The notes beneath the pieces were generated by a model that was not told where the DNA came from, searched no databases, and saw only the letters and a list, made by a program, of their open reading frames with translations. Made by a program: the position numbers and the translations under genes. DNA of 64,000 nt from Enterococcus hirae ATCC 9790 (GTDB lineage Bacteria; Bacillota; Bacilli; Lactobacillales; Enterococcaceae), in the NCBI RefSeq assembly GCF_000271405.2, contig NC_018081.1, positions 649,606-713,605 of the forward strand, written 5' to 3'. This document shows positions 1 through 64,000 of the stretch, piece after piece; the stretch's first letter is position 1; each line of letters opens with the position of its first letter.

Positions 1-1055
1 AAAGCGAATAATGAAATAACGATTGATTGAGTTAATACGACATTACGAGAAACACCATATTCATTTTCTTTATGGAATCCAAATTTAGGTGGTAAGAAAC
101 CTTCACGTGCTACTTGGATTATCGTTTTAGATGGTCCAGTTACCCATGCAGATAATTGAAGTAACACACCGATAAACACCATAAAGCTGAAGATGTTCCC
201 AATAATTGTTGGTAAGCCAAGGATTTGGCAATAAATCAAGATTGGTTGCGTAATGTTTGCTAATTCCATTTTTCCATTTGGTACAACATTGGCAACTAAC
301 ATTGCATTGATCACGTTCAATAAAACAAGACCAATCAACGCAATAAAGACCCCTTTAGTGTAGTTTTTCGTTGCATCTTTTAAACGAGGCATGTAAACAG
401 AACTCATTTCGATACCAACAAAAATAAATGTGATACCTGCAAGATATTTCAATGATTCACTATGTTGTAAATCTGGGAAAGCTTTTGACCAAGAAAAATC
501 TCCTAAGTAACCATTAGATACTAGCCCCACTTTGAATGCGGCGAATAAACCAAGGACAAACATGATAACCACTGGGATATACACACCTAACCAAACGCCG
601 ATGTTCCCACCAACTTTGGCCATATCAAATTTCAAGTTCAAAATTGTAATGATCCAATAAATAACTAAAATACAACCTAATACAAATAAATGATTATTGC
701 CTAATTCTACGTTCCCGAATGTATTTCCTAATAATGGACCTAATGTTGATGCAACCATAACCATCCCTGGGAACATTTGAACCCAAAGCAACCAGGCAAC
801 AACAAATCCCCATTTACTTCCTAAGGCAGTTTTGACCCATAATTGTGGTCCACCTTCTTGTGGAAGCATCGTAGAAAGCTCACCAGAAACCATCGAAATA
901 GGACCGGCAAAAAACAGTACGGCAAAAATTGAATAAAAAATCAATGTCCAACCAACGGCTGCTAAAGTCGGAATACTCCGAACTGTCGCACACAAAGCCA
1001 TCGTCAGACCGACAAAGGTCCCAAGACCCATTTTACTTACTTGTGATTTACTCAC
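1..1055 (-). CDS. tyrP: Tyrosine/tyramine antiporter-type amino acid permease (3' end beyond window)
   Basis: This is the N-terminal ~350 residues of an APC-superfamily amino acid permease; the gene runs off the left edge. It would import tyrosine and export tyramine across the membrane, feeding the decarboxylase upstream and generating proton motive force. The reading frame is open from a GTG at 1055, preceded by AAGGAG about 10 nt upstream; an in-frame ATG at 1031 is a weaker alternative. The protein starts M(GTG)SKSQVSKMGLG, followed by repeated hydrophobic segments and the APC-type PISMVSGELSTMLPQEGGP stretch. The place directly downstream of tyrosine decarboxylase matches the enterococcal tyrS-tdcA-tyrP order. 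Substrate is inferred from context; the family assignment is firm. Confidence 0.85.
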   Translation of the reverse strand, partial: MSKSQVSKMGLGTFVGLTMALCATVRSIPTLAAVGWTLIFYSIFAVLFFAGPISMVSGELSTMLPQEGGPQLWVKTALGSKWGFVVAWLLWVQMFPGMVMVASTLGPLLGNTFGNVELGNNHLFVLGCILVIYWIITILNLKFDMAKVGGNIGVWLGVYIPVVIMFVLGLFAAFKVGLVSNGYLGDFSWSKAFPDLQHSESLKYLAGITFIFVGIEMSSVYMPRLKDATKNYTKGVFIALIGLVLLNVINAMLVANVVPNGKMELANITQPILIYCQILGLPTIIGNIFSFMVFIGVLLQLSAWVTGPSKTIIQVAREGFLPPKFGFHKENEYGVSRNVVLTQSIVISLFA

Positions 1056-1566
1056 TGTTGACACGCTCCTTGTTTTTTTGAATAAAAAACATTGTCTTCA
1101 AAGTAATCCCAAGTCGCAAGACAAAAGCCAAGAGGTTGTTCCCCACAACTTTTTTAGTATAAAAACGATGCTTAGTGACTGGATTTTATTAGTTATTATT
1201 TGCTAAAAAAGAAAAATCTGAAATAGTCTTGTGTTCCATTCGCTGTATTTGTATTGAAGCTTTTCGATCTTTCTCTTCATTCATACAAAATACCTAAAAG
1301 AGCGCAAGCTATTTCATTACAACCTCGGCTGTTTTGAACAGATTACTTGTATCGCTTCAAAGACAACCTGTAAAACAAAAAACACCTGAGCAGATAACAG
1401 AAGTGCTGAGCTCAGAAAAACCAGCAGAAGAATCTAAAAAATAACTTTTTGTATTTTAAAGATCCTTCAACTGTATTTTTCGATTGAGCTACCACCGTTT
1501 ATTCGGTTTTATAGCATACAATAAAAGTGACTTCTACTTCTTATACTCAGAATGTTTTTTATTTTA
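1056..1566. other. Intergenic region between tdcA and tyrP
   Basis: About 510 bases without a convincing gene. No strong terminator hairpin is visible between tdcA and tyrP, so read-through is possible. On the plus strand, 1298-1444 is an open stretch without a start whose last ~25 codons look protein-like (VKQKTPEQITEV, then a Glu/Lys-rich end). It could be a decayed gene tail or chance. Confidence 0.4.
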
Positions 1567-3441
1567 TTATTTTTCTTCGCTTGCTAGTAATTGATTTGCG
1601 TAGATTTTTTCTAATTTTTCTTGAAGAGCTGCTTTGATTTTTCCAGCATATTCTTCGAAGTTTTCTGCTTTATTCATGTATGGTGTCATTACACTTGCAC
1701 GTAAAACAGTTACTTTTCCTGCACGGTTCCATTCTTCATCTGAGAAACCTAATTGGTTCACAAATTGTAATGGGCTGTTGCCATAATCTGGAATAGCAAA
1801 GTCAGTGTGTGATGTCAAGAATTCATTACCATAGATGCTACCTTTAACGTATGAAGAGTAGTCATAAACGTCATGATTCAATTTGTTCATTGCAACTAGA
1901 TCGTCGTTGCCTTTTTCTTTAAATACATAGTCAACCATATTGAAATCTGGGTAAGTTAATGGATGTACTTCGATTTCTTTATCGCCAACTTTAAATGATA
2001 AATCTTGTAAGAAGTTATAGAAACGATGTGCTCCTTCAATTGAAGCTCCCATCAATTTACCATAACCAGTTACATTAAGTGGTAAGACATGATGTGCAGC
2101 CCAAACACTAGCAGCAGTTGCTCCTGCTTTTGAACCTTCTAAAATGTATGCACCAAGTAATGCTGGGATATCTGCGCCTTTTTCAAACACGTAAGTAGCA
2201 AAGTAAGAAATAACGTCGCGCATACGTACGTCTTTGATGACGATCCCACCAGCTGAGTAAGGAACATAACCCATTTTATGTGGATCAATTGTTACAGATT
2301 CTGCTTCTTCAATTGCTTTGAAGGCACGGTGTACATCTTCTAAGATATAATCTTTGTTTTCTGTAAATACATGATGTTTTGCATGAACATCTTTTAATTC
2401 TTCAAATGGAATAAAGTTATTTTCTTCGTCTAAGAAAATGGAACGACCATAACCGCCGTAAGCAGCATCAACATGCAAGTAGAAGTAAATACCATCTTTT
2501 TCTAATACTCGACGTAATGCAACAATTTTATCGATACCGTCAATGGCTCCTTCTTCTGTCGAACCAACAACACCGACTACACCCAAGATTGGTGTTTTTT
2601 CAGCTGCTAGTTGACGAACGATTTTTTCAAGTTCGTTGATATCCATTCGATAGTTGTGATCAACTGGTACAGGGATTACTTGATCTAACCCGATACCGAT
2701 GATATCAGCTGCTTTTAGCCATGAGTAATGTTTCGTTTGTGGTACTAACCATTTTCCTAATTGTTGTAAATGTTTTCCGCTACGTGCAGAATGTGCTTTG
2801 ATGTCATCAATTTTTTCTGGAACACTATCTAACAAGTCCATGATTTCTTTTGTAGACATGTTCATCAATTCCCAGTCACTTTTTCCTGAGACTAATTCAG
2901 GTGCAACTTCTTTCATTGCAAGTGGAAGTGATTTGATGTTACGTGCATACCAAAGACCTTCTAAGTTAGCTAAAGAACCATCAGCAACGATGTGTCCCCA
3001 GCCATCTTTATAGCCCATTAATTTCGCAAACTCTAGTCCTACTTCTTCTTCCATTTGACTTGTTGCTGGAGAAGATTCGTAAGCAACGTTGTTACCATTC
3101 CATAGCATTGCGAAATTATATGCTAGTAAAGATGGCATTAATGTTTCAGAGTTCATATGACCCCAATAACGTCCAGCTGTATGCCATGGTACTGAGTGAG
3201 TACGCATACGAGCTGAGATTTCAGATAAAACATCTTTTGTTTTATTGACTGTGTGCTCAAAACTTGCACTACTTTGTTCTTCTGGTGTAATAACTGGCAT
3301 GTCTTGTGGCATGTAGTTTTGTCGCCAGCCTAAATGTTCATCTACTAAATCGTTCAACAAATCTTTATAGAGTTGGCCGTTCTCCGCTTTGTCTCCGATA
3401 AATAGTGCATTTAGGTTTAATTCATTTGACAATGATTCCAT
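1567..3441 (-). CDS. tdcA: Tyrosine decarboxylase (PLP-dependent)
   Basis: Cytosolic group II PLP-dependent decarboxylase converting tyrosine to tyramine and CO2, an acid-resistance and biogenic-amine pathway. The 624 residues match the usual ~620 of lactic acid bacterial tyrosine decarboxylases, longer than glutamate decarboxylases. Visible motifs are [14 protein letters not shown] (about 154-167), [10 protein letters not shown] (323-332) and DPHKMGY with the presumed PLP lysine at K389. The ATG at 3441 has AGGAGGG about 7 nt upstream. It lies between tyrS and the tyrP permease and has its own promoter at 3483-3511. Phenylalanine may be a secondary substrate, as known in the family. Confidence 0.95.
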
Positions 3442-3482
3442 GTGAAACCCTCCTAAAAAATATTTAAATTTTGTCGAGCCCT

Positions 3483-3511
3483 ACATTACACCTGTTTTTT
3501 ATTTCTGTAAA
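3483..3511 (-). promoter_or_regulatory. Candidate tdcA promoter
   Basis: Reading the minus strand, TTTACA (3506-3511) is followed after exactly 17 bp by TAATGT (3483-3488). The predicted start would leave a ~35-nt leader before tdcA. It lies downstream of the terminator that follows tyrS, so tdcA could be transcribed independently. Confidence 0.6.
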
Positions 3512-3582
3512 CTAAATCACAAGTGGTTTTTTAATCATTTTATAATAATTATCAATTGTGCAAATTGTTTACACATTTAAAA

Positions 3583-3624
3583 AAATTAAAAAAACGAGGG
3601 AATTTACAAAAGTAAATTCCCTCG
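3583..3624 (-). terminator. Rho-independent terminator after tyrS, before tdcA
   Basis: Perfect 12-bp stem GAGGGAATTTAC / GTAAATTCCCTC with a 4-base loop, followed on the minus strand by a T-rich run. It would end the tyrS transcript; partial read-through would give a tyrS-tdcA message. The sequence just upstream (about 3635-3662) resembles the start of a T-box (AAGGGTG), see findings. Confidence 0.85.
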
Positions 3625-3729
3625 TAAAGATTGTATTAACGAGATCCCACGTCACCCTTTTAGGTTGGGTTTCAAAATTGGAATCTTGTAATAGAGTTGA
3701 CCATTTTCAAGCCAAAAAATTACTAAATT

Positions 3730-4986
3730 CTAATCAACTACTTTGGCCAAAAAGTAATTTTTCTTACCCTTTCGAATAACCACAAACTTACCATCAAATT
3801 CCTTCGATGGATCTATGACAAAATTTAAATCGGTAACACGGTCACCGTTAATACTTATAGCTCCGTTTGAAACATCTTCACGCGCTTGGCGTTTTGATGG
3901 TTCAATTTTTGTGGAAACCAATAATTCCACGATATTTTCAGGTTTACTTGAAATTTCAACGTTTGGCATTTTACCAAATCCTTGAGCGATCTCAGCTGCA
4001 TTTAATTCTTTGATGTTTCCAGAGAACAATGCTTCTGTTATTTTTTGCGCTTCTTTCAAGTCTTCTTCACTATGAACGAATCTCGTCACTTCTTCTGCTA
4101 AACGTCGTTGTGCTTCACGTTTTTCAGGTTCAGTTTCAACTTTTTTCGCCAAATCTTCAATTTCTTCTTGTGATAAGAAAGTAAAGAATTTCAAGTATTT
4201 CACAACATCTCGGTCATCTTGGTTCAACCAGAATTGGTAGAACTCAAATGGTGATGTTTTCTCAGGATCTAACCAGATAGCGCCACCGGCAGTTTTACCA
4301 AATTTTGTCCCATCCGCTTTTAACATCAATGGGATCGTTAAACCGAATGCTTCTGCTTCTGGTCCTTCTAATTTACGGATTAAGTCTAATCCAGCTGTGA
4401 TGTTCCCCCATTGATCAGCACCACCGATTTGTAGTTGAACATCATATGTTTTGTGTAAGTGTAAAAAGTCAATTGATTGCAAGATTTGGTAAGTAAATTC
4501 TGTAAATGAGATACCGACTTCCAAACGACTTGCTACGATATCTTTCGCTAACATCGTGTTAATATTGAAGTTTTTACCGTAATCACGTAAAAATTCAAGT
4601 AATGAGATTTTTGATAACCAATCATAGTTATTCACAAACGTGATGTTTGCATCTTTCCCAAATAATTTTCTCATTTGGTTAGATAAAGCATCGACATTAT
4701 GTTGGACTTGTTCCATTGTTTGTAAGACACGTTCTGTCTTACGACCACTTGGGTCTCCAATTGTACCTGTTCCGCCACCGATCAGAATGTATGGATGATG
4801 TCCTGCCAATTGAAATCTTTTCATCATCATAAATGGAATCAAATGTCCGATGTGCATAGAATCCCCAGTTGGGTCAACTCCGCAATATAGTGAAATACTC
4901 TTTTCGTCAACAAGTTCACGAAGTCTTTCTTCATTCGTTTGTTGGTTAATGGCATCACGCCAAGTTAATTCGTCGATAATATTCAT
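3730..4986 (-). CDS. tyrS: Tyrosyl-tRNA synthetase, tyramine-cluster copy
   Basis: Class I aminoacyl-tRNA synthetase charging tRNA-Tyr in the cytoplasm. At 418 residues it has the normal bacterial length. The HIGH motif appears as HIGHLIP (about 46-52), the KMSKS-like loop as KFGKT after MLKADG, and a C-terminal S4 RNA-binding domain is visible (SKRQAREDVSNGAISING). The start ATG at 4986 follows a GGAGGGATTT Shine-Dalgarno. It is preceded by a tyrosine T-box leader and a consensus promoter. Being next to tdcA marks it as the tyramine-cluster synthetase, thought to sense tyrosine supply; a housekeeping tyrosyl synthetase may exist elsewhere. Confidence 0.95.
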   Translation of the reverse strand: MNIIDELTWRDAINQQTNEERLRELVDEKSISLYCGVDPTGDSMHIGHLIPFMMMKRFQLAGHHPYILIGGGTGTIGDPSGRKTERVLQTMEQVQHNVDALSNQMRKLFGKDANITFVNNYDWLSKISLLEFLRDYGKNFNINTMLAKDIVASRLEVGISFTEFTYQILQSIDFLHLHKTYDVQLQIGGADQWGNITAGLDLIRKLEGPEAEAFGLTIPLMLKADGTKFGKTAGGAIWLDPEKTSPFEFYQFWLNQDDRDVVKYLKFFTFLSQEEIEDLAKKVETEPEKREAQRRLAEEVTRFVHSEEDLKEAQKITEALFSGNIKELNAAEIAQGFGKMPNVEISSKPENIVELLVSTKIEPSKRQAREDVSNGAISINGDRVTDLNFVIDPSKEFDGKFVVIRKGKKNYFLAKVVD

Positions 4987-5053
4987 GTTAAATCCCTCCG
5001 TATCATTTTATTGTGAAAGCAGGAACCTGCTATCATTCATACTAATTAAAATC

Positions 5054-5295
5054 AATAAAAAAATCCCTTGGTTAACTAACCAAGGGACGAAATCTCGCGG
5101 TACCACCCATTTTATATGTTTCATTCAAAACATATCACTCAAACATTTAACGCTGTCACGTGACAAATCAATGCCAAAGGCTCCTAAAATGTAATTCGTC
5201 TTAAAGCTTGTACTAGTTCTCAGCAACCACTAGCTCTCTGAAACATTGGCTTTAATAACTACTGCGTTTTGATCATTGCCTGTTATCAAGTTAAT
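5054..5295 (-). ncRNA. Tyrosine T-box riboswitch leader of tyrS
   Basis: On the minus strand the leader contains an AGAGAGC Stem I start, an apical hairpin (ctagtGGTTGCTGagaactag) directly followed by TAC, which fits a UAC tyrosine specifier codon, then the T-box GGGTGGTACCGCG (5095-5108) and a terminator hairpin (5065-5086, CCCTTGGTTA/TAACCAAGGG) with a T7 tract (5058-5064). Uncharged tRNA-Tyr would stabilise the antiterminator and switch on tyrS. Confidence 0.95.
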
Positions 5296-5303
5296 ATGTG
5301 TCT

Positions 5304-5332
5304 ATCATAGAACGCTATTTTTTCTTTGTCAA
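5304..5332 (-). promoter_or_regulatory. tyrS/T-box promoter
   Basis: Minus-strand TTGACA (5327-5332), a 17-bp spacer and TATGAT (5304-5309), positioned just upstream of the T-box leader. Confidence 0.85.
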
Positions 5333-5659
5333 TAAAAAAGATAAAAATTTCTTTCTATACTTCTTCAGCAATGGAATAAAACAGTAAAATCCGAACATTC
5401 TTTTTTTAAATCATTTGCATCCAATTACCTAAAATACCTCATTGATCCCTTTATTTCATCCGTTTTTTCTAAGATGAATGATCCATTCAATGGCGCTCAT
5501 TTGACCATCAAATGAAAATTTTAAAAATTTTCGAAGCTTAAGAAAATTTTATAAACTAGTATTTATCAACGACAAATTTACTTCTTTTATTTTATTATTT
5601 TAACGTTTTCGATCATCTAAGCGATCCAATACCTCTTTCTCTCACCCTAATTAATGTTA
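5333..5659. other. AT-rich intergenic region
   Basis: About 330 bases, very AT-rich, between the tyrS promoter and the end of the next minus-strand gene. No open frame or clear hairpin with a T-run is seen. Confidence 0.5.
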
Positions 5660-6316
5660 TTATTTCCCATTCAATCGAAGGTATAAAGGCATCAATTCCT
5701 GCATACCATCTAAAATCAACTTTTCAGCATCTTTTAATTCATTCGGATAAAAATAAAGCTTACCAAGTTGGAAGGTTTTATGCTCCATTGCTTTTTTTAA
5801 TTCGATTTGTTTTTGCTTATCCGTCAAATAGGTGGCTAACGGCAGGTGATCCACCAGTTCATGTTCTGGTTGCGGCCAAATATAATACTCTTCAACTGGG
5901 ATGTGCTTACTCCATTCCTTTAAAACCGTTAGTAGATGATTGAAGGACGAAATACTTCCTTGGCGTTCTTCACTTTTATAATGTTGAAACATCAAATAGA
6001 TTTGAAATTGTTTTTTATTTAGCAAAGTAGCTAAACAAGCATTTTCCTGTTGGCGTCCTTCACTACGGTACGCACACCAAAAATGGCTTCTGAGATTCCA
6101 ACCATTCGTCCAACTTTCGATTTTTGGTTTCCTCATCTGCCATTGCAAGGGTGTTGCTTTCGCCACTTGTTCATTCATTTTTTTCCACTTTTGCCAGTGT
6201 GTTTGATACCTCACCTTAAGCTGTGCTAATTCTTCAGTAGTATATCTTTCTTTTAACTGCTTAAAGGTAAACATCGAACGATCAAACAATTCATAATCAC
6301 TAGTTAATAAATCCAT
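5660..6316 (-). CDS. HI_0552-like uncharacterised protein
   Basis: A 218-residue soluble protein rich in Trp, Tyr and Lys, with no signal peptide or membrane segment. The start (LLTSDYELFDRSMFTFKQLKERYTT) and the WNLRSHFWCAYR stretch near residues 72-83 resemble, from memory, the HI_0552 family of about 210-residue bacterial proteins of unknown function; this needs a profile search. The ATG at 6316 has AGAAAGAAGTGG as a plausible ribosome site. It stands alone, separated from the tyrS promoter and the coiled-coil genes. Confidence 0.6.
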   Translation of the reverse strand: MDLLTSDYELFDRSMFTFKQLKERYTTEELAQLKVRYQTHWQKWKKMNEQVAKATPLQWQMRKPKIESWTNGWNLRSHFWCAYRSEGRQQENACLATLLNKKQFQIYLMFQHYKSEERQGSISSFNHLLTVLKEWSKHIPVEEYYIWPQPEHELVDHLPLATYLTDKQKQIELKKAMEHKTFQLGKLYFYPNELKDAEKLILDGMQELMPLYLRLNGK

Positions 6317-6437
6317 TCCGCCACTTCTTTCTTAACGATTTCCCTATCCTACATTGTAAAGACTATCAATGAGAGAAACAACAAAAATAGCAAGAAAAGA
6401 GTGAGCATGGAATTATTTCGGTGAAAATACTCGATAA

Positions 6438-7130
6438 TCATCTTCCTTTATCATTTAGATCTTGTTTTGCTTGTGTAATTGGTTGTCTATTAACTGGATT
6501 CTGCTTTGTTGTCTCATTTTTCTGTACTTTGTCTTTTAATTGAGCTTTTTGTGGCTGTCCATTCCCTTGTTCTGATTCCATATGCTTTTCCAGAGAGGCG
6601 ATCAGCTTATCTGTATATTCTATATCTTGTTTTACCAATCCTTTAAAACTATTAATCAAAGGCATCATTTTGGCAACCAGAAGTTGTGATTGACTCTGAG
6701 TAGTGTTTTCCAGTTGAACATTCAAATTTAAAAAACGCTCTCTTTCCTTGCTCACATCTTTCTTTAACTTTTCAAGACTTTTTGTTCCTAGAAGTTTTTT
6801 CCCTAATGCTAACTCAGCTTTTTGAGCGTCAATTTCTTTTTTCAACATATATTTTTGTAACCAATTCACACCTTTTGCTAATTTTTCTTCGTTTTTGTTC
6901 ATACTATCCTGCAATTTATCGATTCGTTGAGTCAAATGAACCTTCATATTTTCCTGATCTCGTGGTTCTACGTCTAATTTTTTTGCATGATTTAAATAAT
7001 TTAATCGATTCATCCGTTCTTTTTTCAAATAAGAAACTCGAGCATACTGCTTCTGTCTTTGCTTATCTAACTCTAGGATCGTTTTATATGTATGTAAAAA
7101 TTCCTTATCCAATAGCATGGGAATTTCCAT
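6438..7130 (-). CDS. Coiled-coil protein, unknown function
   Basis: 230 residues, strongly charged and helical throughout (heptad-like Lys/Glu/Leu pattern about 20-200), followed by a Gln/Asn-rich disordered tail (about 195-230). No signal peptide or membrane segment. The ATG at 7130 lies 2 nt after the stop of a 45-codon gene, so translation is probably coupled. With 7133-7270 and 7378-8514 it makes a three-gene minus-strand set. Not recognised as a known family; a secretion-system-associated or cell-surface role is possible but unsupported. Confidence 0.7.
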   Translation of the reverse strand: MEIPMLLDKEFLHTYKTILELDKQRQKQYARVSYLKKERMNRLNYLNHAKKLDVEPRDQENMKVHLTQRIDKLQDSMNKNEEKLAKGVNWLQKYMLKKEIDAQKAELALGKKLLGTKSLEKLKKDVSKERERFLNLNVQLENTTQSQSQLLVAKMMPLINSFKGLVKQDIEYTDKLIASLEKHMESEQGNGQPQKAQLKDKVQKNETTKQNPVNRQPITQAKQDLNDKGR

Positions 7131-7132
7131 CT

Positions 7133-7270
7133 TTATACTCTTTTTTTATTTCCATTTACCTCAGTTAATTGGTAAATCTTGGCATTTTTTTTAGATACTA
7201 CTTCTTGTTCAACAAGCTGATAAATTTTTTCTTTTGTTTTAACCTCTTTTGCTTTTGGTAGTATTGACAT
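7133..7270 (-). CDS. Small 45-residue protein, unknown
   Basis: A short frame (MSILPKAKEVKTKEKIYQLV...NGNKKRV) starting at ATG 7270 with AAGGAG 7 nt upstream, one of the better ribosome sites nearby. Its stop is 2 nt before the ATG of the 230-residue coiled-coil gene, which argues that it is a real coupled gene. The product is basic and charged, with no membrane segment. Confidence 0.65.
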   Translation of the reverse strand: MSILPKAKEVKTKEKIYQLVEQEVVSKKNAKIYQLTEVNGNKKRV

Positions 7271-7377
7271 TTTTTTACTCCTTATCATTTAGTAATCGAG
7301 ATATTTCGAAAACGAATGCGTTGTGCCTAAACTTAGACGAAACGCATTTGGACAAACGAAACTTTCCAAACATATTA

Positions 7378-8514
7378 CTAATTACGTGAATCGTGTTCAG
7401 GCGTTGATCTTTGTTGTTTCTCTGGTTGGCTTTGTTGTTTCCCTGGTTGGCTTTGTGGCTGCGTAACTCCTTCTATCAGAGTATATAATTCACGTGGACC
7501 ATTTGTTTTTTGCACATCATTTATTTTTATTGTTTCATGCACTTCATTTGTTTCTTGCTCATCATTTCTTTCCATTTCGGCTTGTACTTTATTCTGATAT
7601 TCATGTAACTCCGCATTTAGTACTTGTGGGCGATGATTCTTGATATTTTCAAATCTCTGCTGTGTCTCTAAGAAATTTTTTTCGGTCGTATAAATTGAGC
7701 GAGCAAGTTCGCCTAATAGCGGTGCCACGTACGGAAATAGACTGGCTGATACTTTATTATTTAAATCTATAAAACCTTTCTTCACCATACTAAATTGTTC
7801 ATTCATATTCAAATCAGAATATTCTTTCGTTATTTTATTTATCCATTTCTTCTTTATCTTTTTACTATCAACCTCCCCACTCAAACTATAGCCTTTCCCA
7901 TAAAGTGATGATAGATCAGACTCCAGTTTACCTTTTATAAGCTTTTGTTCATTTTCCAATGAACGCTTCTCTTTTTCCAAAGCTCCTATTTCACCTGTAA
8001 AATAACTTAAAAATCTTCTAAACGGTGAAGCTTTGATCTTATCGATTTCATCAGTCTTCTCCTTGATTAGTACTGGTATTGCATTTAACCGATTCAATTT
8101 GTTATCCATGTTGTTTTTTTCACTAGTGTAGCTAGTCAATTCTACGCCTATCTCTTCTTCCAACGACTGAATTTTTATTTTCATGTCGTCTTCATCACGC
8201 TCTAACTTATTTTGCATACTAATTACTGAACTCATGTCTTTATTTAGTTCAAAACACTTTTGTACTTCTTTTTTAGGAACAACTAATGATTCCTTATATG
8301 AACCAAAAGAATATTCGCTCATTAGACGTAGATCTGATTTTTCGTGTTTTTTCAACAGTTTTTGTTTGTTTTGTTCAATTGACGCAATTTTAGCTTGGTC
8401 GTTAGTGACATACGCTGCTATACATTCCTTTTTATATTTCTTAAATTTATCTTCCTGTTCCATTTCTAAACTAGATACTGCCGCATTTTTATTTTTGTTA
8501 TTTAAATCCCCCAT
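7378..8514 (-). CDS. Large coiled-coil protein with repetitive Gln/Pro tail
   Basis: 378 residues, nearly all predicted helix/coiled coil (Lys/Glu-rich, about 15-300), ending in a disordered tail with an imperfect repeat (QSQPGKQQ / SQPEKQQ) encoded by a short tandem DNA repeat near 7408-7456. No signal peptide. The ATG at 8514 follows AAAGGAGATAAGCAGAT. It is first in the three-gene set 8514 to 6438. A gene of about the same reconstructed length lies at 38136-39269 and a shorter similar-looking one at 11962-12527. Function unknown. Confidence 0.7.
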   Translation of the reverse strand: MGDLNNKNKNAAVSSLEMEQEDKFKKYKKECIAAYVTNDQAKIASIEQNKQKLLKKHEKSDLRLMSEYSFGSYKESLVVPKKEVQKCFELNKDMSSVISMQNKLERDEDDMKIKIQSLEEEIGVELTSYTSEKNNMDNKLNRLNAIPVLIKEKTDEIDKIKASPFRRFLSYFTGEIGALEKEKRSLENEQKLIKGKLESDLSSLYGKGYSLSGEVDSKKIKKKWINKITKEYSDLNMNEQFSMVKKGFIDLNNKVSASLFPYVAPLLGELARSIYTTEKNFLETQQRFENIKNHRPQVLNAELHEYQNKVQAEMERNDEQETNEVHETIKINDVQKTNGPRELYTLIEGVTQPQSQPGKQQSQPEKQQRSTPEHDSRN

Positions 8515-8672
8515 ATCTGCTTATCTCCTTTATTACTTTAGTGTGTTAAGAATAACACGCGCGACAACTGTTATTTCTCCGACATTTTCTCAGTTTGGAA
8601 ATTTTTGTTTTAAAATTGTTTATCCTTTGTTTTTTTGATTTGAAAGCATATTCTCATAAGTGTTCTGGAATA

Positions 8673-8718
8673 GAAAAAAACTGACTTTTGTTCCCATTTT
8701 TACTGGTTAAAAAGTCAG
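8673..8718 (-). terminator. Terminator of the dha operon
   Basis: Stem CTGACTTT / AAAGTCAG around a long loop, followed on the minus strand by a run of T (8673-8680), just after dhaL. Confidence 0.7.
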
Positions 8719-8738
8719 CTATATAAATATTTTGTTAT

Positions 8739-9341
8739 TTATGATTCTATATTAGTTAATAAAGTTTCAAAGAAAATAGCACTAGAAGCTGCTCCGGGAT
8801 CGATATGGCCAATGGCTCTTTCCCCTAGATAAGAGGCACGTCCTTTTTTGGCTACTAAATCTTTTGTATGTTCCTTCGCTTCTTCAATCACTTCTTCTGT
8901 TAATCGATTATTCTTCAAGGCTTCAGTAACAGGTAACCAGACATCTAGCATCGTTTTCTCTTCTGCTTCTGCTTTCCCCCTAGCTTGAATCCCATTTTTT
9001 CCTTCTTCAATGATTTTCCCTAATTGTTCTTGTGATGTAATCACATCAATGTCTTTTGTAGCCTTCATTATATTCATAAAGGCAGAACCATATAATGGTC
9101 CAGAAGCACCTCCAACTTTTGAGATCATTGCCATCGAAAGAACCTTGAACGTGTCACTGATCGTTTTCGGTTGTTCTTTTTGAAACGCTTCTTGATAAGC
9201 CGTCATCCCTCGCCCCATATTATTGCCATGATCGCCATCACCGATCGGCGTGTCGAGCTCACTCAGATAACTTTTATTTTCATCGATTTTCTCTGTAAAA
9301 TCCGTTAACCACGCTTGAATTTCTTTGACCGTTAGTTCCAT
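8739..9341 (-). CDS. dhaL: Dihydroxyacetone kinase, ADP-binding subunit DhaL
   Basis: Nucleotide-binding subunit of the PEP-dependent dihydroxyacetone kinase. It carries a tightly bound ADP that is phosphorylated by DhaM and passes the phosphate to dihydroxyacetone on DhaK. The metal/ADP motif TPIGDGDHGNNMGRG (about 29-43), KVGGASGPLYG and the C-terminal GHIDPGAASSAIFF are present. The start at 9341 (MELTV) is chosen because GGGAG lies 6 nt upstream; a longer in-frame start at 9362 lacks a good site. Last gene of dhaM-dhaK-dhaL. Confidence 0.93.
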   Translation of the reverse strand: MELTVKEIQAWLTDFTEKIDENKSYLSELDTPIGDGDHGNNMGRGMTAYQEAFQKEQPKTISDTFKVLSMAMISKVGGASGPLYGSAFMNIMKATKDIDVITSQEQLGKIIEEGKNGIQARGKAEAEEKTMLDVWLPVTEALKNNRLTEEVIEEAKEHTKDLVAKKGRASYLGERAIGHIDPGAASSAIFFETLLTNIES

Positions 9342-9355
9342 TATTCTCCCACCTT

Positions 9356-10339
9356 CTACCACGAAATTGTGTGAACTTCACTTTCCAATGCTTCCTGCCA
9401 TTTCTTAGTTGTTAGGTCAATCATCGTCAGAGATAATCCTTGCATGTCTAAAGAAGTCATAAAATCACCGACTTTATGAAATGTCACTTTGACTGATTCT
9501 TGATCGAGTAATGATTGGACATCATTCATAAAAACAAAGAGTTCCATCAATGGCGTGCCACCCATCCCATTAACTAGCACTCCAACTTCTTTTGGTTTCT
9601 CTGGGTAGTCAGCTAAAATTTTTGTTACTAATTCTTCAGCTAATACTTTAGCAGGTTGCAACTTTTCTCTACGATAACCAGGCTCGCCATGGATCCCTAC
9701 TCCGTATTCGATCTCATCTTCGGCTAATTCAAATCCTGGCTTTCCTACTTCAGGAACCGTGGCCGCACGCAATGCCACACCAATCGTCTTGATCGCTGGA
9801 ACTAGTCTATCTCCTAGTTCCTTCAATTCTTGCAAGGATGCACCTTTCCTAGCGGCATCCCCTAAGATTTTATGCACAAGAACTGTTCCAGCTACTCCAC
9901 GTTTGCCAGCAGTATATGTGCTATTTTCCACCGCAATGTCATCATCCACTACAACACTTTCTACTTCAATCCCTTCCATAGCCGCCATTTCTTTAGCCAT
10001 GTCAAAATTGAGTACATCTCCTGTATAATTCTTGATGATCAATAAAACGCCTTTTCCTTGATCCGCTTCTTTGATAGCTATATGAATCTGATCAGGTGTC
10101 GGCGAAGTAAAAACATCTCCTAAAACTGCAGCACTCAACATCCCAGCACCAACAAAACCTGCATGCGCTGGTTCATGACCACTTCCTCCCCCAGAAACCA
10201 AGCCAACTTGTTCTACTTGATCATTTTTTGCTACTACTCGAGAATCAGCTACTTGGTGAATCATTTCTGGATAACTTATCACTAAACCAGACAACATTTC
10301 TTCTACGATCGTACTAGGATTATTCATGATTTTTTTCAT
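9356..10339 (-). CDS. dhaK: Dihydroxyacetone kinase, substrate-binding subunit DhaK
   Basis: Binds dihydroxyacetone covalently through a histidine and is phosphorylated via DhaL. GGGSGHEPAHAG (about 50-61) and GIHGEPG with the hemiaminal-forming His near residue 217 are both intact, so the protein should be active. The start at 10339 (MKKIMNN) is preceded by AAGGGTGG and begins 1 nt after the dhaM stop, indicating coupling; the longer frame to 10366 overlaps dhaM. Acts in cytosolic glycerol/dihydroxyacetone use. Confidence 0.93.
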   Translation of the reverse strand: MKKIMNNPSTIVEEMLSGLVISYPEMIHQVADSRVVAKNDQVEQVGLVSGGGSGHEPAHAGFVGAGMLSAAVLGDVFTSPTPDQIHIAIKEADQGKGVLLIIKNYTGDVLNFDMAKEMAAMEGIEVESVVVDDDIAVENSTYTAGKRGVAGTVLVHKILGDAARKGASLQELKELGDRLVPAIKTIGVALRAATVPEVGKPGFELAEDEIEYGVGIHGEPGYRREKLQPAKVLAEELVTKILADYPEKPKEVGVLVNGMGGTPLMELFVFMNDVQSLLDQESVKVTFHKVGDFMTSLDMQGLSLTMIDLTTKKWQEALESEVHTISW

Positions 10340-10340
10340 T

Positions 10341-10736
10341 TCACGTCCACCCTTTCTTTCCCGCATTCTGTGCTTCCGTTAGTATTTGTTGAGGATCATC
10401 CGTGATACCTGCTGTGATCGCTCCAGCAAAAGCCCCTTCAACAAGTGGCGCATCCACAAGGTAGTATTTCTTTTGTTGGTCTTCATCCAACATTTCCTTG
10501 GCCATTTCAGCGTTCAAAACCGCACTCCCGATATCCGCAAACACAAAATACATGGCGGAATCAGCTGATTGGTTGATCGCATCGATGATTTTCATCGGAT
10601 CAGAACCAATTCTTCCCTCTACTCCTCCTAAGGAAAAAAGTAACACATCTTCTGATTGTTGCATCTGTTCAATCATTTCTTTGAGTCCATCCGTTAACTG
10701 TTGACTATGGGAGACAAGTAAGATACTTTTTTTCAT
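10341..10736 (-). CDS. dhaM: PTS-type phosphotransfer subunit DhaM (EIIA-mannose-like)
   Basis: A 131-residue EIIA-Man-like domain accepting phosphate from HPr and passing it to DhaL-ADP. The N-terminal strand ILLVSHS holds the phosphorylatable His near residue 9, and GGVEGRIGSDP and the C-terminal EGAFAGAITAG segment fit DhaM. The Gram-positive single-domain form is seen, without fused HPr or EI domains. Start at 10736 with GAAGGAG about 8 nt upstream; the longer frame to 10766 is less likely. First gene of dhaMKL. Confidence 0.9.
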   Translation of the reverse strand: MKKSILLVSHSQQLTDGLKEMIEQMQQSEDVLLFSLGGVEGRIGSDPMKIIDAINQSADSAMYFVFADIGSAVLNAEMAKEMLDEDQQKKYYLVDAPLVEGAFAGAITAGITDDPQQILTEAQNAGKKGWT

Positions 10737-10884
10737 GCCATTTCTCCTTCTTCCTTTTGTGGTCACACCAAGTTTGCGCTTTCATTCTTTTGATCATCAA
10801 CTACATTCTTTTGCATAGTTCCAGTATATAATAGAATGTCCATTTTTTGGAAATGATGCGCTGTAATTGACTAGCTAATTCCAA

Positions 10885-10915
10885 TTGCGACTTAAGAAAT
10901 AAATTTTGATATACT
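10885..10915 (+). promoter_or_regulatory. Candidate promoter of the YbjQ-family gene
   Basis: TTGCGA (10885-10890) and TATACT (10910-10915, preceded by TG) with a longer than ideal 19-bp spacer, 25 bases before the start codon. Tentative. Confidence 0.4.
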
Positions 10916-10939
10916 ATTTTTAAAGAAAGGAGTGATCAA

Positions 10940-11260
10940 ATGATCATTACAACAACAAACAACGTGGAAAATAAAGAAGTAACAGCATATAAAGGCATTG
11001 TTTTTGGTGAAGTCATTACTGGAATCAACGTATTAAAAGATATCGGGGCAGGATTTCGCAATGTTTTTGGCGGACGTTCAAAAAGCTACGAGGATGAATT
11101 GCTTGCTGCACGTGAAGAGGCCTTAGCAGAAATGCAAGAGCGTGCTCGATCATTAGGTGCAGATGCAGTCATTGGGATGAAAATGGATTATGAAGTATTG
11201 GGGAGCGATAACGGAATGCTAATGGTCACCTGTAGTGGGACAGCGGTGACAATAAACTAG
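10940..11260 (+). CDS. YbjQ/UPF0145-family protein
   Basis: A 106-residue protein with the typical YbjQ/UPF0145 pattern: [24 protein letters not shown] at the start, [11 protein letters not shown] mid-protein, AREEALAEM, and [10 protein letters not shown] toward the end. The family forms small oligomers of unknown function related to heavy-metal-binding-domain folds. The ATG at 10940 follows AAAGGAG. Single gene, transcribed away from the dha operon; an array of repeats follows its stop. Confidence 0.9.
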
Positions 11261-11269
11261 TTCAGACAT

Positions 11270-11422
11270 GAGGTTGTGAAAAGAGTGTCTTGACCTGAGC
11301 GCTCACCAAGTAAAAACTGCGACGAGTAATCGCAGGAGCATTAAGGATGAAAATCTCGAAACAGCTCATCATGTTTTGAGATTTTTTGACTTATCGCCGA
11401 AGGTCAGCTCTTTGAACACCGT
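11270..11422. repeat. Hairpin repeat array A, unit 1 (divergent)
   Basis: Begins with GAGGTTGTGAAAAGAGTG and ends with TTTGAACACCGT like the other units, but is about 153 bases. It keeps the core hairpin GAAAATCTC...GAGATTTT with ACAGCTCATCATGTTTTG in the loop region. Confidence 0.75.
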
Positions 11423-11428
11423 GAATCA

Positions 11429-11543
11429 GAGGTCGTGAAAACATCGGGTAGCTCTGATGACAATAAGAAAGAATTTTTTGAAACAGCTTCTCATGTTTTG
11501 AAAAATTCAGGCTTATTTCAAGGAGCTGATGTTTGAACACCGT
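11429..11543. repeat. Hairpin repeat array A, unit 2 (115 bp)
   Basis: A 115-bp unit from GAGGTCGTGAAAAC to GAACACCGT. By eye it is identical base for base to 18466-18580. It contains a long imperfect hairpin (AGCTC ... AATAAG ... GAATTTTT ... AAAAATTC ... CTTATT ... GAGCT). Confidence 0.9.
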
Positions 11544-11550
11544 TTAGCAA

Positions 11551-11665
11551 GAGGCTGTGAAAGAAGCGTTCAGCTCCGAGCGAATAAGAGAGGATTTTTT
11601 AAAATAGCTCCTCATATTTTAGAAAATCCTCTCTTATTGTTGAGGAGTTGCTTCTTGAACACCGT
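11551..11665. repeat. Hairpin repeat array A, unit 3 (115 bp)
   Basis: A 115-bp unit from GAGGCTGTGAAAG to GAACACCGT, nearly identical to 18345-18459. The inner stem is a perfect 16-bp inverted repeat (AATAAGAGAGGATTTT / AAAATCCTCTCTTATT). A short degenerate fourth start follows at about 11673-11710. Confidence 0.9.
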
Positions 11666-11777
11666 TTATTCGTTTTTAGAGATACTAGAAGAGACTGAGA
11701 TAGAACTCTCACTTAAAAAATATACCGAACCTGTTCTACCAATACACCGATTCAAAAAACAGATTGATATAAAATAA

Positions 11778-11828
11778 GGTGTTTCCTAAAAAATATACGT
11801 AAAAACGTTAAATTTTAGGGAACACCTA
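11778..11828. terminator. Inverted repeat, possible bidirectional terminator
   Basis: Stem GGTGTTTCCTAAAA / TTTTAGGGAACACC around a 21-base middle part. T-rich flanks are weak on both strands. It sits between the repeat array and the frameshifted minus-strand gene. Confidence 0.45.
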
Positions 11829-11961
11829 TGCTCTTTTTCCCTAAATTTAATTGATTATCCAAGTAAGATACTGCTATCTAATTATTTATGTACGTTGCTC
11901 TTTTCATCAATGGATTATTTTCTATTCTACTATCTATGATTGCTGGCATTTCACCATCCGA

Positions 11962-12527
11962 TTATCCTCTTGAAGTTCGATTCGTTTTATTGCTATTTTG
12001 CATTTGATCTTGTTTATCACCTCGGTTGCTGAGCTTTTCTACCCGCTGTTGAGCATTCTCTTTTAGTTGGTTTATCTCTTGCTTTCTCACTAGAAGCTCT
12101 TCTTTAAATTTTTCATGTTTTCCTTTCCAACCTTGTACATTTCTTTCTAAGTCCTCAACCTTTTGCTCCATGACGTTTAATTTCCCACTAATTTTTTCAA
12201 GTTGTTCTCTTCTGTGTTTACTAACATCTCGTAGTCCCTTTGTCTTATCTTCAACAACGTCATAAATTGAGAAGAGCTGTGCTTTTAATTTTTTTTGCGC
12301 CTTCAATTCTTCACGACTATATTCCTTATCTGTTGCTTTAATTGGGTGTCTTAGCATCGTTGCTAACTTTTCCTCTTCTTTTTCATGAATATGAGCTGCT
12401 TTTTTATAATTTTCTCCGTGAGGATAGGTAGCGTGACTATCCATTGTTTTATAGGCGTTCTCTACTATTTTTTTTGCTTATCAATCACTGCTTTTGTAAA
12501 TCCTCTACCTTCTGCTATTTCTGTCAT
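11962..12527 (-). pseudogene. Coiled-coil protein gene, frameshifted at a poly-A tract
   Basis: A good start (ATG 12527, AAGGGG upstream) opens a frame MTEIAEGRGFTKAVIDKQKK that hits a stop straight after an A8 tract (12468-12475). One extra A joins it to the long frame IVENAYKTMDSHATYP..., giving a ~188-residue Lys/Glu-rich coiled coil with an Asn/Gln-rich end. As read, only a 160-residue product from an internal ATG at 12444, without a good ribosome site, could be made. Resembles in style the coiled-coil genes at 6438-8514 and 38136-39269. It may be intact if the base call or slippage supplies the missing A. Confidence 0.7.
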
Positions 12528-12959
12528 TAGATCCCCTTCTCTTATTTGATTAATAATCTGAATGTAACACAAATGTAGAGTTTTTTTAGCCAAAAATTTC
12601 TAAATAACAGATTTTTTGTTCTATGCTAATGATATTTATTCCTAGCGACTTTCTTTATTGATGAGAATCGCTGAACCAATAACTGTTTTTTATCTTTATC
12701 TCCTCATCATTAACTACAAATATTATTTTTCCTTCATAAAAAATATCATTCATTTGTTTTTTTGGAACAATCTTCGATGTTGAATATTTAGAATATTATT
12801 TAGCAAGTAAAAAGGATGTGATTTTTCGCCCCATCAAGCAAAAAATCACATCCATATCATGTTAGAACATCTTTTTCATTCACTTTTCCAACGATCCTTT
12901 TCAAAAACTATCTTTTAGAACAAGGATATTCGCTGAATCAGCATGAGCTTCATTCACTT
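12528..12959. other. Intergenic region with pepV terminator
   Basis: About 430 AT-rich bases. Apart from the terminator at 12809-12853, no gene or clear element is seen. Confidence 0.5.
12809..12853 (-). terminator. Terminator downstream of pepV
   Basis: Stem GGATGTGATTTTT / AAAAATCACATCC, followed on the minus strand by a T-run (12809-12813). About 100 bases after the pepV stop. Confidence 0.8.
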
Positions 12960-14378
12960 TTACTTCGCCAAACGGTAGATAGCATCTGCATAAATGGCAG
13001 TTGCTCTGAAAAGGTCATCCAGACTCATAAATTCGTTGGCTTGGTGCATTGTATCTGTATAGCCTGGGAACATTGCGCCGTAAGCTACACCACGTTTCAA
13101 TAGACGGCCATAGGTTCCGCCGCCAATGATTTGTTCATAGCCTTTTTCGCCTGTATGGTCTTCATAAACTTGCAATAAAGTTGCTACCAATGGATCTTCC
13201 ATTGGTACATAGTGAGGTTCCATGACACGTGCGCCACGAGTAACTGTTGCTCCTTCTGCTTTCATCGTTGTTGCAATGTCATTTTCTAAGCCATCAACGG
13301 TAACCCCTTTTGGAAAACGGAAGTTCATGTTGATATAGTTATCTTCTTCTGACCCATTTTCTTTAAAGGCAAACAATCCAGCGTTCATGGTCAATTTACC
13401 CATTTTTTCGTCTTCATGGGCAACCCCTAATTTTTCTCCATAAAAATCTTCATGGACATAGGCTGCTGCTACATGGATGAATTGTTTAGCAGAACCGATA
13501 AATTCATAATCGTCTAAGAATAATGCTAAGAATGAACCGGCATTGATCCCTGATTGAGGACTTGCACCATGTGCGCCCTTTCCGATCAATTCGATTTTCA
13601 CATAGGTATTATCCGCTTCGATCGAACCACTTACTGGGTTTGCTTCAACAAAACGATAAAAAGCTTCTTCCATTTGGATCGCAGCTTCCGCACTTGGTAC
13701 TTCAAGAGTCGCTGTTGCTGTTCCAGGCACCATGTTTTCACGTAAACCTGAAGTAAATGTCTTCAAGACATAATCTCCTGCGTTGTCTCCTTGGAAACGT
13801 AGTGCGAAAGAAACATTTCCTTTCTCACCATTGATGATTGGAAATTCTGCATCTGGAGAAAAGCCAAAGTCAGGTTCTTCTTCATGTTCAAAGTAGTAAG
13901 CCATGTCTGCCCAACCACTTTCTTCATCACTACCAACTACAAAACGAACTTTTTTGGATAATTCCAAGTCAAGATCTTTGATGATCTTCATGGCATAGTA
14001 GGCAGCCATGCTTGGTCCTTTATCATCACTAGAACCACGAGCAAAGATTTTCCCATCTTTGATTACTGGTTCATAAGGATCTGTATCCCAACCATCCCCT
14101 GCTGGTACTACGTCCATATGACCAAAAATACCTAAAGTTTCATCGCCTTCACCAAGATCAATATGTCCTGCATAGTTATCAACATTTTTTACGACAAACC
14201 CATCACGTTCGCCATAAGCCAACATATGTTTTAGCGCATCTCGAGGTCCAGGTCCAAAAGGTGCATCAGGAGTTACTTTTGAATCATCCCGTTCACTGTT
14301 CACACGTAAAAGATTTTTTAAATCTTCAAGTAGTTCTTCTTTACGTGCTTCTACTTCTTTTTGCCAATCGATTGTCAT
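12960..14378 (-). CDS. pepV: Dipeptidase PepV (M20 family)
   Basis: A 472-residue zinc dipeptidase of the M20A family, cytosolic, hydrolysing a range of dipeptides taken up by the cell. Motifs are GHMDVVPAGDGW (first zinc His and catalytic Asp), ARGSSDDKGPS (bridging Asp), GSDEESGW (catalytic Glu and ligand), FSPDAEFP, and GGGTYGR plus a late TMHQANEF with the final His ligand. Length and motifs are complete. ATG at 14378 follows a GGAGGATTGATTTT site. Single gene with its own terminator. Confidence 0.95.
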   Translation of the reverse strand: MTIDWQKEVEARKEELLEDLKNLLRVNSERDDSKVTPDAPFGPGPRDALKHMLAYGERDGFVVKNVDNYAGHIDLGEGDETLGIFGHMDVVPAGDGWDTDPYEPVIKDGKIFARGSSDDKGPSMAAYYAMKIIKDLDLELSKKVRFVVGSDEESGWADMAYYFEHEEEPDFGFSPDAEFPIINGEKGNVSFALRFQGDNAGDYVLKTFTSGLRENMVPGTATATLEVPSAEAAIQMEEAFYRFVEANPVSGSIEADNTYVKIELIGKGAHGASPQSGINAGSFLALFLDDYEFIGSAKQFIHVAAAYVHEDFYGEKLGVAHEDEKMGKLTMNAGLFAFKENGSEEDNYINMNFRFPKGVTVDGLENDIATTMKAEGATVTRGARVMEPHYVPMEDPLVATLLQVYEDHTGEKGYEQIIGGGTYGRLLKRGVAYGAMFPGYTDTMHQANEFMSLDDLFRATAIYADAIYRLAK

Positions 14379-14498
14379 AAAATCAATCCTCCACTCATTA
14401 AGTCTACCTGTCCATCATACCATAAATCCTGCCAAAAAAACGTGCAAAAAAATTTGTGGTTCCTTAGCCAAACGGTATTTTATTTAAAAATACTCAGT

Positions 14499-14504
14499 TA
14501 TAAT
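14499..14504 (+). promoter_or_regulatory. -10 box before the NAD(P)HX dehydratase gene
   Basis: A consensus TATAAT 22 bases before the TTG start. The -35 is poor (about 14476-14481, TATTTT), so confidence is moderate. Confidence 0.5.
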
Positions 14505-14525
14505 ACAAGAAAGGAGGCGGAAAAA

Positions 14526-15374
14526 TTGTTAATAGATAGCGATTTATTACAAAAAGTAATTCAACCACGCCCAGAAAAGTCACATAAAGGAACTTTCGGT
14601 CGTACTGTCTTGATTGGCGGTAACCATCAATTTGGTGGTGCGATCATCATGAGTGCACTAGCGGCTGTACACAGTGGCGCAGGATTAACGACTGTTGCTA
14701 CGGACCAGTGGAATCAAGCACCACTTCACACGCATTTACCTGAAGCCATGTGCATCGACTGGCAAGAAAAAGAACAACTGTTAGCAGTGATGGACACGGC
14801 AGACGTTCTATTGATTGGTCCAGGATTAGGGGACTCCTCATTGAGTTTAGAATTATTAGCATTCACTTTAGCACATCAAAAAAGCCATCAGTGGTTAGTG
14901 ATGGACGGTTCAGCATTAACATTATTCGCTAAAGAAAATCTAACCCTCCATTTTCCCGAGCAAACCGTCATGACTCCTCATCAAATGGAATGGCAAAGAG
15001 TAAGCTCACTTAAGATCGAGGAACAAACACCTGAGAACAACCGCAAGCAGCAAGCCAAATTAGGCGCAACGATTGTTTTAAAAAGTCATCGAACCACGAT
15101 CTACGGGCAACAAGAATGTTATCAAAATACTACTGGCTCTGCCGCAATGGCCACTGGAGGTACTGGTGATACATTAGCTGGTATGATCACTGGATTCTTG
15201 GCACAATTTCCTAAAAACGATGAAACAATCGCAGCAGCTGTCTACCTGCATAGTTTTATTGGGGATCAACTGGCAAAAAAACAATATGTTGTTTTACCGA
15301 CACAAATCAGTCAAGCAATCCCTCAATGGATGCACTATTTTAGTCAGAAAAAAGATGGAAACAAGGAGTTCTAA
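14526..15374 (+). CDS. nnrD: ADP-dependent NAD(P)H-hydrate dehydratase
   Basis: Repairs damaged hydrated NAD(P)H (NAD(P)HX) using ADP; a ribokinase-fold YjeF C-terminal-type enzyme. About 282 residues, with KGTFGRTVLIGGNHQFGGAIIMSA, LLIGPGLGD, and TGGTGDTLAGMITGFLAQ (anion hole and catalytic Asp). The start is a TTG at 14526, supported by AAAGGAGG 8 nt upstream and a TATAAT; the frame can be extended upstream to 14361 but that would overlap pepV on the other strand. The stop overlaps the next ATG (TAATG), so the thioesterase gene is co-translated. The epimerase half is absent here. Confidence 0.9.
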   Translation: MLIDSDLLQKVIQPRPEKSHKGTFGRTVLIGGNHQFGGAIIMSALAAVHSGAGLTTVATDQWNQAPLHTHLPEAMCIDWQEKEQLLAVMDTADVLLIGPGLGDSSLSLELLAFTLAHQKSHQWLVMDGSALTLFAKENLTLHFPEQTVMTPHQMEWQRVSSLKIEEQTPENNRKQQAKLGATIVLKSHRTTIYGQQECYQNTTGSAAMATGGTGDTLAGMITGFLAQFPKNDETIAAAVYLHSFIGDQLAKKQYVVLPTQISQAIPQWMHYFSQKKDGNKEF

Positions 15375-15808
15375 TGATGGAAAAATTTACTGGATACATG
15401 CGTGAGCCGTTTTACTATGAAACCGATCAAATGGGGATCATCCACCACAGCAACTATATCCGTTGGATGGAAGAATCTCGTGTTGCTTTATTGGATCATT
15501 TAGGTTTCAGCTATACAAAAATTGAAAAACTAGGAGTGATCATCCCTGTTTTAGAAGTCACTTGCCAGTACAAAGAAATGATTCGTTATGGTGAAACTGT
15601 TCGTATTTTGCCTAAAATCGAACAATATAGTGGTACAAGATTAAATTTTAGTTATGAAATCTACGGTTTAGATGACGGAAAATTACGAACAACTGGCTCT
15701 AGCAAACATTGTTTTTTACTCGCTGACAATCAGAAGTTAACCAAACTTGAACGGGTAAATCCTGCATTAGATCGCTTATTCCACGAGTATGCACAGTTGG
15801 ATAGCTAA
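15374..15808 (+). CDS. Acyl-CoA thioesterase, YbgC/4HBT family
   Basis: A 144-residue hotdog-fold thioesterase. EPFYYETDQMGIIHHSNYIRWMEE is the classic 4HBT motif with the catalytic Asp (D in ETDQMG) and a His pair. Substrate is unknown; YbgC-type enzymes hydrolyse short acyl-CoA or acyl-ACP. The ATG overlaps the stop of the preceding dehydratase gene and has AAGGAG upstream, so the two form a bicistron. Confidence 0.9.
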   Translation: MMEKFTGYMREPFYYETDQMGIIHHSNYIRWMEESRVALLDHLGFSYTKIEKLGVIIPVLEVTCQYKEMIRYGETVRILPKIEQYSGTRLNFSYEIYGLDDGKLRTTGSSKHCFLLADNQKLTKLERVNPALDRLFHEYAQLDS

Positions 15809-15889
15809 AGAATAGTATTTAACTCTTGTATTTTTTAGGATTTCCATTACGGATTTTCTTAAAAAAAATCAAAAAAGCTGCCTTTTTTC

Positions 15890-15917
15890 TTGTGTTGGCT
15901 TGATTCATCCGTATAAT
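15890..15917 (+). promoter_or_regulatory. Candidate promoter of the small frameshifted gene
   Basis: TTGTGT (15890-15895), a 16-bp spacer and a consensus TATAAT (15912-15917), ending 23 bases before the ATG at 15941. Confidence 0.55.
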
Positions 15918-15940
15918 AAAATAAAAAGCAGGTGATCATC

Positions 15941-16107
15941 ATGTATGTTGTGAAAGTATTGCACGGTTACATTGATAAAACAGGCTGCCGCACTAGAGAA
16001 AAAAATCCAGATAACTTATTGATTTTCAAAGAAAAAAAGCATCAGAAGCTTTTGCTAAATCGATCGGAGGGCGTGTCAAACAACTGCACGAAGTACGCCC
16101 TGATTGA
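15941..16107 (+). pseudogene. Small conserved-looking protein gene, frameshifted at A7
   Basis: ATG 15941 with an AGGTGATC site and a good promoter begins MYVVKVLHGYIDKTGC...LLIFKEKK. After an A7 tract (16032-16038) the frame runs into unlikely residues, whereas adding one A gives ASEAFAKSIGGRVKQLHEV ending at a stop at 16105-16107 just before a terminator. The reconstructed ~55-residue protein has the length and layout of a small intact gene. As written, it would continue to 16144 through the terminator hairpin, which argues against that frame. Confidence 0.65.
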
Positions 16108-16110
16108 AAT

Positions 16111-16153
16111 AAAACCTCAATCATTAGTTAGTCAACATGATTGAGGTTTTTGC
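16111..16153 (+). terminator. Terminator after the small frameshifted gene
   Basis: Stem AAAACCTCAATCAT / ATGATTGAGGTTTT followed by Ts on the plus strand. Confidence 0.8.
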
Positions 16154-16174
16154 TTGTCCAAAAAATTTCTTTAA

Positions 16175-16220
16175 AAAACGAGCTTACCAAAAAGAGTGAT
16201 CCTTTTGGTAGGCTCGTTTT
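16175..16220. terminator. Bidirectional terminator
   Basis: Stem AAAAACGAGCTTACCAAAA / TTTTGGTAGGCTCGTTTTT around a 9-10-base loop, with T-runs on both strands. It serves the minus-strand membrane gene at 16240 and possibly the plus-strand gene. Confidence 0.85.
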
Positions 16221-16239
16221 TCTTACTATTTTCTCTCTT

Positions 16240-18060
16240 CTATCTTGAGAGGGTTAGTTTGTCACCAGTTAATTGAATATTAACAGCATCTACTATTTTT
16301 CCTTCTTTTGACAAAACAGCAATATTTATGCCCGTTTTATTTCTTGCAACATTTATATCGCCCACTTTTATCGCAGCAAACTGTTGGTCAGCATACGGTG
16401 TAAAACTTGAAGAAACTGAGATCTCTTTCCCATTGATTTCTTGGCTAACAGAATTATAGTTCTTTGTCTGTGAAAATTCAGGATTTTTTCCTAACAGACG
16501 GATACCCGAAAAATTCCAAGAACTTTCTGAATCCCCATTTTTAAACTCAGGGAACAGCTTACGGATCTCTTCAGCTAACTGTTGGTTCATTTGTGTCTTG
16601 TCTCCTGCACCTGCCATCACAATCAAATGATCAGTTTGACTTAATGCTTCAAAATAGGCGTTAGCATTCCAAATACTCATCCATTTTGGATCTCCCTGTT
16701 GATAGATTGTTTCCCAAGCCTCTTTTGGTACTGAATGAATGGACTCTAAACCAAAATATTTTGCATTCGCTCGATTGACTTGTTTCGTTATATCCGTTTT
16801 TACGTGGGATAGTCCTCCCGAGTAAGCAGTATGACCAGTTTGATTATAAATCGTAAAGTTGGCAATCACCGGATTCAAATTCCCTTGTTTTTTTTGCTCT
16901 CTGACGTAATGGTATTGTTGATTGATCTCTCTATAAGAAAGTGCTATGTCATTGACTCCTAAAGCAAAAGTAAATAGAAATTGGGTAATCAATACGCCAC
17001 TAATCACCCCATAAAACGCTCCCTGGGTAGATTTCAACACTTTATCTGGCCATTCAAACGCCATCGCCATAATGATAAATAAAACACCACCAAAAAATGA
17101 TCTTCCCCAATCAAGTCCAGCTGGTGAAAGAGATAATACATAGATCGTGGCTATCCCTGCAAAGAGATAGATATAGGATAGTCTCAACCATTCTTTGTGT
17201 TTACTAAAGAAAATTCCCAACACGATCAGAACCGCCATCAACACAAAAAGAGCTAAACTATTTTCATATAGCGTTTTTGTGATTGAAAAAACACCTGAAT
17301 ACAATTTCCGAGGTAAAGACCACTGGCTACGAGCAAAATAAGTAGCTCGAACAGCATTTCCAGGGGCTGTTACCATCATGAATAAACCAAAAATTGCTCC
17401 TAACAATCCTGTGAACATCCATGGTCGTAAAGGCTTTTTCTTTTGATAATAAAAATAGAGGTAGCCAAGAACGATCAAGATCATCCCACCAGAAGTGTTT
17501 TCATTACACCAACCAGCTAGGATTCCTAAAATGAGTAGCAATATACTATTTACTATAGGATTGAATGATAATTCCTGCTCTTTCTCATAATAGCGATGGT
17601 AAAGAAAGAGGAAACTGACAACGATGATGCCTCCCCATAAATAATTAGCAGCACCAGTTTCCCACAAAATCGTTTGACCGAAAGCTGGGACAAATAACCA
17701 TAAAAATACATTAATTAAAAAATATTTGAAGGAATAAAACGTAGTATTATCTTTTGTGGTCATTTTATAAATCAATAATGTCAGTAAAACATAGATCAGT
17801 GGATTGACCAAATTAAATACTGTTTTAGGCATCAACAAAAATAAACGTGCAATGATATGGACAACAGATCTTCCCGTCCAAGTCATATATTGTGTGTATT
17901 CATCATGTAAAATAGACGAAAAACTACTTGTTTTATACATATACTCAATATCATCCGCAATTAACGGTGTCAAAAAATTTAAAACAACCATGATAACATA
18001 GGCAGAAATAAGAACTAAAATTTTTTTATTATTGCGGATAGTCTCTTTTATTTGTTTCAC
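16240..18060 (-). CDS. Polytopic membrane protein, DUF6056-like
   Basis: 606 residues: about 10-12 membrane segments in the first ~390 residues, then a soluble C-terminal region. [17 protein letters not shown] near residue 35 and [14 protein letters not shown] near 62 resemble DUF6056 proteins, which look like glycosyltransferase C or polymerase-type membrane proteins. The context gives no pathway: it stands alone between a terminator and a repeat array. It may act on a surface glycopolymer, which is inference only. ATG at 18060; a GTAGGAGCGAA site precedes it. Confidence 0.75.
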
Positions 18061-18344
18061 TTCGCTCCTACTTTCTTCTTAAATTTTGCTATAAAAAGGG
18101 TTCCTGTGATTCACAAAGAAAATTATAGCATTTTTTGATTCAACTTACATTCTTACTTTTGTATTCGACTGCCACATAGATCAAATAAGGAAAAAACCAT
18201 CAGTAATCATGAATGCGTGTTATGTACGAATAATCAAAGGACTAACCCTATTCTCCGACCCTGAAAAAGGGAGATAAAGACAAAGCACCTGACCTGTTCG
18301 TTATTCGAAATAAGACAGCATAAGCAAGATTATCGTAATAGCAA
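18061..18344. other. Intergenic region before repeat array B
   Basis: About 280 bases without a gene; AT-rich promoter-like DNA for the upstream membrane gene, no clear hairpin. Confidence 0.4.
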
Positions 18345-18459
18345 GAGGCTGTGAAAGAAGCGTTCAGCTCCGAGCGAATAAGAGAGGATTTTTTAAAATA
18401 GCTCCTCATATTTTAGAAAATCATCGATTATTGTTGAGGAGTTGTTTCTTGAACGCCGT
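18345..18459. repeat. Hairpin repeat array B, unit 1 (115 bp)
   Basis: Nearly identical to 11551-11665, differing mainly in the right half of the stem (AAAATCATCGATTATT instead of AAAATCCTCTCTTATT) and in GAACGCCGT at the end. Confidence 0.9.
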
Positions 18460-18465
18460 GAATCA

Positions 18466-18580
18466 GAGGTCGTGAAAACATCGGGTAGCTCTGATGACAA
18501 TAAGAAAGAATTTTTTGAAACAGCTTCTCATGTTTTGAAAAATTCAGGCTTATTTCAAGGAGCTGATGTTTGAACACCGT
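18466..18580. repeat. Hairpin repeat array B, unit 2 (115 bp)
   Basis: By eye identical over 115 bases to 11429-11543. Confidence 0.9.
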
Positions 18581-18587
18581 TTAGCAA

Positions 18588-18701
18588 AAGGCTGTGAAAG
18601 AAACGACTAACTCCGAGCAAATAAGAGAGGATTTTTTAAATAGCTCCTCATATTTTAGAAAACCATCGATTATTGTTGAGGAGTTGCTTTTTAAACGCCG
18701 T
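18588..18701. repeat. Hairpin repeat array B, unit 3 (about 114 bp)
   Basis: Same class as units 11551-11665 and 18345-18459 with scattered substitutions. A degenerate fourth unit follows at about 18731-18837, still with CTCCGAGG, AATAAGAAAA and a CACCTT end. Confidence 0.85.
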
Positions 18702-18837
18702 TTATTCACTTTTAGAGACACCCGAAGAGACTGAGGGGAGTTTTGGACTCCGAGGAAAATAAGAAAATACTTTTCGAAACACTTTCTCAGAAACATTAAG
18801 GTTTATTTCAATTAGCCTATGTTTAAACACCTTCTAG

Positions 18838-19308
18838 GGCAAGAAATCGTGAAAGAAGCTTTTCTTCTTTCTGTTCAAATTATTCTAAGATTTCTCTTCA
18901 CCAACATCATTTTTCATAGCGCACAAATTTTTAGAACATAAATAAATCCCTTATGCTAAGAGCACAAGGGATAAAAAATCTTTTACACTTCATTCGTGTA
19001 AGGGTCCCATCAAAATTAAATTGATGCACCGAAAAATAGTATTATTTGTATACGGTTAATTCTTATTTACAAATTAATTGTATTTTCTAAATTCTTTTTT
19101 GTCAAGCCACTTATAAACCTTGACTTCTTCTATTAATTAATAATTTTCCCCATATTAACTATCTCTTTAGAAAGAATAAAACAAACAAAGGTTTCTATAA
19201 AATCCATCATAAAAGCGCATTTATTTCTATACTTAAATGTGAATAAATTATCAATCTACGGTTTAGTCAGAACTCTTTATCCTATGCCATAAAAAGGAGA
19301 TCTTTTAT
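18838..19308. other. Intergenic region between repeats and integrase remnant
   Basis: About 470 AT-rich bases. A small hairpin lies at 18947-18971 (TCCCTT...AAGGGA). No gene is seen. The left boundary of the older rplT insertion should be here or farther left; no second rplT fragment is recognisable. Confidence 0.4.
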
Positions 19309-19628
19309 GATATAAATTAAACAATACAAAAAGCAGATAACACAATCAATTACATGTTTGATTACTATGTAGGCACTAGTCCTATAACTAGTAAGAAAAT
19401 TAGAACCGAGTATAAAAAGAAGACTAGTAAAGACCTAACATTTATTACTATTCATAGTTTTAGGCATACGTATGTAAGCCTACTTTAGTTATCAGAAAGA
19501 AATCTAAAAAAAGTACAGGAATATTTCATTCTAATGTGAAAACTACACTAAATGGATACACGCATTTAAATGATAAGTACAGTGATCAAACCGCTGATAA
19601 GCTAATGGAGTTTATGAGTTTAGATTAA
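19309..19628 (+). pseudogene. Decayed integrase of an older rplT-inserted element
   Basis: The sequence before and at the start (CTTTATCCTATGCCATAAAAAGGAGA) matches that of the intact integrase at 28943, and the first ~45 codons and last ~60 codons correspond to its N- and C-terminal ends with the middle deleted. There are several stops and frame changes. It ends beside an AACCCACT-type terminator and the rplT fragment, as the intact one does. It marks a previous insertion at the same site. Confidence 0.85.
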
Positions 19629-19640
19629 ATTTTAAATAAC

Positions 19641-19663
19641 AAAAAAACCCACTAATTAAAGTG
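19641..19663. terminator. Displaced copy of the rplT terminator
   Basis: Stem AACCCACT / AGTGGGCT after the integrase remnant, equivalent to the hairpin at 30126-30149. Confidence 0.6.
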
Positions 19664-19686
19664 GGCTTGTGGGTATTGAATACCCT

Positions 19687-19858
19687 TTATTTAGCTAAAG
19701 CATCTTTAGCTTGGTCAGCTAATGCAGTAAATGCTGTTGCATCGTTTACAGCCAAGTCAGCTAACATTTTGCGGTTGATGTCGATTTCAGCTAATTTCAA
19801 GCCGTGCATCAATTTTGAGTAGCTTAAGCCATTCATACGAGCCGCTGCGTTGATACGA
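19687..19858 (-). pseudogene. rplT': Displaced 3' fragment of rplT (island end)
   Basis: About 57 codons matching the C-terminal part of ribosomal protein L20 at 30171-30533, ending at a normal stop (19687-19689) but with no start. Identity to the full gene stops abruptly after TTGATACGA at 19858. The tail residues differ (KDALAK versus KALENK), so the two 3' ends have separate histories, as expected when an incoming element brings its own rplT end. Confidence 0.9.
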
Positions 19859-19883
19859 AAACCCTCATTTTTATCTACATTAA

Positions 19884-19907
19884 GGGGTATTCAATGGGGT
19901 ATTCAAT
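19884..19907. repeat. Arm-site-like direct repeats at the island left end
   Basis: Two adjacent copies of GGGGTATTCAAT (19884-19895, 19896-19907). A third copy of GGGGTATTCAA is at 30150-30160, beside the integrase stop and rplT. These suit integrase arm-binding sites. Confidence 0.65.
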
Positions 19908-19983
19908 CAAAAATAAACAGGCATAGGATAAAGTTGATTTTTATTTAAAAAATAAACAAACAGAGATGAAATAACAAATATAC

Positions 19984-20478
19984 TTAGTTCAATGAATTAC
20001 TTCCAAAGAACATTCTACTTGTTTGCCCAACACTACTGTCTGCTTGAGGATATAATTTAAATAGTTCTTGATATATTTGTTCAATTTCTTTATTAGAAGT
20101 AACCACTTTATCTAATCGAAAAACCACACGAAATTTATCTAGGTTAGAATTTTTATCACTAAACGTTTTATATATAAAACAAGCATATTCTTGCATCAAC
20201 GAATCAGATTCCAAGTCTTCCAATGTATACAAATTATTTTCATCTTTATTATCAAAATCGAGCATTATTAATTCTTGACCAATAATCTCTGTATACTTAG
20301 ACAACTTAGGCTCTTTTAATTCAGCTAATACAACAGTTTTACCGTCCACAGCGAGTTCTTCTGCAAATTCCTGCATTGAAATATCTACTAATGTATTCAT
20401 TATAGTGTTAGATATTTTGCGGATGGTTATTGGATTGGGTTTTTCTTTATTCGGAATATTACTTAGATATACTTTCAT
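19984..20478 (-). CDS. Primase-polymerase-like protein, probably truncated
   Basis: 164 residues. IMLDFDNKDENN (about 70-81), DKFRVVFRLDK (about 119-129) and VGQTSRMFFGSN (about 150-161) resemble the N-terminal catalytic half of plasmid/satellite primase-polymerases, whose usual length is much greater. It stops right after this motif, near the island's left end, so the helicase or C-terminal part is missing. ATG at 20478 has GTTGGAGG upstream. It overlaps the 3' end of the HTH gene by 20 nt, so the two are co-translated. Function may be lost. Confidence 0.55.
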   Translation of the reverse strand: MKVYLSNIPNKEKPNPITIRKISNTIMNTLVDISMQEFAEELAVDGKTVVLAELKEPKLSKYTEIIGQELIMLDFDNKDENNLYTLEDLESDSLMQEYACFIYKTFSDKNSNLDKFRVVFRLDKVVTSNKEIEQIYQELFKLYPQADSSVGQTSRMFFGSNSLN

Positions 20479-20728
20479 ACTCTCTGTCCTCCAACATTAG
20501 TAATCTACCGTATTTTAAAACGATTACTTTCTCTAATAATATCGTTTTTTCTTCTGTCAATCCACGTTTTCCTTTTCGAAAATTATGTAGATTTTGATTG
20601 TGAATACCAATGGCTTTAGAAAAAACGTTCATTTTTACCCCATAAATTTTGTCCAATATATGTAGCCAAGCCTTTACTTTTTCTTGTTTCTCAGTCAATT
20701 CCTCTGCTGTTAATTTTTTTGAATTCAT
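20459..20728 (-). CDS. Small HTH-type DNA-binding protein
   Basis: 89 residues; NVFSKAIGIHNQNLHNFRKGKRGLTEEKTILLEK (about 34-67) reads as a Cro/XRE-like helix-turn-helix. Likely a regulator of the island replication gene it overlaps. ATG at 20728 with CGGAGGATAAATTAA upstream. The exact family is not recognised. Confidence 0.65.
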   Translation of the reverse strand: MNSKKLTAEELTEKQEKVKAWLHILDKIYGVKMNVFSKAIGIHNQNLHNFRKGKRGLTEEKTILLEKVIVLKYGRLLMLEDREYESISK

Positions 20729-21169
20729 TTAATTTATCCTCCGAAATTATTTTATTAATCAATTTAGGTCCGGACTATATCATCAATTATCAACTGAAGT
20801 CAAGAATGGATATCATTTTCGGACAACAAAAAATAATTAGTGTATTTTTATTAAAAGAATGCTCTTATTTTCTTGTTCCGTTCTTAGATATATCGAAACC
20901 ATTAAAAACATTGATATATCAACGTTTATTTTATTTTCCATCTTAAATTCGACCTAAAAACACCTTAAATTGAACATGAAGTGGATAATTCCCCATAAAA
21001 ATTTTTTCGTGAAGTCTGAGAGGTATATTTTCAAAAATCCATTGAAAAATCGTTGATATTACAATAATCTTGTATTTCTGTCAACAAGTAGAAAACCCTT
21101 GATTTTACTGGCTTTTTAAAGGGTCATTTTTTAAGTGGTTTTTGACAATATTTTTGAGATAGATTTTTG
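20729..21169. other. Intergenic region, island
   Basis: About 440 AT-rich bases with no convincing gene (a plus-strand frame at 20719-20946 has no coding character). It contains an AACCCTTGATTTT motif at 21094-21106 that recurs three more times near 22.6-22.8 kb. Confidence 0.4.
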
Positions 21170-21208
21170 AAAAAAAAGAAGAGACATGACTTTACTCACA
21201 TCTCTTCT
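21170..21208 (-). terminator. Terminator of the 22.6-21.2 kb operon
   Basis: Stem AGAAGAGATGTGA / TCATGTCTCTTCT with a T8 tract on the minus strand. It overlaps the last codons of the 80-residue gene. Confidence 0.8.
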
Positions 21209-21438
21209 AACAATTCTTTTTCTTTTGTTACTACATGTTTCTCCCAAAGACAAGCTACTAATTCTTCACTGAATAATACTCTCTCTTGTTCTTCAATAGA
21301 TAAATTTATAAATTCCTTATATAAAGCAGTAGCTACTCTATTGATTACTACTTTAGGAATAGTTACATTCGCTTGAACAAATACTTTCTTCACTTTGTTT
21401 TGAACATATTTCTTTCGGGCTAATTGATTAGTATTCAT
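21196..21438 (-). CDS. 80-residue island protein, unknown
   Basis: Charged, mostly helical small protein (MNTNQLARKKYVQNKVKKVF...) with no membrane segment. ATG 21438 with AAGGAGAATAG. Follows the 306-residue membrane-anchored gene by 9 nt and ends in a terminator, so it is the last gene of a three-gene unit (22598 to 21196). Confidence 0.7.
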   Translation of the reverse strand: MNTNQLARKKYVQNKVKKVFVQANVTIPKVVINRVATALYKEFINLSIEEQERVLFSEELVACLWEKHVVTKEKELLEEM

Positions 21439-21447
21439 CTATTCTCC

Positions 21448-22368
21448 TTACATGAAAAAGTGGTCAAACATTGCAATAGTGAAAAAATATTGTTCAAATT
21501 CAGCTAACACTCCATCGAACGCTTGTTTATATAAATAAATAGGTTCATTATTATCGGTTAGTGAGACATATACGTTATCCAAATGAGAAGTATTTTTTCC
21601 ATTTATACTCATTTGGTTGTTTAAAACCGCAAGTGATGGAGCTTCCTCATTTTCTAGACTACTTAACATTTTACTTATATCTCTTGTGTCCGTTGCTTGC
21701 TTTGAATGGATAGGTTTTACTACCAGTAATGCTTTTTCTACACGATTTTCTTCTGTTACCAAGTCTTTTACAGTGTGTAAACTTATTATTATTTCATCAG
21801 CTTTTTGAGTTACTAAATAATAATTTGTTTCTCCAGAACCTTGATTTAAAAGCAGAGTCACAAATTTATCATATTTACTACTATCAATTTGTAGATTTGA
21901 ACCAATTTCTGTTGCCTCTACTACTTCGGCTTTAGAGTTACCTATATAAAAAAATGGGTTTGAAGCACTAGGATTCCCATTATAAAATAAAGTGCCTACA
22001 TTTAATCCATCCATCTCAAAAGCTTCATAAATATCTTGTTGATTTACAACAATATTCGTATTGAACCTATCATCCTCAGTTTTTATTTTATCTTCTAAAG
22101 ATACTTGAAAGGTGCTTTCATCATTTTTCATTTGTATAAATTGGTCTATCACACTTAATTCTTCAACTTTTTCAGTTGAAGCTGTAGGTATATTACTGTT
22201 AGAACTACTTTCATTTTCAATAGATTCTTCTTTAATTGTCGAAGAATTGCTATTAACTGCTTTTGCTACCACTGGTTCTTTTATTTGTGAATATAAATAA
22301 GCTCCTGTTCCCCCGCTTATTATAGCAATTCCAACTAAAGCTACACCCATCTTTAACCATTTTTTCAT
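21448..22368 (-). CDS. Membrane-anchored extracellular protein, unknown
   Basis: 306 residues. An N-terminal Lys-rich segment is followed by one hydrophobic helix (about 9-27), then a Ser/Asn/Glu-rich linker (38-65) and a globular extracytoplasmic domain; no lipobox is clear. Start at 22368 (MKKWLKMG) chosen for AGAGGTG 6 nt upstream; a GTG at 22377 is also in frame. Genes on both sides are small; the neighbour is a membrane protein. Function not recognised. Confidence 0.7.
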   Translation of the reverse strand: MKKWLKMGVALVGIAIISGGTGAYLYSQIKEPVVAKAVNSNSSTIKEESIENESSSNSNIPTASTEKVEELSVIDQFIQMKNDESTFQVSLEDKIKTEDDRFNTNIVVNQQDIYEAFEMDGLNVGTLFYNGNPSASNPFFYIGNSKAEVVEATEIGSNLQIDSSKYDKFVTLLLNQGSGETNYYLVTQKADEIIISLHTVKDLVTEENRVEKALLVVKPIHSKQATDTRDISKMLSSLENEEAPSLAVLNNQMSINGKNTSHLDNVYVSLTDNNEPIYLYKQAFDGVLAEFEQYFFTIAMFDHFFM

Positions 22369-22385
22369 TTTATTCACCTCTTCTG

Positions 22386-22598
22386 TTATCTTTTATTAAA
22401 TAAATTAATCACAAACACTATTCCAGCAACAAACAAAAAGGAAATAAACAGATGTTGGAAAACAAAATCCAATACATGTATCAAAATGGTTATGACAATT
22501 ACTAATAATACTATCCAACCAATGCAGCCACACCCTTTTTCTTTTTCGTCAGGTACTTCTATCATTTCTTGAAAAATCCTTCCGCCCTTTAACGCCAT
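22386..22598 (-). CDS. Small membrane protein, unknown
   Basis: 70 residues: a short acidic N-terminal part with CGC, then two hydrophobic segments (about 26-45 and 49-66). ATG 22598 with GAAAGGATTGAAATA upstream. First of the three-gene unit transcribed toward 21196. Confidence 0.7.
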   Translation of the reverse strand: MALKGGRIFQEMIEVPDEKEKGCGCIGWIVLLVIVITILIHVLDFVFQHLFISFLFVAGIVFVINLFNKR

Positions 22599-22655
22599 TA
22601 TTTCAATCCTTTCTTAAACTTTCTTGATGCAAAAAATCAAGGTTTTTGCCAAGAC

Positions 22656-22703
22656 AAAAAAAGCCTGCTTTATCAACTTCAAATCATTGATAAGACAGCC
22701 TTT
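22656..22703 (-). terminator. Terminator after the serine recombinase gene
   Basis: Stem GGCTGTCTTATCA / TGATAAAGCAGGC with one mismatch, T-run on the minus strand (22656-22662 region). Confidence 0.75.
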
Positions 22704-22813
22704 GCCTGTTTGTTATTTTTTATTTGTTCATCGGTAAAAAACCTTGATTTATTACCGGTCATAATCTTGCTTCCCTTTTCTATGTTACCTTCAGTAGAAA
22801 AATTAATCAAGGG

Positions 22814-23383
22814 TTATTTTCTGGATAAACCCTCATTTTTAGCTACATTATAAACTGTTTTCACGCTAACATTACATTTCATAGCAATTTCATTTAGTGA
22901 TAGCTCTTTTTTATCATACAATTTAATAATTCTCTTTTTTACGTTATTTTTAATAGGTGGTCTGCCCAATCGTTTATCTGTATTCGCTAGTGCTTCTTTT
23001 GTTCGAATGCTAATATTTTCAGCTTCAAATTCTGCTATCGCTGCAAGCATCGTATAAAATAATCTACCTTGAGCAGTTTTAGTATCTACATTTTCCTGAA
23101 TACTTTTTAAGTAAACACCCCTTTCGTTCAGTTCCGACATTAAATTAACTAATTGTCTTGATGACCTGCTCAATCTCGATAAATTATAGACAAGTAACGT
23201 ATCTCCTTCATCCAAACTATCTAGAGCTTTTTGAAATTCACTTCGATTCTCTTTTCTTCCAGATATTTGTTCTGCATAAATAATGGACGGTGAAAACTTT
23301 TCTATCGCTTTCTTTTGGACTTCCAATCCAAGTTCTTGTCTATTTGTTGACGTTCGAATATAGCCGATAATTCTATTATTCAT
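22814..23383 (-). CDS. Serine recombinase / resolvase
   Basis: 189 residues, the usual small resolvase/invertase length. N-terminal catalytic domain with GYIRTSTNRQ (catalytic Ser near 12), LLVYNLSRLSRSSRQLV (Arg pair), AQGRLFYTMLAAIAEFEAENI, then LGRPP and a C-terminal helix-turn-helix (LSLNEIAMKCNVSVKTVYN). ATG 23383 with AAAAGGAGGG. Probably resolves multimers or inverts DNA for the mobile element; target sites were not identified. Confidence 0.93.
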   Translation of the reverse strand: MNNRIIGYIRTSTNRQELGLEVQKKAIEKFSPSIIYAEQISGRKENRSEFQKALDSLDEGDTLLVYNLSRLSRSSRQLVNLMSELNERGVYLKSIQENVDTKTAQGRLFYTMLAAIAEFEAENISIRTKEALANTDKRLGRPPIKNNVKKRIIKLYDKKELSLNEIAMKCNVSVKTVYNVAKNEGLSRK

Positions 23384-23725
23384 ATATATCCCTCCTTTTT
23401 TGTTCTTAGTTTAGTTCAAATTAGCTACTTTATATACGAAAATACCCTAACTTCAGGGAAAGTTAGGGCAATTGAAAAACATTTAAAGATTTAGAGGTCA
23501 TTATAAATGGTTTTTCGTCAAGGTAACTATATTATCTCATCAAATATAACGTTTGTCTATAAAATGAATCATGCCTTTACTTTTCTCTTATATCCCCTTA
23601 AACAAAGCACTAATTGCTTATTTATCAACTTATACACAGCATTTCTATACACTGGAAATTTGTAAAAAAACTCAGATTTGATATAATAAAGAAGTGATTA
23701 AAATAACAAAAAGGAGGTATTTTTA

Positions 23726-24445
23726 ATGACAAATGGAAGCTCACAAGGACTATTTGTAGTTGTAGCAATCGTAATATTCGGTATTTTTGTTTTGATTAGC
23801 TATTTACTTTTCAAGGATAATTTAAAACCTAGTTTATCTAGGATATTTAATGATAGCTTAGAACAATCAGCAGATTATTTAACAGGAGTCGCAAACCAAG
23901 AATACTTAAATTTTTCTACTACTAACGGTAATGGAATCAATGGTTTAACTTCAAGTGCTTATAACGAAGATGGAAGTATTAAGAAAAATTTAAAGACACT
24001 GGCATTACCAAATACTATTCGTGGGAGAGATTTACAAACTATTGATTTTACTAATTCTGGCACTAAATTTCAAGGGGTCGAAAAAATAGTTGGAAATTCT
24101 AATCTAAATAGAGTGACTTCTACAGCAAATATGAGAAGTAACACTATACTTGAATTAGATTTCAGCAAAACAAAGGTAACAAACTTAGGGGTTCAAGACT
24201 TTTTAAGAGATAATACATCAATAAAGAAATTGACATTAGGGGAACATTTTACATCTTTTGGGTATGCTCCATTTCAAAATTCCGTGTTAGAAGAATTAAC
24301 CTTAACAAATAAGACGCCAATAACAGATTTATCTAATGGATTCTTTAATCTTCCAAGAAATCAAATAACTTTAAATGCCCCTAAAGAATTAGAAGAACAA
24401 CTAAAAAGCTATGAAAGTAGATTTAAAAAAGTAAACTATTACTAA
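23726..24445 (+). CDS. Membrane-anchored leucine-rich-repeat-like protein
   Basis: 239 residues: one N-terminal membrane helix (about 10-30) and an outside region with BspA-like leucine-rich features (LKTLALPNTIRGRDLQTIDF, ILELDFSKTKVTNLG, IKKLTLGEHFTSFG, LEELTLTNKT), ending in NAPKELEEQLKSY. Such solenoids usually mediate binding. ATG 23726 has AAAAAGGAGG. Single gene with its own terminator, transcribed opposite to the recombinase; cargo of the island. Confidence 0.75.
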   Translation: MTNGSSQGLFVVVAIVIFGIFVLISYLLFKDNLKPSLSRIFNDSLEQSADYLTGVANQEYLNFSTTNGNGINGLTSSAYNEDGSIKKNLKTLALPNTIRGRDLQTIDFTNSGTKFQGVEKIVGNSNLNRVTSTANMRSNTILELDFSKTKVTNLGVQDFLRDNTSIKKLTLGEHFTSFGYAPFQNSVLEELTLTNKTPITDLSNGFFNLPRNQITLNAPKELEEQLKSYESRFKKVNYY

Positions 24446-24453
24446 CAGTAAAC

Positions 24454-24482
24454 CATCAGAATTAATCTGTTGGTTTTTTTCT
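24454..24482 (+). terminator. Terminator of the LRR-like gene
   Basis: AAACCATCAG / CTGTTGGTTT stem with a T7 tract. Confidence 0.8.
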
Positions 24483-24587
24483 TTGTCAACAATTCTAACT
24501 ATGTCATTAAAATTTCCATCATCGTTTTTACGATGGTATAATATAGATATATAGTAAATTGAAAATGGATAATTACGAGATGGATAC

Positions 24588-24760
24588 TTGAGAGAAATTT
24601 CTCGATTTTTTCTCTCAATTTTCTGCCCCTACATTATCCCTACATTGTGAATTTTCATACCTTACATTATCCCTACATCGACCCTACATAAAGTGCTTTT
24701 TGGATTTTATGGATGATAACTTTAAGATAACTTTCGTGATAACTTTTTGAAAACTCGGTG
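24588..24760. other. Origin-like region with iterated motifs
   Basis: Contains a hairpin TTGAGAGAA...TTCTCTCAA (24589-24621), repeated CTACATTATCCCTACAT motifs (about 24630-24690, with further CCCTACAT copies) and three GATAACTTT copies spaced 11-12 bases apart (about 24714-24747). An inverted copy, ATGTAGGGG, is at about 24869. Followed by the gene at 24981. Suggests a replication origin or an operator; not proven. Confidence 0.5.
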
Positions 24761-24980
24761 ATTTTTGATGAAATTTTACAAATTTTGAATGGAAACCTCC
24801 GTGAATTTTTCGAAACAGCAACTACCTAAAAAAATTTCTAAAATTTGAACAAGAGATTCCTTACCATGTAGGGGTCACAAAATTGGATTATTTCGACCTT
24901 TACCAACTATATAAAAATGGATACTTTTAAGAATGAAAATTACTGAAAAAAATGTATAAAAATTATTGGAGGGAGTGAAT

Positions 24981-25891
24981 TTGAAAAAATATATTGTCAA
25001 CAAAAGAGCGATTGATAGTGATGAATTATTACAACTAGCTATAGATCTAATGGGATTTATGAATCCACCTTAGAAAAACTGCTACAATGTAACAGAATCA
25101 GCTTAGAAGCTCGTTTAAGCACGTTAGAGAAGCATAAATGGATTTCTAAGGAAAAGTTGTCCAAGCACTTCTATTATTCTAAGAAGTTTGATTTAGACAA
25201 TTTAAAGCACTTGGACTTACAAGCCAATGCCTTACAAAAAATGTTAGCACTAGGATTTAGAACAGCTAATCTTTCAATAGCTACGAATCAACAAAAACAA
25301 GTGACTGCTTCTTTTTATAGTTCTGTAAGAAATATCTATAATCATAAAAATTTCAGTCAGAAGCCACAAGCTTCCCAATTGTTTAATCAATGCTTATCCA
25401 ATGAGAATAAAGAATTTTATATGAAATTCACAGAATATCAACACGTTCAAATACCGATTCAATTTTCTAGTGCTATTGATGAGAATCAATTACCCCACAC
25501 TCATTCTTTAGATACTTTAGATATTATTGCAATCCCTACTAAAGAACAATTACCTGCTATTAGAAGTAAACTCAGAGATTTTAATATGTATAAAGTGCAG
25601 AATAATACAGAATTTATTCGTGATGACATCCTAATCTCTATTCAAAGCGAAGACTGCTTCTTTTTCTATGCGAAAAACGAACAACGACAATGGATATTAT
25701 ATAGAATTGAAAGACTATTTGCATTCATTTATTATTTGTCTAATTATTTTAAATCCAATGAGAAAATTACTTTTTCAAATGATGTAGAAAAATATACCAA
25801 GTTAGAAACTTTATATGCAAAAAGCAGTGAAAATAGAAAACAATACAATACGATAGGTAAAAAGAATGCAAAAAAAGAAGCACAGTCTTAG
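24981..25891 (+). pseudogene. Island gene next to the origin-like repeats, frameshifted
   Basis: A TTG at 24981 with GGAGGG 7 nt upstream opens MKKYIVNKRAIDSDELLQLAIDL, which stops at 25074. One missing base near 25047 would join it to the frame SNGIYESTLEKLLQCNRISLEARL... continuing to 25891. The join gives ~303 residues with an HTH-like N-terminal part (YESTLEKLLQCNRISLEARLSTLEKHKW). An internal ATG at 25157 gives 244 residues but lacks a ribosome site. Could be a replication initiator by position; no family recognised. Confidence 0.6.
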
Positions 25892-25912
25892 TTGATTGTG
25901 CTTTTATATTCA

Positions 25913-26485
25913 TTATTGAAACGGATTAAACTCATCCAAGCTTGATTGAAGCTCTTCTTCTTCAATTCCTATGTATCTTAGAGTTACACTCTGGCTACTA
26001 TGGTTTAAAATTTTCATCAATGCCGTTAAATCCTTTGTTTTCTGATAATAGGTATAACCAAAGGTTTTTCTTAATGTATGAGTTCCTATATAGTCTAAAT
26101 CAAGGAAATTAGCCGTTTTCTGCATAATCTTATAGAACTGATGTGTAGCTAAATGTTTCGTATTATCCCTAGGTGATGGAAATAACCACTCACTTTCCCC
26201 ATCATGTTCTTCGTCTAGGTATTTAATTATTTGATTCGTTAATTGCATCAGATTAAGTGTTCTTTTCTTTCCTGTCTTTTTCTCAATAATATTCGCTTTT
26301 AATTTCCCTTTTACATCTTCCACTTTTAGATTCAATATATCTGAAATTCTTAGTCCAGTAAAAACCCCAAACATAAATATTGTATAGTCCCTTTGTCCAT
26401 GTTTGTTTCTCAACAGTTCGTTTGAGAAATTTATTAATACTTCCCTAGATTTAATTGGTTTGACATTAATATTTCCTTGTGGCAT
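25913..26485 (-). CDS. Short tyrosine recombinase (XerC/D-like)
   Basis: 190 residues, essentially the catalytic domain only, without the usual N-terminal SAM-like arm. TGLRISDIL (Arg I), a Lys in the beta hairpin (KKTGKKRTLNL), HTLRKTFGY (His-x-x-Arg), LNHSSQSVTLRYIG (His and nucleophile Tyr). ATG 26485 with GGAGGGAGG. Similar short enzymes are known on Gram-positive plasmids for multimer resolution; this would be a third recombinase in the island. Confidence 0.9.
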   Translation of the reverse strand: MPQGNINVKPIKSREVLINFSNELLRNKHGQRDYTIFMFGVFTGLRISDILNLKVEDVKGKLKANIIEKKTGKKRTLNLMQLTNQIIKYLDEEHDGESEWLFPSPRDNTKHLATHQFYKIMQKTANFLDLDYIGTHTLRKTFGYTYYQKTKDLTALMKILNHSSQSVTLRYIGIEEEELQSSLDEFNPFQ

Positions 26486-26713
26486 ATTCCTCCCTCCATA
26501 ATGAATGAATTATGGATACTTTCTATCTCTTATAATATAAAATTATCCATCTCTCTATAAACCAAGAATGAAACATTGATATAATAGGATTCATGATGGA
26601 TAGAAATTACAAAAGTATCCCTTGCAAGGACCTTTATAGCATCATCTTATAAGGGTTGCAAATTTATAGAACAAAAAATATCACCAATAAATATTAGTGA
26701 TATTTTCCAGTTA

Positions 26714-27634
26714 TTATTTATTTCTCAAACTCTCATTTATTTTTTTTGACAGAGTTCTCCCTATACCTGTAAAGAATTTATTTTCTTTTTTAGGTGTCCA
26801 TTTCTTGCTATCTAATTCATCAGAAAACATTATTATTAGTGAAGGAATTACGTCTATAAAGCATTTCAAAACAACAATAGATTCTATTGTTTCTGCCATT
26901 TCAAAGTATTCTGCTCCTCTATATTCATTAACGTCTATATCCACATAACTTTTCTCACCTAGGGTTAAAGAAAAATACTCTTGAAATCTTGTTAACTCTA
27001 CTTTAACACTTGAGATTTCCTTATTTTCAAATAAAAATAAGAGAGTTGTTAGCATGTTTAAAATTTTCTCTCCAGAACCCGAAATTTCTGCTAATTTATC
27101 TTTAGTTTGTCCCTTAAAACTAGTCAACTTTAGTAATTTAGTTTCACTGTCCTTTTCCAAAAAATCATCTGGATTATCTATTAAATAATGTGTCATCCAA
27201 ATAAACAAATCTGTTTTTATCCCCAAAACTCGTTGTTCTGTTATAGTTAAATCTTTTTTATAACCGGCTAACTTTCTTAAATTTTTTAGGGTACTATTAT
27301 TGTATCTTTTATTACATATGTAATGATTTTTACCCTCATAGTTAAAAATAATCACATTCATCGCATATGTAGAAACACGCTTTTCTCGACGTGGATTCAC
27401 AGCTTCATGATTTTTAACGTATTCATAGTTAAATTGCAAGTAATTATAGTAAATATCTTTACCATTTATTATCGTAAATTGGTTTTCTTCATATACAAAG
27501 TCAACTTCATAATTCAGAGGAGTATTATCAAAAGCATCAATCTCTCTTATATGATTTTGTTTATTTACTTTTATATTATTAATTAAATCATCCAAAGAAA
27601 TATTTGAATTATCAATCCATTTAGAATAAATCAT
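26714..27634 (-). CDS. Unknown 306-residue protein, third gene of the putative defence operon
   Basis: Soluble, charged protein with no signal peptide. N-terminal mixed part (about 1-80), VNVIIFNY-like strands near 90-105, a central helical part, and LTTLLFLFENKEI near 200; the end is basic (WTPKKENKFFTGIGRTLSKKINESL). No nuclease motif is certain. ATG 27634 with AGGAGGAG upstream, 17 nt after the membrane-protein gene. Size is about that of KwaB in the Kiwa system, but I could not match it to any family. Likely cofunctional with the two upstream genes. Confidence 0.6.
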   Translation of the reverse strand: MIYSKWIDNSNISLDDLINNIKVNKQNHIREIDAFDNTPLNYEVDFVYEENQFTIINGKDIYYNYLQFNYEYVKNHEAVNPRREKRVSTYAMNVIIFNYEGKNHYICNKRYNNSTLKNLRKLAGYKKDLTITEQRVLGIKTDLFIWMTHYLIDNPDDFLEKDSETKLLKLTSFKGQTKDKLAEISGSGEKILNMLTTLLFLFENKEISSVKVELTRFQEYFSLTLGEKSYVDIDVNEYRGAEYFEMAETIESIVVLKCFIDVIPSLIIMFSDELDSKKWTPKKENKFFTGIGRTLSKKINESLRNK

Positions 27635-27651
27635 AACTTAAAACTCTCCTC

Positions 27652-28278
27652 CTACTTTTGCAACAATTGAAGTCTTTTACTATCTATATTCGTCATACCA
27701 AGACATTTCCAACCGCTTTCTTTTTCGCAAACAAGATAATCATTATTTCCTTTATTATGCTCTTCTAATAATAAAATAAATTTAATTTCTCTTGTAATCG
27801 ATATTCCTTCTTTGGGGCTTTTCTGTAAAATTTTATTTATATCAATTTCATATTCTTCAGAAGTAGAAATTTCTTTTACAAAAGAAGAACTCTTATTGTT
27901 CTGCACTTGTAATAAGTAACAATCAGGAGCTTTTAATGAAATCAATGGGCATTTCCTCTTTTTACCCTCTATTTTAATGTTAGCTTTTATTTCCAATTGT
28001 TTATCTATATCCTTATCATAAAGAATTAGTTTGTCAGATTCTTGTTCTATTGCTTCTATATAAATTCTAATTATTAACTTATTTTTTTTATAAAAATAGT
28101 CTATAGCGGAGAATAAACTATTTCCAATAAAACTAAATATAGCAATATCAAATCCTGTAAGGATTTTTGTGTCTGGGATATTAACAAAAAAATGAGCAAT
28201 CGGTATAAAATAAGAACAAACTCCTGAAATAATAACAATTATTAACTGCTTTATTTGTTTAAATATTTCATTCTTCAT
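27652..28278 (-). CDS. Two-helix membrane protein with cytosolic domain, second gene of the operon
   Basis: 208 residues: two hydrophobic segments near 10-30 and 40-60, then a ~145-residue soluble domain (LIIRIYIEAIEQESDKLIL...). The ATG overlaps the stop of the upstream gene by 11 bases (ATGAAGAATGA), a strong coupling sign. Membrane-anchored sensor or effector is plausible by layout only. Not a recognised family. Confidence 0.65.
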   Translation of the reverse strand: MKNEIFKQIKQLIIVIISGVCSYFIPIAHFFVNIPDTKILTGFDIAIFSFIGNSLFSAIDYFYKKNKLIIRIYIEAIEQESDKLILYDKDIDKQLEIKANIKIEGKKRKCPLISLKAPDCYLLQVQNNKSSSFVKEISTSEEYEIDINKILQKSPKEGISITREIKFILLLEEHNKGNNDYLVCEKESGWKCLGMTNIDSKRLQLLQK

Positions 28279-28753
28279 AAAAGTACCTCAGAAGACATTT
28301 AGAAACGAAGCTATCAAAAACTTTCTCAATTTTTCGTCCTAAACAAATACCATTTGATTTAATAGTAATTTCAGAACTAGTATTTTTATTTAAAAATCTA
28401 AGTTCCATAATATCTATAGATTCTTTGTCTGAAATCCATTCTAATTCTGAAACGATTTTATATATATTATTTGGTTGCGTCCTCAATTGCAGTAACCAAT
28501 GATTAAGCTCTTCTTGAATACCATCCTCTGCATCTTCAGACATTTTTATCTTGGTTAAAACAATATCTGAATTTTCAGAAGTAGCTTTTACTAAAAAAAG
28601 CATCAGTTCTGTATTAAATAAAACTTGTCTAAATCCTCTTTTTCTTTGCGACTTGATAAAATCAGAATAATTAATCTCAGAAGAATCATATGGAATCAGC
28701 AAAAATTCACATGAATTACGGTCTACTTTTTTAAAAATTTTAGCAAATTCCAT
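28268..28753 (-). CDS. Unknown 161-residue protein, first gene of the operon
   Basis: Soluble, mixed alpha/beta composition, no signal peptide (MEFAKIFKKVDRNSCEFLLIPY...). ATG 28753 with TTAGGAGATG. Co-translated with the membrane protein gene. It lies just behind the integrase, facing away from it, where cargo such as anti-phage genes is often found. Function not recognised. Confidence 0.6.
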   Translation of the reverse strand: MEFAKIFKKVDRNSCEFLLIPYDSSEINYSDFIKSQRKRGFRQVLFNTELMLFLVKATSENSDIVLTKIKMSEDAEDGIQEELNHWLLQLRTQPNNIYKIVSELEWISDKESIDIMELRFLNKNTSSEITIKSNGICLGRKIEKVFDSFVSKCLLRYFYEE

Positions 28754-28942
28754 AAAAACATCTCCTAAATTTTGATGGTATATTCAATATTTATTATACA
28801 ATAAATCTTCATTAGTAAACAGAAAATTCCTATTTCTCTGGGAAAAAGTATAAAAATCCACTTATACTTCTTATAGAATTCTACTACTCGATATCATATA
28901 ATAGTCTCAACTTTATCCTATGCCATAAAAAGGAGAATTTTT

Positions 28943-30109
28943 ATGGCACAAATTAAACCATACAAAAAACAAGATGGCACTATCAATTATATGTTTGATT
29001 TTTATGTAGGCATCAATCCTAAAACTGGGAAGAAACAGAAAACAACTAGAAGGGGGTTTAAAACAGAGGAAGAAGCTAGTTTAGCATTAGCGGAATTAAG
29101 TCTTTTGGTTGCAACTGAACAGTATGTACCTAAGAAACACCATACCTTTAATGAAATTTTCACACTATGGTATAAGCAGTATTGCAACCTAGTAAAGGAA
29201 AGCACTGCAGTTACAGCTAAATGTGAATTCAAGTATGCAATATTGCCAAAATTTCAAGAAATGAGAATCCAAGACATTACTCCAATTTATTGTCAGCAAA
29301 TAGTAAATGAATGGTATAAAGATAAACCAAAAAGAGCTAGTAGGTTTATTTACTATTTTAATAGAGTAATGGAACATGCTATGTTCTTAGAATTAATCTA
29401 TCAAAACCCAATGGCTAATGTTAAAAAAACAGTAACCAATCTTAATTTAAATCATTATGAAGAGTTTTCAAATTTTTTTACTAAAGAAGAATTAATCGAG
29501 TTTCTGAGATTTACAAAAGAAAATTTTGATTCTGAAAGATATGCCTTTTTTAGAACACTGGCATTTACTGGATTACGCAAAGGAGAAGCATTTGCTTTAA
29601 CTTGGGAGGATGTTAATTTTGACGAGAAGTATTTAGAAGTAACTAAAACTGTTGCTAAAGGAGACAGAAACAAAATCCTAATTCACCCACCGAAAACAAA
29701 GGCTGGTTTTAGAAGAATAAGTTTGGACAATGCCACATTAGAATCTCTAAAGACATGGCGTGAAAAACAAGCAATAAAATTTGGTTTACCTAAGATAAAT
29801 CCTAATCAGATTATTTTTTCTAATTATAAAAATACTTATCTCGAATCAGGTATAACTAAAGAGTGGTTTTTAACAATTCAGAGATTGTATAGGAAAAAGA
29901 CTGGTAAAGAAATCAAAACAATCACAATGCACGGTTTTAGACACACACATGCAAGTCTATTATACAAAGCAAATATCCCAATTAAAGAAGCTCAAGAAAG
30001 ACTTGGACATTCAAATGTGAAAACGACACTGAACATTTACACTCACTTATCCAAAGACCAAAGAGATAAAACAGCTAATCGTTTTGCTGAGTTTATGAAT
30101 GAAATATAA
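28943..30109 (+). CDS. int: Island integrase (tyrosine recombinase, Tn916-Int type architecture)
   Basis: 388 residues. N-terminal arm-binding-like domain (about 1-60), SAM-like core-binding domain (about 65-165), catalytic domain with R212 in TGLRKGEA, H330 and R333 in HGFRHTHAS, H356 in LGHSNVKTT and Tyr366 in LNIYTHLS; all present. ATG 28943 with AAAAAGGAG. Ends 61 bases from rplT, the insertion target. A decayed copy with the same leader lies at 19309-19628. Inserts the island into the 3' end of rplT. Confidence 0.95.
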   Translation: MAQIKPYKKQDGTINYMFDFYVGINPKTGKKQKTTRRGFKTEEEASLALAELSLLVATEQYVPKKHHTFNEIFTLWYKQYCNLVKESTAVTAKCEFKYAILPKFQEMRIQDITPIYCQQIVNEWYKDKPKRASRFIYYFNRVMEHAMFLELIYQNPMANVKKTVTNLNLNHYEEFSNFFTKEELIEFLRFTKENFDSERYAFFRTLAFTGLRKGEAFALTWEDVNFDEKYLEVTKTVAKGDRNKILIHPPKTKAGFRRISLDNATLESLKTWREKQAIKFGLPKINPNQIIFSNYKNTYLESGITKEWFLTIQRLYRKKTGKEIKTITMHGFRHTHASLLYKANIPIKEAQERLGHSNVKTTLNIYTHLSKDQRDKTANRFAEFMNEI

Positions 30110-30125
30110 CAAAATGCAAAATAAA

Positions 30126-30149
30126 AAACCCACTGATTATAGTGGGTTC
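30126..30149. terminator. Terminator of the rplT operon
   Basis: Stem AACCCACT / AGTGGGTT; on the minus strand followed by TTTTTTATTTT. It also lies just after the plus-strand integrase. Confidence 0.8.
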
Positions 30150-30160
30150 GGGGTATTCAA
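30150..30160. repeat. Arm-site-like repeat at the island right end
   Basis: GGGGTATTCAA, same as the two copies at 19884-19907, oriented the same way on the plus strand. Confidence 0.55.
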
Positions 30161-30170
30161 AAGTTGCCTA

Positions 30171-30533
30171 TTACTTGTTTTCTAGGGCTTTTGAGGCTTG
30201 GTCAGCTAATGCAGTAAATGCTGCTGCATCGTGGACAGCTAAGTCGGCTAACATTTTACGGTTGATGTCGATTTCAGCTAATTTCAAACCGTGCATCAAT
30301 TTTGAGTAGCTCAAGCCATTCATACGTGCTGCTGCGTTGATACGAGCAATCCACAATTTACGGAAGTCGCGTTTCTTTTGACGACGATCGCGATATGCGT
30401 AGTTGTATGAATTCATTACTTGTTCTTTTGCTGTTTTAAATAAAGTGTGTTTTGAACCGTAGTAACCTTTTGCTAATTTTAGCATTCTTTTACGACGTTT
30501 ACGAGTGACTGTTCCACCTTTAACACGTGCCAT
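30171..30533 (-). CDS. rplT: 50S ribosomal protein L20
   Basis: 120-residue L20, an early-assembly 23S rRNA-binding protein and repressor of its own operon. Starts [29 protein letters not shown], typical of the family. Third gene of infC-rpmI-rplT. Its 3' end is the insertion site of the island; the last ~57 codons are duplicated, with differences, at 19687-19858, so part of the present 3' end may have come with the element while the protein remains complete. Confidence 0.98.
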
Positions 30534-30586
30534 GTTTAATTCCTCCTAATAAAAATAAATCTTCAAATTTCGATCTTTTTGTTTTT

Positions 30587-30787
30587 TTATTTCATTTTTG
30601 CTAGTTGTTGGCGAATACGTTTGAAGTCGCCACTAGAAACCATGCTTGCTTTACGCAATTGACGGCGTTGTTTTTTAGTTTTACCGTGGAAACGGTGACT
30701 TGTAAACGCGCGGAAACGTTTTAATCCGCCTTTACCAGTACGTTTGAAACGTTTTGCTGATCCGCGGTGTGTTTTTTGTTTTGGCAT
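30587..30787 (-). CDS. rpmI: 50S ribosomal protein L35
   Basis: 66 residues, [28 protein letters not shown], the standard L35 start and length. ATG 30787 with GAGGAGGAAA upstream. Second gene of infC-rpmI-rplT, 53 bases before rplT. Confidence 0.98.
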
Positions 30788-30858
30788 GACTATATTTCCT
30801 CCTCAAAATCTTTCGTTATCCGACTATCGACTGTCCAACAGTCAGTGAGTCATTCAAA

Positions 30859-31377
30859 TTACTTACTGTCGTTTTTCGGTGCCAGCGTCAAGAACATGCT
30901 GCGTCCGTCCATTTTCGCTTTTTGCTCAACTGTCGCAATATCAGCAGTTTCTTCAGCTAAGCGATCCAAGACTTTTTGACCAATTTCTTTGTGGGTAATG
31001 GCACGGCCTTTGAAGCGGATAGAAGCTTTCACTTTATCGCCCTTCTCTAAGAACTTACGTGCATTACGAAGTTTTGTATTGAAGTCATTCACGTCAATTG
31101 TTGGACTTAAACGAACTTCTTTAACATTGATCACTTTTTGTTTTTTACGCGCCTCGCGGTCTTTCTTTTGTTGCTCGAAACGGTATTTTCCGTAGTCCAT
31201 GATTCGCGCAACTGGTGGCTTCGCACTTGGGGCAACTAACACAAGATCTAAATTTGCTTGTTCTGCAATTTTCAATGCTTCTGCTTTTGTCTTAACTCCT
31301 AATTGCTCACCATCTGAACCGATCAATCGTAACTCACGTGCACGAATGCCGTCGTTAACCATCATATCCTTTGCTAT
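30859..31377 (-). CDS. infC: Translation initiation factor IF-3
   Basis: Two-domain IF-3 (N-terminal [23 protein letters not shown]-terminal [40 protein letters not shown]). It controls fidelity of start codon selection and prevents 30S-50S joining. The start is drawn at an ATA (31375-31377), 9 nt from GGAGG; an ATG at 31383 is only 3 nt from GGAGG, too close for efficient use, although most pipelines would choose it (174 aa). Non-AUG starts are known in infC of other bacteria, where IF-3 limits its own synthesis. Confidence 0.9.
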
Positions 31378-31433
31378 GGTCATTCACCTCCAAATATTAT
31401 GAGAGAAAGAAAAGCGTACCGAATATTCGGCAA

Positions 31434-31558
31434 TAAAAAAACGAGTTCTCTTCCAGAACCCGCACGTACTTCACCTAATTCAATAGATGAAAACTATCTA
31501 GCCCAGTGACTGAATCAACTAAGGCGAGAAGCGGGTGCTTCTGCTTTTATTTCTCAAC
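31434..31558 (-). ncRNA. L20 leader (autoregulatory) of infC-rpmI-rplT
   Basis: A ~125-base structured leader with AAGCAGAAGCACCCGCTTCT at the start and a Rho-independent terminator (CGAGTTCT/AGAACCCG stem at 31442-31462, T-run at 31434-31441). Fits the Firmicutes L20 leader in which free L20 favours termination. Confidence 0.8.
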
Positions 31559-31564
31559 TTCAAC

Positions 31565-31593
31565 AGTATAGCAAATCTATATTTTTTTGTCAA
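31565..31593 (-). promoter_or_regulatory. Promoter of the infC operon
   Basis: Minus-strand TTGACA (31588-31593), 17-bp spacer, TATACT (31565-31570), just upstream of the L20 leader. Confidence 0.85.
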
Positions 31594-31735
31594 TCTTTTT
31601 CACTAGAGACTCTCGAAACATTCCCTAATCAGTTAATTACTTTAGTTATATACTTGTCCAAATAAAAAACTTTTAGCTATCGAAACACACCCTTCATCAG
31701 ACACTCAACTTTTTTGGTGACCGTCTTCCTTGAAA

Positions 31736-32641
31736 CTACCGAATCCTACGCCACAATGCGATCAGCATCCAAACTGACAATATCAGACTGATGAATAAGG
31801 CGATCCCCCAACCAAAGACAGAATGTGTAAAAGGCAATTGTAGATTCATACCGAAAAAGCCTGTCACAATGGTAGGAACAGTCAGAATCAACGACCAGAC
31901 TGTCAAAAATTTCATTGTGTCATTTAAGTTGTTGTTCAACAAATTATTATACGTTCCCGAAAGTTGATCAAGGATCTGGGAGGCCAAATTGGTCATTTCC
32001 ACTGCCTGCTTTGCTTCGATCAATGCATCATCCAATTGTTCCTTCTCTTTTTCAGTGAGCTTTCGATAAATCGCTAATGCTTTGATTTGTTCTAATAACA
32101 CGACATTTTGTTTTGTACCAGTCACTAGATAAACTAAACCAACTTCGAGGTCAGATAAAGCTAGTAAATTGCGGTTCGTAGTTTTTTCTCGCAACTTTTG
32201 GTTTAAGCGTTGTCGTTCACTATTCACTTCTTCAATCAACGGGAAGAAGGAATCTGAAATCAGAAAGAGCGTACGAAAAAGTAAACTATATACATTTATC
32301 TCGGAATCTCGATCTAAGATTGAACGAATCAGGCGAATCACATATTCTGTATTTTGAGTCGTAAATGTAAATAGACCATTTTCTTTTAGAATAAATGCTA
32401 CTGGACTTGTTTCATAGTGGTTTTCGATTTTTTGTTGATGAGGAACATTGGTGACTAAAAGTAAAATATCATCAAGAGTATCATATTCCACACGAGCACG
32501 TTCATTTTTGTCTAAAGAATAGGTAAGCATCTCATCACTAATGCCATACTCTTCCTTAAGATTTTTGATTCCCATTACATCATCTCTAGGCACATTCAGC
32601 CAAAAATTTTGATCAAAATTAAAAAAATGTTTTTCTCTCAT
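31736..32641 (-). CDS. CorA-family divalent cation transporter
   Basis: 301 residues from ATG 32641 (AAGGGG 6-7 nt upstream; an upstream start at 32686 is in frame but lacks a good site). Large cytosolic N-terminal funnel domain, then two C-terminal membrane helices, the first ending in the signature GMN (TGFFGMNLQLPF). Transports Mg2+ or another divalent cation as a pentamer. Single gene; some CorA relatives export or carry Zn2+ or Co2+, which the sequence does not decide. Confidence 0.92.
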   Translation of the reverse strand: MREKHFFNFDQNFWLNVPRDDVMGIKNLKEEYGISDEMLTYSLDKNERARVEYDTLDDILLLVTNVPHQQKIENHYETSPVAFILKENGLFTFTTQNTEYVIRLIRSILDRDSEINVYSLLFRTLFLISDSFFPLIEEVNSERQRLNQKLREKTTNRNLLALSDLEVGLVYLVTGTKQNVVLLEQIKALAIYRKLTEKEKEQLDDALIEAKQAVEMTNLASQILDQLSGTYNNLLNNNLNDTMKFLTVWSLILTVPTIVTGFFGMNLQLPFTHSVFGWGIALFISLILSVWMLIALWRRIR

Positions 32642-32759
32642 ACAGTCCCCTTCTTCCTGTGCTGATAGATTCATTAGGTATCTCACGACGATTCTTCTAA
32701 GTATTCTTGGCGAATTTACAAATCATTAGCCCTTCCGACCGCTGTCTCGCTCTTAAAAA

Positions 32760-32817
32760 TAAATAAGCCGATGAAAAGCGAAAATAGCTCTCCTATTTTC
32801 AATTTCTTCGGCTTAGC
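32760..32817 (-). terminator. Terminator after the deoxynucleoside kinase gene
   Basis: Long imperfect stem (TAAGCCGAAGAAA...GAAAATAG / CTATTTTC...CATCGGCTTA) with T-rich end on the minus strand. Confidence 0.7.
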
Positions 32818-32865
32818 TATCGAAGTTAGATCCTGTCTTCTTTATACTATCATTTTTTATTGGAC

Positions 32866-33525
32866 TCAAGAAACAAAGACTTCTTGACGAATTTCTGCCA
32901 ACTTTTCTTCAATCATGTTCAGCACTTCTACTTTTGCTTGGGGATCTTCCACAAAATTGAATCGATCGCCATCAATTTGGATTTTGGGACTTTCATTGTA
33001 CTCGTCATACCATTGATCATAGCGACGATTCAATTCTTTGTAATAATCATATAAGCTTGGATCGAAGGAAAGTTGTTCATATGATCGTCCTCTTTTTTCG
33101 ATCCGTTCAAGCATCGTATCAAATGAAACACGAATATGAACCAATAAATCCGGATGTTTTTTATGTGCGGCATACGGCAACTCTTCCATCATATTTGCTA
33201 ATAGCTCGTCATATACTCGAACTTCTGTTTCAGTTGCCCGACCCAAATCAGCATTCAAATGAAAAAGCAAAGAATCTTCATAGATCGAACGATCTAAAAC
33301 ATTGTTGTCTTCTTTCATTGCCTGCTTGATACTTTCAAAACGTTTATTCAAAAAATAGATTTGTAACAAAAACGCATACTGCTCAGGATTGGCATAAAAT
33401 AAAGGCAATACCTCATTATCCTCGATTGACTCATAAAAAGCTCGACTTCCAAAGTGTTCAGCCATCATTTCTGTTAAACTTGATTTTCCAGCGCCAATGG
33501 TACCTGCTAAAACAATCACACTCAT
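32866..33525 (-). CDS. Deoxynucleoside kinase (dGK/dAK type)
   Basis: About 219 residues. P-loop GTIGAGKSSL (about 8-17), the DRSIYEDSLLF substrate-site motif, the lid Arg region (ERIEKRGRSYEQ), typical of Firmicutes deoxyadenosine/deoxyguanosine kinases of nucleotide salvage. Start at 33525 (MSVIVLAG); a GTG two codons later is better spaced from GGAGG, and an upstream ATG at 33570 is less likely. The exact base specificity cannot be read from the sequence. Confidence 0.9.
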   Translation of the reverse strand: MSVIVLAGTIGAGKSSLTEMMAEHFGSRAFYESIEDNEVLPLFYANPEQYAFLLQIYFLNKRFESIKQAMKEDNNVLDRSIYEDSLLFHLNADLGRATETEVRVYDELLANMMEELPYAAHKKHPDLLVHIRVSFDTMLERIEKRGRSYEQLSFDPSLYDYYKELNRRYDQWYDEYNESPKIQIDGDRFNFVEDPQAKVEVLNMIEEKLAEIRQEVFVS

Positions 33526-33570
33526 TAACCTCCAACTCACTTTATCACTAAATGTTGTGTCTTTTTCCAA

Positions 33571-33839
33571 TTCTTTTTAAATATACCCCCAATATCTGGT
33601 GGTGTCAATTAGGAATAACAGGATATTTCCATTCATAAAATTCAATAAAATCTTAAGAAAAAAGAGGTTTTTCAACAGAAAACGTATTCTTTATTTTACT
33701 TCTGGGAAGGTTTTAGTAAAATAAAGATGAATTGTTTTTTGAACTTCTATGTTATACAATCTGTTCGTTAGCGCAAAGGATCCAAGGCGCTTTATTTTTT
33801 GCTCAAAAAAGTTATGGGAATAAAAGAAGGAGTTAGATT
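33571..33839. other. Intergenic region, divergent promoters
   Basis: About 270 bases between the kinase gene and the mevalonate genes. Should hold the mvk promoter; no clear consensus is seen by eye. Confidence 0.4.
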
Positions 33840-34787
33840 ATGGCAAATTATGGCCAAGGGGAATCAAATGGTAAAATTATTCTGATGGGCGAACATGCAG
33901 TTGTCTACGGCGAACCGGCAATCGCTTTTCCTTTTCAGGCAGCAAAAGTAGTTGCTTCCTTGAATGAACACATCACTTCGTCAGGAGATCAGCTTGTTTC
34001 TTCCTACTATACAGGAATACTGCGTGATGCCCCACATTCGTTAAAAAACATCAAGCAGTTAGTATTCAACTTAAAAAAGGAACTGCAAATTGAGCAATCA
34101 TTAGAGTTAACTATTCACAGCACTATCCCTGCCGAACGTGGAATGGGCTCAAGCGCTGCAGTAGCTACGGCAGTTACTCGTGCCTTTTACGATTATCTCG
34201 AACAACCACTTTCTCGCGAACAGCTCTTGACAAATGTCCAAATTTCAGAAAAAATTGCCCATGGTAATCCTAGTGGTATCGATGCTGCGGCAACAAGCAG
34301 TTTAGAACCAATCTACTTTGTGAAAGGACACCCGTTTGATTATTTCTCTTTAAATATCGACGCTTTTTTGATTGTCGCTGATACCGGAATCAAAGGTCAG
34401 ACGCGAGCAGTGGTCAAAGACGTTGCTCATTTATTTGAAAAAGATCAGCAGAAAGTTGGACAAAAAATCCAACAACTAGGATACTTAACAAGGCAAGCCA
34501 AAAAAGCCATTGTTAAAAATAACCCCGAGCATTTAGCCCAAGCGATGAATGAAGCCCAACTAATTTTAAAAAATTTAACGATCAGCAACGATTTTCTTGA
34601 TGTATTGATCGAAACCGCTAGAGATTCAGGCGCTTTGGGAGCAAAACTAACTGGTGGTGGTCGAGGTGGCTGCATGATTGCGCTAGCTCAAACAAAAACA
34701 AAAGCCCAAGAAATCAGCGAAGCCCTCTTACAAGCGGGAGCAGCTGCAACTTGGATTCAAGGATTAGGAGTACATACCTATGTTTAA
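33840..34787 (+). CDS. mvk: Mevalonate kinase
   Basis: 315 residues, GHMP kinase fold. Phosphorylates mevalonate at the first ATP-dependent step toward isopentenyl diphosphate. GKIILMGEHAVVYGEPAIAFP (about 11-31), PAERGMGSSAAVATAV (ATP loop), and GSGALGAKLTGGGRGGCMIAL-like GAKLTGGGRGG (motif 3). ATG 33840 with GAAGGAG. First gene of mvk-mvaD-mvaK2-fni; overlaps mvaD by 8 bases. Confidence 0.97.
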   Translation: MANYGQGESNGKIILMGEHAVVYGEPAIAFPFQAAKVVASLNEHITSSGDQLVSSYYTGILRDAPHSLKNIKQLVFNLKKELQIEQSLELTIHSTIPAERGMGSSAAVATAVTRAFYDYLEQPLSREQLLTNVQISEKIAHGNPSGIDAAATSSLEPIYFVKGHPFDYFSLNIDAFLIVADTGIKGQTRAVVKDVAHLFEKDQQKVGQKIQQLGYLTRQAKKAIVKNNPEHLAQAMNEAQLILKNLTISNDFLDVLIETARDSGALGAKLTGGGRGGCMIALAQTKTKAQEISEALLQAGAAATWIQGLGVHTYV

Positions 34788-35757
34788 AGGCAAAGCACGA
34801 GCATATACGAATATCGCCCTTATCAAGTACTGGGGTAAAAAAAATGAATCGTTAATTCTCCCGATGAATAACAGCTTATCACTCACATTAGATGCATTTT
34901 ATACGGAAACTGAAGTCAGCTTTTCAGAAGCTTACACGGAAGACCAATTTTATTTAGATAATCAATTGCAAGATGAAAAAGCAACCAAAAAAATCAGTAC
35001 TTTTTTGGATATTGTGAGAGAAAAAGCGGGTACCACGAAAAAAGCAAAAGTGATCAGCCAGAATTTCGTTCCGACTGCTGCGGGTTTAGCTTCTTCTGCC
35101 AGCGGCTTAGCGGCTTTAGCCGGAGCATGCAACGAGGCATTGAAATTAGGGTTAGATGACCAAGCTTTATCAAGACTGGCTCGTAGAGGATCAGGTTCCG
35201 CTTGTCGGAGTATTTTTGGTGGATTTGTTGAATGGGAAAAAGGACACGATGATCAAAGTTCGTATGCTCATCCAATTTCCTCAGACGGTTTTGAAGATCA
35301 CTTAGCGATGGTCTTTCTATTGTTGAATGAACAAAAAAAGGATGTCTCAAGTCGTGATGGTATGCGCCGAACGGTTGAAACTTCAAGTTTTTATCAAGGA
35401 TGGTTAGATTCTGTCGAAGCCGATCTTTATCAACTAAAACAAGCAATCAAAACTAAGAACTTTCAACTTCTAGGTGAAACTATGGAACAAAATGGGTTAA
35501 AAATGCACGGAACGACATTAGCTGCTCGTCCGCCATTTACCTACTGGTCTCCTGATAGTTTAAAAGCCATGCAAGCGGTACGGGATTTAAGAAATCAGGG
35601 GATTCCTTGTTACTTTACTATGGATGCTGGCCCAAATGTGAAAGTGCTAGTTCAAAAAGACCATCTAGATAAGGTCAAAACAACATTTAGTGACTTATTT
35701 AGTAGCCAACAAGTCATTTCGGCTTTTGCAGGTCCAGGAATGACGATTATTGAATAA
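34780..35757 (+). CDS. mvaD: Diphosphomevalonate decarboxylase
   Basis: 325 residues. ATP-dependent decarboxylation of diphosphomevalonate to isopentenyl diphosphate. ARAYTNIALIKYWGKKNESLILP start, PTAAGLASSASGLAALAGA loop, RRGSGSACRSIFGGFVEW, and YFTMDAGPNVKVL. Starts inside the mvk end, so translation is coupled. Complete length. It contains an intact A8 tract at 34835-34842, a useful control for the frameshift question. Confidence 0.97.
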   Translation: MFKGKARAYTNIALIKYWGKKNESLILPMNNSLSLTLDAFYTETEVSFSEAYTEDQFYLDNQLQDEKATKKISTFLDIVREKAGTTKKAKVISQNFVPTAAGLASSASGLAALAGACNEALKLGLDDQALSRLARRGSGSACRSIFGGFVEWEKGHDDQSSYAHPISSDGFEDHLAMVFLLLNEQKKDVSSRDGMRRTVETSSFYQGWLDSVEADLYQLKQAIKTKNFQLLGETMEQNGLKMHGTTLAARPPFTYWSPDSLKAMQAVRDLRNQGIPCYFTMDAGPNVKVLVQKDHLDKVKTTFSDLFSSQQVISAFAGPGMTIIE

Positions 35758-35769
35758 AGGGAGATTTTT

Positions 35770-36855
35770 ATGATTGAAGTATCTGCACCAGGAAAACTTT
35801 ATATTGCTGGAGAATACGCAGTTGTTGAAACCGGACATCCGGCTATCATCGTAGCCATTGATCAGTTTGTTACTGTAACCGTTGAAACCGCACGAAAAGT
35901 CGGCAGCATCCAATCTGAGCAATATAGTGGCATGCCGATTCGTTGGACTCGGCGTGATGGTGAACTTGTCTTGGATATTCGTGAAAATCCATTTCATTAT
36001 ATCCTTGCTGCCATTCGTTTGACTGAAAAATACGCACGAGAAAAAAATATTTTACTTTCTTTTTATGACCTAAAAGTGACAAGTGAATTGGATAGTTCTA
36101 ACGGACGCAAATACGGTCTAGGCTCAAGTGGCGCCGTAACTGTCGCAACAGTCAAGGCATTGAATATGTTTTATGCGTTAAATCTTACACAGATTGAAAT
36201 TTTCAAAATTGCTGCACTAGCAAATTTAACGGTTCAAGATAATGGCTCTTGTGGAGATATTGCAGCTAGTTGTTATGGTGGTTGGATTGCTTTTTCAACC
36301 TTTGATCACCAGTGGCTCCAAGAACAAGAAAAACAACATACAATCGTTGAACTCATCGAAATGGATTGGCCTGGTTTATCCATTGAGTCTCTTCCGACAC
36401 CGAAAGATCTGCGTTTACTGATTGGTTGGACTGGCAGTCCTGCATCAACTTCTGATTTAGTCGATCAAGTCCATCGCTCACGTAAGGAAAAAATGGTAGC
36501 CTATCAAAAATTTTTACAAGATAGTACCTTATGCGTTCATGAAATGATTAAAGGATTCAAAGAAAATAACATTGATTTGATCCAAGCTATGATTAGAAAA
36601 AACCGACAACTACTCCATGAGCTATCTTCAATTACGGGCGTATTGATCGAAACGCCTGCTTTAAATAAATTATGTAGCTTAGCAGAAGAATACGAGGGAG
36701 CAGCAAAATCATCTGGAGCAGGTGGTGGCGATTGTGGTATCGTAATCGTGGATCAAAAATCCGGTATCTTGCCTTTGATGAGCGCTTGGGAATTAGCAGA
36801 AATTACACCCTTGCCATTACACGTCTATAGTAACCAACGAAAGGAAAAAGGATGA
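35770..36855 (+). CDS. mvaK2: Phosphomevalonate kinase
   Basis: 361 residues, GHMP family. Phosphorylates 5-phosphomevalonate. VSAPGKLYIAGEYAVVETGHPA start, YGLGSSGAVTVATVKAL loop and the C-terminal KSSGAGGGDCGIVI. ATG 35770 with AAAGGGAG, 12 bases after mvaD; overlaps the fni start by 4 bases (ATGA). Confidence 0.97.
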   Translation: MIEVSAPGKLYIAGEYAVVETGHPAIIVAIDQFVTVTVETARKVGSIQSEQYSGMPIRWTRRDGELVLDIRENPFHYILAAIRLTEKYAREKNILLSFYDLKVTSELDSSNGRKYGLGSSGAVTVATVKALNMFYALNLTQIEIFKIAALANLTVQDNGSCGDIAASCYGGWIAFSTFDHQWLQEQEKQHTIVELIEMDWPGLSIESLPTPKDLRLLIGWTGSPASTSDLVDQVHRSRKEKMVAYQKFLQDSTLCVHEMIKGFKENNIDLIQAMIRKNRQLLHELSSITGVLIETPALNKLCSLAEEYEGAAKSSGAGGGDCGIVIVDQKSGILPLMSAWELAEITPLPLHVYSNQRKEKG

Positions 36856-37898
36856 ATCGAAAAGATGAACATGTCTCATTAGCTAAAGCTTTTCATAGTA
36901 AACAAAAAAATGAATTTGATACGGTTCGAATCGTTCATAACCCCTTACCTGAAGTTTCCATGTCAGAGATTGATCTACATACGACTGTTGCTGGCTTAAC
37001 TTTAGACTATCCTTTATATATCAATGCTATGACTGGTGGAAGTGAAAAAACTAAAAAAATCAACCATGATTTAGCGATGATCGCAAAAGAAACAAATTTA
37101 ATGATTGCCACGGGTTCAGTCAGTGCAGCTTTAAAAGATCCTGCTTTAAGCGATTCTTACACGATCATGCGTGACGTTTATCCAGAAGGAAAGATCCTTG
37201 CCAACGTAGGAGCCGGCACCTCTTTAGCACGAGCAAAAGAGGCGATTGAACTATTTCAAGCCGATGCTTTACAACTCCATCTCAATGCACCACAAGAATT
37301 GGTGATGCCTGAAGGGGATCGTGATTTTTCCAATTGGAAAGAATTGATCAAAGAAATCATCGAAGGCATTTCGGTTCCTTTGATCGTGAAAGAAGTCGGT
37401 TTTGGTATGACCAGAGAAACGATTGATGAACTAGCCGAGTTGGGAGTTCAGACAATCGATATCAGTGGCCGAAGCGGAACCAGCTTCACTCAAATCGAAA
37501 ATGCTCGTCGAAAAAAAAGAGAGTTAGATTATTTAGTCGATTGGGGACAATCAACGGTTACTTCTCTGCTAGAGGCAAACGAAGCCCAACATCAAGTAGA
37601 GATTCTTGCTTCTGGTGGTATTCGCAATGCCTTCGACCTCTTCAAAGCACTTTGTCTTGGTGCCAATGCAGTAGGCGTTTCTGGAACGATCTTAACGCAT
37701 CTCATGACACACGGCGTGGCAGAAACGATCCAACTAGTCCAACAATGGCAAGCAGAACTTCAACGGCTATTGACCATGGTAGGAGCTAAAACTATCCAAG
37801 AACTTCATCACCAACCCTTGATCTTATCTGGAACTACTAAAGATTGGTGCGAAGCCCGAGGAATCCCTCTGACCAAATATGGCACACGAAAGAAATAA
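36852..37898 (+). CDS. fni: Isopentenyl-diphosphate delta-isomerase, type 2 (FMN)
   Basis: 348 residues. FMN/NADPH-dependent isomerisation of isopentenyl to dimethylallyl diphosphate. TIM-barrel protein with YINAMTGGSEKT, ATGSVSAALKDP, QLHLNAPQELVMPEGDRDF, ISGRSGTSF and ILASGGIRNAFDLFKAL (FMN phosphate site). Last gene of the mevalonate cluster, followed by a terminator. It has an intact A8 tract at about 37508-37515. Confidence 0.97.
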   Translation: MNRKDEHVSLAKAFHSKQKNEFDTVRIVHNPLPEVSMSEIDLHTTVAGLTLDYPLYINAMTGGSEKTKKINHDLAMIAKETNLMIATGSVSAALKDPALSDSYTIMRDVYPEGKILANVGAGTSLARAKEAIELFQADALQLHLNAPQELVMPEGDRDFSNWKELIKEIIEGISVPLIVKEVGFGMTRETIDELAELGVQTIDISGRSGTSFTQIENARRKKRELDYLVDWGQSTVTSLLEANEAQHQVEILASGGIRNAFDLFKALCLGANAVGVSGTILTHLMTHGVAETIQLVQQWQAELQRLLTMVGAKTIQELHHQPLILSGTTKDWCEARGIPLTKYGTRKK

Positions 37899-37914
37899 AC
37901 AAATCGATTCAACT

Positions 37915-37961
37915 CAAAAAGGTTGTCCAATCATCGAAAAGATGAATGACGACCTTTTTTG
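37915..37961 (+). terminator. Terminator of the mevalonate cluster
   Basis: AAAAAGGTTGTC / GACGACCTTTTTT stem with inner CATC/GATG pairing, T-run on the plus strand. Confidence 0.85.
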
Positions 37962-38135
37962 TCTACAAAAATACAAAGTTTTCTTAGAATGAGATTTTCT
38001 TATGGCGTTGACTCTATTTTATCCTTCACCAATCACTTCATACTTTTGTTCAAGTTTTCATGCGATAAATAATAGGATACCAATTCTTTTTCATCTGATA
38101 AACAAAAATAAAACCTATGTATCTTTGACAAACGG

Positions 38136-39269
38136 CTATAATTCCATTCCTGGCATCATTGGCGGAGCGCTAGGTTTTATTATACCCATCCCCTTCCCTA
38201 TCTCAGGACTACTCGTTTCACATACTTTCCCTAGTTCTTTGCTTATTAGATCAGTCAATTGTTTTTTCCCCTGCTGTTTTTCCTGAACTGCTGTTTCACG
38301 CTTAAAGTTATCTGGATTGGTTAGTAGATAACTATAAATATCTCTCCAACTCATCTGAAGATCTCGTTCTATTTTTTTCGTTTTTTATCCACTTTACCAC
38401 CACTAAATAGATTGAGCGTTTTTCCGCCAGGGTTAATCCTGAATCGTATAATTTTTTCTAGCTGCATAGATCTTTTAAGATATAAACGTATTATGACGTA
38501 ATAGTCTATTTTATTTTGATTAAAACAAGAATTCTTTACATTCCCTAATTTTTTTAACGTTTGATCTAGCTCCTTAAGATTGTGGAGATTATTTTTTAAT
38601 TGTTGCTTTCGTTGTTTTTCAGTCAATTCTTTAGTAACCAGTTTTAGTTCTTTTGTTGTTACTTTTTCTTTTGCTGCTATATTTTTTTCGGTTGCTGCTT
38701 CCTCTTCTGTTACTATATTATTTTTTGTTGCTGCTTCCTCTTTTAGTTTGTCATCCCCCGGTGTATTTTTTTCATCTGCGACAACTTTAGTGTTCACCAC
38801 GTACTTTAATAAAGAATGATCGATCCATTTTTCACCTCTCCTACCAGTTAAATACTGCATTTCCTTCGTCAGTTTTTTTATCTCAGACTTGCAATTTTTG
38901 ATTTCTTTTGCTATTTTGTTAAGCTCGTTTTTTTTGCTCTTGATCGTTTCACCATGTACTTGCTTGGTGCTTTTATATAATGCATTTTTTTTGCTTTCAC
39001 TGCGTTTTGAAGTTCCTGCTCACAGTCTTCCTTTTTTTTATTTGAGTATGCTTTTTCTTATACCAATCCTCTCTTTTCTTAGCCCGTTCTTCAATTTCTC
39101 TCTTTAGTTCATGTTTCAACTCTATGTATAGCTCAGTGTATTTGTGTAAGTTTTCAAGTGGTTCTAAGTTTTCCCGCAATTTGACTTCTAATGAATCAAC
39201 GGTTGACATCAATTGTTCTTTTCCCATATTTTCTTGATTTTTTGTTTTCTCAAATACTGGTTTTGTCAT
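38136..39269 (-). pseudogene. Coiled-coil protein gene broken at three poly-A tracts
   Basis: Starts at ATG 39269 (MTKPVFEKTKNQEN...) and is interrupted in turn at A8 (39032-39039), A8 (38985-38992) and A7 (38372-38378). Adding one A at each gives a single open frame of about 378 residues: a Lys/Glu coiled coil (KNALYKSTKQVHGETIKSKKNELNK links the first two pieces), an Ala/Thr/Glu-rich repeat region (EEAATKNNIVTEEEAATEKN) and a C-terminal WRDIYSYLLTNPDNF segment. Same reconstructed length and style as 7378-8514. No family recognised. Confidence 0.7.
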
Positions 39270-39427
39270 CCTAACAACTTCCTTTCTTTTTTCATTTTTA
39301 CTTATCTAAAGTAACACGGTTTACTAGTCTTGATAAAACTACTTTTTCTAAAAAAGCGAATTAATCGTTTTTTTCTAACAAAAGAAATTCCTACGCTAGT
39401 TCTAACGAGATTGTTCTTCTTTCCGAC

Positions 39428-39474
39428 AAAAAAAGCCCCTCTTTCCAGATCATCTTTATCTGGAAAAGGGGCTT
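39428..39474 (-). terminator. adhE terminator
   Basis: Stem AAGCCCCTTTTCCAGA / TCTGGAAAGAGGGGCTT with T7 on the minus strand. Confidence 0.9.
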
Positions 39475-39496
39475 GATTAACTATACTTGTATTGAA

Positions 39497-42094
39497 TTAA
39501 CCATTATAAGCATCAATAATGATTTGTTTTAGCTCACTGATCAATGGCTCTTTTGGATTTGCTGTTGTACATTGATCTTCATAAGCAAGTTCTGCCATAC
39601 GGTCAACCGTTGAATCTAAGGTTTCTTGTGTCACACCTTGAGCCTTCAAGCTCATATTGATTCCAACTGATTGTCCTAATTCATAAACTGCTGTTGCTAA
39701 AGCTTCAACTAATTCCGCTGTTGTTTGTCCTTTTAACCCTAAGAACTTAGCAATATCTGCATAGTCTGTATCTGCACGGAAGTAATCATATTTAGGGAAC
39801 ATTGCATGTTTTTGTGGATCTTTTGCATTATAGCGGATGATATGTGGTAATAAAATGGCATTTGTACGACCATGTGGGATACCATATTCTCCACCAATTT
39901 TATGCGCAACTGAGTGACAAATTCCTAAGAAGGCGTTCGCAAATGCCATCCCTGCCATTGTAGAAGCGTTGTGCATTTTTTCTCGTGATTCCATATCAGG
40001 AGTTTTCACTGATTTTTCTAGGTAATCGAAGACTAATTTGATTGCTTGTAAGCTCAATCCTCTTGTATAATCAGAAGCCATAACAGAAACATAAGACTCA
40101 ATCGCATGAGTTAATACGTCCATCCCTGTATCTGCCGTGACAGAAGCTGGTACTGACATGACAAATTGTGGGTCGACGATTGCTACATCTGGTGTTAATG
40201 CATAATCTGCCAATGGATATTTCACATGTGTATCACTATCTGTGATAACGGCAAAAGGTGTTACTTCAGAACCCGTTCCTGAAGTTGTCGGAATACACAC
40301 AAATTGTGTTTTTTCTGGTTTATCGATCTTATATGTCCGTTTACGGATATCTAAGAATTTTTGTTTTGCTCCAAAGAATGAAGTATCTGGGTGTTCATAG
40401 AACATCCACATTCCTTTAGCAGCATCCATTGCAGAACCGCCACCTAATGCAATCACTGTGTCTGGTTTGAAATCAGCCATCAATTTCGTTCCTGCATAGA
40501 CTGTGTTTGTTGAAGGATTTGGCTCAACTTCTGAGAAGACTTCGATTTTCACATCATTTTTACGTCTTGATAGTACTTCACGAACCGTATCACAGTAACC
40601 AAACTGCACCATACCAGGATCACAAACGATCATGACACGCTCTACGTTTTCCATTTTTTCTAAATAAAGCAAAGAGTTCTTTTCAAAGAAGATTTTTGGT
40701 GGTAATTTGAACCATTGCATATTATTTCTCCGTTTCGCTACAGTTTTGACATTGATCAAGTTGATGGCACTTACATTTCTAGAAACAGAATTTTTACCAT
40801 ATGAACCACAACCTAAAGTTAGTGAAGGGATCATTTCGTTATAGATATTTCCGATTCCACCTTCTGCTGAAGGAGTATTTACTAAGATACGGCAAGCTTT
40901 CATCCGTAGACCAAACTTCACATGCAGCTCTTCATCCTCTGAGTGAATCACTGCAGTATGGCCTAACCCGCCTAAGTTCAACATTCCTTCGCATAATTCA
41001 AAGGCATGTTCTGTATTGTTTGCTTTAACCATTGCAAGTACTGGAGAAAGTTTTTCACGTGAAAGAGGGTAATCCGCTCCGACACCTTCTAATTCAGCTA
41101 CTAACATTTTTGTCCCTTCTGGAACTTTGATGCCAGCTAGTTTTGCAATGTCCATTGCAGAATGTCCAACGATTGCTGGATTTACTGCGTATTTACCTTC
41201 ATTCATCACTGCATCTTCTAATTTTGAAAGTTCAGCTGGTTTCACAAAATAGACTTGATGTGCTTGGAATTCTGCTTTAACTGCAGCATAGACTTCTTTG
41301 TCAACGATTACTGCTTGCTCAGAAGCACAAATCATTCCGTTATCGAACGTTTTAGAAACGATCAAGTCATTCACTGCTCGTTTGATTTTTGCTGTTTTTT
41401 CAATATATGCTGGTACATTACCTGGTCCAACACCTAAAGCTGGCTTTCCTGTTGAATAAGCAGATTTTACCATTCCCGCCCCACCAGTAGCTAAAACAAT
41501 TGCGATCCCTGGATGATTCATCAACATTGAAGTCGCTTCAATCGATGGATGTTCAATCCATTGAATACAATTTTCAGGTGCGCCAGCTGCGATCGCTGCA
41601 TCACGAACGACACGCGCTGCTTCAGCAGAAGATTTTTGAGCACTTGGATGGAATGCAAAAACGATTGGGTTTCTTGTTTTCAACGCGATCATTGATTTAA
41701 AAATTGTCGTTGATGTTGGGTTAGTTGTTGGAGTTACCCCACAAACCACACCAACTGGTTCAGCAATTTCAATCAAGCCTTTTTGAACATCTTCATTGAT
41801 GACACCAACTGTTTTATCGTGCTTGATGTTATTCCAAATATATTCAGAAGCATACATATTTTTGATCGCTTTATCTTCATAGATTCCACGACCAGTTTCT
41901 TCAACTGCCATTTTAGCTAACGGCATATGTTGATCTAATGCTGCCATTGCCATTTCATGCACAATATGATCTACTTTTTCTTGATCAAAGTTTTCCATCT
42001 CTTTTAATGCGACATTTGCTTTCGTTGCTAATTCATCAATCATTCCTTGAACATCAATAGTTTTTGGTTGTTCTTTCTCCATTACTTTAGCCAT
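39497..42094 (-). CDS. adhE: Bifunctional acetaldehyde-CoA/alcohol dehydrogenase
   Basis: 865 residues. N-terminal CoA-acylating aldehyde dehydrogenase (about 1-450, catalytic Cys in NGMICASEQAVIV) fused to an iron-type alcohol dehydrogenase (about 455-865; GTGSEVTPFAVI, GICHSVAHKIGGEYGIPHGRTNA with metal His). Reduces acetyl-CoA to ethanol in two NADH steps during anaerobic growth; forms spirosomes in related bacteria. ATG 42094 with AGGAGGAAG. A promoter and Rex-like box lie upstream, consistent with NADH control. Confidence 0.97.
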   Translation of the reverse strand: MAKVMEKEQPKTIDVQGMIDELATKANVALKEMENFDQEKVDHIVHEMAMAALDQHMPLAKMAVEETGRGIYEDKAIKNMYASEYIWNNIKHDKTVGVINEDVQKGLIEIAEPVGVVCGVTPTTNPTSTTIFKSMIALKTRNPIVFAFHPSAQKSSAEAARVVRDAAIAAGAPENCIQWIEHPSIEATSMLMNHPGIAIVLATGGAGMVKSAYSTGKPALGVGPGNVPAYIEKTAKIKRAVNDLIVSKTFDNGMICASEQAVIVDKEVYAAVKAEFQAHQVYFVKPAELSKLEDAVMNEGKYAVNPAIVGHSAMDIAKLAGIKVPEGTKMLVAELEGVGADYPLSREKLSPVLAMVKANNTEHAFELCEGMLNLGGLGHTAVIHSEDEELHVKFGLRMKACRILVNTPSAEGGIGNIYNEMIPSLTLGCGSYGKNSVSRNVSAINLINVKTVAKRRNNMQWFKLPPKIFFEKNSLLYLEKMENVERVMIVCDPGMVQFGYCDTVREVLSRRKNDVKIEVFSEVEPNPSTNTVYAGTKLMADFKPDTVIALGGGSAMDAAKGMWMFYEHPDTSFFGAKQKFLDIRKRTYKIDKPEKTQFVCIPTTSGTGSEVTPFAVITDSDTHVKYPLADYALTPDVAIVDPQFVMSVPASVTADTGMDVLTHAIESYVSVMASDYTRGLSLQAIKLVFDYLEKSVKTPDMESREKMHNASTMAGMAFANAFLGICHSVAHKIGGEYGIPHGRTNAILLPHIIRYNAKDPQKHAMFPKYDYFRADTDYADIAKFLGLKGQTTAELVEALATAVYELGQSVGINMSLKAQGVTQETLDSTVDRMAELAYEDQCTTANPKEPLISELKQIIIDAYNG

Positions 42095-42144
42095 TGTCTT
42101 CCTCCTAATGGGTCATGGTTGTTTGTTAATTAATTCACATTCTC

Positions 42145-42173
42145 ATCATACAACAAACCTTTTCAGATGTAAA
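42145..42173 (-). promoter_or_regulatory. adhE promoter
   Basis: Minus-strand TTTACA (42168-42173), 17-bp spacer, TATGAT (42145-42150). Confidence 0.75.
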
Positions 42174-42179
42174 CCTTTA

Positions 42180-42197
42180 TTGTGATTTTTTTCACAG
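42180..42197 (-). promoter_or_regulatory. Rex-like operator upstream of adhE
   Basis: TTGTGATTTTTTTCACAG on the plus strand, one end base off a perfect inverted repeat and close to the Rex consensus TTGTGAANNNNTTCACAA. It lies just upstream of the -35. Rex would repress adhE when NADH/NAD+ is low. Confidence 0.7.
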
Positions 42198-42317
42198 TTT
42201 TTTAAATTTCGATTAAATCCTTTATTTATCAGTGTTTTTATTTATTATCCTAATTATCCAAAGTATTTTATCAAAAAAACAGATTATTCAAAGCTTAACA
42301 AAGTCAGAGATTTAGGA

Positions 42318-42353
42318 TAAAAAAAGAGCCCGAGACACCGTCTCAGACTCAAC
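42318..42353 (-). terminator. Terminator downstream of yajC
   Basis: Stem GAGTCTGAGAC / GTCTCGGGCTC followed by T7 on the minus strand. Confidence 0.85.
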
Positions 42354-42366
42354 TACTAAGCTTTAC

Positions 42367-42765
42367 CTATTTGTTTTCTTTACTATCTTCAGGTGTTTCA
42401 ACAGTTTCAGTAGCTTCTTCTTTCACTTCTACTGTTTCAGCAACTTTTGGTTCTGTTTTTTCTACCGTATTTACTGTCGAATCATTGGTTACGACAGTTC
42501 CAGGTTTAACCGTTTTGATGGCTGCTCGATCGTATTCTAGAAAAATCCCTTCACAATCTATAACAACTGTGCGTTTTTCATTGTCGATCTCTGAAACAAC
42601 ACCATGTAATCCGCCGATTGTAACTACTTCATCGCCTGATTTCATACTGTCTAGTAAATTTTGTCGTTCTTGTTGTTGTTTCTTTTGTGAACGTGACATA
42701 AAATACCACATTGCTAAAAGAGCAACGAACATGACTAACATTGGTAATGATCCCATTTTTTTCAC
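42367..42765 (-). CDS. yajC: Preprotein translocase subunit YajC
   Basis: 132 residues. One N-terminal membrane helix (about 5-22), then the conserved SRSQKKQQQERQNLLDSMKSGDEVVTIGG block. Accessory partner of SecDF-YidC at the membrane. The C-terminal Val/Glu/Thr-rich tail makes it longer than the ~90-residue minimal form, which is common in enterococci. Downstream of tgt by 83 bases, the usual tgt-yajC order. Confidence 0.93.
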   Translation of the reverse strand: MKKMGSLPMLVMFVALLAMWYFMSRSQKKQQQERQNLLDSMKSGDEVVTIGGLHGVVSEIDNEKRTVVIDCEGIFLEYDRAAIKTVKPGTVVTNDSTVNTVEKTEPKVAETVEVKEEATETVETPEDSKENK

Positions 42766-42848
42766 CTCACTAACATGTATCTACACACTCAACTTTAGCA
42801 GAAAAAGGCGTGAGACACTAGTTTTTTACATAAATTTAGTGAAAAAGA

Positions 42849-43994
<1,146 letters not shown>

Positions 43995-44202
43995 TCAATT
44001 CCCTACTTTCTCTATAATAATCGCATTGACAACTCCCATCATCATAATCGTTCTAACTCTTTTTTGCAAGGGTTCATTGGGTAACAGGTGTTTATTTAAC
44101 CTTCATTTTTTAAAGAAATTATAATAACAGATAAAAGATAAAGAAAGCCAAATTGTTTCTTCTTTGTTATACTTATGGCATAAATAAAAAGGAGTGAAAC
44201 TC

Positions 44203-44904
44203 ATGCTATCTTCAAAAGAACTGAAACAACAAGCAAAAGACAGTTTAAAAGGACGCTGGGGACAAGCTGTATTATTGAATTTAGTCCCAACGTTAATCAC
44301 AATTGCACTCATTATGATCATAGCTATTCCGACCGCTTTATTATTGGCTCATACCTATAATGATCCTGCAGCTGTCCAAGATATGGCAAACAATACCAAC
44401 GGAGGTGCTGCTTCTAGCGGTGGTGGTATTGTGTCTGGTATTATCAGCGCACTATTTATGAGTGGGATCTCATGGACCTATCTAGATATCCTGCGTGGAA
44501 CCAAATCGACCATCGAACCATTTAAAGATGCCTTTCGTGGTTTTACAGGATTATTTCTTGGTGGTGTGATTTTACTAGCTATTTTGATTTCGATCTTTAC
44601 TACTTTATGGGCGTTATTATTCGTTATTCCTGGTATCATCAAAAGTTATTCTTATTCCCAAAGTTACTTCATTTACTATGATGTTATCACTGAAACAGGG
44701 GGAAAACCAGGAGTGCTAAATACGATCACTGCTAGTCGTAAATTAATGGATGGCTACAAAGGTAAATTGTTCTGGCTTGATCTATCCTTTATTGGCTGGC
44801 ATATCTTGGCCATGCTAACTGCTGGAATTGGTTATTTATGGTTAAATCCTTATATTACAGCAACTAAAGCAGCTTTTTATGAACAATTGCCAAAAAACGT
44901 ATAA
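44203..44904 (+). CDS. DUF975-family membrane protein
   Basis: 233 residues with about 5-6 membrane helices. MLSSKELKQQAKDSLKGRWGQAVLLNLVP is the DUF975 start, and FVIPGIIKSYSYSQSYFIYYD and the late SRKLMDGYKGKLFWLDLSFIGW are typical. Role unknown; often integral membrane proteins of stress response. ATG 44203 with AAGGAGTGAAACTC is preferred over an in-frame GTG at 44194. Single gene, ended by a long hairpin. Confidence 0.88.
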   Translation: MLSSKELKQQAKDSLKGRWGQAVLLNLVPTLITIALIMIIAIPTALLLAHTYNDPAAVQDMANNTNGGAASSGGGIVSGIISALFMSGISWTYLDILRGTKSTIEPFKDAFRGFTGLFLGGVILLAILISIFTTLWALLFVIPGIIKSYSYSQSYFIYYDVITETGGKPGVLNTITASRKLMDGYKGKLFWLDLSFIGWHILAMLTAGIGYLWLNPYITATKAAFYEQLPKNV

Positions 44905-44920
44905 AAATCAATGTCCAATG

Positions 44921-44969
44921 AAACGACCCTCAAAAGTTAGACCAAAAATCTAACTTTTGAGGGTCGTTT
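44921..44969. terminator. Long perfect inverted repeat, terminator-like
   Basis: A 21-22-bp uninterrupted stem (AAACGACCCTCAAAAGTTAGA / TCTAACTTTTGAGGGTCGTTT; shown in two halves) with a 7-base loop. T-runs are short on both sides, so it may act in both directions. Confidence 0.7.
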
Positions 44970-44995
44970 CACATGCTTCAGCCGCAGTCGCTTTT

Positions 44996-45059
44996 TTCAT
45001 TTCGCTCACTTCTGCTCAGCTTTTAGAACTTCGCCAGTATACGCATCAACTTTGACTGT
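44996..45059 (-). pseudogene. PepSY C-terminal remnant
   Basis: Reads TVKVDAYTGEVLKAEQK then stop in a frame that does not connect to the upstream gene as written (a TAG precedes it). This is the standard end of a PepSY domain and is probably the lost C-terminus of the protein encoded at 45068-45631. Confidence 0.65.
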
Positions 45060-45067
45060 CTACTTTT

Positions 45068-45631
45068 TTATTTTTTTTTAATAGTAATTGTCCAATACGA
45101 TTTTCCTGATTGTCTTTCGAGATACCACATTACTGCTTTTCCTGTCCCAGTCGTTTTTTCAGCTACTTTTTCAGCTACTTCAGTAACTTCCGATAAACTT
45201 TTTAAGTTTTTGATATTGAACAGATCTGCGGATTGCTCGGTAGTGGCTTGTTCGTGTTTGTTTCGTATGCGATATACTTTTTTTTTGATGTTCGCTGTTT
45301 TAGTTGAAATTCTTACGCTGCATTCTTTAGTTGCATCTCTACCAGTAATTTCGTAATAGTAAGGACCAACAGTCTGACTAACTTTCACAGAAGTAATCGC
45401 TTGATTAGGATAACAAGTCTGATAAGTTTCAAGTGCTTCTTTTAATGATACATTGAATTTTTCCGGCTCCTCAATTTCCTCCGCAGATGTGGACGAACTA
45501 GAAACATTGGCAACCTTGATTTCTTTCGTTTCATTCCCATAATTTTCATAAGGATAATTAAAAACAAACATCACCAACATCACCAAACTAAAACTAGTTA
45601 ATACCGTTAAACACCATACAAACAACTTCAT
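45068..45631 (-). CDS. PepSY-domain membrane-anchored protein, C-terminally truncated
   Basis: 187 residues: an N-terminal membrane helix (about 4-26), a Ser/Thr/Glu linker and one full PepSY-like domain (about 60-118; VSLKEALETYQTCYPNQAITS...YYEITGRD). A second domain begins (LSEVTEVAEKVAEKTTGTGKAVMWYLERQSGKSYWTI) but ends in KKK at an A9 tract. The missing end is visible at 44996-45059. Start at 45631 with AAGGAGCGGAAAAG; the longer frame to 45760 is less likely. Confidence 0.7.
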   Translation of the reverse strand: MKLFVWCLTVLTSFSLVMLVMFVFNYPYENYGNETKEIKVANVSSSSTSAEEIEEPEKFNVSLKEALETYQTCYPNQAITSVKVSQTVGPYYYEITGRDATKECSVRISTKTANIKKKVYRIRNKHEQATTEQSADLFNIKNLKSLSEVTEVAEKVAEKTTGTGKAVMWYLERQSGKSYWTITIKKK

Positions 45632-45845
45632 CTTTTCCGCTCCTTCACAATCAATTGTTAGATTCTTGAAATGAACGATTAATCGTTCTTTTTTTAGGAG
45701 TTTGAGGCTGGATGAATTGAATCCTCCAGCCTCATTGAGAGAATATAAGAGATAAAGCAAATAATATATCCCTATGTCTTTATTCTACTTAAATCTTTCA
45801 TCTTATTTTTTTTATTTTTTACCATCTAGTCATGAACAAATAAAA

Positions 45846-45891
45846 AAAAACATATTAGAAAAGCTCCCCCATGGCTTTTCTAATATGTTTC
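45846..45891 (-). terminator. Terminator of the ohr-type gene
   Basis: AAACATATTAGAAAAGC / GCTTTTCTAATATGTTT stem, T9 on the minus strand. Confidence 0.9.
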
Positions 45892-45920
45892 ATCATTACT
45901 TTTGATGGAAAGGAACGATT

Positions 45921-46337
45921 TTAGAAGTCAGTGTCACTGATTTCTAAATTTACTGTTACATTTCCACGCAAAGCTTTTGAGTAAGGGCAAACTTGATCTG
46001 CTTCTTCAACAAAACGTATTGCTTCATCTTTCGGCATATCTTTGATAAAGACTGTCAAAAGAACTTCTATTGTAAAATCTGCCTCTCCATGATTCAGCAA
46101 GGCAACGTTTGCTTTTACTGAACTAGGTTGATTGATGTTCTTTCTAGATAAAACTAATTCTAAGGCACCGTTAAAACAGGCACTATAAGCTGCTGCAAAG
46201 AGCTCTTCGGGATTTGTTGCATCCGTGTTTTGGGTTCCAGGTGCTGCGACATCATACAAAAATTTTTTCTCTTGTGAATAAATTTTACCACTACGACCAC
46301 CTGTATTAATAGTAGCTACCTCATAAATTTTGCTCAT
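45921..46337 (-). CDS. ohr: Organic hydroperoxide resistance protein (Ohr/OsmC family)
   Basis: 138 residues. Thiol peroxidase reducing organic peroxides; peroxidatic Cys in FAAAYSACFNGALELV and resolving Cys in ADQVCPYSKALRGN, with the TINTGGRSGKIYS start. Start at 46337 (MSKIYEVATI) with GGAGGGC 10 nt upstream; the longer frame to 46466 is unlikely. Single gene with its own terminator. Confidence 0.93.
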   Translation of the reverse strand: MSKIYEVATINTGGRSGKIYSQEKKFLYDVAAPGTQNTDATNPEELFAAAYSACFNGALELVLSRKNINQPSSVKANVALLNHGEADFTIEVLLTVFIKDMPKDEAIRFVEEADQVCPYSKALRGNVTVNLEISDTDF

Positions 46338-46586
46338 AAATTTCGCCCTCCAAAGTTGATTGTAAATATAGTAGTTGGCATCTAGGTAATTGGGTATCAC
46401 ATAAAAGGTTAGTGTATAGGAATGATTGGGTTGTTTACAAGAATAGTAAATTTTACCTGAAACCAAACTGCGTCTATTTACTTCTTTACTCTAAAGGATT
46501 ATTCAACGTCATTTTTTCTTAAAAAAAATACGAATCTACTCTTTATTGAAATTATTAAAAATTTTGAGCAAGGAAACTACTCGTGT

Positions 46587-48008
46587 TCAATTTTCTTTTT
46601 TCCATTTCCCTAAACCACTCAAAATAGGGTTATAGCCAAACAAAGACGTTAGTAAAAAATAGATAGGGACGGCTATAGAAACTTGGATTAGATTAGTCAA
46701 AAAGGTAGGTGACATGCCATTTGTAATTATTCTTGTAACGAACCACATAATAATGGATGAACAAAAAATAACCAGTAAGTTTTTTTTCTTAAAGCTAAAA
46801 TTTGTTTGATTCAAGAATGATTTTGTACGTACCACTGTTACAAAAATTTCTGCTAAAAGGTTTGAAAAAACCACTCCAAAAAAACCGATCCACGGTAACA
46901 AGATTAAATTAGATAAAATATTGATAACCGCACCAATTAATACAGATTTATTGTAGATTTTTACTTTGCCAATCGGTATCAAATATTGTCTAGAAATGGA
47001 CATACCTAAGGGCATCACAACGATCAAAATAGAAAAAAGTGGAATAACTTTATTGATGAATAAGAATTCTTTCCCAAAAAACCAGGGAACTAATTTATCG
47101 TAAACCGTAAGCATCCCGAACATCGCTGGAACACTAAAATATAATTGTAAATGAATCGTCTTATCAATGATGTCCACCATCTTATTAATGTTTCCTTTGG
47201 CATATAACCCACTCATGTGCGGTAATAGCACCATATCAAGCGTTGTAATAACCGTGATAAATACCGTATTGATTGTTAATGAATTAGTGTAATAACCAAC
47301 AGCTGTACTACCAATAAAAACACCCAATAAAGTCTTGTTTAGATTCGTATAAAGTAAAATAGCAACCTGTGGGATAAAAAATTCAAAAGATGATCGGATA
47401 TGTCTAAAGCTATCTAAGAATGCTACCTTTTTAAAATTTATATGTTTATGAATAAATAGCCATGTCAATAGTTGAGATAATAAGGTTCCTACTGACTGTA
47501 GTAAAACATATAAAATCGTATCAGAAGAATCTTTAATCAAAAAGATAATTAAAATGAAAGTAACAAATTGAATTCCCAGATTGATCATGCTCGTTTTTCT
47601 GAAATCCTCGATTCCCATAAAAAACCACGAAATGTCAAACATAACAGCTATAATAGTGAGACTTTGTATATAGAAATAGATCTTATTACCTAAAAAAGTA
47701 GTAAATAACAAAAAAACTAAAAGTGTAATACATGTTAAAACTGCTTTTAATAAACAGATTTCCCAAAACGTTTTTGAAATATTTTCTTTACGATTATAAA
47801 CTAATGCGATTTCTCGATTCCCATACATCGAGATCCCTAAACTAGCGACTAACACAAAATATTGAGTAATCGAATTGGTGTAATTAAAAATCCCTAATCC
47901 TCCAGGACCTAATGCTTTTGAAACAATTGGGACTGTAATGATTGGCATGATAATCTTTGTCAGTTGAAATAATGACTGATACCCAAAATTTTTAAGCACA
48001 TGTTTCAA
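46587..48008 (-). CDS. wzx: Polysaccharide repeat-unit flippase (Wzx)
   Basis: About 473 residues with 12-14 membrane helices; [38 protein letters not shown] is a typical Wzx/RfbX start. Flips lipid-linked capsule repeat units across the membrane for polymerisation by the Wzy-like protein encoded at 51196-52271. Start is a TTG at 48008 with GGAAGGG 9 nt upstream; another TTG at 48026 lacks a site. Overlaps the end of the ugd gene by about 17 bases. Last gene of the capsule cluster. Confidence 0.9.
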
Positions 48009-49179
48009 TTCTATTATCCCTTCCAAATATATCTCGCGTATAGACTTTCATTTCTACATCTTTGAGTAACGGATCAAATCGATTGGCTAATATCACATCT
48101 GAATGCTTCTTGAACTCATCAATGTCCTTTATTACTTTAAATGTCGAAAAATGCTCCTTCTTCACTGTCGGTTCATAAATGACTACGTTAATGCCTTGAT
48201 CTTTCAAAAGACGCATGATACTTAAAATAGATGAATATCTGAAATTATCAGAGCCCGCCTTCATTGTTAAACGATAAATCCCTACTACATCTGGATTTTT
48301 TTCCATGATACGATCTGCAATAAATGTTTTTCTTGTATCATTTGACTGAACGATGGCTTGGATCAGATCATTTGGCACGTGCTGGTAATTCGCTAGTAAT
48401 TGTTTCGTATCTTTCGGTAAACAATATCCGCCATAACCAAAAGAAGGATTATTATAATAGTCCCCTATTCTTGGGTCCATTGAAACCCCCGAGATAATTT
48501 GAGCTGTATCTAATCCATTCATTTCAGCATAAGTATCAAGCTCATTGAAATAAGCAATCCTTAATGCTAAATAGGTATTAGAAAACAGTTTGATCGCTTC
48601 TGCTTCTGTTGAATCAGTTAAAATAACAGGAACATTTTTTATTCGAGTATTTTTTTTAAACATCGAAGCAATTTTTTGTCCTCTTTTCGTGTTTTCGCCT
48701 ACAACGATACGAGAAGGATAGAGATTATCATACAATGCTTTTCCTTCCCGCAAAAATTCTGGTGAAAAAATAAAATCCTCTGATTGATATTTCTTTTTTA
48801 AATACTTAATATAACCTAAAGGAATCGTTGACTTAATGATAAATACAGCATCCGTACGTACTGCCTTTACCTTTTCGATTACTTCTTCTATGGAGGAAGT
48901 ATCGAATAGGTTTTTTTCTTCATCATAATCGGTTGGAGTAGCAATCAAAATAAATTCTCCCCATGATGCTGCACTTTTGAAGTCTTGTGTAAAAGTTATT
49001 CCCAATTCTCTATTATTCAAAAATTCTTGGATCTCTTTATCTTCGATTGGGGAACAACCTTTTATTAGTTTCTCGATTTTTTTCTGATCGATGTCATAAG
49101 CAACCACATCATTATTTTGGGCAAGCAACAATGCATTTGCTAGCCCTACATAGCCCATACCGAAAACAGATAGTCTCAT
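47992..49179 (-). CDS. ugd: UDP-glucose 6-dehydrogenase
   Basis: 395 residues. NAD-dependent oxidation of UDP-glucose to UDP-glucuronate, a precursor for an acidic capsule. Rossmann [10 protein letters not shown] (about 7-16), [25 protein letters not shown] and the catalytic Cys in [16 protein letters not shown] 49179. The protein is complete. It could act on another UDP-sugar, but the motifs fit UDP-glucose. Confidence 0.93.
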
Positions 49180-49182
49180 TTC

Positions 49183-50037
49183 TTACACCTTACTTATTTT
49201 TTTATTTTTTGCTTGTTTTAAAATTTTTTGTATTTTTTTATTATCCCCCCATACAGCCTTAGAATCATATTTTCTATCGGGATAGGCACCATAATCCAAA
49301 TGAATATTCAAGTGATTATCTGCAATGAATTGTTCGACACGTTCTTTTAATTTAACAGGATAACCTGAGCAAATATTAATGATTCCTGAGATTTCGTCTT
49401 GTTCAACAGCTGCTGCTACTTGAAAACAAAAATCATCATAGTCTAAAAAATCGTATTGGTTTTCCCCCATTGTAAAAGGAAAGTTTACCTCTTCTTCCTT
49501 GGCTTTCTCAATGATTTTTGAAAAAACCGAACTACCACCCGGTTGATTCGATACAATGTAATAAGCACGCAACCATTGAAATTTTTTATTGGTTTCTTTA
49601 GCCATAAACGAACTGAAATTTCTCAATGAATCTTTTGCAATGCCATAGTAACTCATTGGGTGTGTACTAGTGAATTCGTTAATGCAGCCTTCATAAAATC
49701 CAACTTCATGCATCGATCCCATCACTACGATTTTATCGATTCCTGATAAGAAAAATTTTTTTAAAAATAGTGCATGATCGGATAAGTTTCTAATATGACT
49801 TTCTGCATTATGGATAAACCCATCTTGCCATGCAAGATGGACTAATACGTTCGGTTCACCAAAATAATGATACGGATCAGAAATATCAAAAAGATTTTCT
49901 TGATAGATAGTGGCTTCTTTATTTATTCGATTCGTTCTGACATCTGTCGCAATAACTTCATTTCCATCATTGATCAGTTGGTCTACAATTCCAGTTCCTA
50001 AATAACCGTTTGCTCCAGTTACTAATATTTTCATCAA
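49183..50037 (-). CDS. NAD-dependent epimerase/dehydratase (SDR)
   Basis: 284 residues, extended SDR. NAD site VTGANGYLGTGIVDQL (about 6-21), YYGIAKDSLRN with the YxxxK pair, C-terminal YGAYPDRKYDSKAVWGDNKK. Supplies a nucleotide-sugar, probably an epimer or 4-keto intermediate for the capsule. Its ATG at 50037 overlaps the stop of the upstream glycosyltransferase by 4 bases. Specific substrate not decidable. Confidence 0.85.
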   Translation of the reverse strand: MMKILVTGANGYLGTGIVDQLINDGNEVIATDVRTNRINKEATIYQENLFDISDPYHYFGEPNVLVHLAWQDGFIHNAESHIRNLSDHALFLKKFFLSGIDKIVVMGSMHEVGFYEGCINEFTSTHPMSYYGIAKDSLRNFSSFMAKETNKKFQWLRAYYIVSNQPGGSSVFSKIIEKAKEEEVNFPFTMGENQYDFLDYDDFCFQVAAAVEQDEISGIINICSGYPVKLKERVEQFIADNHLNIHLDYGAYPDRKYDSKAVWGDNKKIQKILKQAKNKKISKV

Positions 50038-51179
50038 TTCTCACTCCCCAAATTTACTATTTTTTCTATTATTTTTTCCCATGAGAAGAGGTCGAGTAAC
50101 ACCTGATCCCCAACAGGGATACGTTTTTTTCCCAAAAATTGAAGCATTTCGTTGATTGAGATCGGTGAATCATCATCCTTTACTTGATAAATATTTTGTT
50201 TTACTGCACTAAAAAATGGTGTTTCGCCTGATGTAATCACTGGAATTCCTTGATAAAGTGCTTCGGATACTTTGATAGCTGTCTCAATATTGGCACCTCG
50301 TAGATGTAACTTTAATGTACCGATAGCCATTGAAGCTTCACCATAAAGCTGTTCTAATTCTTGACGATCTTTATACCCATGAAATATAACGTATCCTTGT
50401 AATCGGTAAGATGCTACCAGTTGTTTTAACTCTTCAATTGCTGGTCCCCCACCAACAATGTCAAAGAAGACCTCTGGTGCTATCTCATCTTTTGTCCGAT
50501 AATAATATTCAAGTCCTTCAATTAAACGATCCAGCCCATGATAAGGATAAAAATTTCCAACAGCAACTACCCGATGTGTAGGCTGTTCTTCATTTTTCTG
50601 ATATAAATTGACTGGCAAATTATCCGGATCTACACCATTGTAAAAAGAAACCATCTTCGCCTTTTTTTTATTACTTGTCTTCGCCTCAATTACTGCAATC
50701 TTATTGCATTTTTTTTCATACAATCGATCACCTAAGTAATTCCATACTAGACTCAATCCACCCTTTAACTTATTGGGTGCTACATTCAATTGTTCTTTAT
50801 AATAAGGATAAGTAGGAATTTCCATAATCGTTTGAATTGTTTTTTGCTGAGAGATACTTAACAGTTCACTCATTATTTTTGTATAATATTGATCCCGAAA
50901 ATAGAAATGAGTCCATTCTCTCGACAACAATAATTTTTTTGTTGCTATTTGGATATCTTTTATTTTTTGACGGTGATTCGTTGCATCACTCTTTGTTAAT
51001 AGACTGTCGTGAATCATCTGCTTGTCATAAAACTCACGTACTCTTATTTCTTGTTTTTTAAAATAAAGTAACCAACATTGCTTTTTATGATTGCTCATAT
51101 ACTTTGCTTGGGAACAGTTCTTTTTAAAAATACCTTTATTTTCTTCTGCAGAAATCCCACTCAAAAATAAGATGCTCAT
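50034..51179 (-). CDS. Glycosyltransferase, GT4-like
   Basis: 381 residues. GT-B fold by pattern: VVAVGNFYPYHGLDRLIEGLEYY (donor-domain start), FDIVGGGPAIEELKQLVASYRLQGYVIFHGYK, and a late EALYQGIPVITSGETP. Transfers a sugar to the capsule lipid-linked unit at the inner membrane face. Start at 51179 (MSILFLSGIS) with AAAGGAC upstream; the longer frame to 51269 overlaps the polymerase gene. Confidence 0.87.
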   Translation of the reverse strand: MSILFLSGISAEENKGIFKKNCSQAKYMSNHKKQCWLLYFKKQEIRVREFYDKQMIHDSLLTKSDATNHRQKIKDIQIATKKLLLSREWTHFYFRDQYYTKIMSELLSISQQKTIQTIMEIPTYPYYKEQLNVAPNKLKGGLSLVWNYLGDRLYEKKCNKIAVIEAKTSNKKKAKMVSFYNGVDPDNLPVNLYQKNEEQPTHRVVAVGNFYPYHGLDRLIEGLEYYYRTKDEIAPEVFFDIVGGGPAIEELKQLVASYRLQGYVIFHGYKDRQELEQLYGEASMAIGTLKLHLRGANIETAIKVSEALYQGIPVITSGETPFFSAVKQNIYQVKDDDSPISINEMLQFLGKKRIPVGDQVLLDLFSWEKIIEKIVNLGSEN

Positions 51180-51195
51180 TGTATTTTGTCCTTTC

Positions 51196-52271
51196 TTATA
51201 GCCATTCATTCTGATAAAATAGCGGATTAAAAATCCTTTCAGGTATAGAGATCGAAAAATAAGAAACATAAAACCAAGCCAGAAGGTGAATAACTAACAT
51301 CCCCCACAAAACGAGTTGATAATAGGTGACTTTTTTGTATTTATAACTAGCATTGATCACAGAAATATAAATCAAAGGCAATATACCTCTGGCTAAACGG
51401 TAAAATTCCACAGAATACCAAAGCAAAGGAATAAACATCAATAAAATCACCGAAGCATAAAACACATATTGTGAGAATAGTTTATTTTTTTGACTGATTG
51501 TACTTTTAGGAAATCCTAAATGTGCCCAGTATGCTAACCCCACATTCAGCAAGAAAAGAAAAATAACTTGTATCGAACCATTTGTTATTTTTTCAGTATA
51601 TTGTTGGATTCTTCCGGAATTTGTTGAGAACTCTTCGATTAAATAATTCAAATAGGGAGGAGTTCCACTATAGATTACATAGATCAACTCCAGAAAAATT
51701 GCACCACCAACCATTAGTTGAATAAAAAACTTTTTGTTTTTTGAAGATAAAAATAAAAACGGTAGATAAAATAAACTGATCGTATGAAATAAGCTAGCGC
51801 TAATTATGCCAAAAAAATATTTTATTTTTTATTTTCTACTAAATATGGAAATGAATAAATCACAAGAGATATCGCCACTAAATTCCTTAGTTGAATAGCA
51901 TCAATAAAAAATAAAAATAACGTATAAATAATTATAAATAGATGAGTATTTACGCAATATTTTTTAACTGTCGCACCGATTAATAGGGTTGCAAATAAAA
52001 AGACCAACCCACGCATACCAAAGAGTCCTAAATTTAATTGTCGGCAAAACTGTGCAAAATAGTAAAAGCCGAATTCTGTCGCTTTATATTTGATACGTGC
52101 ATCATCAAAATAAGTTGCTTTATAGTAGACCATGTCTGTATTTTCAGTACCACCTGCAAAAATCAATCCGAGGATCAAAACACTTAATAAGAGTAAATAT
52201 TTATTGCGTTTATTTCTGAAAACTTCAATAAAATTAAGTATCAGTACAGCAAAATAAGCAACGATGATCAT
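51196..52271 (-). pseudogene. Wzy-like (EpsG-type) polysaccharide polymerase, frameshifted at A6
   Basis: First part (149 residues from ATG 52271: MIIVAYFAVLILNFIEVFRNKRNKY...NTDMVYYK) and second part (from about 51830) are in different frames. One extra A in the A6 tract at 51825-51830 makes one ~358-residue polytopic protein, with KIKYFFGIISASLFHTI joining the two. EpsG/Wzy polymerases have this size, many membrane helices and the early TD-Y motif. If the frameshift is real, the strain may lack capsule polymerisation, although the rest of the cluster is intact. Confidence 0.75.
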
Positions 52272-52287
52272 CCAGCAGACACCCTAT

Positions 52288-53306
52288 TCAACATTTTTTT
52301 ATAAAACTGGTTCCATAAATCAACTGATTCAAGGTTCGATATCTCCGTTTTTCCATTAAACGACTCACCAGACATAAATAGTTTCTATAATACCGTGATG
52401 ATTCTATGATTAAAGGTTTCTGTATTTTCTCTTTGGACAATAGTTGTTGGATATCTTGTAGCATCTTTTTTTGATTCGCTGTATTCATGCCGAATTGGGT
52501 ATAGATATTCAACCCATGTCGTAAAAAATAAGTATAGCGATATTTTTGATAGTAGGGATAAACGCGTTCATTCCATTCAATTTCTCCAATTGTTTCTATA
52601 AATATTTGAAAATCTTTCACAGCTGAGGGATTATTTTTTAAAGAAGTACTCGTCAATTCACGTTGACTATATTGATAAACTACTTCGGGGACCAGCTGAA
52701 TCGTTTGACATTTAGAAACATAGTTAAAATTGAATAAAGTATCTTCTTGCCCATAACGAAATCTTTCATCGAATTTCAAATCATACTCATCTATTATTTT
52801 TTTCGGTACAAACAATTCCATAAATGGAGAAACGTCATTCGATGATCTAAATTAAACAAAGCATAAGCAATCTCTTTTTGATCCTTTAATTGCTTTTCTT
52901 CATAGGAGTAATCTATTTCAGACAAAAGCAGTTGTTTCTTATCAATCAACTGCATCGATTTGCCACCTACGATCATATCTGCATCTCCGATTTTGTTAGA
53001 CAAATAGACATAGATATTGGGATCAATTGCATCGTCTTGATCGATAAAACTAACAAATTCGCCTGTCGCATAAGCTAAACCTGTATTACGGGCTGCACAG
53101 ATCCCCGCGTTTGTTTGATGAATCAATAATATACGTTCATCTTGTTGTGCAAATTTTTGGCAAATTTGATAACTATCATCTTGTGAACCATCATCAATCA
53201 AAATCAACTCGATGTTTTTGTAGGGCTGATTCAATAACGCTTGGAGTGTATTTTCTAAATACAAGCTTCCGTTATAGATTGGAACAATCACGCTAATTCT
53301 CTTCAA
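52288..53306 (-). pseudogene. Family 2 glycosyltransferase, frameshifted at A7
   Basis: TTG start at 53306 with AAGGAG upstream: MKRISVIVPIYNGSLYLENTLQALLNQ...LILIDDGSQDDS...GICAARNTGL...SFIDQDDAIDPN, a complete GT2 donor domain. At the A7 tract 52797-52803 the frame stops (YRKK). One more A continues as IIDEYDLKFDERFRYGQEDTLF, the conserved ED motif region, to a stop at 52288, about 340 residues. Without the correction the catalytic ED motif is lost. Adds a sugar to the capsule unit. Confidence 0.8.
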
Positions 53307-53311
53307 TTTTC

Positions 53312-54268
53312 TTACTCCTTTCCACTGAAGATCCGATCGAGCCAAGTGGATAATTGATAGTTTTTGTAAAGTTGATCATTTAGTAAATGGTAGTCTGTCT
53401 CAATAAAACGTTGTGGAATAACTGGCTTTTTTCGGTCAACTACGCAAATGTTATCAGGATGGTAAAAATCATAATTTTTCACTTCTGGATTTGTTGTAAT
53501 CAGTTTTCTTCTCATTCCATGTGTCTCAATCGTACGCATCGTGAGACCTGATTGATTTGCTAGCTCTAGATCCAAAATAATTTTGCTCTCTTTAACCACT
53601 TCATTAACGATTGTTTGCGGAAGTGGTTGATAGATGAATTCTTCTTTTTTGGCTGTTGCGAGTGTCTTAGTTCCATATTTGTAATAATAAAAATGCCAGA
53701 TAGAAGGAAGATATAGTTTGAAATAGTAGCTATATTGTTTTTTCTCACAAAGTTCTTTTACTTGATTGATAAATGAGTAACGCATGCTATGACCGAATCC
53801 CACAAAAGAAAAAAGATAGGTTGGCTCTTTTTTGTTTTTCTCATCGGAATTTATGTAGAATAATGGCAAAAAATTTAATTCTGCGTATTTCTTGCAGTCT
53901 TTCGCATCAAAACTATATAAATAATTAAAATAATCAAAGTATCTAGTCACTTGTGAAAATGTAGCAATTGAATCCCACAAATAGGCTAATTTAGGGATCG
54001 GTCCAACAATATCGGTCACCTCTTTGATGAACTTTTCAGGAAACAGTACTGGATTGATAACGAAAAAGTAATCATAATTTTCTTGTCCTATCGCTAATAA
54101 AATTTGCTTCAGATAACTCTCTCTTAAGGTATTGAACTTTGTAGAAAGTTTCATTTTTAGGTGTGAGTCCGAAGGGATCGCATTATAATACGTCACTTTT
54201 GCGCCTTTTCTTTCTAATTCTTCGATGATCAGCTGTGGATAATCGTAAAATTTCCATGCAATAAACAA
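53312..54268 (-). CDS. Capsule biosynthesis glycosyltransferase-like protein
   Basis: 318 residues, no signal peptide. LAYLWDSIATFSQVTRY near 93 and ANQSGLTMRTIETHGMRRKLITTN near 242-266 resemble a group of lipopolysaccharide/capsule biosynthesis proteins (CapH/CgeB-like) with a GT-B C-terminal domain. Downstream of the GT4 gene at 55435; its stop overlaps the ribosome-site region of the GT2 gene, so translation is likely coupled. Exact sugar unknown. Confidence 0.65.
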   Translation of the reverse strand: MFIAWKFYDYPQLIIEELERKGAKVTYYNAIPSDSHLKMKLSTKFNTLRESYLKQILLAIGQENYDYFFVINPVLFPEKFIKEVTDIVGPIPKLAYLWDSIATFSQVTRYFDYFNYLYSFDAKDCKKYAELNFLPLFYINSDEKNKKEPTYLFSFVGFGHSMRYSFINQVKELCEKKQYSYYFKLYLPSIWHFYYYKYGTKTLATAKKEEFIYQPLPQTIVNEVVKESKIILDLELANQSGLTMRTIETHGMRRKLITTNPEVKNYDFYHPDNICVVDRKKPVIPQRFIETDYHLLNDQLYKNYQLSTWLDRIFSGKE

Positions 54269-54310
54269 TATTTTTTATCCTTTAAGCGTTTGTCCATACT
54301 ATGCCTTCTC

Positions 54311-55435
54311 TCAATTTTCTCCGTTGTACTGTTTTGTAATCTCTCGAATCATTTGATTTAATGAATAATTTTTTTGATAGATCGCTATTATTTGTTGTTT
54401 GTCACAGCTATGCTCTGCATTTAGGATTGCTCGTGCAAATGAGTGAGGACTATCTGTATTTAATAAGCAACCACCTGTTTGTTCAATAATTTCTTCTACT
54501 CCTGTCACCTTTTTGCCAATAATCGGAACACCAGCGCGAATCGCTTCGATCAAAGAATAAGGCAACCCTTCATATCTCGAAGTGATCAAATAATGATCAT
54601 ACCCTGCAACGATTCGTTCACTATCCGTTCTTTCTCCTAATAAATGGACATTTCCCGTCAAATCGTGCTTGATTAAAAATGCTTTGACTTCTTTGAATAG
54701 TGGTCCATCCCCTGCCCAGACAAAATGATAATTAGGGTCTTGTTGAATGACTTCTTTTGCTACTTCCATAAATAAAAAAGGGTCTTTTTGAAAAGAAAGA
54801 CGTGCGTTGTTACCAATAACAATATTCGATTCCTTCAACCCTAGAGATTCTTTGATCGTTTTTTTAGAAGGAAAGTCGATTGCAGGCAATCCATTGCGGA
54901 TGACTATAAATTTGGATGGGTTATCAAGGTGTAATTTTATACCTGCCATTCGTTCTTCTTCAGATACATTAAACGTCTTCTTCGTTGCATACCTACTTAG
55001 CATCTTCTCTATCCAAATAAATAGTGTCTTCTTAGATTGCTTAAATTCCGAAGATAAGAAAGAATACGCATGTGGTGTATAAAAAACTTGCTCAATACGA
55101 TTTCTTTTAGCAGCTATTCGCCCTAGCGCACCGGCTTTCGAACTATGACAATGCACAATATCCGGTTGAATTTCTTTCATTTGTTGTTTCAAGAAGCGGT
55201 AAGTAACATAATCATTTTTCACATCGACATTTCTAGTAAAGGTAGGACAGGGAATAAAGGTAGCTCGATCTTTTAACTGCATATATTGATCAGAAAAACA
55301 GTGATCCATTTTTTTTGTTCCATGAATAAAGTAAAGATCAAATTCTTCTTGGTCTAATTGTTCAATCAATTGAACGATATGTTTTCTTAAGCCGCCTTCC
55401 ATTGATTCACTCAAGAGCAAAACTTTTTTTTTCAT
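54311..55435 (-). CDS. Glycosyltransferase, GT4 family
   Basis: 374 residues. GT-B: N-terminal LLLSESMEGGLRKHIVQLIEQL, VHCHSSKAGALGRIAA, middle VIRNGLPA, GNNARLSFQKDPFLFMEVAKEV and C-terminal TSRYEGLPYSLIEAIRAGVPIIG (E-x7-E). Adds a hexose to the lipid-linked capsule unit. Start at 55435 (MKKKVLLLSES); the frame continues upstream to 55504, which overlaps the priming transferase gene. The stop of that gene and this start are 8 bases apart. Confidence 0.9.
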   Translation of the reverse strand: MKKKVLLLSESMEGGLRKHIVQLIEQLDQEEFDLYFIHGTKKMDHCFSDQYMQLKDRATFIPCPTFTRNVDVKNDYVTYRFLKQQMKEIQPDIVHCHSSKAGALGRIAAKRNRIEQVFYTPHAYSFLSSEFKQSKKTLFIWIEKMLSRYATKKTFNVSEEERMAGIKLHLDNPSKFIVIRNGLPAIDFPSKKTIKESLGLKESNIVIGNNARLSFQKDPFLFMEVAKEVIQQDPNYHFVWAGDGPLFKEVKAFLIKHDLTGNVHLLGERTDSERIVAGYDHYLITSRYEGLPYSLIEAIRAGVPIIGKKVTGVEEIIEQTGGCLLNTDSPHSFARAILNAEHSCDKQQIIAIYQKNYSLNQMIREITKQYNGEN

Positions 55436-55442
55436 TTCCCTA

Positions 55443-56135
55443 TCAACACGCTCCTTCAGGACGCAAAATAACAAAAAATGTACGATAGATGATTTTGAAA
55501 TCAATATAAATACTTCGCTTTTCGATATATTCTAAATCTAGCATCACCATTTCAGAAAAACCGATATTGCTACGCCCGTTAATTTGCCATAAACCGGTAC
55601 AACCTGGTTTGACCAATAGTCTTTGCTCATCATATTTCGTATATTGCGAAACCTCTCTTTGTAAAGATGGACGAGGACCAACTAAACTCATTTCACCTTT
55701 CAAAACATTCCATAGTTGTGGTAATTCATCTAAGCTTGTTTTACGAATGAATCGTCCAAATTTTGTTACACGTGGGTCATCTTTCATCTTGAACATCGCC
55801 CCTTCTACTTCATTCTTGCTCAGTAGCGTTGGGAGCTTTTTTTCTGCATCGACACACATCGAACGAAATTTATACATTTTGAATAACTGCTTATTTTTGC
55901 CTACTCGGTATTGGGAAAAAATGATTGGTTTTCCCGGCTCTTCCAGATATATCCTAAGAGCAATCCAAAGTAAGAGAGGTGATAAAACCACAAGGCCAAT
56001 AAAGCTAAAAACAATATCAATGATTCTTTTAGAAAGTTCATATAATTTTTTGCGTTTCAGCTTCACACGATAAAATTGGACTCTCGAGCCAAAGCCCTCT
56101 TGAAATTTTTTCGTAACCTCGATATTTTCACTCAT
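55443..56135 (-). CDS. Priming undecaprenyl-phosphate sugar-1-phosphate transferase
   Basis: 230 residues, bacterial sugar transferase family. One N-terminal membrane helix (about 38-60), then KPIIFSQYRVGKNKQLFKMYKFRSM, RKTSLDELPQLWNVLKGEMSLVGPRPSL and KPGCTGLWQINGRSNIGFSEM, the complete catalytic set. Starts capsule repeat-unit assembly on undecaprenyl phosphate. Start at 56135 with AAAGGTGG 7 nt upstream. Sugar not decidable (glucose or galactose usual). Confidence 0.93.
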   Translation of the reverse strand: MSENIEVTKKFQEGFGSRVQFYRVKLKRKKLYELSKRIIDIVFSFIGLVVLSPLLLWIALRIYLEEPGKPIIFSQYRVGKNKQLFKMYKFRSMCVDAEKKLPTLLSKNEVEGAMFKMKDDPRVTKFGRFIRKTSLDELPQLWNVLKGEMSLVGPRPSLQREVSQYTKYDEQRLLVKPGCTGLWQINGRSNIGFSEMVMLDLEYIEKRSIYIDFKIIYRTFFVILRPEGAC

Positions 56136-56169
56136 CCCATTGCCACCTTTCTTTATCGAATGGATCAAA

Positions 56170-56937
56170 TCAACGAAAGAAACTAAATCGACGATGTTTC
56201 ACTCTTTGATAAGTAAACGGCTCAATTTTGTTTTCGTATAGGATATCCATCGGCATTTTCTTTAATGATTTAACTTTTTCATTACCATAATCTTTTTGAA
56301 TAATGTGATATGCTTCTTTTAAATAAAAATTCCTTTTTTCTAAACTATGGGCATCGGAAGCAATCATTTGAACCATATTTAATTGAATCATTGTTTTGGC
56401 AGTCTTTTGGATTTTTCGTCCAAACAAACCGACGATACTTGGTGCCGTTCCTTGAGCTAGCGCCCCCATATCTAAGAAAGGCAACAGTTTATTCGGATCA
56501 TTAATGAATATCCTATTTCTTTCTGGGTGGACGATGATTGGTATATAGCCTTTAGCAATTAATTCAAAAAAGAGCTTTGTTGCATAAAGGGGAACGTCAT
56601 TCGTCGGGAACTCTATTAGTAGAAACTGTTTTTGCTGCCCAAAACCAATAATTTCTCTTTTTTCTAAATCTTCTATCAACGTACCAGTAATACGATTTTC
56701 TTGACCTACGAGCAATTTCAGCTCAATATTGTTACGATCAAATTCAGTTTGTAATTTTGCTACTTCATTGGCTACATTCGTAGCGGGATTCAAAAATCGC
56801 CCATTCTTATGATGGGGGGTACACATCAAATGTGTGATTCCTTGTTCTCTGGCTTTCAACGCCATTTTGAGACTTTCATCGATGGTTTTCGGCCCATCGT
56901 CAACTCCTGGTAAAATATGACAATGTAAATCGATCAT
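56170..56937 (-). CDS. cpsB: PHP-type tyrosine phosphatase CpsB/Wzb
   Basis: 255 residues. Metal-dependent PHP-domain phosphatase acting on the autophosphorylated kinase CpsD. MIDLHCHILPGVDDGPKTI, TPHHKNGRF, HPERNRIF and ASDAHS are the metal ligands. ATG 56937 overlaps the stop of the preceding membrane-protein gene by 4 bases. Downstream of cpsC-cpsD but split from them by the surface-protein/sortase unit. Confidence 0.92.
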   Translation of the reverse strand: MIDLHCHILPGVDDGPKTIDESLKMALKAREQGITHLMCTPHHKNGRFLNPATNVANEVAKLQTEFDRNNIELKLLVGQENRITGTLIEDLEKREIIGFGQQKQFLLIEFPTNDVPLYATKLFFELIAKGYIPIIVHPERNRIFINDPNKLLPFLDMGALAQGTAPSIVGLFGRKIQKTAKTMIQLNMVQMIASDAHSLEKRNFYLKEAYHIIQKDYGNEKVKSLKKMPMDILYENKIEPFTYQRVKHRRFSFFR

Positions 56938-57791
56938 TTTTGAGCCCTACCTTTATTGATAACGACCTTTCTTTTTATCTCACTGATTACATACATTCCA
57001 ATAGCCATAACCACAGCAAGTATCCCTGCATATATAAATGTTTGGACGAAAGACAATAAGTACCCCCGTACAAAGTAATAAACACTTTCCGTTAAAATAC
57101 CGATACGATCAATCACACCACTAAAATAGATCCATGTGGGTAATAATAGGAGTGTTCCGCCAGCGCCTAAAAACATCAAGGCGACAAATCGGAATTTTTG
57201 ATGTGACCAATGAATGGTATGGAGTAATAGCAGAAGTAGGCAAACCAAGATCACACCATTTCCAATAATCAATTGATTCAGCAACGGCTTAAATTGCTTC
57301 ACTTTATTCACATAGTTAGCTAAAAATGGAATTTCTAACGATTTTTCGGTTGCTTCGATCGAAGAATCCACTAGCCTATTGATTACTTGTTCTTTGTCTT
57401 TCGTTACTTGTATGTTTTTTGTTTGAATATAGTGATTTAAATGTTGTTGGATTTTCTCTTTGATTTCTTCTTCTCCAGATAAATCGTATGTTTTCCTCAT
57501 ATAAAGGCTAGTTACATACTTTTTGACATTAGTTTGGACAAATGATAACGAGACAATCTCTTTTAACTGATTCGCCGGGACATTGCTACCTCTTCCAATA
57601 TCTTGAATTTTCTCGTTAATTTCTTGTTGAACTAATTTTGTATATCGAGAATTTTCCATTTGCTTGCTCATGAAATTAGGATTTGCTAAGGTTACTCTGA
57701 TACAAAGCAAAGACAAAAAGCAAAGACATGCAACCGAGCAAATATAGGTCAAAAATAAGCGTGCTGTTTTCTTTCTTAAACCTTTCTTCAT
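56934..57791 (-). CDS. Membrane protein in the capsule/sortase unit, unknown
   Basis: 285 residues: an N-terminal membrane helix (about 10-33), an extracytoplasmic helical region (35-165) and three further helices near 175-265. Start at 57791 (MKKGLRKKTAR) with AAAGGAT upstream. Overlaps the sortase gene region upstream and cpsB downstream, so it is part of one transcript. No family recognised; may help surface attachment. Confidence 0.7.
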   Translation of the reverse strand: MKKGLRKKTARLFLTYICSVACLCFLSLLCIRVTLANPNFMSKQMENSRYTKLVQQEINEKIQDIGRGSNVPANQLKEIVSLSFVQTNVKKYVTSLYMRKTYDLSGEEEIKEKIQQHLNHYIQTKNIQVTKDKEQVINRLVDSSIEATEKSLEIPFLANYVNKVKQFKPLLNQLIIGNGVILVCLLLLLLHTIHWSHQKFRFVALMFLGAGGTLLLLPTWIYFSGVIDRIGILTESVYYFVRGYLLSFVQTFIYAGILAVVMAIGMYVISEIKRKVVINKGRAQK

Positions 57792-57807
57792 GCCGACTAT
57801 CCTTTGT

Positions 57808-58491
57808 TTATTTATTTTCATTGATCATCGGTCCTGCATGTAATTTTGCAGTTACAAATAATCGTTGATCCGTTAAGCCAATGCTGTCGATCGGATAACA
57901 GGTATATAGTATTAATTTGGCATTATTTCTTTGACGAATCTCCTGCTTTATCTGAGTATCATGTTTATTGGCTACTCTTACTTCTTCTACCTCATATTGA
58001 TAGCTACCGTAATTCGTTTGGATTGTTATAATCTCTTGCGCTTTGATGTTAATTAACTTGCCAAATGAATCACTATTATGCCCAGCAATCAATGTAGTTC
58101 CTATTTCTCCTGGAAAAGTGGAACCCATATATTGTCCCGCGCCTTTTCTTAAAATAGTTGCTGAATCGCCAAAATATAATGGTGTTTTTAATTGGATCGA
58201 AGGGACAGATATCTCTCCATACAATTGACCATAATGAGGAAATTGAATTTTACTAGAAGAAATCTCGCTTTCTCCATTCGTAGAAAGTTGTTTGATAGCT
58301 TCTTTATGATTGTTCTCTTTAAATGTGGGTGCCTCTGCAAGTAACAATGTCTGGATAGAGGAGGTGACAAAGTGAATGACTGGTTTGCCAATCACATAAA
58401 TCAAAGAATAATTGATGACCAAAAAAAGAAACGCCAACAGACATCCGTTAACTATTCGATTTAGCCCTCCCTTGATTCCTCTCTTACTCAC
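57808..58491 (-). CDS. Sortase within the capsule cluster
   Basis: 227 residues. N-terminal membrane helix (about 12-35), then a sortase beta-barrel with catalytic His in IAGHNSDSFGKL, Cys in LILYTCYPIDSIG and Arg in LTDQRLFV. Cleaves a sorting motif and joins proteins to cell wall. The gene just upstream encodes the presumed substrate and overlaps it by 8 bases. Class (A versus other) not settled. Confidence 0.92.
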   Translation of the reverse strand: MSKRGIKGGLNRIVNGCLLAFLFLVINYSLIYVIGKPVIHFVTSSIQTLLLAEAPTFKENNHKEAIKQLSTNGESEISSSKIQFPHYGQLYGEISVPSIQLKTPLYFGDSATILRKGAGQYMGSTFPGEIGTTLIAGHNSDSFGKLINIKAQEIITIQTNYGSYQYEVEEVRVANKHDTQIKQEIRQRNNAKLILYTCYPIDSIGLTDQRLFVTAKLHAGPMINENK

Positions 58492-59062
58492 TTCTACGTG
58501 CCACCCAATATGCGCCTCCAGCCAACATCAATACAGCACCTAAAGCCACATAGCTCGTGGTATAATCTGCACCGGTTTGTTTGATTTCATCTTCTGTAGA
58601 ATAAATAGGAGTACCTGAAGGATCGACAACCGAAACGCCATCTCGATAAAAAGTCACTCTCAGATTTAAAATTTCTCCAATTTTTAAGACAATCGTTTTT
58701 AATTGCTCAATCACTGGACGTGGTAAAGCTTTGATCAGATTTTTTAGTGAATGGATCGAACGAACATCGACATTTTGTGAATTATCTAAGATCAATTGAC
58801 GTGCTTCTCTTAAGTAATTTGCTACCTTTAACGCATTTTCATCTGACACCTGATGGACCTTCAGATAATTTTCTGCTTTTGTGATATCTGTAATATCAAA
58901 ATCATATTTTTTCCCTTTCACCGTTACACCGGTATAAAGCTCATTTAAAATATCTCTTTCTGCGTTGGTGATTGCCCCTTGTGTTTCAGCATGAACTGCT
59001 GTCGGCAACAATAAGCAGATAACTGACACCAATGTAAACAATATCCCTTTAAAATTTTTCAT
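58484..59062 (-). CDS. Secreted surface protein with C-terminal anchor, probable sortase substrate
   Basis: 192 residues. Signal peptide (MKNFKGILFTLVSVICLLLPTAVHA/E), a helical middle part, and a C-terminal sorting-type end: KQTGADYT then a hydrophobic helix (YVALGAVLMLAGGAYWVA) and a basic RRSE tail. The usual LPXTG is not present; the QTG could be a variant site for the adjacent sortase. Start at 59062 with GGCGGAGAG. First gene after the terminator that follows cpsD. Confidence 0.85.
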   Translation of the reverse strand: MKNFKGILFTLVSVICLLLPTAVHAETQGAITNAERDILNELYTGVTVKGKKYDFDITDITKAENYLKVHQVSDENALKVANYLREARQLILDNSQNVDVRSIHSLKNLIKALPRPVIEQLKTIVLKIGEILNLRVTFYRDGVSVVDPSGTPIYSTEDEIKQTGADYTTSYVALGAVLMLAGGAYWVARRSE

Positions 59063-59414
59063 GATCTCTCCGCCTTTCATTAATAAATCCTGTAAATTTA
59101 GGATTAACTATGTCTTTTATTCTACTGAGAACCCTCACTTGATTTTTTTTGTTTTTTAGCCTTCAAACGAATTACTTAAAAAATAAAAAATGATTTGTAT
59201 ACATAAAAAGAGTTTGAGACAAAAAATTTTTGTCTCAAACTCTTTCATAATTATAAAAGGAAATAAATGAGAGACCTCAGTGACAGCCTCTTACGACAAA
59301 TGATTTTTTTTCAAAACTTAGGGTCTTCTTTGAAAAAGTTCTTTTGTTTTGTCATTCGTGTACTTTGATGCTTTTCTCTTTAGCAAAGAGTTTCATTTGG
59401 AACATGATAGCAGA
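59063..59414. other. Intergenic region between cpsD and the surface-protein gene
   Basis: About 350 bases containing the terminator at 59202-59245. The rest should hold a promoter for the surface-protein operon; no strict consensus is seen. Confidence 0.5.
59202..59245 (-). terminator. Strong terminator after cpsD
   Basis: Near-perfect stem AAGAGTTTGAGACAAAAA / TTTTTGTCTCAAACTCTT with T-run on the minus strand. It separates cpsC-cpsD from the rest of the capsule cluster. Confidence 0.9.
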
Positions 59415-60113
59415 TCACGATCCATAGTAGTAATAGCCTTGATTTTCATCCTCTTTAGAAGCATTGTAAACTACTCCTAAAATATTGGCATTTACTAATT
59501 CCAGTAGATGTTTAGCTATTCGAAAATTCGCTTTTTTTGTTAACTTTTCACTGACTACCATAATCGTTCCATCCACTTTTGAAGACAATATTTGTGCATC
59601 TGTCACGGCAGTCAAGGGAGGGGTATCGAATATGATCATGTCATAGGTTGCTTCCAACTCCTCAATCACTTCTTCTAAGCGAGAAGAACCTAACAATTCA
59701 GCCGGATTAGGAGGTTTCGGTCCACTTGTCATAACAGAAAGATTTTTTTCAAAACTTTCTTGTATACATTCTTTAGCCTTGATGTTTGTACCTAATAATG
59801 TGCTAAGACCTACATGTTTCTCTAAAGAAAAAATTTTGTCTAGGGTTGGCTTCCGCATATCTGCATCTATGATCAATACTTTTTGCCCTAGATTTGCGTA
59901 AACCACTGCTAAATTAGCTGCTGTAGTTGATTTACCTTCACCTACACCTGGCGAAGTAACCACTAATGTTTGCACTTTTTTACCATAAGGAAAACTATAT
60001 TGGATATTGGTCCGAATCGTTCGATAGCGTTCTGTAATCGGTGAAGTTTTATCCATGATTGTAATTAAATTTTTTCTGACTGTGGCATTTCTTCCTCTTC
60101 TTGTCTTTCTCAT
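59415..60113 (-). CDS. cpsD: Capsule tyrosine kinase CpsD (BY-kinase)
   Basis: 232 residues. Walker A SPGVGEGKSTTAANLA (about 54-69), Walker A' VLIIDADMRKP, Walker B MIIFDTPP, and a C-terminal Tyr cluster (GYYYYGS) for autophosphorylation. Works with the membrane adaptor CpsC encoded just upstream and is dephosphorylated by CpsB. ATG 60113 with AAGGGTG. Complete. Confidence 0.95.
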   Translation of the reverse strand: MRKTRRGRNATVRKNLITIMDKTSPITERYRTIRTNIQYSFPYGKKVQTLVVTSPGVGEGKSTTAANLAVVYANLGQKVLIIDADMRKPTLDKIFSLEKHVGLSTLLGTNIKAKECIQESFEKNLSVMTSGPKPPNPAELLGSSRLEEVIEELEATYDMIIFDTPPLTAVTDAQILSSKVDGTIMVVSEKLTKKANFRIAKHLLELVNANILGVVYNASKEDENQGYYYYGS

Positions 60114-60124
60114 TGATTACACCC

Positions 60125-60829
60125 TTACTTCTTTTTTCGATTTTTTTTCTCATTGTCATCCATATAAGGGATACTTCCCAGTACCACCATATTAAATTCA
60201 TTTTGAATCGTCTCACTATCACTGATTGTTCGATCCATGAATTCTAATATCATAATGATCATCAAACCAATAAATAAACCAATAAGCAATCCTTTGGCCA
60301 AAACTATTTTTTTATGTGGCTCTGTTGGTGTTGCACTAAGCGTAGCTTTTGAAATAATCGAAATGCGATCTACATTGAGTAATTTTTTTGCATTCTTCTG
60401 AAATTTTTCGGCTGTAACGTTAGCAATGTATTGGGCAAGTTTTGGATCAGGATCCGTTGCGACAATCGAAAACATTTGAGAATTTTCCTTTTGTTTGATA
60501 CTTATAAGGTTTCGTAATTGCTCAATTGTTAAATGGACACCAAAATTTTTCGCTAAGTCTTGAGACACCTCATCCATTATCAAGTCTCCAGTAATAATGT
60601 CTTTATAGGTGGTAATCATTTGCAAGTTGCTGTTGACATCATTAATGTCTGCCGTTTCGTTTTTAGGTAAAGTAACGATTAATTGGGCTTGTGATTCATA
60701 CTTTGGGACTAAGACAAATGCAATCAAAAGCATGGACATAATTAAACCTAATAAAGCAGAAATCACAATCGCAAATTTTCTTTTTTTTATGATACGCCAA
60801 AATTTCTCTATGTTTACTGTTTGCTCCAT
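60125..60829 (-). CDS. cpsC: Capsule chain-length regulator CpsC (Wzz-type)
   Basis: 234 residues, two membrane helices (about 19-41 and 172-194) around an extracytoplasmic Wzz domain, with the ATPTEPHKKIVLAKG motif before the second helix. Activates CpsD and controls polymer length or attachment. First gene of the cluster; 11 bases before cpsD. Confidence 0.93.
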   Translation of the reverse strand: MEQTVNIEKFWRIIKKRKFAIVISALLGLIMSMLLIAFVLVPKYESQAQLIVTLPKNETADINDVNSNLQMITTYKDIITGDLIMDEVSQDLAKNFGVHLTIEQLRNLISIKQKENSQMFSIVATDPDPKLAQYIANVTAEKFQKNAKKLLNVDRISIISKATLSATPTEPHKKIVLAKGLLIGLFIGLMIIMILEFMDRTISDSETIQNEFNMVVLGSIPYMDDNEKKNRKKK

Positions 60830-60976
60830 CCTTATCTCTGATTCTCCTAAATAAAATTATTTATAAACTATTTTTGCTCGTTAATTGACGATGTTCACTT
60901 TGAAAGAAAATAATACTTTTTTTATCTTTCTTAGTTGCTATCAATTATCTAAGGGATACTACAGTCAACTATTGAC

Positions 60977-61438
60977 TTAATCAATCTTACTGAAATTAGT
61001 TTTTTCATTATCCGTTACATATTTGATGACTGTATATTGATTGAATGAATCTGGTTTTTCAAATGAAATCACTAGATCAAAATCAGACTCTTTACCTTCA
61101 TAACTATATTTCCCATAAATTTCTTTGACATTTTTATATTCTTGGCCTTTTCCTTTAACTGTCTTTAAATCAGCTGTTGATAATGTTTCTTTAATAAACT
61201 TCAATTTTTTTGGGTCCAATTTATTATTTTGGGTAATCGTTTTTTCAGCAATTTTTGTTAATTGCTTTACTTCTATATCTTGCTTATCGGCCCATGTCAT
61301 TTCACTACTTGTCTGCGTTGGTTGACTGGAAGAAGCTGTACTATCAGTGCTAGTTGTATTAGTAGTTTTAGTTGATTTACCTGCCGAGCAGCCTGCCAAT
61401 GCGAAGACAACCATACTTGCTAAAATTATTTTTTTCAT
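60977..61438 (-). CDS. Lipoprotein, unknown function
   Basis: 153 residues. Signal with lipobox LAGC (MKKIILASMVVFALAGCSAG, Cys17), a Thr/Ser-rich linker and a globular domain. Start at 61438 with AAGGAGAGATG. Divergent from the Mga-type regulator. Family not recognised. Confidence 0.8.
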   Translation of the reverse strand: MKKIILASMVVFALAGCSAGKSTKTTNTTSTDSTASSSQPTQTSSEMTWADKQDIEVKQLTKIAEKTITQNNKLDPKKLKFIKETLSTADLKTVKGKGQEYKNVKEIYGKYSYEGKESDFDLVISFEKPDSFNQYTVIKYVTDNEKTNFSKID

Positions 61439-61750
61439 TTGTTCATCTCTCCTTAAAATCATTTATCTCATTCTTCCTAAATTAGTACAAAAAAATTTAG
61501 TTGCTATATTAGTATAGTATTTTCGTTCATAATACTTTCCTAATTTTTTTATAGAACCCCACAAAAAAATTAATAATAAAAAAAATCCCTTTTAAAATTG
61601 CTTATAGAATAACTATAGTTACCTTTATTTATATTGGTTCCCCCAAAATTTAACGAACAAAAAATGGATATTTTGCGTTATAAAGTGATATTTACCAAGC
61701 GAAGGAAACTTCAAATGGAAGAGAATCAAATCTGTTTAGGAGAATTTAAA

Positions 61751-63187
61751 ATGATTGAAGATTATATAGAAAAAGACATTATTAGAAAAGTAAAGTTAGT
61801 TGAATTTTTATTTGAATTAAAAGAACTGAACGTAAGCGAAACTGCAGAAAGATTGGGTGTGACATTCAACACAATCAAAGCGGATTTCCAAAAATTAGTC
61901 ATTCGACTCGAAGATGATATCGACTATTATAAAATGACTAGTAGTCATCTACTGATATTTTTCAAACCATCTATTAGGCGCTATGATCTCATCAAACAAA
62001 TTTACCAAGATTCTAATTTTTTAAGAGTTTGTTCCCGATATATCATGGGAGAAAATGATTATTTAACACTTGTGGATGAAGAGTTTTTATCTGTGACAAA
62101 AGTATTCAAAATAAAAAAAGATGTAGAGAACTATTTTGCAGAAGCACTCACCCCACTTACGAAGGAACCCGAAGAATCGCATGAGTTACAGTATCGCTTT
62201 TTGATCCTTTCAGTTTGGATGCGGTGTGACTATTTAGATACACAAATTGATCCCATAACAATGGAAAAAGCTGAAAAATATGCAGACAAACTACTTCATA
62301 TCCTGTCTAATCGTTTAAATAAAACTCAATATACTTTCTTCAAATCCGCCATCTATCTTTCATTGGAACGGCGAAAAAGCAATCCAATTGTCTTTCCAAA
62401 CGACACTATGAACATTTTTAAAGATGGTATCATTTTCAATATGTTTAGAGAGATTTTCATACAAATCGAGGAACCTTTAACAGATGAAGAGATAGCCTAT
62501 CTAGCCCTTATTTACCGTACACTTCCTTACAATTCACCAAATTATTTCATGATCGAGATCGATTATCATTATGTAAGAAATCGCTTGATCACCAAGTTTA
62601 AAGAAATCGATTTATTGATCGAAATGTTTGAAAAAGAATTTGGTGTGAATTTATTTGGCAATATTTTGTTTGAAGTCCCCCTCTTTAACCTGCTATACAC
62701 GTGTGCTTTGAACGTTGGTAATTTCTTAGTTACCAAACATATTTTCTTAAGTGCAGAGCAACTAGATTTATTAAATAAAGTCAAGTTTATTTTAAATAAA
62801 TGGATTGAAGAACTTGATACTCCTATTCATCATATTCCTTATTTTCATCTGCAAGAATTTTGTCAGTTGACCTTTTTCATCTTGACCCATGGGAACCAAT
62901 CAAAAATAGGTGTGGTCATCGTAGCAGAAAGTGAAACTTCGCATATCGTATTTCGGAATTCATTAGAAAAGAAAATGTCTACAAGTGATTTATTGATTGA
63001 CACTACCCTTTATTATTCCATGGACGATGTGCCTAAATATATCAAAAAAACCGGTCATCTAATTATTTGTGAGCGAACGCTTTTGAATAAGGAAACCTTT
63101 AACACCGAGAATATTTTCCCAATCTCATTGAATTCCATCTCTAAGGATATCAATAAGATTGCGACACGTATCATGAACTTTGATTGA
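61751..63187 (+). CDS. Mga/AtxA-type transcriptional regulator
   Basis: 478 residues from ATG 61751 (AGGAGA 8 nt upstream; 61715 is another possible start). N-terminal HTH with LVEFLFELKELNVSETAERLGVTFNTIKADFQKL, then a Mga-type second HTH, PRD-like helical domains and a C-terminal EIIB-like part (HGNQSKIGVVIVAESE). Large virulence-type regulators of this group respond to PTS phosphorylation in streptococci. Beside the capsule cluster and a lipoprotein gene; targets are not known. Confidence 0.8.
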   Translation: MIEDYIEKDIIRKVKLVEFLFELKELNVSETAERLGVTFNTIKADFQKLVIRLEDDIDYYKMTSSHLLIFFKPSIRRYDLIKQIYQDSNFLRVCSRYIMGENDYLTLVDEEFLSVTKVFKIKKDVENYFAEALTPLTKEPEESHELQYRFLILSVWMRCDYLDTQIDPITMEKAEKYADKLLHILSNRLNKTQYTFFKSAIYLSLERRKSNPIVFPNDTMNIFKDGIIFNMFREIFIQIEEPLTDEEIAYLALIYRTLPYNSPNYFMIEIDYHYVRNRLITKFKEIDLLIEMFEKEFGVNLFGNILFEVPLFNLLYTCALNVGNFLVTKHIFLSAEQLDLLNKVKFILNKWIEELDTPIHHIPYFHLQEFCQLTFFILTHGNQSKIGVVIVAESETSHIVFRNSLEKKMSTSDLLIDTTLYYSMDDVPKYIKKTGHLIICERTLLNKETFNTENIFPISLNSISKDINKIATRIMNFD

Positions 63188-63205
63188 TCTTCACTTGATA
63201 CTGAA

Positions 63206-63246
63206 AAGAATTAGCAAGCAAGATCCAATTTGCTTGCTAATTCTTT
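63206..63246 (+). terminator. Terminator of the Mga-type gene
   Basis: AGAATTAGCAAGCA / TGCTTGCTAATTCT stem and T6 on the plus strand. Confidence 0.85.
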
Positions 63247-63389
63247 TTTCTTTTCTATCACTAATAAAAAAGCTAGTTCAGTACCAATGATTTCACTCTG
63301 TTTGTTCGAATAAGCAATATTTCTTTTTTCCACTCAGTAAACTAGTTTGAACAAACTAAGAGCAAGGATGGGACAAAGATTATTTCTCT

Positions 63390-63608
63390 TCAAATCGCTA
63401 CTATATAATCTTTATAATCTTTTGCTAATTCTTCTTCTGGCTCTTCGATGATATATCCTTGTTCCTTCAGCACTTTCTTAGTAACAACATAGTGTTTGAC
63501 ACCTGCTTCTACAATAACGACATTCGTTAAAATATTACTAATCTTCCCTGTAGCTAATTCCCCAGAGACAGCACAGGCCGAAACAGTGATTCCACGTTCT
63601 AATTTCAT
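63390..63608 (-). CDS. Small protein, unknown
   Basis: 72 residues from ATG 63608 (GGAG 8 nt upstream; the longer frame to 63650 is less likely). MKLERGITVSACAVSGELATGKISNI, then VVIVEAGVKHYVVTKKVL, acidic end. No membrane segment. Function not recognised. Confidence 0.6.
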   Translation of the reverse strand: MKLERGITVSACAVSGELATGKISNILTNVVIVEAGVKHYVVTKKVLKEQGYIIEEPEEELAKDYKDYIVAI

Positions 63609-63650
63609 GATCATTTCTCCTAACTTCCTAAAATTACTTACTGTTATCAT

Positions 63651-64000
63651 TATAAAAATTTACTTCTGCTCATTTTACAATTATTTTGGTAAAAATTTCT
63701 TCTAAGTTACTAAAAATGAAAAACATTCGTTCAAAGACCTTAAAGAATACTTTTTGCAATGAACTAGCAGAAAAAGAGAGCCGCTTTCCTCTTTTCTTAA
63801 TTTATATTTTAGCAAAACATACAGATAACATTTTTTTATCTATTTCACCTCAGCCTATTTTTTTATCAATAAAATTAACTATCCATTCTTTTTCATTTTT
63901 AAACATACTGCTATATTCATACTAAAAACTTAAATGAATCTAGTTGAAAGATAGGATAGAAATAATACATTTCTTTAGCTTCCTTCGGTCAATGACTCTA
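63651..64000. other. Right-edge non-coding stretch
   Basis: About 350 very AT-rich bases. A plus-strand frame at 63686-63925 has no convincing ribosome site or coding character; nothing else is seen. Confidence 0.45.

Follow-up and report, generated by a model that had tools for sequence, protein, structure and literature searches.

A three-gene operon within an element at rplT

We analyzed a 64,000-nucleotide stretch of the 2.86 Mb genome of Enterococcus hirae ATCC 9790 (contig NC_018081.1, positions 649,606 to 713,605; hereafter, the window). Three open reading frames (ORFs), designated A, B and C, lie in this order on the minus strand at 26714-28753 (Table 1). Gene A runs 11 bases into B, a 17-base gap separates B from C, and the ribosome-binding site AGGAGGAG lies ahead of C. 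An earlier sequence-only reading had described three co-directional genes with these lengths, overlap, gap and ribosome-binding site behind the intact integrase of an rplT island. The gene layout agreed exactly with the ORF list and the sequence; likewise, the integrase was a full-length ORF, placed between the triplet and rplT and oriented away from the triplet. Promoter-like sites at the operon were fewer than in shuffled sequence, and a search for a terminator-like site there found none. By eye, we noticed an AT-rich hairpin 3' of C.

Table 1. Positions of the triplet and of the surrounding element in the window
Feature	Position	Strand	Description	Basis
Gene A	28268..28753	-	161 aa, soluble	ORF list
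Gene B	27652..28278	-	208 aa, two predicted membrane helices and Ig-like beta sandwich	ORF list, model
Gene C	26714..27634	-	306 aa, predicted RdgC fold	
Ribosome-binding site of C	27646..27653	-	AGGAGGAG	sequence
Tyrosine integrase of rplT element	28943..30109	+	388 aa; Pfam Phage_integrase E 4.6e-26	
rplT	30171-30533	-		
rplT segment, integrase-side attachment-site duplication	30196..30345		93% identity to 19709-19858 over 150 bases	
Far copy of rplT segment, other end of element	19709..19858			repeat comparison
Second tyrosine recombinase, directly downstream of C	25913..26485	-	190 aa; Phage_integrase E 2.6e-26; element gene outside the triplet	

A 150-base segment of rplT is duplicated at the far end, indicating that the integrase, the triplet and the genes to approximately 19.9 kb belong to one element. 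The element is roughly 10.5 kb long and is sited in the 3' part of rplT; G+C content, measured in 1-kb windows between 19 and 30 kb, ranged from 0.255 to 0.311. The same integrase and triplet were present at rplT in E. casseliflavus (C 98% identical) and E. gallinarum (C 90%), and the integrase used as a query matched no viral contig.

Several further features were observed in and around the element. By eye, it contains a serine-resolvase-like ORF (22814-23383, minus strand, 189 aa) and a 164-aa ORF (19984-20478, minus strand) whose start resembles that of a 619-aa ORF of the E. casseliflavus element (L055:568-2427); the window element seems to keep only the first part of the latter. A 61-base copy (89%) of the integrase start region (28911-28971) lies just beyond the far attachment copy, at 19275-19335, and probably survives from an earlier element at the same site. 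At 18339-18701, a block of approximately 120 bases occurs in two adjacent copies (59 and 70 bases, 88-93% identity, spacing approximately 243). In the sister elements, ORFs of 610 aa (L006:13032-14864) and 765 aa (L007:14407-16704) begin with sequences like secretion signals; these ORFs are missing from the window element, whose corresponding part holds a 309-aa ORF (21448-22377).

Families and predicted folds of the three proteins

No model in Pfam, NCBIfam or PADLOC scored above cut-off with any of the three proteins, in keeping with the earlier statement that none of the three belonged to a nameable family. When Pfam was applied to all alignment members (27 C, 17 B and 15 A proteins), no consistent family emerged; for C, this covers 25 of the 27 families with weak matches. 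Matches to DUF4852 (2/27), HHH_8 (4/27), DUF7034 (1/27, E 0.0005), CS, Transcrip_reg and CTD8 were discarded as weak and inconsistent across members. Sequence searches of the PDB were empty or at noise level. Relatives of C remained full length down to 16% identity; those with names were Enterococcus proteins, the closest two from E. faecalis (81-82% identity). No relative of C was found in 50,697 phage records, and C matched no viral contig with the patterns tried.

Comparison of the AlphaFold2 model of C with known structures aligned 229-239 residues, nearly the whole chain, with RdgC; that is, C is predicted to have the RdgC fold, and the lengths are close (303 aa in RdgC, 306 aa in C). However, C differs from RdgC in lacking a match to its family model and in its strict operon with A and B and its defence settings. 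The RdgC family (PF04381) gave no match for C at E ≤ 10 and none in the source genome, and E. coli was matched in the same test. The hhalign comparison of C with RdgC gave P 0.023, with a score above all its shuffles. The net charge of C was approximately -2 in the window protein and as low as -23 among the 27 rows; it is not a basic protein. The most conserved stretch of C, the glycine-rich GFKG...GSGEK at residues 171-200 (window approximately 27035-27124; pLDDT 57-66), is predicted to be a conserved flexible loop and also has the lowest AlphaFold2 confidence of C.

The two membrane helices previously assigned to B appeared in its AlphaFold2 model at residues 2-24 and 37-65, followed by an Ig-like beta sandwich at 68-208 (pLDDT 84.0, pTM 0.71). 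A sequence search found six close relatives of B. Its top structural matches were integrin, pilin and cohesin domains, which we dropped as a guide to function because the sandwich fold is too common. Structures of RexA, KwaA, KwaB and Cap15 were absent among the fold matches listed for C and B, which proves nothing.

Gene A is probably related to the second half of C. The A profile (15 rows) aligned to C residues 138-234 with an hhalign score of 33.8 (P 2.7e-4, probability 42%), a score reached by 0 of 100 shuffles (maximum 17.7); the reversed profile scored 14.5. The P value was 1.5e-4 with divergent rows alone and 0.0026 for window-like A against divergent C, and no similarity was found when both profiles were restricted to close Enterococcus rows (P 0.35). 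Nine other profile pairs in the same shuffle test never gave P below 0.02, and A with RdgC exceeded its shuffles narrowly (19.1 versus a maximum of 18.2). The shuffle null was lenient, as A-RdgC and C-KwaB also passed it; therefore, we placed weight on P values and fold. Judging from the published RexA/Iml3 comparison, the second half of C should hold the dimerisation sheet.

Conservation of the triplet and its neighbours

All loci were located through C only, and A or B may also occur alone elsewhere. With the C profile from alignment A3, positive genomes numbered 2/15 in the genus, 5/105 in the family, 7/395 in the order, 6/398 in the class and 3/398 in the phylum, the own genome being counted each time and the genome sets overlapping. 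A wider alignment (A6) applied around three distant carriers was positive in 2/39, 1/46 and 2/108 genomes and added one new carrier only (G557). The C family is rare and scattered. Every one of the 13 fetched regions contained adjacent same-strand ORFs for A (160-191 aa), B (191-238 aa) and C (306-347 aa), in this order, and each B had at least one hydrophobic segment in a simple scan. Early profiles found A in 11 and B in 6 of these 13 regions, and the remainder were assigned by position, size and helix. Two further regions were concordant (L054, and L055, which is the E. casseliflavus locus again), as were all four plasmid records opened out of six with C matches. Counting near-identical loci once, these represent approximately 14 lineages, and A, B and C were tightly packed in 17/17 loci. 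The distances of A, B and C were correlated (Mantel r 0.87-0.92, p 0.0001, 14 loci), to which shared species descent can contribute. Since C stays full length at 16% identity and the same three ORFs occur in every fetched C region, the arrangement is beyond chance, and the proposal that the genes are conserved as a set was borne out.

We scanned 30 chosen neighbours with Pfam and 10 with PADLOC, which yields an association and not a statistic. Defence-island-type genes occurred within approximately 7 kb of the triplet in 5 of the roughly 14 lineages. They comprised three BREX genes, BrxF (0.7 kb beyond C), BrxC and PglXI (L026); a type III restriction subunit located 82 bases ahead of A and followed by a methyltransferase and an SNF2-type helicase (L054); a 1059-aa protein with a SIR2 domain, 0.7 kb beyond C, followed by HsdM and HsdS (L024); a Schlafen-group helicase with a GIY-YIG domain and a C5 methyltransferase (L027); and an Eco57I/ResIII protein (L023 and related plasmids). 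Four more lineages lie on or near mobile elements, namely the rplT element, L034, which adjoins IS66, and two lineages that have D5-type primases (L025 and L028). Among the few neighbours scanned, L029-L032 had no defence gene (L029 has a LAGLIDADG endonuclease). The expectation that the triplet recurs in defence or satellite settings thus held in part: approximately one third of the lineages lie near anti-phage systems, whereas 5 of the roughly 14, one of them on a 3-kb contig (L033), showed neither a defence nor a mobile gene in the few neighbours scanned.

Comparison with RexAB and proposed function

The triplet is real and, by Pfam, NCBIfam, PADLOC, PDB and literature searches, undescribed. 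RdgC is a recombination-associated protein that forms a ring-shaped dimer on DNA, Iml3-Chl4 corresponds to CENP-L/CENP-N of kinetochores, and RexB has four membrane helices. According to a study of lambda RexA (PMC11077077), two RexA domains are structurally homologous to RdgC and Iml3/Chl4, and RexA dimerises, binds DNA without specificity and interacts physically with the membrane protein RexB. In P. putida RexAB, as reported in PMC12894663, RexA binds DNA and the membrane protein RexB damages the membrane and halts growth; depolarisation was not measurable, and the trigger of RexAB activation is still unsettled. In a literature search mostly outside subscription journals, RdgC combined with antiphage function returned only one phage-genome paper and PMC11077077.

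The triplet resembles RexAB in that an RdgC-fold soluble protein is encoded together with a small membrane protein, in part in a mobile-element setting; the predicted fold of C is that reported for RexA (PMC11077077). By sequence, C and lambda RexA were not similar in hhalign (P 0.53, score reached by 52/100 shuffles), and RdgC against RexA was equally blank (P 0.41). The PADLOC RexA and RexB models, which match lambda at E 1e-108 and 9e-61, matched none of seven A or C relatives nor the window A, B and C. In addition, B has two predicted helices versus four in RexB, and the triplet differs in its extra, probably C-related gene A, in its occurrence on Bacillota chromosomes and plasmids and in the cI neighbourhood, which was not seen in the ORF maps. 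We therefore did not class the triplet as RexAB, on account of the RexA/RexB models and the four-helix partner. Nevertheless, RexAB-like action is the best reading of an operon that encodes an RdgC-fold protein, a membrane protein and a subunit probably related to C, and that occurs partly in defence settings.

We think it probable that the three genes form a previously undescribed phage-defence system, which would detect DNA and exert its effect at the membrane. We consider a function in defence likely (about three in four), and give slightly better than even odds, roughly 52%, to a mobile anti-phage system of three components that works like lambda RexA/RexB. In the RexA/RexB-like model, C would bind or encircle DNA or a protein-DNA complex formed in infection. 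The smaller A would pair with C and either complete the clamp or keep C inactive. The signal could reach B through docking of C or A on its cytoplasmic Ig-like domain, and the two membrane helices of B might then assemble as a lesion or channel, such that growth stops and infection is aborted. The computed parts of this model are the conserved gene set, the predicted RdgC fold of C, the way B is laid out with respect to the membrane, the similarity between the A and C profiles, and the setting of some lineages in defence or mobile regions. Counted against it are the lack of C-RexA sequence similarity, the two helices, the lineages with neither defence nor mobile gene and the absence of C from phage records; owing to the lenient shuffle control and to C not being basic overall, we rated the mechanism slightly lower. 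Moreover, DNA binding by RexA and T4rII exclusion did not go together in PMC11077077, a result that weakens simple DNA-sensing models of any kind.

Alternative functions

The earlier reading had likened the 208 + 306 residue layout to Kiwa, which likewise consists of a membrane protein and a soluble partner of approximately 310 aa. KwaB binds phage DNA. Under a Kiwa-like logic, B would be the membrane sensor, C together with A would clamp incoming phage DNA and block its replication or transcription, and the cell would survive; we regard this as unlikely. In its favour, both systems combine a membrane protein and a soluble DNA-binding-fold protein, and RdgC binds DNA regardless of sequence (PMC11077077). 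However, C had no match to the KwaB domain (DUF4868, PF16162), the operon has three genes versus two, and B has two predicted helices versus the four of the KwaA type. The hhalign comparison of C with three KwaB proteins gave P 0.11, with a score just over its 100 shuffles (19.2 versus a maximum of 18.7) that favours the Kiwa-like logic; B against three KwaA proteins gave P 0.17 (15.1 versus 14.4), its reversed control scoring higher. The likeness was thus not supported and Kiwa membership was rejected, and membership only, as both scores lay just above the shuffles and a very distant C-KwaB or B-KwaA link may exist.

Next in order, and also improbable, the triplet might hold or protect the DNA of its element at the membrane, in segregation or recombination control, with no anti-phage role. 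RdgC genes occur on many plasmids (1,228/72,556 records) and phages (385/50,697), several triplets are on elements and plasmids, and Iml3-Chl4, which shares the RdgC fold, is a chromosome-segregation pair according to PMC11077077. The likeness to Iml3-Chl4 is limited to the common arrangement, in which A would pair with C. Against element maintenance, triplets also adjoin BREX, type I and type III restriction-modification genes, they occur in genomes of unrelated families, and the ORF maps showed by eye no shared segregation partner gene.

Nucleotide signalling of the CBASS/Panoptes type, in which a nucleotide that A or C makes or holds would gate B as a 2TM-beta effector, agrees with the two N-terminal helices and beta domain of B but is highly improbable, given that the 17 B proteins matched 11 families without the Cap15 domain (PF18153) among them and that this domain was also absent from the genome (by which Cap15/2TM-beta membership was rejected), that no nucleotidyltransferase or cyclase domain, and hence no signal-making enzyme, was found in the window A or C or among the families listed for their relatives, and that C has the predicted RdgC fold.

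Implications

Returning to the RexAB-like reading, we tentatively suggest, as a possibility that we hold more doubtful than the reading itself, that the triplet represents the first bacterial heteromeric RdgC-fold clamp. In it, C and A would be unequal but related subunits, as in Iml3-Chl4, and would form a phage-DNA alarm tethered to the membrane by B. The triplet would then be a Bacillota immune family of three components, unrelated in sequence to the systems in the libraries searched. If this is true, membrane-coupled sensing by RdgC-fold proteins would be a general immune design despite the lack of sequence relation to RexAB, and the triplet would provide Gram-positive models for testing such sensing. 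It would also be a bacterial parallel to the heterodimeric clamps of kinetochores, and the family would be new to the Pfam, NCBIfam and PADLOC versions used.
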